Assembly: GCA_902826255.1 (NCBI GenBank)
Contig: CADEEC010000012.1
Span: forward strand, 1 to 36,597
Direction of reading: 5' to 3'
From: an uncultured Hyphomicrobiales bacterium
GTDB lineage: Bacteria; Pseudomonadota; Alphaproteobacteria; Rhizobiales; Hyphomicrobiaceae
Length of the DNA stretch: 36,597 nt
A program made the translations under genes and the position numbers. Positions 1 to 36,597 of the stretch are shown here, piece by piece. The notes under the pieces are model-generated. The model saw only the letters and a list, made by a program, of their open reading frames with translations. It had not been told where the DNA came from and did not search any database. Position 1 is the first letter of the stretch. Every line of letters starts with the position of its first letter.

Positions 1-104
1 GCATACTCGTCGACGAGCTCGATGCCGTGACACGTCGAGACGCTAGGGCGCTTGTCAGCGACCGGCGGCAGCTGGCGGGAGATGGGGCGGATCGGACCGT
101 GCAT
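1..104 (-). CDS. S9 family peptidase (oligopeptidase B-like), N-terminal fragment
   Basis: The minus strand opens with ATG at 104 and runs off the left edge, giving about 34 residues. After a short leader the translation reads PPVADKRPSV, then HGIELVDEY, which matches the start of the prolyl-oligopeptidase/protease II (PtrB) family, where a PPxAxKxP segment precedes H-G-x3-x-D-x-Y-x-W-L-R. These are cytosolic serine peptidases that cleave short peptides. An AAGGA ribosome-binding site lies about 9 nt upstream of the ATG. The beta-propeller and catalytic domains are outside the window, so the subfamily cannot be decided. It is divergent from mucR across a roughly 700-bp gap. Confidence 0.6.
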   Translation of the reverse strand, partial: MHGPIRPISRQLPPVADKRPSVSTCHGIELVDEY

Positions 105-804
105 TTGTTTTTTTCCTTTGTTTTTGCCTTCTGAAGTCGCACTCCGGGCTTCGGCTTCAACTGCGCTATGCAAGTAGAAACCCGGCAAGTCGTAAGCGGC
201 AGTCGATGTCAGGTGTCGGGTTCAACCCGCGGCGCGCGGCAGCTTCGGCGGCGCCGGCGCGTCGTGCATATAGCTTTCGATGCTGCGCGCATTGAGCTGC
301 GCGATGTCGCGACAGGCACGATGTTCGAAATGGATACGCTCGGGAACATGATTGGGTCTCTGTAACTCCCCCGAACCTAGTTTGGGGGGACGGCTCCATT
401 ATGGCGCCCCCAAGACGTTAGGTGGTTTTCAAGTTCTCGTGTTCTTGTGTTGCACGTGCTTCTGTATGTAAAGGCTACGGTGCCCCAGGTTTTGCAAGCG
501 CCATTCCATAATATTGGTGCCGAATGCCGCCCGACTATACAAATAGTGATTACGATGAACGCAGTGATGTGCCGAATTTCATGCTCAACTCGGCAGCGGG
601 AAGCTTAATCTATATTGTAAATAACAGTTGATGGCTGTAGACATGAAATGTAGCTTCGGCCACCTGAAATCTCCCCGCGCACCGGCACGCTCGAGGCAAG
701 TGCACCGGGGTGGCGGTTAGTATCGGCGCACCAGGTGCGGCTGAGGCCATCAGTAGAGTTGGGTTACCGCAGCCATGACATCCAGCCCCCTAGGGGAGAG
801 CACT
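105..804. other. Long intergenic region upstream of mucR
   Basis: About 700 bp lie between the divergent S9 peptidase and mucR starts. The left part (about 168-365) is GC-rich and can be read as a 65-codon open frame, but it lacks the codon bias of neighbouring genes and resembles no family I know. A strong hairpin follows at 367-390. From about 420 to 650 the base composition is clearly more AT-rich than the rest of the window, with runs such as CTATATTGTAAATAA near 611-626. MucR/Ros proteins are known to bind AT-rich targets with T-A steps and often repress their own gene, so this is a plausible autoregulatory region. I cannot place the promoter. Confidence 0.5.
367..390. other. Hairpin in the intergenic gap
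   Basis: CCCCCGAA at 368-375 pairs with TTTGGGGG at 381-388 (one G-T pair) around the loop CCTAG. It has no following T-run on either strand, so it is not a classical terminator. It could be part of a small RNA or the end of a decayed transcript. Confidence 0.3.
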
Positions 805-1212
805 ATGGACCAAGCCAACAAGACTGACCTGGTCTCACTGACGGCTGGGATCATTAGTGCATACGTCAGCAACAACTCTGTCGGTGCCTCGGAACTCCCT
901 GGAATCATTACGGATGTTCACGAGGCTCTGAGCCGGGTGTCGCAGCGGGTCGGCGGTGGTGAGCGCGAAGAATTGAAACCTGCGGTTGCGCTCAAGAAAT
1001 CGGTCACACCGGACTACATCGTCTGCCTCGAGGACGGGAAGAAGTTCAAATCCCTGAAGCGGCACTTGCGCACCCACTACAACTTGTCGCCGGAAGAATA
1101 CCGCGAGAAGTGGGGCCTGCCGCACGACTACCCGATGGTGGCGCCGAACTATGCCGCCGCCCGCTCCAACCTTGCCAAGCAGATGGGCCTCGGCACCCGC
1201 AAGGAAAAGTAG
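805..1212 (+). CDS. mucR: MucR/Ros family zinc-finger transcriptional regulator
   Basis: A 135-residue protein of the MucR/Ros family, which in Rhizobiales regulates exopolysaccharide, motility and cell-cycle or virulence genes by binding AT-rich DNA and oligomerising. The N-terminal half (about 1-60) is the oligomerisation region. The prokaryotic zinc finger lies at about 71-105: C74-x2-D77, then H87-x3-H91 in the stretch [19 protein letters not shown]. The second classical Cys is replaced by Asp, which is known for other MucR-type proteins. The start at 805 is chosen because GGGGAG sits about 8 nt upstream; an in-frame ATG at 775 adds ten residues without such a site. It converges with the small membrane protein gene, leaving 3 nt between stops. 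Confidence 0.93.
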
Positions 1213-1223
1213 GCGCTAGCGCC
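1212..1223 (-). terminator. Short palindrome between convergent genes, possible terminator
   Basis: The perfect 12-nt palindrome GGCGCTAGCGCC spans the junction of the mucR stop and the stop of the convergent membrane protein. Read on the minus strand it is followed closely by a TTTT run (TACTTTTCC). The stem is only 4-5 bp if it loops, so the call is weak. Confidence 0.3.
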
Positions 1224-1554
1224 AGAAGGTGCCGACCGCGATCAGGGCGAGGCCGGCGACGGCAAGTACCACGGCCACGACGGCCAGCACCTGCGAGATG
1301 AAGTGCCCGGCAGCCGTGCCTGCGGCTTTGGTCGCGCGGCCCGTCCAATTCGGCTGATTGCGGATCTCGTTGAACTTGTTCTCGAGTTCGGTTGGGTTCT
1401 CAGCCGTGCGCTTGCCGCGCGCCAGCGTCCAGGCCGAGTCGATGGCCGCATCCTTCAGGTCGTAACGTGCGGTGCGCCAGCGGATGACGGCGCCGAGCAC
1501 GATCAGCAGCAGGCCTGACAGCACGAGCCAGCCTTGCGTGGTCATCTGTTTCAT
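1216..1554 (-). CDS. Small two-helix membrane protein, hypothetical
   Basis: A 112-residue protein with a hydrophobic helix near residues 8-25 ([17 protein letters not shown]), a polar middle containing [16 protein letters not shown], and a second hydrophobic segment near the C-terminus ([20 protein letters not shown]). It is probably an inner-membrane protein with a cytoplasmic or periplasmic loop of about 60 residues. I do not recognise the family. A downstream ATG at 1545 has the better ribosome-binding site (GGGA, 8 nt upstream) and may be the true start, giving 109 residues. The frame stays open upstream to 1716, but that extension is arginine/proline-rich and overlaps the start of ruvC on the other strand, so it was not used. 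Confidence 0.65.
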
Positions 1555-1651
1555 CCCGGCCGTTGGGTACAACCACGGCAGCATGCTGGCGGGGGACCGG
1601 CGTGGCAAGCCGGCTACGCGGGCAATCGGCGGGAGCGTGCTATCAGGGGCC

Positions 1652-2173
1652 ATGCGCGCAACGGCGATTCGCATCATCGGTATCGATCCCGGGCTTCGGC
1701 GCACGGGCTGGGGCATCGTGGAATCGGACGGTGTGCGATTGACTTACGTTGCCAGCGGTCTCCTGACCTCCAACAGCGAAGAGGCTCTCGCCTATCGCCT
1801 GCGTGAGCTCTACGAGGGCTTGTGCGGGGTGCTCGCAAGCTTCAAGCCGCAAGAGGCGGCGATCGAAGAAACCTTCGTCAATAAGGACGCCCGCTCCACG
1901 CTCAAGTTGGGCCAGGCGCGCGGCATGGCCTTGCTGGCACCGGCGCAGCGCGGGTTGCGGGTGGCGGAGTACGCCCCCAACCTCGTCAAGAAGGCCGTCA
2001 CAGGCACCGGCCACGCCGAGAAGCGCCAGATCCAGGCCATGATCGGCTTCCTGCTGCCGAAGGCGAGCTTCGACAGCGCCGACGAGGCGGATGCCCTGGC
2101 GATCGCCATCTGTCACGCCAGCTATCGCACGAGCCCGCAGGCCGTGGCCGCGCGCGCCGGGGCGGGCCTGTGA
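1652..2173 (+). CDS. ruvC: Crossover junction endodeoxyribonuclease RuvC
   Basis: RuvC resolves Holliday junctions with RuvAB during recombinational repair. The 173-residue length fits the family. Catalytic acidic residues are visible: D12 in IIGIDPG, E72 in [12 protein letters not shown], and D144 and D147 in [14 protein letters not shown]. The GQARG segment and the KRQIQ region also match. The open frame extends upstream to 1472, but the family begins at the ATG at 1652, just before IRIIGIDPG. The gene overlaps ruvA by 4 nt (GTGA), so the two are translationally coupled. ruvB, which often follows in other bacteria, is not in this window. Confidence 0.97.
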
Positions 2174-2784
2174 TCGGCAAGCTCAAAGGGCTGGTGGATG
2201 CGGTCGGCGAGGGCCACGTCATCGTCGATGTCAACGGCGTCGGCTATGAGGTGCAGGCCTCTACGCGCACCTTGCGCACGCTGGCGCTTGGCCAGCAGGT
2301 GTCGCTGTCGATCGAGACGCACGTGCGCGAGGATGCCATCCGCCTGTACGGTTTCACGAGCGAACTGGAGCGCGCCTGGTTCCGCATCTTGCAGACGATC
2401 CAGGGCGTCGGCTCGAAGGTGGCGCTCGCCGTGCTGGGGACGCTGTCGCCGCAGGAGCTTGCCAATGCCATCGCCCTGCAGAACTGGGCCGCCGTCGAGC
2501 AGTCCCAGGGCGTCGGCAAGAAGCTCGCCCAGCGCATCGTCGCGGAACTAAGGGATAAGGCGCCGGCGCTATCTGTCGCTGGCCTCTCGGTTCCGCAGGC
2601 GACGAAGGCGGGCTCTGCGGCGCCAGCCAACGATGCGGTCGCGGAAGCCATATCGGCGCTCACAAATCTGGGTTATCAACCGGCGCAAGCCAGCCAGGCG
2701 GTGGCGGCGGCGCTGCAGGACCTTGGCGACGACGCAGATACGCCGCGGCTGATCCGCGCGGGCCTAAAGGAACTGGCGCGCTAG
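2170..2784 (+). CDS. ruvA: Holliday junction branch migration protein RuvA
   Basis: RuvA forms tetramers that bind four-way junctions and load the RuvB motor. The 204-residue protein begins [10 protein letters not shown] (OB-fold domain I) from a GTG start overlapping the ruvC stop. Domain II carries two helix-hairpin-helix motifs, [13 protein letters not shown] (about 78-90) and [18 protein letters not shown] (about 113-130). Domain III, the RuvB-contacting C-terminal helices, is at about 157-203 ([19 protein letters not shown]). All expected domains are present and intact. A permease gene follows instead of ruvB. Confidence 0.97.
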
Positions 2785-2794
2785 ACACCGGCCT

Positions 2795-2821
2795 GCCGCA
2801 AACGGGCCTATACCCGTCGGC
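2795..2821 (+). terminator. Hairpin after ruvA
   Basis: GCCG (2795-2798) and ACGGG (2802-2806) pair with CCCGT (2813-2817) and CGGC (2818-2821), with a 3-nt bulge and a 6-nt loop. It lies between the ruvA stop and the permease start. No T-run follows, so it may only attenuate read-through or be part of the permease leader. Confidence 0.28.
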
Positions 2822-2842
2822 GACCCAGAACACGTCGAGCAC

Positions 2843-3760
2843 ATGCAGATTTACCTGCCCATTGCGGAGCTTTCGCTCAACGTCTTCCTGCTTCTCAGCA
2901 TGGGCTTTGCCATCGGCTTCCTGTCAGGGATGTTCGGCATCGGCGGCGGGTTCATCCTTACGCCGATGCTCATTTTCCTTGGGGTGCCGCCGGCCGTTGC
3001 GGTCGGCACGGGGGCCAGTCAGGTGGTGGCCGCATCCGTCTCGAGCGCGACCGGCCATTGGCGGCGCAACAACGTCGACCTGCAGATGGGGGCGGTGCTC
3101 ATCATCGGTGGGTTCGCGGGCGCTGCGATCGGTGTGCAGCTGCTCGGGTATTTGAGGGCGCTCGGCCAACTCGAGCTGATCGTGACGCTGGCCTACGTCG
3201 TCCTGCTCGGCGTGGTGGGCGGGCTGATGCTGGTGGAAAGCCTGCGCGCCATGCGGGCCTCTCCGACCAAGGCCGGCGCCTACAGCCGCCGCGGCGGCCA
3301 ACACACGTGGATCGAAGGGTTGCCGCTCAAGCGGCGGTTCCGTCACTCGCGCATCTACGCCAGCATCATTCCGTTCATCGCCATAGGCGCCGTGATCGGC
3401 CTGCTGACCGGCATCATGGGTGTCGGCGGCGGCTTCCTGCTGGTGCCGGCGCTGATCTACCTGCTGCGCATCCCGACGCGGCTGGTGATCGGCACCTCGA
3501 CCTTCCAGATCGTGTGCGTCGCGGCCTTTGCGACGATCCTGCAGGCCGCACTCAATCAAACCATCGACCTTGCGCTCGCTGTGCCGCTCATGGCCGGCAG
3601 CGTGATCGGTGCCCAGTTCGGAGTGGGCTATTCGGACCGCTTCAAGGCGGAGCAGTTGCGGGCTTTGCTCGCGCTGATCGTGGTCGCCGTCGCGATCCGC
3701 ATGGCGTTTGGCCTTGTGATCCCGCCGACAGATATTTTCAGCTTCGAGGATTTGAACTGA
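2843..3760 (+). CDS. TauE/SafE (TSUP) family sulfite/organosulfur exporter or permease
   Basis: A 305-residue polytopic membrane protein with about eight hydrophobic segments. It shows the internal duplication of the TSUP family: GMFGIGGGFILTPMLIFLG near residue 30 and GIMGVGGGFLLVPALIYLL near 193, each followed by a V-x-G-T-(G/S) stretch (VAVGTGASQ and LVIGTSTFQ). A charged cytoplasmic loop of about 40 residues (RAMRASPTKAG to LKRRFRHSR) separates the halves. Known members move sulfite, sulfoacetate or related anions, but substrate cannot be read from sequence. The last 133 nt are overlapped by a convergent open frame. Confidence 0.9.
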   Translation: MQIYLPIAELSLNVFLLLSMGFAIGFLSGMFGIGGGFILTPMLIFLGVPPAVAVGTGASQVVAASVSSATGHWRRNNVDLQMGAVLIIGGFAGAAIGVQLLGYLRALGQLELIVTLAYVVLLGVVGGLMLVESLRAMRASPTKAGAYSRRGGQHTWIEGLPLKRRFRHSRIYASIIPFIAIGAVIGLLTGIMGVGGGFLLVPALIYLLRIPTRLVIGTSTFQIVCVAAFATILQAALNQTIDLALAVPLMAGSVIGAQFGVGYSDRFKAEQLRALLALIVVAVAIRMAFGLVIPPTDIFSFEDLN

Positions 3761-4065
3761 GGCGCGCTCGCCTGGCGTTGCAGATTGCGGCTCGCGGCAA
3801 GCTCCAGCCGATATATGCGGAGCAGGGCACTGTGCCTCGCAAGGTCGTAGGTCCAGTGCCCTGCGATCCCGCGGCAGCGCTCGGCGCGCAGGGCCCGCGC
3901 GAGCTTTGCGATGATGAGCTGTCGCCCGACCAGGCTTTCATCCGCAATCTCATGCGGCCACAGCGGCAGTACCCGGGGTAGCTCCGCCTGCCTGTCATAG
4001 ATGTGTGATGCGTGCTGTTTGCCCTTTGCCTGGGCGGATCGTCGTGTCTGGTAGCTGTTGGGCAT
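3628..4065 (-). CDS. Hypothetical protein, Hyphomicrobiales-type
   Basis: A 145-residue protein. Its central part (about residues 25-90) contains LPLWPHEIADES, LVGRQLIIAKLARALRAER and AGHWTYDLARHSALLR, a pattern I associate with small uncharacterised alphaproteobacterial proteins; no function is known to me. The ATG at 4065 is preferred because GGAG lies about 6 nt upstream; a GTG at 4098 is also in frame. The last 40-45 residues are antisense to the end of the permease gene and look like low-information sequence, so the original stop may have been lost and the protein extended. There are no membrane segments or a signal peptide. Confidence 0.62.
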   Translation of the reverse strand: MPNSYQTRRSAQAKGKQHASHIYDRQAELPRVLPLWPHEIADESLVGRQLIIAKLARALRAERCRGIAGHWTYDLARHSALLRIYRLELAASRNLQRQASAPQFKSSKLKISVGGITRPNAMRIATATTISASKARNCSALKRSE

Positions 4066-4260
4066 TGATGCTCCGATGTCTGAGACGAAGCATCTCACGC
4101 GCTCGAGGGGGCGGGGATAGCGATCACGCGGGTGCCGGTGCGGATCGCGGTGCGCTTATCCCCGCGGTTCACCACTCCGATAGGGTGTGCTGGCAAAAGG
4201 CAGCCTGCTGATGGAATGTCTCCCGGCTGCCGCATGCAACGTCGACGTCAACAGTGATGG

Positions 4261-4647
4261 ATGATCTCGATGTCTGTCAGCGCGCATGCAAGCCATGGCC
4301 GCCTCGCGCGGCCCTTCATCGCCCTCCGGCATTTCCCCAACGATCAACACCTGCGGCGCTTGCTGGAGCAGGCGGTGGCACCCGCCTTCGATGTGGGACG
4401 GTCCGAGCTTTGGACCGACACGCGCGGCGGGCCGGTCGCGGCGCTTGCCCGGCAGGCTGCCATGTACCTTGCGCATGTGCGCGGCGGCTTGTCTTACACG
4501 GAAACCGGCAGGCTGTTCGCACGCGACCGCACTACGGTCGCGCATGCGTGCTGCGTGATCGAGGACCGCAGGGACAATGCCGTGTTCGACCGGACCATCG
4601 ATCTCCTCGAAGGCGCGCTCTCCATGGGCCAGCCGGCCCAATGGTGA
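4261..4647 (+). CDS. DnaA C-terminal-domain-like DNA-binding protein
   Basis: A 128-residue protein made of a short leader and a domain IV of the replication initiator DnaA, without the AAA+ ATPase domain. The signature is LSYTETGRLFARDRTTVAHACCVIED (about residues 77-102), which aligns with the DnaA stretch G-R-D-H-T-T-V-x-H-A-C-x-x-I that contacts the DnaA box. It may bind DnaA-box-like DNA as a regulator; it cannot hydrolyse ATP. Starts at 4261 or 4270 are both possible and neither has a strong ribosome-binding site. Its stop overlaps the start of the DUF6456 gene by 7 nt, suggesting a coupled pair. Confidence 0.82.
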   Translation: MISMSVSAHASHGRLARPFIALRHFPNDQHLRRLLEQAVAPAFDVGRSELWTDTRGGPVAALARQAAMYLAHVRGGLSYTETGRLFARDRTTVAHACCVIEDRRDNAVFDRTIDLLEGALSMGQPAQW

Positions 4648-5480
4648 AAGCGAAACGCCGCAAGCGCGCGGCCCTCGGCGCGGAAATTCTGGCTCTGCTT
4701 GCGGTGCTTGCCCGCAAGGATGCCTATGCCAGCCTGCCGGGGGCGACGGCGTCCGGTCAGGACATGCTTGCCGTATTTGTCGCGCGTCGCGGCAAAGAGG
4801 CACCTGTTGCCCAAGCCCGGCGTGCCGTCGTCGCTCAGGCGCTGCGCGACGGGCTGGTCGAGGCCGACGCCACGGCAGAGCGCCTCCGCATCGCCGATGC
4901 GGGCGTGCAGCTCCTCCGCACGGCCAAGCGCAAGGCGGCCAAGGCCAGCCGTGCAACGGCTGCTGCCATCGCCCGGGGCCGTGACGCGCGCGATGAGGGG
5001 CCGCTCGCCTGGCTGCGCCGGCGCAAGAACAGGTACGGCGAGCCCTTCATGTCGGAGGCGCAGATCAGTGCGGCCGAACGGCTGGCCCACGATCACTGGC
5101 GCGGCGGCATGTCTCCGCGCGTGACGGCAAACTGGTCGGCTCTGGCTCCGCGCGATCGCACACCACGCGCTACGCCCGGGTTCGGCGTCGAGATGAGCGA
5201 CGCGATGCTGTCGGCACGGCAGCGCCTGTTCGCGGCGCTCGATGCCGTCGGACCCGAGCTCGGGTCCATCGTGGTGGAGGTGTGCTGCAATGGATGCGGC
5301 CTGGAGACGATCGAGGCGGTGGCCGGCTGGCCACCGCGCACGGCCCGGGTCGTGCTGGGGCTGGCGCTGACCAAACTTGCCCGGCACTACGGCCTGCTGC
5401 CGCCTGAACGCCCGGCGGCCCAGCGGCTGAGGCGCTGGGGGGACGAAAGCTACCGGCCGACGCTGGCAGCGTGGAGCTAG
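4641..5480 (+). CDS. DUF6456 domain-containing protein
   Basis: A 279-residue protein. The N-terminal 100 residues are Lys/Arg/Ala-rich and helical (winged-helix-like ALLAVLARKDAYASLPG, then AKRKAAKASRATAAA). The C-terminal domain (about 105-265) has the conserved DUF6456 pattern: PLAWLRRRKNRYGEPFMSEAQ, AAERLAHDH, MSPRVTANWS, LSARQRLFAALDAVGPEL, CCNGCGLETIE and KLARHYGL. The repeated basic helices and the final GWPPRTARVVLGLALTKLARHYG stretch resemble a sigma-like helix-turn-helix, so a DNA-binding role is plausible but not shown. ATG at 4641 overlaps the DnaA-C-like gene. The stop overlaps that of convergent sufE by 3-4 nt. Confidence 0.83.
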   Translation: MVKAKRRKRAALGAEILALLAVLARKDAYASLPGATASGQDMLAVFVARRGKEAPVAQARRAVVAQALRDGLVEADATAERLRIADAGVQLLRTAKRKAAKASRATAAAIARGRDARDEGPLAWLRRRKNRYGEPFMSEAQISAAERLAHDHWRGGMSPRVTANWSALAPRDRTPRATPGFGVEMSDAMLSARQRLFAALDAVGPELGSIVVEVCCNGCGLETIEAVAGWPPRTARVVLGLALTKLARHYGLLPPERPAAQRLRRWGDESYRPTLAAWS

Positions 5481-5902
5481 CCGCCGGCAGCCGCCTCCGC
5501 GTCCCTGCGGATGCGCTCGACCATGGAGAAGAAGCCGTTGGAGCGCTGCGGTGTCAGGTGCTCGGAAAGGCCGAGCTCGGCAAACAGCGCGCGCGCATCG
5601 CCTTTCAAAATCTCGCCGGGTGCCCTGTCGTTGAACAGCGCGAACAGCACGGCGATCAACCCGCGCACGATGTGGGCATCGCTGTCGCCCTGGAAATGCA
5701 GGGTCGGTGCGCCGCCTGCAGCTTCGCGCTTCATGTCGCTCGACAGCCAGACCTGGCTGGCGCAGCCGCGCACCTTGTTGGCCTCCGTGCGCAGGGCGTC
5801 GGGCAGCGGCGGCAGCTCGCGCCCGAGCTCGATCAGGTACCGGTAGCGGTCCTCCCAGTCATCGAGCATGGCAAAGTCGGCGCGGATGTTCTCGATCGTC
5901 AT
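5477..5902 (-). CDS. sufE: SufE family sulfur acceptor protein
   Basis: SufE accepts persulfide sulfur from the cysteine desulfurase SufS and passes it to the SufBCD scaffold in iron-sulfur cluster assembly. The 141-residue protein has the family pattern: DDWEDRYRYLIELGRELPPLP near the N-terminus, NKVRGCASQVWL with the acceptor Cys at position 47, then HFQGDSDAHIVRGLIAVL and the C-terminal LTPQRSNGFFSMVERIR. The start at 5902 (MTIENIRADF) is chosen by homology; the frame is open to 5965. No suf genes are adjacent. Confidence 0.93.
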   Translation of the reverse strand: MTIENIRADFAMLDDWEDRYRYLIELGRELPPLPDALRTEANKVRGCASQVWLSSDMKREAAGGAPTLHFQGDSDAHIVRGLIAVLFALFNDRAPGEILKGDARALFAELGLSEHLTPQRSNGFFSMVERIRRDAEAAAGG

Positions 5903-6020
5903 GCGGGCTGCCAGGGTGGTGCGCACGGCGGCGCTGAAGACCGCCACCTGATGGTGCGATCCCACCTACCCATATGGTCCCCGGGGCCCCCAACGCAAGC
6001 GGCGAGGCCCGCGTTTTGCC

Positions 6021-6398
6021 TCAGGTGCCGGCCGTGTCCGAGAGCGGGCCACGCCAGGCGGGCTGCAGATCGGCGGCCGACAGCGTGCCACGCGTGCCGA
6101 CGGGGTCGCTCAGGCTGGCCTTCTGCCGCAGCGGGGGCGTTGACGGCTCCGGCTCGTTGCTGCGCGCACCCGAGGTGATCAGGTCGCCCAGCAGCCGAAC
6201 GCCGAACTCGGCCTTCTTGAGGAAGCTCGCCCACGCCTGGGCGCCCAGCTCGCAGGTGCGCGCGTTGCGGTCGCAGAACGTGCTCGCACGCTCCACCGCC
6301 GACACCGCGGTGTTGTAGACCCTGGCCTGCTGCTGCTGATCCGTCGGCAGCAGCATGACGATGACGCCAAGCCAGAATGCCAGTCTGATGAAGAACAT
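6021..6398 (-). CDS. DUF5330 domain-containing protein
   Basis: A 125-residue protein starting with a hydrophobic helix (FFIRLAFWLGVIVMLLPTD, residues 2-20), likely a membrane anchor or uncleaved signal. The DUF5330 core follows: VYNTAVSAVERASTFCDRNARTCELGAQAWASFLKKAEFGVRLLGDLI, with two Cys (C42 and C49) that could form a disulfide in the periplasm. The tail is Pro/Ser/Thr-rich. Function is unknown; the family is typical of Rhizobiales. It is divergent from the peptidoglycan-binding protein gene. Confidence 0.82.
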   Translation of the reverse strand: MFFIRLAFWLGVIVMLLPTDQQQQARVYNTAVSAVERASTFCDRNARTCELGAQAWASFLKKAEFGVRLLGDLITSGARSNEPEPSTPPLRQKASLSDPVGTRGTLSAADLQPAWRGPLSDTAGT

Positions 6399-6589
6399 GA
6401 CCGATACCCTGTTCGTGCCGCGTGTTTCTTTCCCACGGCTGCACTAGCCCTAACGCATAAAGCTGTAGATCGCGCAAAGCGGGTGGGCGCGATGCATCTC
6501 AAAATTGCTTCGAATTTTATGGAAGCGGATCACGTCTCGGAAACGTGGGCACTTTCCTGGCGCCACATTCGTGCAGACGGGCTCCAGGG

Positions 6590-6605
6590 CTAACAACTCC
6601 TTAAG
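6590..6605 (+). promoter_or_regulatory. CtrA-like box (CTAA-N7-TTAA)
   Basis: CTAA at 6590-6593, seven bases, TTAA at 6601-6604. This is one mismatch from the CtrA consensus TTAA-N7-TTAA. It is about 57 nt upstream of the peptidoglycan-binding protein start and lies in the divergent region shared with the DUF5330 gene. The phosphorylated response regulator CtrA controls cell-cycle genes in alphaproteobacteria. Confidence 0.4.
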
Positions 6606-6661
6606 ACGCCGTTGCCGATAATGGGCCCGATCCAGGCCCCGATTAAGCACACGAGGATCAG

Positions 6662-7366
6662 ATGACACCGCGGCTGGCCCGCATCGCATTCGCCGGTTTT
6701 GCCGTGCTCGCGGGCGCCGTGACCTACAACGCGCTCTATCGCCAGGATTCGGCGCCGGTCCGGGCGGTAGTGCCGGACGAAGCAGTGAAACCTCCCTCTG
6801 CGCGAAAGGACCGTGCTGACAAAGCGCCGGCCGCCAAAACCAAGCCGCAACCCGATCCTGCCAAGCGCAGCGCGGTGCCGGCGGCGAAGGCCGGTGACGT
6901 TGCCGCTGCACCGCCGGAGAAGGTGAGCCCGGATACCGTGAAGGCCATACAACGCGAGCTGCGGCAGCGGGGCTTCGGCGCGTTAGAGGCTGACGGCACG
7001 GTGAAGCCGGTGACGCGCGCGGCCATCATGGCCTTCGAGGACGCCAATCGCCTTCCCCTGAAGGGCGAGGTCAGCGAGGAGCTGCTGAAGTACCTGCTGT
7101 TCGGCGTCCCGCCGACGGCCCAATCGGGTGCCGGGGAGGTGCGCTCGCCGCACGCGGAGGCGCTCGTCAAGCAAGTGCAAAGGCAACTCGCGGAGCGCGG
7201 CTATCGCGCCGGCACCGCCGATGGCCGCCTTACGCCGGCAACGGCCGCCGCCATCCGCCAATTCGAGGTGGACGAAGGCTTGCCGCCCAAAGGCCGCATC
7301 TCGGCGGAGGTGGTTGCCCGCCTGCACGCCCGTGTGCCTGGGCCAATGGTCAACGCCGGCCGCTGA
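6662..7366 (+). CDS. Membrane-anchored protein with two peptidoglycan-binding domains
   Basis: A 234-residue protein with an N-terminal hydrophobic helix (RIAFAGFAVLAGAVTYNALY, about 6-25), a Lys/Ala/Pro-rich linker (about 38-85), and two PG_binding_1 three-helix domains. The first (about 88-148) reads VKAIQRELRQRGFGALEADGTVKPVTRAAIMAFE; the second (about 165-226) reads VKQVQRQLAERGYRAGTADGRLTPATAAAIRQFE. These domains bind cell-wall peptides. No catalytic domain is attached, so it is probably a periplasmic wall-binding or scaffolding protein. GAGGA lies 4 nt before the ATG. A CtrA-like box upstream suggests cell-cycle control. Confidence 0.88.
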   Translation: MTPRLARIAFAGFAVLAGAVTYNALYRQDSAPVRAVVPDEAVKPPSARKDRADKAPAAKTKPQPDPAKRSAVPAAKAGDVAAAPPEKVSPDTVKAIQRELRQRGFGALEADGTVKPVTRAAIMAFEDANRLPLKGEVSEELLKYLLFGVPPTAQSGAGEVRSPHAEALVKQVQRQLAERGYRAGTADGRLTPATAAAIRQFEVDEGLPPKGRISAEVVARLHARVPGPMVNAGR

Positions 7367-7416
7367 CGCCGCCTGCAAGGGCTTGTTCCGCCATATCGCG
7401 TGCTTAGAGTGACCGC

Positions 7417-7770
7417 ATGCGTGTCAAAGCTGAACTGTGGGTGCAGGGATACATCAGGCGCTGCCAGCACGAAGGCGCGGCGGCGATGCTCATCCGGCGC
7501 GGCGACGCGGACGCCGGCGCAATCTACATCAAGGTGCGCAGCGCCGGCGGCATGGCCCTTCTGTTCGGCCCTGCGCCGGCGGGGCTCGATGAGATGCGCG
7601 AGGATCGCCGCTGGCAGCCCTGCCTTCCCGATGCGGAAGTGAAAGAGACCGACGCCGATGCGTATCTCGCCCGCCAGATCTCGTTCGATCCCGACATCTG
7701 GATCGTCGAGGTCGAGAATTCAGGCGGCCGGCACTTCCTCGACGATTGGCTGAGCACGTCGGCGCAGTAA
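7417..7770 (+). CDS. DUF1491 family protein
   Basis: A 117-residue soluble protein matching DUF1491, a family largely confined to alphaproteobacteria. Recognisable stretches are MRVKAELWVQGYIRRC, AAMLIRRGDADAGAIYIKV, WQPCLPD and the C-terminal ARQISFDPDIWIVEVENSGGRHFLDDWL. Function is unknown. It lies 50 nt after the peptidoglycan-binding protein gene on the same strand and may be co-transcribed with it. No odd features are seen. Confidence 0.88.
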   Translation: MRVKAELWVQGYIRRCQHEGAAAMLIRRGDADAGAIYIKVRSAGGMALLFGPAPAGLDEMREDRRWQPCLPDAEVKETDADAYLARQISFDPDIWIVEVENSGGRHFLDDWLSTSAQ

Positions 7771-7814
7771 CCTCTGTGGCCGCGGAACCCGTAGTGCAGC
7801 TGCACGGCGGAAGA

Positions 7815-7861
7815 TTAAGACTCTGTTAACCGTGCCGGCGTTGAATTTAACGATTCGCTAA
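7815..7861 (+). promoter_or_regulatory. CtrA box, with a second degenerate copy
   Basis: TTAA at 7815-7818, seven bases, TTAA at 7826-7829 followed by C: an exact match to the CtrA consensus TTAA-N7-TTAAC. A second, imperfect site (TTAA 7847-7850, seven bases, CTAA 7858-7861) lies 32 bp downstream. Both precede the 61-residue protein at 7939. Confidence 0.6.
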
Positions 7862-7938
7862 GGACCGTATGCGTTGCGCTGTGAATTCTGGGGGACCGTC
7901 GGCCAAGCTCGTGCATGGCTGCCGGATCGGGGGAATAG

Positions 7939-8124
7939 ATGGCACACATACTCGAGTTCCGTTCGAGCATGCCGAAGACTGAGCCGGACGCCGTGCGGGC
8001 TGGAGGCGCAGAGATCATCATCTTTCCCGGTGTGCGCCGCGAGCGTCACGAGGAACAGCCGATGAAGCAGCGCCGGCGAGAGCGGGGACGCACCAAGCGC
8101 GACAGGCTCGAGCTTCCGGATTGA
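7939..8124 (+). CDS. Small conserved hypothetical protein
   Basis: A 61-residue protein, soluble and highly charged. The middle contains GAEIIIFPGVRRERHEE, a pattern I recognise from small Rhizobiales proteins of unknown role, and the C-terminus is strongly basic (MKQRRRERGRTKRDR). A GGGGGAA ribosome-binding site lies just upstream of the ATG. The gene is preceded by an exact CtrA box, so it is probably a cell-cycle-regulated small protein. It has no membrane segment or signal peptide. Confidence 0.72.
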   Translation: MAHILEFRSSMPKTEPDAVRAGGAEIIIFPGVRRERHEEQPMKQRRRERGRTKRDRLELPD

Positions 8125-8173
8125 GACTATCCGACTTTGCTGCCGGCTTCGCGCCGCAGAACGGGCTGCGCTG

Positions 8174-9172
8174 TCACGCCCCGATGAAGTCCAGCGGATA
8201 GGCAATCCAGCCTGCTCGCGCCTCGCGGCGCAGCCAGATGTGCGCGACCCGCTGGTCGAGGTTCACCACCACGCGGGCAATCGTGTTGCTGTTGAAGATG
8301 CTGAACTCGCGCCCGTGCGCGGTGTTGCCGTTGACGGCCGTCGCCTCGGCAAGTGACATGCTGCCCTTGACCAGGGTGCAGGCGGATTTGTAGCGCCGGA
8401 AGGTGGTGTCGCCGTCGTCGGCCTGATCGAGGCCGCCGAGCTCGCCGGACAGGTAGTGATTGGCGTGCGAGAAGGGCAGCTCGGGCCGCCACATGACCTG
8501 CCGTTCCGCGGTGCATTCGATGTCGAAGACGCGGCCGCCGGTGCCGACCAGCAGATGATTGTAGCCGGCCGATCGCGGCAGCGTGCGCAATGTCGCAAAG
8601 CTTTGCTCCGGATCGGCGGTCTCCGACAGCCAGCGCGCGATCACGTTGCGGGGGATGCCGACGCGTCCGTCGCTGTGATGCAGGCTGTTGATGGCCTGTA
8701 CGTAGCCGTGCGCGTTGATGCTGATGGCGCTGCCGCCGAGCGGCGTGTTGAAGTAGTGGATCTCCAGCGTGGTAAGGCCGCCAATCGTCTTGCGCAGCAC
8801 GCCGATCTCTTCTTCTGAGTCCTCGTCCCAGTCCTCGTTGTGCGAGACGAGGTTGCCGCCGTTGGTGACGAAGGTGGTGCATTTCTCCGCGGCCATCTCG
8901 TCGAGCTCGTCCTCGCACATGACGACCCAGACGTCGGCAAGCGACAGGCCGGCGGCGCTGGCATAGGCCTCCAACTCGACCACATATTGCGGCAGATGCT
9001 GCTGCGTGACGGCGATCTGCTGCTTGGCGATGGCGAGCTTACGGTTCCAGTTTCCCTCGCGCCGCACGTAGGCAATGCTCTCGCGCATGTGCTCGCCGTT
9101 CAGGCGGCCGAGCTGCGTGCCGAGATCGGCGGCGCTCTTGGCGTCAACGGTTTGATAGGCCCGATGGGTCAT
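8174..9172 (-). CDS. C45 family peptidase / acyltransferase-type Ntn hydrolase
   Basis: A 332-residue protein of the acyl-CoA:6-aminopenicillanic-acid acyltransferase (peptidase C45) superfamily. These are N-terminal-nucleophile hydrolases that self-cleave before a Cys and act on amide bonds. The likely nucleophile is C98 in EKCTTFVTNGG, followed by the typical LVSHNEDWDED stretch. Further family segments are GGSAISINAHGYVQAINSLHH, PRNVIARWLSE, SAGYNHLLVG and FDIECT. No signal peptide is visible, so it is probably cytoplasmic. Substrate is unknown: penicillin-type acyl transfer is only the name-giving activity, and most bacterial members are uncharacterised amidases. It lies 79 nt after the DUF1254 gene on the same strand. 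Confidence 0.82.
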   Translation of the reverse strand: MTHRAYQTVDAKSAADLGTQLGRLNGEHMRESIAYVRREGNWNRKLAIAKQQIAVTQQHLPQYVVELEAYASAAGLSLADVWVVMCEDELDEMAAEKCTTFVTNGGNLVSHNEDWDEDSEEEIGVLRKTIGGLTTLEIHYFNTPLGGSAISINAHGYVQAINSLHHSDGRVGIPRNVIARWLSETADPEQSFATLRTLPRSAGYNHLLVGTGGRVFDIECTAERQVMWRPELPFSHANHYLSGELGGLDQADDGDTTFRRYKSACTLVKGSMSLAEATAVNGNTAHGREFSIFNSNTIARVVVNLDQRVAHIWLRREARAGWIAYPLDFIGA

Positions 9173-9251
9173 GCGCTGGCTTCTACGAGATTGTGCGGCG
9201 ACGCAAAGTGATATGCCTGATCAAGATTAAACCGGGATTGACCGGGTCGCC

Positions 9252-9848
9252 TCAGCCTTTGACCTGCGTGCAGCCCGAGCGCTTCAGCTGGGCCTCGGTC
9301 TCGGCTTGCCAGGCGATGCCCTTGAGCGGCGCGCGCACCACGATCAGCCCTTCCACGGTCGGCGAGACCACCTGCGAGTCCGTGGGACCCGCAATCTTTG
9401 GCGAGCGCCCATGCTCCGTAGGGCTCCGCGGCACGATCGTGAAGGAGACCTCGTCGCGGCGAAGGAGTTGGCGCGGCATGACGTAGAAGTTGTCGCCCTG
9501 CGGGGTGTGCATCGACAACACCCAGCCCGTGTCAGCAATCAAGGCCGTCACGTTGACCGGGCCAGCCGTCAGGTCGAAGCGGCACATCGCATACATGGCG
9601 TCCGGCGGCACGTACGGCAGGATTTGCTTGCCCGGCGCTACCGGTGGCACCACCACCATCGCGTTCTCGGGCAGTGTCGCACGCAGCTTGGCAAAGGCGT
9701 TGCCAGAGCCGAGCACCGGGGCGGCAAACGTGGCTAGGATGTGAATGATGCCGCCGGCCAGCAAGCCGCCGACGACAGTGCGCCACCCCACATCGCTGAC
9801 CCAGCGCGGCGGTTTCGGCGGCCATTGTTGCGCGGAGGTGGCGGTCAT
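9252..9848 (-). CDS. DUF1254 domain-containing membrane protein
   Basis: A 198-residue protein with one N-terminal transmembrane helix (about 26-45, VVGGLLAGGIIHILATFAAP) and a DUF1254-like region with PPDAMYAMCRFDLTAGPVNVTA and GDNFYVMPRQLLRRDEVSFTIVP. In many bacteria DUF1254 and DUF1214 are halves of one periplasmic protein; here they are separate, adjacent genes. The ATG at 9848 overlaps the stop of the DUF1214 gene (ATGA) and has GAGAGG 5 nt upstream, inside that gene, so translation is coupled. Function is unknown. Confidence 0.8.
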   Translation of the reverse strand: MTATSAQQWPPKPPRWVSDVGWRTVVGGLLAGGIIHILATFAAPVLGSGNAFAKLRATLPENAMVVVPPVAPGKQILPYVPPDAMYAMCRFDLTAGPVNVTALIADTGWVLSMHTPQGDNFYVMPRQLLRRDEVSFTIVPRSPTEHGRSPKIAGPTDSQVVSPTVEGLIVVRAPLKGIAWQAETEAQLKRSGCTQVKG

Positions 9849-10438
9849 CTGCACCTCTCGCGCTTGATCTCGGGGAGCGAGCGCATGATGCCCTCGTCGT
9901 GGATGGTCGCGGCGGTGGCGGCATCCTGCACCGTGAGGACGAGCACGATGCGGCTGGCGCGGCCGCTGGGGAGCCAGTTGCCGGGCCGTGCATCGCGCGC
10001 CACGGAAATCACCGTGCGGCCGTCCGGCTGGCGCGCAGCGCTGGAGCTGCTGAAGGCGTAGCGCTCAGCGGGGTTGGAGATCAGACGACCCTGGCCATCG
10101 AACACGGCGAGGTTCCACCAGGCCGGAGCCATGTCCGGGAGCTGCAGCGTGTAGTCGCAAGAGGAGGTGAGGCGGGAGCCGGTGCTGTCGAGCTTGGCCC
10201 GGAAGGCGACCTCGAGCGTGGTCGAGAGCGGCAGCAATCCGTTCCTGAAGACATGCGCGCGCGTGTAGGGATCAGCTTCCGGCCGACCGGCCGACGTCCA
10301 GGCGGTCCAGGGGCCGAACGAGCGGGTGGAGAGGGGTGAGCCCGCCTCGATCATGTACCAAGCCGTGGCAAGGCCGCCGCCAAAGGCGAGCGCCAGGAAA
10401 ACCATCACGTTGACGATGAGGTTGGCGAGCAGCTTCAC
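9845..10438 (-). CDS. DUF1214 domain-containing membrane protein
   Basis: A 197-residue protein with an N-terminal hydrophobic helix (NLIVNVMVFLALAFGGGLATAWYM) and a DUF1214 region: RSFGPWTAW, ADPYTRAHVFRNGLLPLSTTLEVAF, LQLPDMAPAWWNLAVFDGQGRLI, ISVARDARPGNWLPSG and LVLTVQDAA. The start is GTG at 10438, 22 nt after the PBP1A stop. It is coupled to the DUF1254 gene by a 4-nt overlap. The pair probably forms one periplasmic, membrane-tethered complex; its role is not known. Confidence 0.83.
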   Translation of the reverse strand: MKLLANLIVNVMVFLALAFGGGLATAWYMIEAGSPLSTRSFGPWTAWTSAGRPEADPYTRAHVFRNGLLPLSTTLEVAFRAKLDSTGSRLTSSCDYTLQLPDMAPAWWNLAVFDGQGRLISNPAERYAFSSSSAARQPDGRTVISVARDARPGNWLPSGRASRIVLVLTVQDAATAATIHDEGIMRSLPEIKRERCR

Positions 10439-10460
10439 GGGGCCACGACCGGACTAGCGC

Positions 10461-12749
10461 TCATTGGGAGGTGCGCTGCGGCGTCTCGGGACGCTCCGCG
10501 CGCCGCCCTGTCTTCGACGGGGCCTTCTTGGGGTCGGTGGTGTCCGGTGCTGCCGCCGGCGGTGTGTCCTTGGAAGGTGCATCGGACTTCGCCGGCACCG
10601 CGGCCTGGCCGCCGGCTGCGCGGCGCATGGTTTCGGCAAGTTTCTGCAAGGTCTCGCGCGTCTGGTCCGGCATCACCGTCGAGCGCTTCTGCGTCGCCTG
10701 CACGATCTGCGCTTGCGCGAGGCCGGGGTCCGTCCGCTTCAGCTCGGCCAGTCGCTGTTGTTCAGCAACCAGTGCTGGATGTGGCGTCAGGCCGGGAATG
10801 GTGGGGATGTTCTTGCTGGTATGCGCGACGGACATGAACGCGTGCCACGCCGTCGTCGGCAGCGTGCCGCCGGTCACGCCATTGCCGTTGAGCCACATCG
10901 GCCGGAAGTCGTCGTGGCCGACCCAGACCCCGGTAACCAGGGCACCCGTGAAGCCCACGAACCACGCGTCGCGCCAGCTCGAGCTGGTGCCGGTCTTGCC
11001 AGCGGAGTGCGTGAAGTCGAGGATCGCGCGCCGGCCGGTGCCCTCGGTCACGACGGCCTGCAACATTTGGTTCATCTGCTCGGCGACGCGCGTTTCGATC
11101 ACGCGCGGCGCTTCCGGCTCGTCGCGCTCGCGCGAGTAGACGAGCTCGCCCTTCGAGTTGAAGAGCTCGAGCACAGCGTAAGGGCGGGCGAGCTTGCCCC
11201 CGTTGGCGAAGGTCGCGTAGGCCGCGGTATGCTCCAGCAGCGTGATGCCGGTATCGCCGAGCGCCATCGAGCACGTGCGCTTGACGCCGTTGACGCCGAG
11301 CCTTCGCGTCATCTCCAGCACCTTGTCGCGTCCGACCTTGAACGACAGGTCGGCGGCGGTGGTGTTGAGGGAGGTCTTGAAGGCGTCGGTCACCGTAAGC
11401 GCGCGGCCCGAGCCGCCGCTCCCGGTGTAGTTGCGCGGGGACCAGTTGCCGCAACTGCCCGAGGCGTCGCGCACGATGGATCGCGGCGTGTACCCGTTCT
11501 CCAGCGCCGTCGCGTAGACGTAGATCTTGAAGGAGGAGCCCGGCTGCCGGCGCGCGCTGGTAGCGCGGTTGAACTGGCTCTCGCCGTAGTCGATGCCGCC
11601 GACGATGGCGCGTACGGCTCCGTCGGGGTCCATGGCGACCATGGCGCCGGAGAACGGCGCGCCGCGGCGTGCCTGCGTGGTGTTGAGGGTGGTGACTATG
11701 GCCTCCTGCGCCGCGCGCTGCATGGCGAGATCGACGGTCACGCGGGCCGTCAGCACATAGTGACCGCGACCCTCGGCAACGCGTTGCACCTCCTCGAACG
11801 CCCAGTCGAGGAACCAGTCCGGGCTCTGCGACTGCTGCGGCTCGATCACGCGGGCAGGGTTGAGCCGGGCGGCGTGCACCTGCCCCGCGCTCATGTAGCC
11901 GGCCTCCACCAGGTTGTTCAGGACCTCGTTGGTGCGGGCGCGCGATGCCGGCAGGTTGATGTGCGGTGCATAGCGCGAGGGCGCCTTGAACAAGCCGCCC
12001 AGCAGCGCGGACTCGGCGAGGTTGAGATCGCGCACGGACTTGGCGAAGTAGAACTGCGACGCCGCCTCCACCCCGAAGGCGCCGCCGCCGAGGTAGGCGC
12101 GGTCGAGGTACATCTTGAGGATCTGGTACTTGTCGAAACGCGCCTCGAGCAGGAGGGCGAGGAAGGCCTCCTTGATCTTTCGCGTCATCGAGCGCTCGAA
12201 CGAGAGGAACAGGTTCTTGGCGAGCTGCTGGGTGATGGACGAGCCGCCCTGCACGACGTCGTTGGCGCGCGCGTTCTCGAACATGGCGCGCGCGGTGCCG
12301 AACACGTCGATGCCGAAATGCTCGAAGAAGCGGCGGTCCTCTGTGGCGAGCGTGGCCTTGATCAGGGTGTCGGGAATGTCTTCGAGGTCAACCGCATCGC
12401 TGTGAAGAATGCCGCGCTGGCCGATCTCGGTGCCGTTGCGGTCGATGAACTTCACGGAGTAGCGGCCGGTGTTGATCTTGTTCTCGTCGAACTCCATCAG
12501 CGCCGGGATGGCAATGATGTAGAGGACCGCGAAGCCACCGACGGCGAGTGTGATGCCCTCGGAGACGAGCTCGTTGAGGCCGCGTTTCCAGCCCGACAGG
12601 CGGAAGCGCGCAAAAAAGCTCGAGACCGCGTTGTAGCGGTCCTTGGTGACGTCCCAGCTGTTCGCGAAGGCGGAGTCGATGCGCGAATCCAGGCCCATCC
12701 AGTCGATGAGCCGCTTACGGCCGCCGTTCTTGAAGAACCAGTCGAGCAC
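10461..12749 (-). CDS. PBP1A-family bifunctional penicillin-binding protein
   Basis: A 762-residue class A penicillin-binding protein that polymerises and cross-links peptidoglycan at the inner membrane. It has a cytoplasmic segment of about 65 residues, one transmembrane helix (about 66-84), and a GT51 glycosyltransferase domain with the catalytic E137-D138 in ATEDRRFFEHFGID and QGGSSITQQLAKN. The transpeptidase domain shows SxxK at S405-K408 (QPGSSFK), SLN at 460-462 and KTGT at 585-588. The C-terminal 100 residues form a Pro/Ala/Lys-rich tail without known domain. The cytoplasmic N-terminus is longer than in typical PBP1A. It lies 137 nt after the MotB-like gene on the same strand. Confidence 0.95.
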   Translation of the reverse strand: MLDWFFKNGGRKRLIDWMGLDSRIDSAFANSWDVTKDRYNAVSSFFARFRLSGWKRGLNELVSEGITLAVGGFAVLYIIAIPALMEFDENKINTGRYSVKFIDRNGTEIGQRGILHSDAVDLEDIPDTLIKATLATEDRRFFEHFGIDVFGTARAMFENARANDVVQGGSSITQQLAKNLFLSFERSMTRKIKEAFLALLLEARFDKYQILKMYLDRAYLGGGAFGVEAASQFYFAKSVRDLNLAESALLGGLFKAPSRYAPHINLPASRARTNEVLNNLVEAGYMSAGQVHAARLNPARVIEPQQSQSPDWFLDWAFEEVQRVAEGRGHYVLTARVTVDLAMQRAAQEAIVTTLNTTQARRGAPFSGAMVAMDPDGAVRAIVGGIDYGESQFNRATSARRQPGSSFKIYVYATALENGYTPRSIVRDASGSCGNWSPRNYTGSGGSGRALTVTDAFKTSLNTTAADLSFKVGRDKVLEMTRRLGVNGVKRTCSMALGDTGITLLEHTAAYATFANGGKLARPYAVLELFNSKGELVYSRERDEPEAPRVIETRVAEQMNQMLQAVVTEGTGRRAILDFTHSAGKTGTSSSWRDAWFVGFTGALVTGVWVGHDDFRPMWLNGNGVTGGTLPTTAWHAFMSVAHTSKNIPTIPGLTPHPALVAEQQRLAELKRTDPGLAQAQIVQATQKRSTVMPDQTRETLQKLAETMRRAAGGQAAVPAKSDAPSKDTPPAAAPDTTDPKKAPSKTGRRAERPETPQRTSQ

Positions 12750-12886
12750 GTCCGAAGCCCTTGCGTTGGAGCGCCCCGCGGATGGCGCCGAGAATCGCGG
12801 AAGGGAACCCTATTACTAGCACCGGCCGAAGCGGTGGACGACGAATCCTTTGGCTCCTGATGCGCCGTGGCTACGGCGAGGCCCGC

Positions 12887-13906
12887 CTACCTGTTGGTCA
12901 GCTTCAGCTCGATGCGCCGGTTGCGGCGCATCACGTCGTCGCTCGTGCCCTCCTCCAGTGGCTGGAACTCACCATAGCCCGCGGCGACCAGCCGTCTGGG
13001 GGGGACGCCGCGGCTGATCAGGAATTTGACGACGCTGGTGGCGCGCGCGCTGGACAGCTCCCAGTTGGAGGGAAACTGCGCACTGGCGATGCGGCGGATA
13101 TCCGTGTGCCCGTCAACCTGCAGCACCCAGTCGATCTCCGGCGGGATCGATTTCTCGAGCTCGACGATGGCTGTGGCGAGCTGATCGAGGGCGGCGAGGC
13201 CCTCCACGGTCATGGTGGCCTGGCCGGAAGGAAACAGCACCTCGGACTCGAACACGAAGCGATCGCCCACCACCCTGATATCTTTGCGATCGCGCAGGAG
13301 CTCGCGCAGGCGGCCGAAGAAATCGGAACGGTAGCGCTGAAGCTCCTGCACCTGCTTCGCCAGCACGATGTTGAGCCGCGCACCCAGGTCGGAGATGCGC
13401 GCCTGGCTTTCCTTGTCCTTGGCCTCCCAAGCGCTGATGGCCTCCTGAAGAGCTGCCATCTGCCGCCTGAGCTGAAGCAGCTGCTGATTGAGAAGATCAA
13501 CCTTGGCCTGCGCCTCTGAGGAAAGGTTGGCCTTGTCAGCAAGCTCCTTGGAAAGGGATGCGATGCGCGCATCCTTGTCGCCCCCCGCGCCGGCCAGTCC
13601 GCTCAAGCGCTCGTTCTCGCTTTTCAGGGAGGCGAAGTTGGTCTGCAATGCGGCCAGCTCGTCCTGCAGGGTCTTGCCCTGTCCCTTCTCGAGGCTCAGC
13701 AGGTTAGTGAGCTCGGCGATCTGCCGCTGCAGGCGCCGCAGGACGTTATCTTTGCCGGAGGACTCCTGGCTCACGTAGAACTGCGCGACCATGAAGATCG
13801 ACAGCAGGAAAGTGACGACCAGCAGCAGCGTGGACAGAACGTCCACGTAGCCCGGCCAGAAGTGCTCGTGGCTGGAGTTGGATCTGCGGGACCGGGAAAG
13901 TGCCAT
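12887..13906 (-). CDS. MotB/OmpA-like stator protein with long coiled coil
   Basis: A 339-residue protein with one N-terminal transmembrane helix (about 20-43) carrying D22 in PGYVDVLSTLLLVVTF, the position of the proton-binding Asp of MotB. A long coiled coil follows (about 53-190). The C-terminal OmpA/MotB domain (about 235-338) shows LQVDGHTDIRR, NWELSSARATSVVKFL, VAAGYGEFQP and RRNRRIELKL, which bind peptidoglycan. It starts 3 nt after the MotA/TolQ-like gene, so they should form an ion-driven stator complex. No flagellar genes are nearby, so the driven process is probably not flagellar rotation. Confidence 0.88.
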   Translation of the reverse strand: MALSRSRRSNSSHEHFWPGYVDVLSTLLLVVTFLLSIFMVAQFYVSQESSGKDNVLRRLQRQIAELTNLLSLEKGQGKTLQDELAALQTNFASLKSENERLSGLAGAGGDKDARIASLSKELADKANLSSEAQAKVDLLNQQLLQLRRQMAALQEAISAWEAKDKESQARISDLGARLNIVLAKQVQELQRYRSDFFGRLRELLRDRKDIRVVGDRFVFESEVLFPSGQATMTVEGLAALDQLATAIVELEKSIPPEIDWVLQVDGHTDIRRIASAQFPSNWELSSARATSVVKFLISRGVPPRRLVAAGYGEFQPLEEGTSDDVMRRNRRIELKLTNR

Positions 13907-13909
13907 CGA

Positions 13910-14965
13910 TCAGCTCTTGCGGGGAACGCTGGACGCCAGCTCCTTGAGCACGCTTGCGACCTGGGAGTGCTGTGCCGCCTGCTCGTCGACCCATTCGCGC
14001 ACCACCTTCTGCTCCGCGCGCATCTGTTTCACGAGCTGGTCGACGCCCTTGGCAAGATCCCGCACCGCTTCCTCGGCGGGCGGCCCTCCGCCTCCGCCCC
14101 CGGCGGCTGACGACGACTGAATTCCTCCGATGCGCTCGTTGAGGTCCAGAACCGCACGATGCATGTCGTGAATGGCCGCATAGAGCTGGCGGCTGGCGTA
14201 ATCGCTCGACTGGCCGCCGGCCGGTGCCAGCTCGGTGATGCCCGAGAGCCATTCCTCGAGCTGATTGTAGAAGCGGCCGTGCGCGTGGCTGGCCTGCAGT
14301 TCCAGGAAGCCCAGCACGAGAGAGCCGCCGAGACCCAATAGTGAGGACGAGAAGGCTGTGCCCATGCCGCGCAGTGGTGCGGCCAGGCCGGATTTGAGCT
14401 CGTCGAACACGGTCACGCTGTCGGAGGCGCGCGTGTCGATGGCGCTGATCGTGCGGCCGACCGAGGTGATGGTGTCGAGCAGGCCCCAGAAGGTGCCGAG
14501 CAGGCCCAGGAACACCAGAAGGCCCACAAGGTAGCGGCCAGTGTCGCGGGCTTCGTCCAGGCGGCCGCCGATGGAATCCATGATCGAGCGCATGGAGGTG
14601 GCGGACAGCGACAGGGAGCCGGTCCGGTCCCTCAGCATGGTCGCCATGGGTGACAGCAGCACCGGTCGATGGGAGATGGCGAGGCCCGGGTCTGCGATCC
14701 GGAAGGCGTTCACCCAGCGGATCTCGGGATACAGGCGCAGAACCTGGGAGAAGGCGTAGCAGATGCCCGCAAACAGCACGAAGCAAATGAGAAAATTGAG
14801 CCCAGGGTTGGTCAGTATGGCCTCCAGCAGCTGCTTGTGGAGGACCGCGACCAGCAGGCCGACGAGCACCAGGAAGACGAACATGCGCCAGAGGTAGACG
14901 CCGGGGCTCAAAAGCGACCTTGCCGCCACCGGACGTGACCGATCCGGTGCTCTCCCACGTGCCAT
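13910..14965 (-). CDS. MotA/TolQ/ExbB-like membrane protein
   Basis: A 351-residue membrane protein with four helices (about 24-42, 57-75, 145-166 and 200-222). TM3 has GLLVFLGLLGTFWGLLDTI and TM4 has GMGTAFSSSLLGLGGSLVLGF, the two conserved pore-lining helices of the MotA/TolQ/ExbB family. A cytoplasmic loop of about 70 residues lies between TM2 and TM3. The C-terminal part carries a Gly-rich linker (SAAGGGGGGPP) and a helical tail. With the downstream MotB-like partner it should form a proton-driven complex in the inner membrane. It is 74 nt downstream of the SuhB-like gene. Confidence 0.87.
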   Translation of the reverse strand: MARGRAPDRSRPVAARSLLSPGVYLWRMFVFLVLVGLLVAVLHKQLLEAILTNPGLNFLICFVLFAGICYAFSQVLRLYPEIRWVNAFRIADPGLAISHRPVLLSPMATMLRDRTGSLSLSATSMRSIMDSIGGRLDEARDTGRYLVGLLVFLGLLGTFWGLLDTITSVGRTISAIDTRASDSVTVFDELKSGLAAPLRGMGTAFSSSLLGLGGSLVLGFLELQASHAHGRFYNQLEEWLSGITELAPAGGQSSDYASRQLYAAIHDMHRAVLDLNERIGGIQSSSAAGGGGGGPPAEEAVRDLAKGVDQLVKQMRAEQKVVREWVDEQAAQHSQVASVLKELASSVPRKS

Positions 14966-15039
14966 ACCGTACTCCCAGGCCTGTCTCAGGCCAGCTTAGC
15001 GAAAGACCGTGGCATCAGAAACCGGCAACTTTCCGGCGT

Positions 15040-15867
15040 TCACGGCCCGTCCGATGCTGCCGGAGGCGCAGCCGGGGCGACCGAAGCGAGCAAATCCAGC
15101 AGCGCCCGGTGCACTGTCGCGTTGCCTGCTGCGATTGAACCGGCTTCAACATCGAATTTCTCTCCGTCGGCACCGGAAACGTGGCCGCCGGCTTCGCGGA
15201 TCAGCAACGAGCCCGCGGCGACGTCCCATGCGCCGAGGTTGCGTTCGAAGTGCGCATCGAGCCGTCCCGACGCGACCCAGGACAGATCGGTGGCGGCGGA
15301 GCCGGAGCGGCGGATGCCGGCCACCTGCGGCATCAGCGAGCGGCATTCCGTCAGGAAACGCACATGTTCCGTCGGTCGTCCCCGGTGGGGGATGCCTGTG
15401 CCGATGACGCAATCGGACAGCGACTTGCGCGCGGCCACCCGCAGCCTGCGATTGTTCATGAACGCGCCCTGGCCCTTCTCGGCGGTGTAGAGCTCGTCGG
15501 AGATCGGATTGTAGGTCAGCGCGGCGACCATCTCGCCGTCCCGCTCCAGCCCAATGGCGATGCAGAACAAGGGGATGCCGTGCATGAAGTTGGTCGTCCC
15601 ATCGAGCGGGTCGACGATCCAGCGATGCGTCTTGTCGGCGCCCTCCACCGAGCCGCGCTCCTCCATCAGGAAACCATAGCCGGGCCGGGCCCGAGACAGC
15701 TCCCGGTAGACGGTTTCCTCGGAACGATGGTCGGCGCTGGTGGCGAAGTTGGCAGGGCCCTTGACCGACACCTGCAGCTGCTCGACCTCGCCGAAGTCGC
15801 GGGCAAGCCCGCGTCCGGCCTTCCGGGCGGCGCCGATCATGATGTTCATCAGGGCAGAAGCGGGCAT
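15040..15867 (-). CDS. suhB: Inositol monophosphatase family protein (SuhB-like)
   Basis: A 275-residue Mg2+-dependent phosphatase of the inositol monophosphatase/SuhB family. Metal-binding motifs are visible: MEERG (E69/E70), WIVDPLDGTTNFMHG (D86, D89) and GAWDVAAGSLLIREAGG (D215). The family dephosphorylates inositol phosphates and related sugars; SuhB in E. coli also has a role in rRNA transcription. The substrate here is not determined. It is the first gene of the minus-strand block that continues into the MotA/MotB-like pair. Confidence 0.92.
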   Translation of the reverse strand: MPASALMNIMIGAARKAGRGLARDFGEVEQLQVSVKGPANFATSADHRSEETVYRELSRARPGYGFLMEERGSVEGADKTHRWIVDPLDGTTNFMHGIPLFCIAIGLERDGEMVAALTYNPISDELYTAEKGQGAFMNNRRLRVAARKSLSDCVIGTGIPHRGRPTEHVRFLTECRSLMPQVAGIRRSGSAATDLSWVASGRLDAHFERNLGAWDVAAGSLLIREAGGHVSGADGEKFDVEAGSIAAGNATVHRALLDLLASVAPAAPPAASDGP

Positions 15868-16016
15868 TGCTTAGCTCATGCTTGTATGGAGGGGACGGCT
15901 GGTGGGGTGCCTGGGCGCCCGGTTCCTCCCCTCGCATTAGATCGAAGTCGGGCCGGGCGAAAGGCGAAAAGCGCCGGGCCAGCGCCCAAATGCCGCGATA
16001 TGGCGCCAACGCAGGC

Positions 16017-16073
16017 GTTTGTGGGAATCATCCCACAAACCAGTGCACATGATTTGTGGTTGTCGTCCCAATC
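16017..16073 (+). promoter_or_regulatory. Tandem dyad operators upstream of the HTH-methyltransferase operon
   Basis: Site 1 (16017-16040) is a perfect inverted repeat with 10-bp arms (GTTTGTGGGA) around a 4-nt spacer. Site 2 (16053-16070) repeats the same geometry imperfectly: TTTGTGG, six bases, TCCCA. The two start 35 bp apart. They lie in the 261-bp divergent region between suhB and the 16129 gene, nearer the latter. The symmetric design and the second copy argue for binding by a dimeric regulator rather than a terminator. The regulator is unknown; the HTH-bearing protein encoded just downstream is one candidate. Confidence 0.6.
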
Positions 16074-16128
16074 CGTCCGTCGCTAGGCTCCCCGGCAAAT
16101 CAACCAACGCGGCACCGGGAGAAACGCG

Positions 16129-17532
16129 ATGCAGGAGGCTGTCGGCCTATTGGACAGCATTTCCGAGTTCTGCCGCCGCGCCAACATGGCCGAATCCACC
16201 TTCGGCCGGCGCGCGGTGAATGACGGGAAGTTCGTAGCCCGGCTGCGCGACGGCGCGCGCATCACGCCCGAGACGCTGGAACGGGTCAGCGAGTTTCTCA
16301 TCACGCAGGGGGTGACGGCGCCGTCCTCGCCGCCCGAGCTGATGAGACTGATGCGCGTGACCCCGGCGGCCGGCGCGAGTGCCGTGGCACCGATGCCCGC
16401 CAAAGATGCCCCCTCGCGCAACTTCCGCTTCTTCGACAATCGCCAGAAGTATCTGCTGTTCGTCAACACGTGCAGCGAGAAGGAGACGATCGCGCAGCGC
16501 GTCGGGCTCGAGCTGCAGCACCTGCACCCCTCGCCGCCGGCGCTGCGCGTGTTCGATGCCGGCATGGGCGACGGCACCGTGCTCACACGCGTGATGCGCG
16601 AGATGCACCGGCGTTTCCCGACGCTGCCGTTCTACGTGGTGGGCAAGGAGATCAGCCTTGAGGACACGCGCCTCAGCCTGGAGAAGATGGCGGACCGCTT
16701 CTACGAGCACCCCGCCACCGTGCTGGTCGTCACCAACATGTACTATACCGAGGCGCCGTGGCTGACGCCCAAGGCGCTGTCGGCAGCGACCTCTCTGGTG
16801 TGGCACGAGGTGGCGCTGTCGGGCTCCACGGCCGCCGAGTTCTCCGACCAGATCACGGCGCTCGAACCTCTGCTCGGTAAGGTCTGGCAGGCCAAGCACA
16901 GTGCCAAGACCGGCAATCCGATCTACGAGCGGCCCGTCGCCCTCGTCATCTATCGCGATGATTTCCGCTTCCTGATGCATGACGTCATCCCGCAACAGGG
17001 ACGCGCTCGCGCCGACTACGATCTCGTCATTGCCTCGCAGCCCTACCGTGCGCGGATTCCCGTGGAGCTGAAGGCGTCGCGGGTCATCGCCCCGCTGACG
17101 CGCGGCTTGCGGCCCGGCGGGCGCCTGCTCGGCATCCACTCCTTCGGCCATGATCCGGCGCTGGAGATCGTGCGCAAGGTGTGGCCGGAGGAGAACCCAT
17201 TCACCACGTCACGGCACGACATCCTGCGCACCGTGCGTGCCGAGCTCGGCCGCGAGGCGCGTCACTACAACTTCAACGCCTACGCGGACCAGCGGGCGGT
17301 GTTCCGCTACGACATGCACACGCTGCCGACGGAGATCGCCGATTCCATCGGCACGTCGACGCTGTTTGCTGCGTGGAATGCGGCCGTCTACGTCGCGCAG
17401 ATCGACGACGAGCGACTGGCCGACGTGGTGGGTACGCGCAAATACCTCGATGCGACCCGCGAAGTGCTGCAGGCGCACGGGCAGCTCTGGTTCCTCGACG
17501 AATCCTACGTGATCTCACGCAAGAGAGGGTGA
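16129..17532 (+). CDS. HTH-like domain fused to SAM-methyltransferase-like protein
   Basis: A 467-residue protein. Residues 5-60 look like a small helix-turn-helix domain (FCRRANMAESTFGRRAVNDGK, VARLRDG, TPETLERVSEFL) similar to those of short Rhizobiales regulators. A linker of about 35 residues follows. Residues 100-380 resemble a class I methyltransferase: motif I VFDAGMGDGTVLTRV (141-155), an acidic residue after strand 2 (VVGKEISLED, E174), and LRPGGRLLGIHSFGHD (327-342). A final domain (about 380-467) is unassigned. I do not recognise a specific subfamily or substrate. It is followed after 4 nt by an MTHFR-like gene, suggesting a role in one-carbon or methyl-group metabolism. The operator-like dyads upstream fit autoregulation. 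Confidence 0.68.
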   Translation: MQEAVGLLDSISEFCRRANMAESTFGRRAVNDGKFVARLRDGARITPETLERVSEFLITQGVTAPSSPPELMRLMRVTPAAGASAVAPMPAKDAPSRNFRFFDNRQKYLLFVNTCSEKETIAQRVGLELQHLHPSPPALRVFDAGMGDGTVLTRVMREMHRRFPTLPFYVVGKEISLEDTRLSLEKMADRFYEHPATVLVVTNMYYTEAPWLTPKALSAATSLVWHEVALSGSTAAEFSDQITALEPLLGKVWQAKHSAKTGNPIYERPVALVIYRDDFRFLMHDVIPQQGRARADYDLVIASQPYRARIPVELKASRVIAPLTRGLRPGGRLLGIHSFGHDPALEIVRKVWPEENPFTTSRHDILRTVRAELGREARHYNFNAYADQRAVFRYDMHTLPTEIADSIGTSTLFAAWNAAVYVAQIDDERLADVVGTRKYLDATREVLQAHGQLWFLDESYVISRKRG

Positions 17533-17536
17533 CGCC

Positions 17537-18448
17537 ATGCCGACAGCCTCCGCAACGATACCCGACACCGCATCTGGCGCCGTAGCGCCCGAGATCGCCG
17601 CGGCCGCTTCCGAGCTGGTGGCGTGCGGCTCCCTGGAGATGGGTGCGGATGCGCCTGGCGATGCCGCGCGCATCGCCGAGCTGCTGCCGGCCGGCACGCC
17701 GGTCTACGTGAACCATCTGCCGAAGCATGACATCTCCTACACGCTGAGAGCGCTCATCGCGCTGCGCGAAGCTAACCTGGAGCCGGTGCCGCATGTCGCC
17801 GTGCGCAGGGTCGCCTCGCGCGAGGAGGTCAAGGGCTTCCTCGAGAAGGCCGCGCGCGTTGCCGGCGTGTCGAAGATCCTGCTGCTGGGCGGCGACATCG
17901 CGGCTCCGGCAGGGCCCTACCAGCAGGCGGCGGACCTGCTGCAGGAGGATTTCATCGGTGAATGCGGACTGAGCCAGGTCGGGCTGGCGGGTTATCCGGA
18001 GGGCCATCCTCGCATTGCCACAGATGCGCTGAACGCGGCGCTGGAACAGAAGCTGTCACTGGCGCGCGAGCGCGGTCTGTCGCCCCATGTCGTGACGCAG
18101 TTCTCGTTCGCGCCCAACCGCATCGTCGAGTTCTGCGCCGACCTTGCGCGCCGCGCCCCGGGCGTGCCGGTCTATGTGGGGCTTGCCGGCCCGACGAGCC
18201 CGGTCTCGCTGTTGCGCTATGCGCAGCGGTGCGGGGTCAGCGCGTCCCTGCGGGCGCTGCAGGCCGAGGGCATGCGCGCCGTGCGGCTCATCACGCACGT
18301 TGATCCGACAGACCAGCTTCTCATGCTTGCGCGCCACGCGCGTACGGGCAGCGCGAGCAACGTCGTCGGCGTGCATTTGTTCTCGTTCGGCGGGGTGGCG
18401 CGCACCGTGGCGTGGATGAACGAGCGCATCACCATTCGCACCGCCTAG
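17537..18448 (+). CDS. Methylenetetrahydrofolate reductase (MetF) superfamily protein
   Basis: A 303-residue protein of the FAD-dependent MTHFR family, close in length to bacterial MetF. Recognisable elements are SLEMG with E34 at the position of the MetF catalytic Glu, VPHVAVR, LLLGGD (D120), VGLAGYPEGHPRI, HVVTQFSFAPNRIVEFC and VYVGLAGPTSPVSLLRYA. The usual FFPP after the Glu is absent, and the C-terminal strand reads LFSFGG instead of the common FYTLN, so it is a divergent member. It may reduce methylene-THF or oxidise methyl-THF. AGAGGG spans the preceding stop, so it is co-translated with the methyltransferase-like gene. Confidence 0.85.
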   Translation: MPTASATIPDTASGAVAPEIAAAASELVACGSLEMGADAPGDAARIAELLPAGTPVYVNHLPKHDISYTLRALIALREANLEPVPHVAVRRVASREEVKGFLEKAARVAGVSKILLLGGDIAAPAGPYQQAADLLQEDFIGECGLSQVGLAGYPEGHPRIATDALNAALEQKLSLARERGLSPHVVTQFSFAPNRIVEFCADLARRAPGVPVYVGLAGPTSPVSLLRYAQRCGVSASLRALQAEGMRAVRLITHVDPTDQLLMLARHARTGSASNVVGVHLFSFGGVARTVAWMNERITIRTA

Positions 18449-18631
18449 TCGTCCACCGTTAGGGCGCGTACGGCGTTCTGTTGGCGGCTCATTCCGATTG
18501 CGATCATGAGAATTTCGAGCTGGGGCTTAGCCATACAGCGGCGATGCCCTATCGTTTGTCATACGCGCACGAGTCGCCAGATGGCCGCGCCGGCGAACCG
18601 GCCGAAGCCATTGTTGCAGGAGATGCATTTC

Positions 18632-18979
18632 ATGACGTCGTTGCTTGCCCGCGCCGTTCTCATCGTCAGCGCGCTGCTCTTGTCGATTGTCTCGGGTGAT
18701 ACCGCCCTCGCGCAGGATCGCCACGACCGGCGCATGTACATCGTCAATGAGTCCAACAGTACGGTTGTCTATTTCCATGCGACCAACAAGGGCGTGAAGA
18801 ACTGGGGGCGGGACTTGCTCGGTCAGGGGGTCATCCGGCCCGGACAGCGTTGGCTCTTCAATTTCAATGATGGGACAGGTTATTGCACGTTCGACTTCCG
18901 CGCCGTGCTCGAAAACGGCCGTGCGGTCGAGCGCTATGGCATCAACGCCTGTCGTGAAGTCAGCTGGCACGTGCGCTGA
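18632..18979 (+). CDS. Small secreted protein of unknown function
   Basis: A 115-residue protein with a signal peptide (LLARAVLIVSALLLSIVSGDTALA, cleavage probably after ALA before QDR). The mature part of about 85 residues is beta-rich (MYIVNESNSTVVYFHATN, RWLFNFNDGTGYCTFDFRAVLENG) and has two Cys (in GYCTF and NACRE), compatible with a periplasmic disulfide. I do not recognise the family with certainty. The start at 18632 has AGGAG 9 nt upstream; an ATG at 18623 sits too close to that site. It ends facing the SEL1-repeat gene. Confidence 0.72.
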   Translation: MTSLLARAVLIVSALLLSIVSGDTALAQDRHDRRMYIVNESNSTVVYFHATNKGVKNWGRDLLGQGVIRPGQRWLFNFNDGTGYCTFDFRAVLENGRAVERYGINACREVSWHVR

Positions 18980-19000
18980 GCGCGCACACTTCTATAGAAG
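18971..19000. terminator. Hairpin and palindrome between convergent genes
   Basis: GTGCGC (18971-18976) and GCGCAC (18982-18987) form a stem across the stop codon, followed by the perfect palindrome CTTCTATAGAAG (18989-19000). They occupy the whole gap between the convergent secreted-protein and SEL1-repeat genes. No T-run is present, so termination is inferred from position only. Confidence 0.35.
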
Positions 19001-19003
19001 CGG

Positions 19004-20101
19004 CTACTCCACGCCCAGCATCAGCTTGTCGCGCCATTGCTCGGCGGCCGCCTGTGCCTTGGCGCGATCGGCGCGCGACAGCGAAGTCAGCATCTTGTCG
19101 AGGACCTCGTCCTCGATGCCGCCGGCCCGGGCGATGAAGTTCCACTTGGCGGCTTCGACGAGGTTCTTCTCCACGCCGGCGCCGTGTGCGTAGCAGCGCG
19201 CCAGCCGGTTCTGGGCGGTGGCCGCGCCCTTCTCGGCCGCGCGCCGGAAGAACTCGGCGCCCCTCTTCACGTCGGGCGGCACGCCGTGACCGCGGAAGAG
19301 GATCAGGGCGTAGTCGATCTGGGCTTCGGTGTGCCCCTTCTCGGCGGCCTTGGCGATCCACTTGGCCGCCTCGAACGCGTTGTGGTCGGTGCCCTGGCCG
19401 GTGGCATACATGGTGCCGAGGTCATACTGGGCGGTCGTCACGCCCTGTTCGGCTGCAAAGCGCATGTGCATGAAGGCGCGGTGAGGGTTCTGCGGCTTGC
19501 CATCGCCGGCGACGAACAACAGCGCCAGATTATAGTTTGCGAGTGCGTGCCGCCTGGCGGCAGCCGCTTCCAGGAAGCGGGCAGCTTCAGTGCGGTCCTT
19601 CTCGATGCCTTCGCCCTCGGCAAGCATGAGGCCGTAGGCGAACATGGCCTCCGGATCGCCAAGCTCGGCGCCGCGTGAGTACCACTGCGCCGCCAGCGGC
19701 AGGTTCTTGGAGGTGCCGAGACCTTCCGCGTAGATGCGCGCCACGAGCGTGTGGGCTGTCGGCTCGCCGCGCTCGGCGCCCTTCACGCCGAGCTCGAGCG
19801 CGGTGAGGTATTGGCCCTGATCGAAGGCTTCGTAGGCGGCGTCGTCGCCAGCGGGCGCAGCCGCCTTGGCGTGCGAGCTGCCCTTCGCCGGCGGGGCGGA
19901 AGGAGCTGGCGCCTGCCTGCCGTCGGTATCCGGCACGGTCTTGATCATTTTCATGGGCGCCTTGGCGGGCGCTTTCTTCTTGTCGATGGGCGCCCCCGGT
20001 CCGTCGACGCGGCTCGCCCACGAGCTGGTTTCGGCGACGGCTGCCGTGCCGAGCAATGCCACCGCAAGGGAGGCAGCGAGAAACGCGCGGGGAGCGGTCA
20101 T
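19004..20101 (-). CDS. SEL1-repeat (tetratricopeptide-like) secreted protein
   Basis: A 365-residue protein with a signal peptide (AFLAASLAVALLGTAAVA), a Lys/Pro/Ala-rich linker (about 40-85) and at least five SEL1-like repeats (about 87-330), for example AARIYAEGLGTSKNLPLAAQWYSRGAELGD and DLGTMYATGQGTDHNAFEAAKWIAKAAEKG. SEL1 repeats form alpha-solenoids for protein-protein contact, often at the cell envelope. The ATG at 20101 overlaps the stop of the ThiE-like gene (ATGA), so it is translationally coupled. The frame is open further upstream within that gene, but this is not coding. Confidence 0.9.
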   Translation of the reverse strand: MTAPRAFLAASLAVALLGTAAVAETSSWASRVDGPGAPIDKKKAPAKAPMKMIKTVPDTDGRQAPAPSAPPAKGSSHAKAAAPAGDDAAYEAFDQGQYLTALELGVKGAERGEPTAHTLVARIYAEGLGTSKNLPLAAQWYSRGAELGDPEAMFAYGLMLAEGEGIEKDRTEAARFLEAAAARRHALANYNLALLFVAGDGKPQNPHRAFMHMRFAAEQGVTTAQYDLGTMYATGQGTDHNAFEAAKWIAKAAEKGHTEAQIDYALILFRGHGVPPDVKRGAEFFRRAAEKGAATAQNRLARCYAHGAGVEKNLVEAAKWNFIARAGGIEDEVLDKMLTSLSRADRAKAQAAAEQWRDKLMLGVE

Positions 20102-20760
20102 GCACACTCCTGTTCGCTGGCGACGGATTGCAGCGCGGTGGCGATGCCGGCGATCCGGCTGCGGACGTCGCCTGCGGCAAATCCCGCATGCAGCGTGACG
20201 GCGACGAAATCGGCGCCGCTGCGGGCGAGCGCCTCGGCTTCCTCTGCGGTCTCGACGTCGAAGGCCACGCACGGCACCTGGAAGATTTCGGCCCACCACG
20301 CGACAAGCTCGTCGCGGCGGTGAAGTCCCTTGTCCTTGTCCTTCAGGTGGGCAGGAGCGCCAAATGCCACGTAGTCGGCGCCGGCTTCGGCGATCGTCAT
20401 CGCGTCGTGGCGGGAGACGCCCGGATCGACGCCGACGATCTTCTGGTCGCCGAGCGCCGCTCGCGCGGCCTGGTAGGCGGCGAGGTTGCCAGCGCTTGCT
20501 CCGAGGTGGACACCATCCGCACCGGTGGCGCGCACGAGCGCCGGCTCGCCGGCGACGAGCGCGGCTATCCCAGACTTGCGGGCGAGTTCGACGAGAGGTT
20601 TAGCAGCCGCCGCATCGAGGGCGCGGCCCTCGGCTGCGCGGATCAGGACGGTGGCGATGCCGGCCGCATCGAGAGCAGCCGTGAGCCGCGCCGCAGCGCC
20701 GTCTCCGGTCTCGATCACCAGGTAGAGCTCGCACCCTGCTTGGTCCTGCGGCACCTGCAA
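20098..20760 (-). CDS. Divergent thiamine phosphate synthase (ThiE/TenI)-like protein
   Basis: A 220-residue TIM-barrel protein related to ThiE, which couples HMP-pyrophosphate and thiazole phosphate to thiamine phosphate. Family elements are GADGVHLGAS, IVGVDPGVSRHDAM, GADYVAFGAP and SGADFVAVTL. However, the usual N-terminal Q-x-R-x-K substrate loop reads VLIRAAEG, the NDR segment reads VAGEPAL, and the P-T-x-T-K loop reads AHLKDKDKG, so thiamine synthesis is doubtful. No other thiamine genes are adjacent. It may be a paralog with another function, coupled to the SEL1-repeat protein. Confidence 0.78.
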   Translation of the reverse strand: MQVPQDQAGCELYLVIETGDGAAARLTAALDAAGIATVLIRAAEGRALDAAAAKPLVELARKSGIAALVAGEPALVRATGADGVHLGASAGNLAAYQAARAALGDQKIVGVDPGVSRHDAMTIAEAGADYVAFGAPAHLKDKDKGLHRRDELVAWWAEIFQVPCVAFDVETAEEAEALARSGADFVAVTLHAGFAAGDVRSRIAGIATALQSVASEQECA

Positions 20761-20922
20761 TCCTCAAATAGGCTTCGGTTTTCCGTGCAGGCTATCAGTC
20801 TCCAATGGGGCGAAAAAGCGACTGAACGATCCCTTGTCACGTCGTGATTTCGGGTATGCTGAAGGGCGGTGCAGACTTGCCCCCAATTTTACACCACCCG
20901 AAGCATATGGAGGGAACAGGCC

Positions 20923-21297
20923 ATGTCCGGAGCGGCTTCCGCAGGCGACCTCGACGACCTCTCTCAGCTCAACCGCGATTACATCAATTCCGTTCAGACC
21001 ATGGACGTGAAGCGTTTCGATGAGATCCTGAGCGGCGACTTCGTTTGCTCGAACCCGGACGGCTCGCGTGTCGATCGCGCCGGCTTCCTGCAGCAGACGG
21101 CGAAGCCCATCGCCATCCGCGACCTGCAAGCCCGCGACGTCGATATCCGCCTCATGGGTGACTTCGCCATCATCCACGCGCGCACGACCTACACGCTTCC
21201 CGACGGCAAGTCCGGCCAAGGCCGCTACACCGACATATGGGCCAAGAGCAACGGCGGCAACTGGCTGTGCGTTGCAGCGCACGTCACGCGCTGCTGA
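20923..21297 (+). CDS. NTF2-like (SnoaL/DUF4440-type) protein
   Basis: A 124-residue single-domain protein with the cone-like NTF2 fold pattern: an N-terminal helix (DLDDLSQLNRDYINSVQTMDVKRFDEILSGDFVCSNPDG), then strands such as DIRLMGDFAIIHARTTYTLPDG and GRYTDIWAKSNGGNWLCVAAHVTR. These domains serve as small-molecule binding or enzymatic pockets (isomerases, hydrolases), so function is open. The start at 20923 has GGAGGG upstream. A glutathione S-transferase gene follows after 21 nt, suggesting an operon for detoxification or catabolism. Confidence 0.8.
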   Translation: MSGAASAGDLDDLSQLNRDYINSVQTMDVKRFDEILSGDFVCSNPDGSRVDRAGFLQQTAKPIAIRDLQARDVDIRLMGDFAIIHARTTYTLPDGKSGQGRYTDIWAKSNGGNWLCVAAHVTRC

Positions 21298-21318
21298 TCC
21301 GACTGGAGCCAGCAAGCC

Positions 21319-22089
21319 ATGGCGATCAAGCTCTACGACAGTGCTTTCAGCCCGTTTGCGCGCAAGGTGCGGATGGTTCTGGAGCACAAGGGACTGGCGT
21401 TCGAGGCGGTGGACGGCCTGCTCAGGTCCAACCACGCTGCGCTCAAGGCGGTGAACGGGCGCGTCGAGGTACCGGTGCTGACCGATGGCGACATCACCGT
21501 CGTCAACTCCGCCGACATTGTCGCCTATCTCGACTTCCGCTATCCCGAAAAACCTGTCTATCCCGCTGACCCTGCCGCTCGCGTCGCAGCGCGCGCGTGG
21601 GAGCGCACGGCCGACACGCTCGTCGACGCCGTGCTCGTGAATCTTTCCTATTGGAAGCTGCTCGATCGCGACGACACCATGCCTGCCGGCCTCCTGGATA
21701 AGGCGCGGGCAGATATGGCGGTCGTCTACACGGCGCTCGAACGTTCGCTGGGCGACCGTGAGTTCGTGTGCGGGGCCTTGTCGATTGCCGACATCGCGCT
21801 GTTCCCTCACCTCACCGCCACGCGCGCCATGCAGGTGGAGTTCGCCAAGGACGTACACCCGAACCTGGGTCGTTGGTTCGCCGGCATGCGCAAGCTGCCG
21901 ATCTGCATCGACGACCAGCGCCGCGCCCGCGACTACATCGCCGCCATCAAGGACCACGACCTGGAGAAGAAACGCATCTTCTGGCGTGGCGACCGCATCG
22001 AATGGATGCTCGCCCACGGCTTCCACGATTGGTTCTTCAAGGAGATCGCCGAAGGCCGCGTCCTCTGGCCCGGCCCGTCCGTGCCGTAG
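21319..22089 (+). CDS. Glutathione S-transferase family protein
   Basis: A 256-residue protein. The N-terminal thioredoxin-like domain (about 1-80) begins IKLYDSAFSPFARKVRMVLEHKGLAFEAVD and contains EVPVLTDGDITVVNSADIVAYLD, where V-P and S/N-S-A-D bind glutathione. The helical C-terminal domain (about 90-225) has FVCGALSIADIALFPHL. Ser8 or Ser10 would be the catalytic residue. The final 40 residues (RIFWRGDRIEWMLAHGFHDWFFKEIAEG) exceed a minimal GST. The substrate is unknown. Confidence 0.9.
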   Translation: MAIKLYDSAFSPFARKVRMVLEHKGLAFEAVDGLLRSNHAALKAVNGRVEVPVLTDGDITVVNSADIVAYLDFRYPEKPVYPADPAARVAARAWERTADTLVDAVLVNLSYWKLLDRDDTMPAGLLDKARADMAVVYTALERSLGDREFVCGALSIADIALFPHLTATRAMQVEFAKDVHPNLGRWFAGMRKLPICIDDQRRARDYIAAIKDHDLEKKRIFWRGDRIEWMLAHGFHDWFFKEIAEGRVLWPGPSVP

Positions 22090-22090
22090 C

Positions 22091-22182
22091 CATCGTCCGG
22101 CACTTGTTGCAGGGATCCAGCGCTCAACGAACGCGGGCGCAAGCGGATAAACGGATCCCGGGGACAAGCCCCGGGATGACAA
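22091..22182. repeat. Palindromic intergenic repeat with strong hairpin
   Basis: The whole gap between the convergent GST and aldolase genes is filled by an inverted-repeat element. The right arm holds a 9-bp stem (ATCCCGGGG at 22155-22163, exact complement at 22169-22177) with a 5-nt loop. The left arm (22093-22119, with CTTGT and GGGATCCA) is a decayed reverse-complement copy of that arm. Elements ending in a TCATCCCGGG-type sequence are common dispersed repeats in alphaproteobacteria. The hairpin begins 6 nt after the aldolase stop and probably ends that transcript. Confidence 0.7.
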
Positions 22183-23211
22183 CTAAGCCGCCTTCTCCTG
22201 CTTCTCGTCCCACTTTCCGAGGGTGGCGACGCCATTCATCTTGGCGCGGTGCGAGAACGCGCGCTGACCCGCCGCTACGTTCTCCGACTTCCCGCCCCAC
22301 GCTTTCAGCGCGGCGGCCTGCAGGGCGCGGCCGTAGGAGAACGACAGCTTCCAGGGCAGCGGGCCAAGTGCGTTCATGTAGTGCAGGTGGGCGGTGGCAT
22401 CCTCGTCGGACTGGCCGCCCGAAAGGAAGGCGATGCCCGGCACCGCCGTCGGCACGCAGCGCTTGAGGACTTTCACGGTGCGTTCGGCCACTTCCTCGCG
22501 GCTCGCCTGCTTCGGCGATTTCTTGCCGGCGATCACCATGTTGGGCTTCAGGATCGTCTTCTCCAGCGGCACGTTGGCGTAGTAGAGCTGCTGGTAGACC
22601 TCCTTCAAAATCCACTCCGTCACCATCTCGCACGCATCGATGTCGTGGCCGCCGTCCATCAGCAGCTCCGGCTCCACGATCGGCACGATGCCGCCCTCCA
22701 CGCACAGGGCTGCGTAGCGCGCGAGCGCGTGCGCATTCGCGTTGATCGCCGCATAGCTCGGTGTGCCGGGGCCGGTGATATCGTACACCGCGCGCCACTT
22801 CGCGAACTTGGCGCCGAGGCCCGCGTACTCCTTGATCCGGTCCGCCAAGCCGTCGAGGCCTTCGGTGATGGTCTCGCCCTTGCTGAAGGGGAGCGGCTTG
22901 GTGCCCTTGTCGACCTTGATGCCGGGCAGCGAGCCGGAAGCCTCGATCAGCTTGGTCAGCGGCGTGCCGTCCTTGGCCTTCTGGCGAATGGTCTCATCGA
23001 ACAGGATCACGCCGGAGACATGGTTCTTCATGGCGTCCGTGGAGCGGAACAGCATCTCGCGATAGTCGCGGCGGTTGTCCTCGGTGTTCTCGGTCTTGAT
23101 GCTGTCGAAGCGCTTCTTGATGGTGCCGGTGCTCTCGTCGGCGGCGAGGATGCCCTTGCCGGGGGCCACCATGGCCGCGGCCACCTGCTCCAAAGTCATC
23201 GCTTTCGTCAT
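22183..23211 (-). CDS. Class I fructose-bisphosphate aldolase
   Basis: A 342-residue glycolytic/gluconeogenic enzyme of the animal-like Schiff-base class. The active-site residues known from rabbit aldolase are all visible: D24 in ILAADES, K100 in PGIKVDKG, K139 in FAKWRAVYDI, E180 in PIVEPE, and the Schiff-base K222 in TILKPNMV. FLSGGQSDEDATAHL and LSFSYGRALQ complete the family pattern. GGGAG lies 9 nt before the ATG. The preceding 197 nt to the DUF3592 gene hold no recognisable feature. Confidence 0.96.
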   Translation of the reverse strand: MTKAMTLEQVAAAMVAPGKGILAADESTGTIKKRFDSIKTENTEDNRRDYREMLFRSTDAMKNHVSGVILFDETIRQKAKDGTPLTKLIEASGSLPGIKVDKGTKPLPFSKGETITEGLDGLADRIKEYAGLGAKFAKWRAVYDITGPGTPSYAAINANAHALARYAALCVEGGIVPIVEPELLMDGGHDIDACEMVTEWILKEVYQQLYYANVPLEKTILKPNMVIAGKKSPKQASREEVAERTVKVLKRCVPTAVPGIAFLSGGQSDEDATAHLHYMNALGPLPWKLSFSYGRALQAAALKAWGGKSENVAAGQRAFSHRAKMNGVATLGKWDEKQEKAA

Positions 23212-23408
23212 TTATCTGATCTCCCGCCACGCGCGTTTTCTGAGGGCTGTTGGCCCATGGCATAGCGCGGAAGCCGCGCGGTTGCCAACGGGTTCTGCCC
23301 GCCGGAAAAGCTGCCCTTCCGCGGTTGTTCTGTGTTGGAGGTTAACGGGTGGGGACGATACGGGTTCCCGCCCTTACCTCGGTGCAGGGCTGCCGGACCC
23401 AGGCGCCG

Positions 23409-24149
23409 TCATGTGGCGCGCACCCCGAACTGGCGCCGGACCCCGTTCGGGGCATCGGGCCTGCGGCCGAACGCCCTGCCCGAAGGCACGGACGCCAACG
23501 TGGCGTGCTGCACCGCAGCCTGATTGCGGGTTATCGCTTCGCGCAGCGCATCCTCGCCCCATGCGGCGGTGTCTGCGGTTGCCGTTTGCGGAGGTGCACG
23601 ATGGAACAGGCGCAGGACCTGCGGCAGCAGCGCAAGCGCGACCATCAGCAGGCCGCCGACGAGCATCATCAACTGAAAAGACGCGGAGCCGAGGTTGGGC
23701 CGCGCGCGCACATCGTCTGGCTTTGCCGGATCGTAGACGGCGTCGAATACGCTTCCCGGGGCCAGGCCGCGCGTTCCGACTTTGCCTTCATACACGCTTG
23801 CCAAGCGCGAGCTGCCGTCGCTCAGCGTGTAGCGCACTTTGGCGTAGTCCAGCTTGTGCACGCGCACCTTGCTGGTGCCGGCCCATTTCTGGAATGCATA
23901 GGCGCCATTGCAGTCCATGTCCTCCTTGCGCCGGCTTTCGCCCTTGGGCTGGAATTCCGCCTGGCAATTTGCGAAGCGCTCGATGAGTACAGCGGAGGTG
24001 CCGACGCCGTTGAGGCTGTGCGCGGCGGCCGAATACATCGACCACGCGCCGGCGGCCGCAACGATGACGCCAAGCCCGCCGAGGAAGAAGCGCCCGCGCA
24101 GGATGAGTCCGCCTATCCAAGCGGATAGAAAGTTCGCCAGGAAGTTCAT
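23409..24149 (-). CDS. DUF3592-type membrane protein
   Basis: A 246-residue protein with two transmembrane helices, near residues 20-40 (FFLGGLGVIVAAAGAWSMYS) and 160-180 (LMMLVGGLLMVALALLPQVL). Between them lies a periplasmic domain with KVRVHKLDYAKVRYTLSDGSSRLAS and FDAVYDPAKPDDVRARPNLG, the DUF3592 arrangement in which Y-x-P-x-x-P precedes the second helix. Two Cys occur (in NCQAEF and DCNGAY). The C-terminal 65 residues are cytoplasmic and Ala/Arg-rich. Function is unknown. The start at 24149 is placed just before the first helix. Confidence 0.78.
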   Translation of the reverse strand: MNFLANFLSAWIGGLILRGRFFLGGLGVIVAAAGAWSMYSAAAHSLNGVGTSAVLIERFANCQAEFQPKGESRRKEDMDCNGAYAFQKWAGTSKVRVHKLDYAKVRYTLSDGSSRLASVYEGKVGTRGLAPGSVFDAVYDPAKPDDVRARPNLGSASFQLMMLVGGLLMVALALLPQVLRLFHRAPPQTATADTAAWGEDALREAITRNQAAVQHATLASVPSGRAFGRRPDAPNGVRRQFGVRAT

Positions 24150-24290
24150 GATCGCCGCGCGCCCCGTGTTGTTGGCGGCAGCGTGGCGATGAAACCTTGC
24201 CAACGAATTAGGGCACGGCGGGCGCCGGGCGATAGTCTGCCTGTTGCCTGCTGACCCGTAACCGGGCGTCCCAAGCTGCGACAAGGGCGG

Positions 24291-25598
24291 CTAGCGCATC
24301 ATCTGGTCAGGCAGCCAGGTGATCGTCTCAGGCCATGCCAGGAAGATCGCGATGGCGATGAAATCGGCGATCACGAACGGCAGCGCGCCGCGGAATACGG
24401 TTGCGAGCGGGATGTCGGGACGCACGGCCGCTACAACAAAGCAGTTGAGCCCGATCGGCGGCGTGAGCAGACAGACGCCCGCCATCTTGACCACGATGAT
24501 GCCGAACCAGATCGGGTCGTAGCCGAGCTTGATGACGGCGGGATAGACCACCGGCAGCGTCAGCAGCATCATGCCGATGGCATCCATGAAGCAGCCGAGC
24601 ACGAGGTAGACACCGAGGATGCCGATCATGATCACCGTCGGCGGCACGTTCAGCGAGAGCACCCACTCGGAGAAATGCTCGGGCAGGCTGACGAAGCCGA
24701 GGAAGCGCACGAAGATCAGGATTCCCCAGATGATGGCGAAGATCATCACGGTGAGCTTGGCCGTCTCCAGCAGGGCGTCGTTGAAGGTCTTCCATTTCAT
24801 GCCCTTGGTGAGGGCCAAAACCCAGACGACGAAGGCCCCGAGCGCGCCGGCCTCCGTTGGCGTTGCCCAGCCGTAGTACATGGCCGAGAAGATGATAACG
24901 ATGACAGCGAGCACCGGGATCGTGCCCGGCACGGAGCGCCAGCGCTCGCCCCAGGTGAAGCCCTTGATCGGCTGACCGACATCGGGCTTCCACACGCTCC
25001 ACACGACGATGATGAGCGTGTAGCAGAGCGCCGAGATCAGTCCCGGCAGAAAGCCGGCGATGATGAGCTTGCCGATCGAGGCTTCGACGATGATGGCGTA
25101 CACCACCATCACGACCGACGGCGGGATCAGGGCATCGAGCGTGCCGCCCGCGGAGACGACACCGGCGGCGAGACGCTTCGCATAGCCTGCCTTCAGCATC
25201 TCCGGCACGGCAACGCGTGCAAAAACGGCGGCAGCCGCGGTGGACGCGCCCGACACGGCCGAGAACGCGGCAACCGCAAACACCGTCGCCACCGCCAGGC
25301 CGCCGGGCATCCAGCCCATCCATTTCTTGGCGGCATCGAACAGCGCCTGCGTGATGCCGGCGTGATAGGCAAGGTAGCCGATCAGGATGAACAGCGGCAG
25401 CACGGACAGCGTGTAGTTCACGGACTTGGAATGCGGGATGGTGCCGACGATGCCGGCGCCGGCGTGCCAGCCGATGATCGAAATGACGCCGACGAGGCCG
25501 ACGAGCGCCGCAGCGAGGTAGACGCGCACACCGGCGAACACGAGCACGATCAGGGCTGCGCAACCGATGAGACCGATGGTGTCCTTGCCGAGGCCCAT
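24291..25598 (-). CDS. TRAP transporter large permease (DctM)
   Basis: A 435-residue, strongly hydrophobic protein with about 12 transmembrane segments, the ion-coupled transport subunit of tripartite ATP-independent periplasmic systems. Family segments include HAGITQALFDAAKKWMGWMPGGLAVATVFAVAAFSAVSGASTAA, GTLDALIPPSVVMVVYAI, GWATPTEAGALGAF and LTPPIGLNCFVV. It uses a Na+ or H+ gradient with DctQ to import an organic acid delivered by DctP. It starts 3 nt after dctQ. Confidence 0.96.
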   Translation of the reverse strand: MGLGKDTIGLIGCAALIVLVFAGVRVYLAAALVGLVGVISIIGWHAGAGIVGTIPHSKSVNYTLSVLPLFILIGYLAYHAGITQALFDAAKKWMGWMPGGLAVATVFAVAAFSAVSGASTAAAAVFARVAVPEMLKAGYAKRLAAGVVSAGGTLDALIPPSVVMVVYAIIVEASIGKLIIAGFLPGLISALCYTLIIVVWSVWKPDVGQPIKGFTWGERWRSVPGTIPVLAVIVIIFSAMYYGWATPTEAGALGAFVVWVLALTKGMKWKTFNDALLETAKLTVMIFAIIWGILIFVRFLGFVSLPEHFSEWVLSLNVPPTVIMIGILGVYLVLGCFMDAIGMMLLTLPVVYPAVIKLGYDPIWFGIIVVKMAGVCLLTPPIGLNCFVVAAVRPDIPLATVFRGALPFVIADFIAIAIFLAWPETITWLPDQMMR

Positions 25599-25601
25599 GC
25601 G

Positions 25602-26237
25602 TCAGGCTCTCCTGCCGGCGTCGCGATCGACATCCACGCCCACCGTTTCCGCGTCGCGGATGGCCTGTTCCTCGACATCGATGATTTCCGGAACGGCGGC
25701 CGGCTCGCGGGTGGGATCGGCCAGCAGCCGGACATAACCCCAGAAGCTGATCAGCAGGCGCAGGAACAGGAGGCCGAGCGCGACGGACACGATCATCTTG
25801 GACGGCCACAGCAGGAGCTGGGCATCGATGGTCGTGTCGCCCGAGTGATAGGCGCGCATGGCGTGCGTGTAGCTGTAGTAGGTGAGCACCGCGACGATCA
25901 CGAGCCCGATGACGACGCCCAACAGCTCGAAGGCCCACAGCCAGCGGCCCTTCAGGAACGAGACGAACAGCTCCATGCGGATGTGGCCGCCGAGCCGCTC
26001 GGTGTAGGCGAGGCCCAGGAACACCAGTGCCGACATCATGATCTCGACGATGTCGATGTAGCCGAAGATCGGCGCGTTGAAGAGCTTGCGGCCGAAGATG
26101 TGGACGACGCCCAGGAGCATCAGCGCAAAGATGCCATAGCCCGATATCAGCGCCGTCAGCTTCTCGAGCGCATACATCGCCCGATCGACAGCACCCAGCG
26201 CGCCGGTGCCATGCCGAACGTCGCTTGCGCCGCTCAT
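25602..26237 (-). CDS. TRAP transporter small permease (DctQ)
   Basis: A 211-residue membrane protein with four helices (about 27-47, 63-80, 103-125 and 147-168), matching DctQ. Typical positions are FGRKLFNAPIFGYIDIVE in the first half, the TERLGGHIRMELF loop, and PSKMIVSVALGLLFLRLLISF. A charged tail of about 40 residues follows. It lies between the DctP and DctM genes, 70 nt after dctP. Confidence 0.93.
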   Translation of the reverse strand: MSGASDVRHGTGALGAVDRAMYALEKLTALISGYGIFALMLLGVVHIFGRKLFNAPIFGYIDIVEIMMSALVFLGLAYTERLGGHIRMELFVSFLKGRWLWAFELLGVVIGLVIVAVLTYYSYTHAMRAYHSGDTTIDAQLLLWPSKMIVSVALGLLFLRLLISFWGYVRLLADPTREPAAVPEIIDVEEQAIRDAETVGVDVDRDAGRRA

Positions 26238-26307
26238 GGCATGATCCCGCTGGGTGTATGCCGGGACCGCATGTCAGCCTCCATCAGGGCCGGGCTGCTC
26301 TGCGGGG

Positions 26308-27357
26308 TCAGGTCTTCTTCAGATGCTTGGCCTGCGCCTTCTCGATTTCCTTCAGCAAGGTGTCGAGCACGTTCTGGGCATCGAAGCGGCCCTTGTTGTC
26401 GGCGACCCACTTCTCCCAGACCGGCCGGCCGACGGTGTCCTCGAATTTCTTCAGGTCGGCCTCGGTGAATACGATCTCGGTCAGCTTGGAGCGGAACAGC
26501 GGCTCGTTCACCTTGTCGATATCGACGTAGGCCTTGATCAAGTGCGCGTAGGCCGGTTCCTTCGCCTCGTCGAGGAGCTTCTTGTATTGCGCCGGCAGCT
26601 TGGCGAGCGCGTCCTTGTTGAAGACGCTGGCGCACTCGCTGGTGCCGGGCGACATGTTGGAGGTGAACCACGTCGCCACTGTGTGGATCTGGTAGGCGGC
26701 ATGCGCGTAAGTGTAGGGGAATGACACCGCGTCCACCGTGCCGCGCTCGATGGCGGTGTAGACCTCGGTGGCGGGAACCGTCGACAGCACGGCGCCGAGG
26801 CGCTTCATGGCGTCGCCGACGCCGCCGCCGGCACGCACGCGCAAGTTCTTCCAATCGTCGATGGACTTGGGCGCTTTGCCTTTGCCCAGGAACTCGTACT
26901 GCGGCAGCAGGCCGGACATGTAGGCGACCGCGTTCCACTGATCGAGATCGGCGATGAAAGCTGGATGCTTCATCATCGCCTCACGCACGTCCTTGGAGAC
27001 GTTCCAGTCGGCAAGCTGGAGGAACGGCAGCGTGAACACCATCCACGCCGGCACCTTGCCGGGATGATAGAAGTTGCAGAAGTCGGCCGACTCGAAGGCG
27101 CCGAGCTTGATGCCGTCGAGGTTCTCCTTGTCCTTCGAGAGCGCCTCACCGTAGTGAATCTTGATGGTGAACTGGCCGCCGCTCTTCTCCTTGACGATCT
27201 CGGCGACCTTCTCGATGCCGGCCGTGAATGCGCGGGCCTTGCCCCAGGTCGAGTGGTTCCACTCCACCTTCGGTCCGCTCACCGTCTGCGCGTTGGCTGA
27301 AAGTGGCATCGCAACGGCAATAGCTGCCGTCAGCGCGGACAGCGCCCTAATCCTCAT
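26308..27357 (-). CDS. TRAP transporter substrate-binding protein (DctP)
   Basis: A 349-residue periplasmic binding protein. Signal peptide at 1-24 (RALSALTAAIAVAMPLSANA, cleaved before QTV). DctP-family segments are FTIKIHYGEALSKDKENLDGIKLGAFESADFCNFYHPGKVPAW, LRVRAGGGVGDAMKRLGAVLSTVPATEVYTAIERGTVDAVSFPY (with the substrate-contacting Arg in LRVRA) and FTEADLKKFEDTVGRPVWEKWV. Family ligands are mostly organic anions; the ligand here is unknown. The ATG at 27357 has GGAGG 6 nt upstream. First gene of the DctPQM operon. Confidence 0.95.
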   Translation of the reverse strand: MRIRALSALTAAIAVAMPLSANAQTVSGPKVEWNHSTWGKARAFTAGIEKVAEIVKEKSGGQFTIKIHYGEALSKDKENLDGIKLGAFESADFCNFYHPGKVPAWMVFTLPFLQLADWNVSKDVREAMMKHPAFIADLDQWNAVAYMSGLLPQYEFLGKGKAPKSIDDWKNLRVRAGGGVGDAMKRLGAVLSTVPATEVYTAIERGTVDAVSFPYTYAHAAYQIHTVATWFTSNMSPGTSECASVFNKDALAKLPAQYKKLLDEAKEPAYAHLIKAYVDIDKVNEPLFRSKLTEIVFTEADLKKFEDTVGRPVWEKWVADNKGRFDAQNVLDTLLKEIEKAQAKHLKKT

Positions 27358-27427
27358 AGCGTTCCTCCATGTCACGCGCTCTTTGCCGGCGCGGACTTTT
27401 CTGATTTAGCCGGCCGAGTGTTGCAAA

Positions 27428-27505
27428 TCGCAGGAACGAACACAACGCCGTTGTCCGCCGATACCGGTTTGTCCTGCGACGAGGCCAAGTAAACCCACTG
27501 TTTAC
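27428..27505. promoter_or_regulatory. Nested dyads in the dctP/SGNH-hydrolase divergent region
   Basis: TCGCAGGA (27428-27435) is repeated inverted at 27472-27479. Inside lies the dyad ACAAC-3-GTTGT (27442-27454), and just outside is GTAAAC-5-GTTTAC (27489-27505). All sit between the divergent dctP and SGNH-hydrolase starts, so they may be operators for either. No known regulator motif was matched with confidence. Confidence 0.4.
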
Positions 27506-27570
27506 CGAACGTCATGCGGCAGAGCATAGTGGCCCGCATTGGATGACCAGGGGCTTGGGGGAGAGTGGAT

Positions 27571-28125
27571 ATGTTGGCGTTTCTTGCCGCAAAGCGATTG
27601 TCGCTGACTGTTGGCGTGGCTTTGGGTTTCGCCGTGGCCATGGCGATCGGCACGGCCGGGACGGCGGCTGCGCAGGGGGCCGTTCGCATTGTTGCGCTCG
27701 GCGCGAGCAACACCTACGGCAAGGGCGTGTCGCGCGCTCAGGCCTATCCCGCCCAGCTGCAGGCCCTGCTGAAGCAGCGCGGGGTCAGTGCGGTTGTCAC
27801 CAACGCCGGTATCAACGGCGACACGACGGGCGGCATGCTTGCGCGCCTGTCCACGGCCGTGCCTGCGGGAACGAAGCTTGTCATCCTGCAGCCCGGCGGC
27901 AACGATCGCCGCGCCGGCAGCGAAGGCGCGCGCGCGAGCAACATCGCCAGCATCCGCAGTCAGCTCTCGGCGCGTGGCGTCACGGTGGTGATGATGGAGA
28001 ACAGCGCGCTGCAGTCCGTGCCGCGCGGCGAGCGCGCCGCCGACGGGATCCACTTCACGCCGCGCGGCTATGCCATCCTGGCGCAGAACGTGCTGCCGCA
28101 AGTGTTGGCGGCGATCGGCAAGTAG
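27571..28125 (+). CDS. Secreted SGNH/GDSL-type hydrolase
   Basis: A 184-residue secreted esterase/lipase-like protein. Signal peptide at about 1-35 (LSLTVGVALGFAVAMAIGTAGTAAAQ). The SGNH blocks are present: nucleophile S46 in ALGASNTYG (GASN in place of GDSL), Gly in NAGINGDTTGG, Asn in QPGGNDRR, and the Asp-His pair in DGIHFTPRGY. Similar to the TesA-type lysophospholipase/arylesterase subgroup, but substrate is unknown. The start at 27571 has GGGGGAG upstream; a GTG at 27565 sits too close to that site. Confidence 0.88.
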   Translation: MLAFLAAKRLSLTVGVALGFAVAMAIGTAGTAAAQGAVRIVALGASNTYGKGVSRAQAYPAQLQALLKQRGVSAVVTNAGINGDTTGGMLARLSTAVPAGTKLVILQPGGNDRRAGSEGARASNIASIRSQLSARGVTVVMMENSALQSVPRGERAADGIHFTPRGYAILAQNVLPQVLAAIGK

Positions 28126-28148
28126 CGGTCTTTCTCTATGTGCTCAGC

Positions 28149-28177
28149 GCGCGCACAGCGGCGGCGCTGCTGCGCGC
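28149..28177 (+). terminator. Strong hairpin downstream of the SGNH hydrolase gene
   Basis: GCGCGCA (28149-28155) pairs with TGCGCGC (28171-28177) and CAGCG (28156-28160) with CGCTG (28165-28169), with one bulged base and a 4-nt loop. It starts 24 nt after the stop. There is no T-run, so Rho-independent termination is uncertain. Confidence 0.38.
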
Positions 28178-28290
28178 ATGCGCTTGTTACATTGCTCCAC
28201 ACTTCGTGATGCGAGCTGCCAAGGTGCTGACACTGTTCGCGAACAGGGTGCGCGCACACAAGCAGTGAGGCCAACTCCTGGAGTTCAGTC

Positions 28291-28500
28291 ATGAGTATCG
28301 AACGCGACCTCAAGCTCGCGCAGGCAGAGAGCCGCATTGAGCAGGCAGAGCGGAATATCCGGCAGGTGGAGTCCCTGGTTCCGCAGCTGACTGCCCAAGG
28401 CTATTCGACGTCGGAGCTTGAAAGTCATCTCGGTCTGATGACGGAAGCGCTGTTTCACCTGAAGGAGCAGCGCAGGCTGATCCGATCGAGCTACCATTGA
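28291..28500 (+). CDS. Small coiled-coil protein, hypothetical
   Basis: A 69-residue, fully helical, charged protein. The heptad-like pattern DLKLAQAESRIEQAERNIRQVESLVPQL and a second helix LESHLGLMTEALFHLKEQRRLI suggest a helical hairpin or dimeric coiled coil. No signal peptide, Cys or membrane segment is present. I do not recognise the family. A CTGGAG sequence lies 11 nt upstream of the ATG. A terminator-like hairpin follows at 28510. Confidence 0.65.
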   Translation: MSIERDLKLAQAESRIEQAERNIRQVESLVPQLTAQGYSTSELESHLGLMTEALFHLKEQRRLIRSSYH

Positions 28501-28509
28501 TCGGGGGAG

Positions 28510-28541
28510 GGCGTGGCGGGCGCTTCGGCGTCCGCTACGCC
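28510..28541. terminator. Bidirectional terminator-like hairpin with TTCG loop
   Basis: A 14-bp stem (28510-28523 with 28528-28541, two G-T pairs) closes the very stable tetraloop TTCG. It lies between the convergent small coiled-coil gene and the DUF992 gene, overlapping the last codons of the latter. No T-run follows on either strand. Confidence 0.5.
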
Positions 28542-29089
28542 GAACTGGCGCTGAGCTTCAACTCAAGCAGGACGATCATCGAATCCGGGGTGTTGTTACC
28601 CCGTGCCACACGCCCGACCTCTTCCTTGAGCGGCTGCAGCACGATGTTGCTCACGCGGCTTCCGACCAGCGGCGGCGCGGCGCCTTTAGGTGAGGCATCG
28701 ACCGAATACGACTGCTGAAGCCTGCCAGGCGGAAGCGCGTCGCGCGGGGTGCCGGTGGGCGCCCTTACCTCCAGGAGGATGGCGCCGCCTGCGAACAGAG
28801 CATCAGCTTTGCCAACGCCTTGAACGGTGCCGACATACGTCTCCGTTGGTGCGTCTCCGTTCGGCAGGAACCGGCATAATACCTCGCGACCCTGGGCGAC
28901 CGGGTTGGCGCCGCCCGACTTGCTTTCAGCGCCCAAGCTGCAGGACAGCGTGCCCATAACGGCCATGGTGGCTGTAGGGGCGATCGTGGTCTCGCGGGCC
29001 AGCGCGGCACCGCAGACGGCACCGATCGCTAGCATGCCTCCCGCGATCAGGACGGTCTTGGACTGAGCTGTAAGGCGTTGATGTCCCAT
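28535..29089 (-). CDS. DUF992-like secreted protein
   Basis: A 184-residue protein with an N-terminal hydrophobic segment (VLIAGGMLAIGAVCGAALA, about 13-31) acting as a signal peptide or anchor. The mature part resembles DUF992: VMGTLSCSLGAES, REVLCRFLPNGDAPTETYVGTVQGVGKAD, ALFAGGAILLEVRAPTG and SNIVLQPLKEEVGRV. C50 and C72 are the two Cys expected to pair in this family. It is longer and more divergent than typical DUF992 proteins. Function is unknown; probably periplasmic. Confidence 0.7.
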   Translation of the reverse strand: MGHQRLTAQSKTVLIAGGMLAIGAVCGAALARETTIAPTATMAVMGTLSCSLGAESKSGGANPVAQGREVLCRFLPNGDAPTETYVGTVQGVGKADALFAGGAILLEVRAPTGTPRDALPPGRLQQSYSVDASPKGAAPPLVGSRVSNIVLQPLKEEVGRVARGNNTPDSMIVLLELKLSASSA

Positions 29090-29146
29090 GCCGAAGCAAC
29101 GGCGGCAGGGACCGCTGGTTCCAACGGGCGGGTCAGATGTGATCGG

Positions 29147-30313
29147 CTACGCGGCCATGCCCGTCTCAACGAGGCGGGCAAAATAGGAAATGCCGTAGGG
29201 CAGCACCTCGTCGTTGAAGTTGAAGCCCGGTGTGTGCAGCCCCGCGCTTGGGCCGTTGCCGATCAGGATGTAGGCGCCGGGACGTTCCTTCAGCATGTGG
29301 GCGAAGTCCTCGGCGCCCATCGCCGGCGCCAGGTCGTCGCGCACGTTGTTGGCACCCGCGATCTCGCGCGCGACGCGCGTTGCCAGCGTTGTCTTGTCAG
29401 GATCATTCATGGTGACGGGAACGAAGCGCTCGTAGCGAACCGAGGCGGTGGCGCCGAACGCTTCGGCCGTGGATCTGGCGAGGTGTCCGAGGCGCTGCTC
29501 GGCCGCATCGCGCACGCGCTCGTCCAGCGTGCGCACGGTGCCGGTCAGGGTCGCGTGCTCGGGGATGATGTTGAAGGCATCGCCGGCGTGCACCATGCAG
29601 GTGGAGACCACGACCGCGTCGAGCGGGTTGGTGTTGCGCGAGGCGATCGTCTGCAGCGCCATGATGGTCTGCGCGGCGACGATGACGGGATCGATGCTGG
29701 TGTGCGGCGCCATCGCGTGCGCGCCCTTGCCGGCGATCTCGATGGTGAAGCGATCCGCCGCCGCGAGCAGCGGCCCCGGGCGGATGCCGAAGGAGCCGAC
29801 CGGCGTTCCGGGCCAGATGTGCATGCCGAAGAACTCCTGGATGCCGAAACGCTCCAGCAGCTTGTCGGCGAGCATGGCGGCGCCACCGGTCAGACCTTCC
29901 TCATTGGGCTGGAAGACCACGCACACGGTGCCGTCGAAGTTGCGCGTCTCGCACAGGTACTTGGCGGCGCCGAGCAGCATGGTGGTATGCCCGTCATGGC
30001 CGCAGGCGTGCATCTTGCCGGGCGTTTTGGAGACATAGGGCACGCCGGTTGCTTCGACGATCGGCAGCGCGTCCATGTCGGCGCGCAGGCCCATGACCCG
30101 GCCCGACTGGTTTCGGCGGCCCTTGATGACGCCGACCACGCCGGTCTTGCCGATGCCGGTCACGACCTCGTCGCAGCCGAACTCCCGGAGCTTCTCCGCC
30201 ACGATGCCGGCGGTGCGATGCACGTCGAAGCCGAGCTCGGGATGCGCATGCAAGTCTTGCCGCCAGCCGGCAACCTCCTCCTGCATGCCGGCGATACGGT
30301 TGATGACGGGCAT
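29147..30313 (-). CDS. M20 family amidohydrolase (hippurate hydrolase-like)
   Basis: A 388-residue dinuclear metal amidohydrolase of the M20D group, which removes acyl groups from N-acyl amino acids (hippurate hydrolase, N-acetyl-ornithine- or IAA-conjugate-type amidases). Visible metal-site motifs are MHACGHDGHTTMLLGAA (C104, H106), PNEEG (E138/E139), FGMHIWPGTPVG (H165) and, near the end, GLHTPGFNFNDEVLPYG with the last His. The dimerisation lid domain lies at about 180-290. The exact substrate is unknown. It is divergent from the first PilZ gene. Confidence 0.93.
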   Translation of the reverse strand: MPVINRIAGMQEEVAGWRQDLHAHPELGFDVHRTAGIVAEKLREFGCDEVVTGIGKTGVVGVIKGRRNQSGRVMGLRADMDALPIVEATGVPYVSKTPGKMHACGHDGHTTMLLGAAKYLCETRNFDGTVCVVFQPNEEGLTGGAAMLADKLLERFGIQEFFGMHIWPGTPVGSFGIRPGPLLAAADRFTIEIAGKGAHAMAPHTSIDPVIVAAQTIMALQTIASRNTNPLDAVVVSTCMVHAGDAFNIIPEHATLTGTVRTLDERVRDAAEQRLGHLARSTAEAFGATASVRYERFVPVTMNDPDKTTLATRVAREIAGANNVRDDLAPAMGAEDFAHMLKERPGAYILIGNGPSAGLHTPGFNFNDEVLPYGISYFARLVETGMAA

Positions 30314-30482
30314 GGGCGAGCCTCGCTGAAAACGGCAGGGATCGAAGCGTTAACGCCTCGCAACCATCGGCGACGGCCATGTTCGTACCCTGACAGTTCC
30401 GACAGGTGATGGCGGCCGACCTCGGATGTTAGCGTCTGGTCACGGTCGAACAACTCAATTCCAAGTCACGGAGCCGAGTTTC

Positions 30483-30869
30483 ATGTTTCAGCAGCGCGCA
30501 TCGGAGCGGCATGCGGTGGTCATTGCGGGCAAGATCATGTGGCCCGATCTGACGGAATTCCTCGGCTGCGTCATCCAGGACGTCTCCGACGGCGGCGCGC
30601 GCGTCGCTGTCCAAGAGGCCGTGGACCTGCCGGACAGGATTTACCTGTGGCAGGAGCAGACCGGAACGATCATCGAATGCGACGTGCGCTGGCGCAAGCC
30701 GGGCATGGCGGGGCTGAAGTTTGCCGACGCCAACGCGCCGGCCGTGCGGACACTGACACGCATCTGCACTCCGGCCTCGCAACGCGTGCTGCCGCTTCAT
30801 CCTCCGCGGCGCAGCGTGATGGTGCCGTCGCCGGCAGCGGCAACGCGCTATCTGGCCGAGGCCTGCTGA
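30483..30869 (+). CDS. PilZ domain protein, copy 1
   Basis: A 128-residue protein consisting of one PilZ domain plus a tail of about 35 residues. The c-di-GMP-binding motifs are intact: R-x3-R in QQRASERHAVV (R5, R9) and D-x-S-x-G-G in IQDVSDGGARV. It shares the stretch L/VPDRIYLWQE and the C-terminal WRKPGMAGLKFAD with copy 2, so the two are close paralogs. It probably acts as a second-messenger receptor. The ATG at 30483 has CGGAG about 9 nt upstream. Confidence 0.88.
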   Translation: MFQQRASERHAVVIAGKIMWPDLTEFLGCVIQDVSDGGARVAVQEAVDLPDRIYLWQEQTGTIIECDVRWRKPGMAGLKFADANAPAVRTLTRICTPASQRVLPLHPPRRSVMVPSPAAATRYLAEAC

Positions 30870-30881
30870 CGCAGCGACGAA

Positions 30882-31709
30882 CTACACGCGCCGCTGCCGC
30901 GGCATCTCCACCGGCAGGAACTCGACGCCCGACTGCTGGACGGGCTGCGGATAGAGTTTCATGAGGTCGAGGACGACGGAGGGCATGTTGACCTTGACCG
31001 GCAGGCCGAGCGCGGCCGCCTCCGTCGCCGTGAGCGCGTAGTCGTGGGTCCAGTGGCCGCCGGCGAGCTTGTCGGCAAGGGCTTCGGCTGTCGCTTGATC
31101 AAGCCGCGGCGTCAACAACTCGACGGCGCCCCGCTTCACCTGCGCCAGCGCCTTTTCGCTGACATCGGCCAGCACCAAGGTGAGGTCGAACACCTCGTTG
31201 ATCGGCTTCATGTCGCGGGCCTTGACGATGCTGGCGGCAGGAAAACCGGCGATCTGCGGGTCGATGGGACCGAGGACCGAGAATTCGCCGAGGGCGATCT
31301 CGTCTGCGGCCAAGGCAATCAAGGTTCCGCCCGACATGGCATACACCGGGACGTAGACCGTGACCTTGGCGGGATGCGCCTCGACCGCCCGCGCGATCTG
31401 CATGGCCGCCAGCACCAAACCGCCGGGCGTGTGCAGGATCAGGTCGATCGGCATGTCGCGCGGCGTTTCCTTGATGGCGGCGATGATGGTCTGCGCGTCC
31501 TCCAGGTCGATGTGCCGGGACACCGAGAAGCCGAACAGGCTGCGCTTCTCCTGGCGGTGGATCATGGTGATGACGCGCGAGCTGTGTGCGCTTTCGACGG
31601 CGCGGATAGCCTGCGCGCGACGCACCGCAAACCATCGGCCCATGAGCAAGGGCTGCAGCGCGATGAGGGCGAAGGCAATCAGAAGCAGCGTCGAGAAATC
31701 GAGGCTCAT
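30882..31709 (-). CDS. SDH family Clp-fold serine protease, membrane-anchored
   Basis: A 275-residue protein with an N-terminal helix (LLLIAFALIALQPLLMG, about 8-24) and a Clp-like serine protease fold. Motifs are LILHTPGGLVLAAMQIARAV (oxyanion Gly-Gly near 96-97), YAMSGGTLIALAADEI with the likely nucleophile S126, and FSVLGPIDPQIAG with D150. This matches the SDH (Ser-Asp-His) group related to signal-peptide peptidases, acting at the membrane. It lies convergent to PilZ copy 1 and divergent from PilZ copy 2. Confidence 0.88.
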   Translation of the reverse strand: MSLDFSTLLLIAFALIALQPLLMGRWFAVRRAQAIRAVESAHSSRVITMIHRQEKRSLFGFSVSRHIDLEDAQTIIAAIKETPRDMPIDLILHTPGGLVLAAMQIARAVEAHPAKVTVYVPVYAMSGGTLIALAADEIALGEFSVLGPIDPQIAGFPAASIVKARDMKPINEVFDLTLVLADVSEKALAQVKRGAVELLTPRLDQATAEALADKLAGGHWTHDYALTATEAAALGLPVKVNMPSVVLDLMKLYPQPVQQSGVEFLPVEMPRQRRV

Positions 31710-31837
31710 GGCATCCTCACAGGGGTGGCGTCTTGTTGTAGCGCGGTCTGTGGGTGACCGTCATCGCCAGAGTACGACTGGACCGGTGCCGTTTCCGACA
31801 GGTTTCTTATGGTCAAGCCCATGCTACGTCCACGAGC

Positions 31838-32212
31838 ATGGAGCACGCACCCCAGTCCTTTCTCCGTTCTGCCAGACCGCACAAGCAGCGCGCCTTCCGC
31901 CGTCAGCCGGTGACGGTCGCCGCGCGCCTGTTCACGTGCGACATGTCCACGGCAGTTGATTGTGTGGTGCGCGATATCTCTCCGGGCGGGGCGCTGGTGA
32001 TGGTTGCCAATACCGCGTCGGTGCCGGATCGCCTGTATCTCTGGCAGGAGGACGCCGGCGTCATGGTGCCATGCGAGCTGAGCTGGCGGCGGCACGACGT
32101 GGTCGGCCTCAAGTTCCTCGGCAGTGACAAGGAGAAGGTGCAGGCGCTCGTGGCGCGTTGCCTGCCGGAGCCGCCGAAGGTCATCTCGTTCGGTGCGCGC
32201 AAGCCGGCCTGA
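31838..32212 (+). CDS. PilZ domain protein, copy 2
   Basis: A 124-residue single-domain protein. R-x3-R occurs in KQRAFRRQPV and D-x-S-x-G-G in VRDISPGGALV, so c-di-GMP binding is likely. It shares VPDRLYLWQEDAG and WRRHDVVGLKFLG with copy 1. The N-terminal 15 residues (EHAPQSFLRSARPHKQ) are a basic leader. The ATG at 31838 has no strong ribosome-binding site; the frame is open upstream but the extension does not look like PilZ sequence. The acyl-CoA synthetase gene follows after 70 nt on the same strand. Confidence 0.85.
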   Translation: MEHAPQSFLRSARPHKQRAFRRQPVTVAARLFTCDMSTAVDCVVRDISPGGALVMVANTASVPDRLYLWQEDAGVMVPCELSWRRHDVVGLKFLGSDKEKVQALVARCLPEPPKVISFGARKPA

Positions 32213-32282
32213 GCGACCGAGGGCGGGTGGCTATGGCCTTGCGGACGTTGGGCGGTATTGTGCCGTCGAACGTGGAGATGCC

Positions 32283-34181
32283 ATGCAGCACGCCGCTACC
32301 GACCCAGACGGGCCGCGCGCGCCCTCGATCCTGGGAGCGCACAGTCTTCGTGAGATAGAAGCAGAGCCGCTGGAGCACTGGCTGCCGGCGTCATCGATGT
32401 ATGGGCTTCTGCAGCACGCGGCCGCGCGATATGGCGACCGGCCGGCGCTCACCTATTTGCCGAGCGGCGACGTGCATGCGGCGCCGGAGGTCACGAGCTA
32501 CACGCAGCTGCTCGCCAACGTGACGCGGGCGGCAAACCTGTTTCATGCGCTCGGCGTCGGGCCTGACGACTCCGTCGCCCTGATGGCGCCCAACATGCCG
32601 GAGACGCACTTCGCCCTGTGGGGCGCAGAGGCGGTGGCGCGGGCGTGTCCCATCAATATCCTGCTCGATGCCGGGCATGCTGCGGAGCTGATGCGGGCGG
32701 CGCACGCGAAGGTGCTGGTGGTGCTGGGGCCGGATGCAGACTTGCCCGTCTGGTCGCGCGTGCAAGCCCTCAAGAAGGAAAGCGGCGTCACGCACGTGTT
32801 GGCGATCGGCGCACCGGCGGAAGGCGGGCAAGGTATCGCGGACTTTCGCGCCGCGCTGCTGCGACAGCCGGCGGACAGACTTAGCTGCAATCGCGTGCTC
32901 GATCGCGACACGCCGGCGGCGCTGTTCCACACCGGCGGCACGACGGGGACGCCGAAGCTGGCGCAGCACACGCACGGCAACCAGCTGCACACGTCGTGGT
33001 GCGCGGGGCTGTTCTACGATCTCGGCCCGCAGGACGTGATGCTGAACGGCTTTCCGCTGTTCCACGTCGCCGGCGCCTTCGTGTATGGGTCGGCGTGCTT
33101 CGCCGTCGGTGCCAACCAGGTGCTGCCGACGCGGCTCGGCATGCGCAACGCGGATTTCATCCGCAACGTCTGGCGCTTCGTGGAGAAGCACCGCATCAGT
33201 GTCATCGGCGGCGTGCCGACGGTGCTGGCGGGCCTGATGAAGACGACGGCCGGGGATGCCGACATCAATGCGTGGCGCCTGATGCTGACGGGCGGGTCGC
33301 CGCTGCCGACCGAGCTTGCGGCCGCGTTCGAGGCTCAGTTCCGCCGCCCGGTGCGCAACATCTTCGGCATGACGGAGAGTGCGGGGCTGGTCACCATCGA
33401 GCCGGCGCTGGCGCCGCGGGTTGCCGGATCGACGGGCATGCGGCTGCCCTACAGCACCATCAAGGCGGTGCCGGTCGAGGCGTCGGGCGTGGACGTAGGC
33501 AAGTCCTGCGCGCCTGGCGAAACCGGCGTCCTCGTGCTGTCGGGACCGCATGTGGGACCTGGCTACACGGATCCTGCGCGCAATGCCGGAACGTTTGTCG
33601 ACGGCTGGCTGGTCTCGGGGGACCTGGGCCATGTCGATGCCGAGGGGCGCGTGTTCGTCACCGGGCGCGCGAAGGACGTCATCATCCGCGGCGCGCACAA
33701 CATCGATCCGGTCGTCATAGAGGAGGCGGTGAGCCAGCACCCGGCGGTGGAGATGTGTGCCGCCATCGGCCAGCCGGACAGCTACGCGGGCGAGCTGCCG
33801 GTTGCCTACGTGACGCTGAAGGCCGGCGCATCGGCGACGGCGGAGGACATCATGGCGTTCGCCAATCCCCGCATTGCCGATCCGCCGGCACGTGTGAAGC
33901 GCATCGAGATCGTGGATGCCATGCCGCTCACGGCCATCGGCAAGATCTACAAGCCCAAGCTTCGGCAACGGGCAACCGCGTGGGCGTTCGGCGAGGCCCT
34001 TGCTCCGTTGGGAGGACGGCTCAAGCTGCGCGGCATCGACAACAACGGTGCGGTGGCGATGGCGATTGCCGTGCCCCGGCGTGATGCGGCGCTGGAGCAG
34101 GCCATCCGGACGGCGCTGCGCGACTTCGCTGTTCCTTATACGATCGTCGCGGGGGAAGAAGAGGAAGGGACACCGGCATGA
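32283..34181 (+). CDS. AMP-dependent acyl-CoA synthetase with C-terminal extension
   Basis: A 632-residue ANL-superfamily enzyme that activates a carboxylic acid through an acyl-adenylate to its CoA thioester. Motifs are the P-loop FHTGGTTGTPKLAQHTHGN (about 215-233), IFGMTESAG (about 360), SGDLGHVDAEGRVFVTGRAKDVIIRGAHNIDP (about 444-475) and the catalytic K554 in LTAIGKIYKP. About 78 residues follow that Lys, well beyond the usual 10-30. The start at 32283 has GGAG 7 nt upstream. The 3' end overlaps the MaoC gene by 4 nt (ATGA). The substrate is not identifiable; a fatty or aromatic acid is likely. Confidence 0.92.
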   Translation: MQHAATDPDGPRAPSILGAHSLREIEAEPLEHWLPASSMYGLLQHAAARYGDRPALTYLPSGDVHAAPEVTSYTQLLANVTRAANLFHALGVGPDDSVALMAPNMPETHFALWGAEAVARACPINILLDAGHAAELMRAAHAKVLVVLGPDADLPVWSRVQALKKESGVTHVLAIGAPAEGGQGIADFRAALLRQPADRLSCNRVLDRDTPAALFHTGGTTGTPKLAQHTHGNQLHTSWCAGLFYDLGPQDVMLNGFPLFHVAGAFVYGSACFAVGANQVLPTRLGMRNADFIRNVWRFVEKHRISVIGGVPTVLAGLMKTTAGDADINAWRLMLTGGSPLPTELAAAFEAQFRRPVRNIFGMTESAGLVTIEPALAPRVAGSTGMRLPYSTIKAVPVEASGVDVGKSCAPGETGVLVLSGPHVGPGYTDPARNAGTFVDGWLVSGDLGHVDAEGRVFVTGRAKDVIIRGAHNIDPVVIEEAVSQHPAVEMCAAIGQPDSYAGELPVAYVTLKAGASATAEDIMAFANPRIADPPARVKRIEIVDAMPLTAIGKIYKPKLRQRATAWAFGEALAPLGGRLKLRGIDNNGAVAMAIAVPRRDAALEQAIRTALRDFAVPYTIVAGEEEEGTPA

Positions 34182-34603
34182 GCAAGACTTTCGACCAGCT
34201 CGCCATCGGCGACACCGCATCAGTCACGCGCACGATTGCAGCGCGCGATATCGACCTCTATGCCGAGCTGACGGACGACTACAATCCGGTGCACATGGAC
34301 GAGGCCTACGCGAAGACGACCGTGTTCGGCGGGCGCATCGCGCACGGGACCATTACGCTGGGGCTGATTGCGCCGGTGATCGGCATGAAGCTGCCCGGGC
34401 AGGGCAGCGTGCTGCTCGAGATCACATCGAAGTTCTTCAAGCCGGTGAAGATCGGCGACACGATCACCGCGTCGGCGACGGTGTCCGGGAAGGACGCGGA
34501 GCGCCGGAATATTTCCATGACGCTGCGCTTCGTCAACCAGAAGGGCGAGGAGGTTGCGCTGGGGGAGGCGCGGGTGAAGCCGCCCAAGGCGCCGATGGGC
34601 TAG
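34178..34603 (+). CDS. MaoC-family (R)-specific enoyl-CoA hydratase
   Basis: A 141-residue hot-dog-fold hydratase that adds water to trans-2-enoyl-CoA to give (R)-3-hydroxyacyl-CoA, linking fatty acid oxidation to polyhydroxyalkanoate or other synthesis. The catalytic Asp-His pair is in TDDYNPVHMDEAYA, followed by FGGRIAHGTITLGL, the typical (R)-hydratase motif. The 140-residue length suits the single-domain PhaJ-like type. It is translationally coupled to the acyl-CoA synthetase, so it probably acts on that enzyme's product. Its stop overlaps that of convergent PilZ copy 3 by 3-4 nt. Confidence 0.93.
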   Translation: MSKTFDQLAIGDTASVTRTIAARDIDLYAELTDDYNPVHMDEAYAKTTVFGGRIAHGTITLGLIAPVIGMKLPGQGSVLLEITSKFFKPVKIGDTITASATVSGKDAERRNISMTLRFVNQKGEEVALGEARVKPPKAPMG

Positions 34604-34860
34604 CTGGGGTCGTTGAAACGGATCCCCATCAGGTCGGCCTTGCGCCACATGACGGTTGCGGGGCGCCGCTTGCCGCTTGCGGCCTCCACGAACTCGAACC
34701 GGTCGGGAATGGCGACCGAGGTCGGCACCTGCAGACGCGCGCCGGTCTCCGACAGGTTGCGGATCGTGCAGTCGATCACGTGGGAGGCGTCGGCGCAGGC
34801 GATTTTTCCGGCCTTCAGCACGCGCTGCCGCACGGCCCGGCGCTTGTTGTTGTCCTCCAT
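34600..34860 (-). CDS. PilZ domain protein, copy 3
   Basis: An 86-residue minimal PilZ domain protein. R-x3-R is in KRRAVRQRVLKAGKI and N-x-S-x-x-G in IRNLSETGARL, the two c-di-GMP-binding elements. It retains IPDRFEF and MWRKADLMGIRFND, matching copies 1 and 2, but is shorter and lacks their tails. ATG at 34860 chosen because the PilZ sequence starts there; the frame is open to 34944. It is divergent from the GMC oxidoreductase and convergent with MaoC. Confidence 0.87.
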   Translation of the reverse strand: MEDNNKRRAVRQRVLKAGKIACADASHVIDCTIRNLSETGARLQVPTSVAIPDRFEFVEAASGKRRPATVMWRKADLMGIRFNDPS

Positions 34861-34965
34861 GCGGGGAGAACGTGAACTTGGCCGTCGGAGTTCCCAAGCG
34901 GCGCTAGGATGATGCGCGGGAGATGCGGTAATCTCAGGCAACAAGAACGATCAGAGGGATCGCGG

Positions 34966-36597
34966 GTGGAAACGTTTGACTACGTGATTGTCGGCGCCGG
35001 ATCGGCGGGCAGCGTGCTGGCCAACCGGCTGAGCGAGGACCCTGATACCTCCGTTCTCGTGCTGGAAGCGGGCCCGCGCGACTGGCACCCGTTCATCCAT
35101 ATTCCGGCCGGCTTCATCAAGACCTACTCGGATCCGCGCGTGAACTGGCTCTACAAGATGGAGCCGAGCGAATGGACCGGCGGCAGGCGCATCGCGGCCC
35201 CGCGCGGCAAGACGCTCGGCGGGTCGAGCTCCATCAACGGCCACATCTACAACCGCGGCCAGCGCATGGACTTCGATACCTGGGCGCAGATGGGCAACCG
35301 CGGCTGGGGTTATGCCGACGTGCTTCCCTATTTCCGCCGCATGGAGCGGCGGCTCGGCGAGGGTGATGAAACATTCCGCGGGCGCGACGGCAACCTGACC
35401 GTATCCGACACCGATTGGCGGCATCCCCTGTGCGACGCCTTCATCGAGGGCGCCACCACGCTCGGCATCCCGCGCAACCCCGATTACAACGGCGTCATCC
35501 AGGAAGGCGTGGCCTACGCCCAGCGCACGATCGAGAGGGGCCGGCGCGTGAGTGCGGCGCGTGCGTTCCTCAAACCGGCGATGCGGCGGCCGAATCTCGA
35601 TGTCGTGACGCATGCGCACACCACCGAGATCGTGCTGGAGGGCAAGCGCGCAGTCGGCATCCGCTATCGCAATGGCGGGCGCAACGGCGAACTCAAAGAG
35701 GCGCGCGCGCGGCGCGAGGTGATCCTGTGTGCCGGGTCCTACAACTCGCCGCAGCTGATGCAGCTGTCCGGCATCGGCCCGCCGGAGCTGCTGGCCTCGC
35801 TCGGCATCCCGGTGAAGCATGCGCTGGCGGGCGTGGGCGAGAACCTGCGCGACCACTACGCGCCGCGCTTCTGTGCACGCGTGAAGAACATCGAGACCAT
35901 CAACGAGATGGTGCGCGGGATGCGGCTCGCCGGACAGGTCGCCAAGTGGATGTTCCTGCGCAAGGGCGTGCTGTCGGTGAGCCCGACGCACGTCTATTGC
36001 TTCTGGCGCTCGGAGCCCGATGTCGCCAATTCCGACCTGCAGCTCACGTTCACGCCGGCGAGCTACATGGAGGGCGTGCAGGGGCAGCTCGAGCGTGAGC
36101 CCGGCATGACGGTGGCGTCCTGGCAGCAGCGCCCCGCGAGCAAAGGATACGTGCGCGCCAAGTCGTCCGACCCGTTCGAGGCACCGATCATCCAGCCGAA
36201 TTATCTGGTGGAGGAGAGCGACCGGCGCGTGCTGCTCGCCGGCATGAAGCTGGCGCGGCGGCTGCTGCGGACTAAGCCGCTGGAGCCCTATTTCGACTAC
36301 GAGGATTTCCCGGGCGACAAGGTGCAGTCGGACGACGAGCTGCTGGGCGCGGCCAAGGAGCGCGGCACCACCACGTTCCATCCTTCGGGCACGTGCCGCA
36401 TGGGGCCGGCGACCGATCCGCTGGCGGTGGTCGACGATCAGCTGCGCGTGCGCGGGCTGGAGGGGTTGCGCGTCATCGACGCCTCCATCATGCCCACCAT
36501 GCTGTCGGCCAACTTGAATGCGGCGACGCTGATGCTGGCCGACAAGGCGTCCGACCTGCTGCGCGGCCGGGCGCCGCCGGAGCCGATCGTGGTGGCG
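34966..36597 (+). CDS. GMC family oxidoreductase (choline/alcohol dehydrogenase-like), 3' end cut
   Basis: At least 544 residues of an FAD-dependent glucose-methanol-choline oxidoreductase; the frame is open to the window's edge and nearly full length. Domains in order: FAD-binding GAGSAGSVLANRLSEDP (about 10-26) and LEAGPRD; the GMC signature PRGKTLGGSSSINGHIYNRG; second signature GSYNSPQLMQLSGIGPPELL; and the active-site His in TTTFHPSGTCRMG (about 472), then NLNAATLMLADKASDLL. It oxidises an alcohol to an aldehyde, with electrons passed to a quinone or oxygen. The GTG start at 34966 has AGAGGG 7 nt upstream. The substrate is unknown. Confidence 0.94.
   Translation, partial: METFDYVIVGAGSAGSVLANRLSEDPDTSVLVLEAGPRDWHPFIHIPAGFIKTYSDPRVNWLYKMEPSEWTGGRRIAAPRGKTLGGSSSINGHIYNRGQRMDFDTWAQMGNRGWGYADVLPYFRRMERRLGEGDETFRGRDGNLTVSDTDWRHPLCDAFIEGATTLGIPRNPDYNGVIQEGVAYAQRTIERGRRVSAARAFLKPAMRRPNLDVVTHAHTTEIVLEGKRAVGIRYRNGGRNGELKEARARREVILCAGSYNSPQLMQLSGIGPPELLASLGIPVKHALAGVGENLRDHYAPRFCARVKNIETINEMVRGMRLAGQVAKWMFLRKGVLSVSPTHVYCFWRSEPDVANSDLQLTFTPASYMEGVQGQLEREPGMTVASWQQRPASKGYVRAKSSDPFEAPIIQPNYLVEESDRRVLLAGMKLARRLLRTKPLEPYFDYEDFPGDKVQSDDELLGAAKERGTTTFHPSGTCRMGPATDPLAVVDDQLRVRGLEGLRVIDASIMPTMLSANLNAATLMLADKASDLLRGRAPPEPIVVA

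Follow-up and report, generated by a model that had tools for sequence, protein, structure and literature searches.

The HTH-methyltransferase gene and its protein

The window analyzed here, the whole stretch of 36,597 nucleotides, carries on its forward strand two open reading frames separated by 4 nt, as a preliminary description of the sequence had it. The first, at positions 16129-17532, encodes a 467-residue fusion of a helix-turn-helix (HTH) domain to a methyltransferase (HTH-MT). The second, at 17537-18448, encodes a 303-residue divergent methylenetetrahydrofolate reductase (MTHFR).

The joining of an HTH-like domain to a SAM-methyltransferase-like fold, proposed from the sequence, is borne out by AF2 modeling and Foldseek. 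The AF2 model (pLDDT 82.5) is composed of an N-terminal HTH, a disordered linker at residues 72-110, and a class I methyltransferase (MTase) core that continues to the C terminus. The C-terminal domain previously left unassigned is the remainder of the MTase fold and not a separate domain. The HTH occupies residues 7-59 (16147-16305, plus strand) and has helices at 7-17, 22-30, 35-40 and 47-59. A model of these four helices (pLDDT 77) gave leading Foldseek matches that are mostly of the Cro/C1 type, but at E-values of 0.4 or worse; the only Pfam match was a weak one, to HTH_26 at 0.012 in 2 of 28 sequences.

The MTase core spans approximately residues 98-467 (16420-17529, plus strand). Its best Foldseek match is the histamine N-methyltransferase 1jqd (E 4e-8), and its best fold matches are small-molecule methyltransferases, namely those for histamine, fatty acids and xanthosine. 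The core has the Rossmann-type fold, the motif I and the acidic residue after strand 2 of class I SAM-dependent enzymes. The SAM-binding motif I, VFDAGMGDGT, lies at residues 141-150 (16549-16578, plus strand), with FDAGMGDG at 142-149, close to the 141-149 given earlier. Residues D143, G145, G147, D148 and E174 are conserved in homologues with and without the HTH, and approximately 100 core residues, the SAM motif included, are invariant in both.

No Pfam, NCBIfam or PDB sequence match was found for the 467-residue protein, where Pfam and PDB were searched with the protein alone and with 35 homologues and NCBIfam with the protein. The PDB held no credible sequence relative of either the MTase or the HTH. 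The fusion is thus outside any protein family catalogued in these three collections, and the well-characterized family whose discovery would have undone the preliminary description did not appear.

The divergent MTHFR

The 303-residue protein (17537-18448, plus strand) is a member of the MetF superfamily, in agreement with its first description. Pfam MTHFR is matched at 2e-7, and PDB entry 7xg9, which we take to be the MTHFR of Sphingobium lignivorans SYK-6, is matched at E 1.7e-39 over residues 21-294. Scoring 139 bits to 7xg9 versus 32 to the Thermus MTHFR, the protein lies far from canonical MetF. Among its relatives, the catalytic residues noted before hold, with E34 invariant and D120 nearly so, and Q188 is invariant as well; these residues and the scores place the protein in the 7xg9/S6MTHFR-type clade. 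The canonical FYTLN is absent, as had been noticed; HLFSFGG stands in its place, and 7xg9 likewise has HFYPFGG. S6MTHFR of S. lignivorans SYK-6 oxidizes methyl-THF and has LigM as its partner (PMC12585457). LigM was not found in the source genome, which is 87% complete.

Conservation and gene order

Relatives of the 467-residue protein are encoded in 420 genome stretches. Across the genomes the two genes travel together widely, where a failure to co-occur would have counted against the pairing. In a survey of 101 loci, which are related, so that the counts are not independent, and in which one species is counted twice, the gene directly downstream of the HTH-MT gene is that of the MTHFR in 77 and metK (mostly with ahcY) in 11; in 3 the HTH-MT gene is neighbored by a MetE-like gene. 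A methyl-cycle neighbor is present in about 90 of the 94 HTH-bearing loci with enough sequence. Of the ten loci without such a neighbor, two are cut off by the end of a contig and four have no HTH. In genome G581 an HTH-less copy comes first in the order MT-metK-ahcY-MTHFR-purU (L219, 2763-8629, minus strand), and all partners except the divergent MTHFR score above the NCBIfam cut-off. What the neighbors share is a place in the activated methyl cycle and in folate one-carbon metabolism, and the fusion stands first in operons of this kind in many other proteobacteria. This is the linkage to SAM-cycle genes that is typical of SahR and SamR, with an MTHFR of the divergent type rather than a canonical metF.

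Pseudolabrys-like genomes add pcaHG, LigM (above the NCBIfam cut-off) and tandem MetE-like genes near the pair. At seven loci, MetE-like (Meth_synt_2) genes, as many as four in tandem, lie 3' of the pair, adjoining pcaHG, the pair and sometimes LigM; it is possible that they are unrecognized demethylases. Aromatic O-demethylation was considered as the general role of the pair and set aside, because LigM and pcaHG are confined to the Pseudolabrys-like subgroup and LigM was not found in the source genome. At another locus (L156, 9605-10138, plus strand), the HTH-MT and MTHFR genes are separated by a 178-residue open reading frame that resembles MetK in its C-terminal third. By eye, four HTH-less homologues adjoin a gene for a 2OG-Fe(II) oxygenase-like protein or a HisC-like aminotransferase, a hint of an enzymatic role.

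The HTH-MT of the source genome groups among betaproteobacterial sequences at 70-80% identity, which suggests horizontal transfer between classes. Plasmid copies were sought, and there were none. Copies without the HTH turn up in several parts of the tree, so that the HTH is repeatedly absent; the number of losses is a rough one, since five Bradyrhizobium rows were shortened in the first tree.

A candidate operator at the HTH-MT promoter

Upstream of the fusion gene lies a candidate operator of two boxes. Box 1 (16017-16040, core 16021-16036), with the full sequence GTTTGTGGGAatcaTCCCACAAAC, is the perfect palindrome GTTTGTGGGA-atca-TCCCACAAAC, a 10-bp inverted repeat whose 3' end is 88 bp upstream of the ATG. 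Box 2, GTGGTTGTCGTCCCAA, is found at 16056-16071, 35 bp downstream of box 1; across homologues the second box reads GTGGTTGNNNTCCCAC. The spacing of 35 bp is kept in 33 of 40 two-box loci, and the exceptions of 24, 34, 36, 44 and 45 bp, each from a few related genomes, imply that the larger changes amount to about one helical turn. A putative promoter, called by eye, is located at 16060-16088 (plus strand), with a -35 of TTGTCG inside box 2 and, after 17 bp, a -10 of CTAGGC. In the alignment, box 2 overlaps the TTG of the possible -35, and a CTA-type -10 follows 17 bp on. A scan for the sigma-70 consensus did not pick it up.

The operator follows the HTH. Within 300 bp upstream, GTGGG-N6-CCCAC with at most one mismatch occurs at 58 of 96 HTH-bearing loci versus 1.8 in Markov shuffles, and with at most two mismatches at none of five HTH-less loci. 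The looser dyad TGGG-N4-8-CCCA is present upstream of 71 of 95 HTH-bearing loci (4.1 expected), with a spacer of 6 at 67 of 82 sites, and upstream of 0 of 5 HTH-less homologues. The remaining 24 of the 95 have no clean dyad; Bradyrhizobium-like genomes show a rearranged operator, and the half-sites TGGG(A/C) and (G/T)CCCA are still enriched in the more distant HTH-bearing clades. Overall, half-sites occur upstream at 18.4 per kb versus 3.3 per kb in control windows taken from these loci, with z-scores of 12.5, 22.5 and 4.2 in three groups of HTH-bearing loci and -1.4 without the HTH. In G581, the HTH-bearing paralogue (L218) has no half-sites and its HTH-less sister (L219) has them upstream, a single case that would fit control in trans.

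In the source genome's family, the exact box is found in 6 of 11 genomes with HTH-MT, once each and at the HTH-MT promoter, and in 11 of 92 genomes without the fusion, close to the background that the reversed pattern gives. In one genome of the same genus that lacks the fusion (G001), the match lies inside a coding region. Box 1 is the sole exact site in the source genome, and one-mismatch matches equal the reversed control; a genome-wide regulon was therefore rejected. A known riboswitch or RNA element was likewise set aside: no gathering-level Rfam match was found in eight related loci and nothing credible near the source pair.

The same HTH in CoaBC and its homologues in phages

All 7 genomes of the source genus encode a CoaBC with the same N-terminal HTH (L099, 155-1717, minus strand, among them), a fusion apparently found nowhere else in the source genome's family. 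Each of the seven promoters has TGGG-N6-CCCA at about -20. With this candidate operator, HTH-CoaBC would be a second autoregulated enzyme fusion.

The HTH is also homologous to phage family PHROG 7669 (E 2.9e-5). Its closer stand-alone homologues are phage-type, Cro-like proteins, some of them in prophages; their genes occupy the Cro position and point away from those of CI/S24 repressors, with TGGG-N6-CCCA in between. Phage MinM1 has a like layout, with sites of the form GGGA-N4-TCCC. PHROG 7669 members adjoin CI/S24 repressors in the Cro position at five loci and in MinM1, where the gene (L250, 2501-2671) has no annotation on its own strand. The dyad was missing from more distant stand-alone homologues, which a drift in specificity would lead one to expect. 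A palindromic candidate operator of its own and phage homologues divergent from a CI repressor are both features of the Cro/C1 type. Because the dyad tracks the HTH and not the MTase core, and because the CoaBC fusions and the phage Cro-like proteins share it, the HTH very probably reads the operator at its own promoter.

Proposed role and competing explanations

We think it probable that the 467-residue protein is an autoregulator of activated-methyl-cycle and folate operons, and that its MTase domain most likely acts by binding SAM or SAH, thereby tuning DNA binding. The N-terminal phage Cro-type HTH would bind TGGG(A/C)-N4-(G/T)CCCA operators in its own promoter, made up of the palindrome and a second box over the -35, and binding there would control the operon that the fusion heads. 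The target operon would hold the 7xg9/S6MTHFR-type MTHFR in the source genome and metK-ahcY or MetE-like genes elsewhere. The gene pair, the gene order, the fold, the operator and the operator's dependence on the HTH were all computed; from them we infer DNA binding, repression rather than activation, and SAM or SAH as the effector. An autoregulator with its MTase domain as the sensor would be the most economical account. A "self-regulated methyl-transfer/folate module" had been proposed for the pair. Self-regulation is strongly supported by the operator, and the link to methyl and folate metabolism by gene order (MTHFR, metK, ahcY, MetE-like genes and, once, purU); methyl transfer between the two proteins, or by them, did not gain support. 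As in the preliminary description, no named pathway for this exact pair was found in the literature searched.

The most likely role is that of a regulator or sensor, with or without retained methyltransferase activity. The approximately 100 invariant core residues, together with the scatter of HTH-less copies on the tree, point to a core that probably has a function of its own beyond that of an effector domain; instead of regulating only, the protein may act as a trigger enzyme. An alternative that we regard as unlikely yet worth weighing is a working small-molecule MTase of the methyl cycle whose passive Cro-type autorepressor domain keeps its own level constant, with no sensing of SAM or SAH through DNA binding. 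The HTH-CoaBC proteins, in which the same HTH sits on an intact enzyme with the same operator in every genome of the source genus, indicate that the domain can act as the built-in autorepressor of an enzyme, and the core is intact in HTH-less homologues, some of them beside the oxygenase-like or aminotransferase-like genes. Against this, the head position in metK-ahcY, MTHFR and MetE-like operons better fits a regulator of the cycle than a member enzyme, and no substrate is suggested.

HTH domains joined to autoregulated methyltransferase activity are known from HTH-bearing DNA methyltransferases and from restriction-modification controllers, and one of the proteins that the HTH model resembles is the controller C.Esp1396I. 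It is nevertheless very improbable that the fusion is an orphan methyltransferase of DNA or RNA that regulates itself in the M.SsoII or controller manner: the best fold matches of the core are the small-molecule enzymes, no target-recognition domain is seen, and no restriction gene is among the conserved neighbors. Slighter still is the chance that the core moves the SAM methyl group to tetrahydrofolate to feed an oxidative MTHFR, with methionine-level methyl groups draining through MetE-like proteins, MetK, the MT, MTHFR and PurU to formate. We know of no enzyme that makes this transfer, the fold offers no hint that folate is bound, and the ordinary methyl cycle accounts for the same genes. 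What speaks for such a drain is the MT-metK-ahcY-MTHFR-purU operon, the presence of LigM and pcaHG close to the pair in genomes of the Pseudolabrys-like kind, and an MTHFR of a type reported to oxidize methyl-THF (PMC12585457).

Taking the autoregulator as the preferred reading, a broader proposal can be put forward tentatively. A phage Cro-type HTH may have been captured independently by an MTase family and by CoaBC with its operator specificity kept; with the MTase it would form an uncatalogued class of SAM/SAH-responsive trigger enzymes in both alpha- and betaproteobacteria. These would control methyl-cycle and folate operons, and would do so independently of SahR, SamR and the SAM/SAH riboswitches. 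The SAM cycle feeds every methylation in the cell, which makes its control a central matter. If the proposal is true, this would be a further HTH-plus-methyltransferase regulator whose parts are unrelated to those of the known one, and the design would have arisen more than once. The fusion is present in Bradyrhizobium-like and many soil genomes, the source being a soil bacterium, and it comes with a directly testable operator, target operon and ligand hypothesis. It also gives PHROG 7669, a phage Cro family to which no function has been assigned, a DNA motif and a tie to domestication in enzymes of metabolism.

Comparison with known systems

The known SAM-cycle regulators of Proteobacteria are MetJ, MetR, SahR, SamR and the SAM/SAH riboswitches (PMC4239095). 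SahR is an SAH-responsive ArsR-family regulator with the core targets ahcY, metH, metF and metK (PMC4239095). Like SahR, the fusion pairs an HTH with a methyltransferase-like domain, has a palindromic candidate operator at its own promoter, and heads or adjoins metF-type, metK, ahcY and methionine synthase genes; its class I MTase domain would bind SAM or SAH and tune DNA binding in the manner of SahR's methylase-like domain. The parts differ. SahR has an ArsR winged HTH (HTH_5) and a Methyltransf_11 domain, whereas the fusion has a Cro/C1-type HTH and an MTase outside Pfam. Neither an ArsR-type HTH_5 or HTH_20 nor a Methyltransf_11-type effector domain gave a Pfam match in the 467-residue protein, while the source genome's own SahR-like protein matches HTH_5 at 2e-16. 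With hhalign, the two MTase types shared only 20 aligned columns, a short motif, at a probability of 8%. Membership in SahR was rejected on both domains, and by sequence the two DNA-binding domains are unrelated. The SahR-like regulator lies in one operon with canonical metF and metH on another contig of the source genome (L002, 251-3263), so both designs coexist there.

PutA, BirA and M.SsoII are trigger enzymes or HTH-bearing methyltransferases. As in the fusion, a single autoregulated protein unites a domain that resembles an enzyme with one that binds DNA; the domains themselves and the metabolic role are different. The phage Cro-type repressors of PHROG 7669 have a homologous HTH and the TGGG/CCCA operator in common with the fusion, but in the source genome this HTH is fused to a chromosomal metabolic protein. 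In 7xg9, taken here to be S6MTHFR of SYK-6, the second protein has its best solved relative, with the catalytic Glu, Asp and Gln retained, and Pseudolabrys-like relatives of the pair have LigM close by. The source-genome MTHFR is instead paired with an HTH-MTase and no LigM was found; coupling to LigM is a trait of the SYK-6 pathway and not of the 7xg9/S6MTHFR enzyme family.
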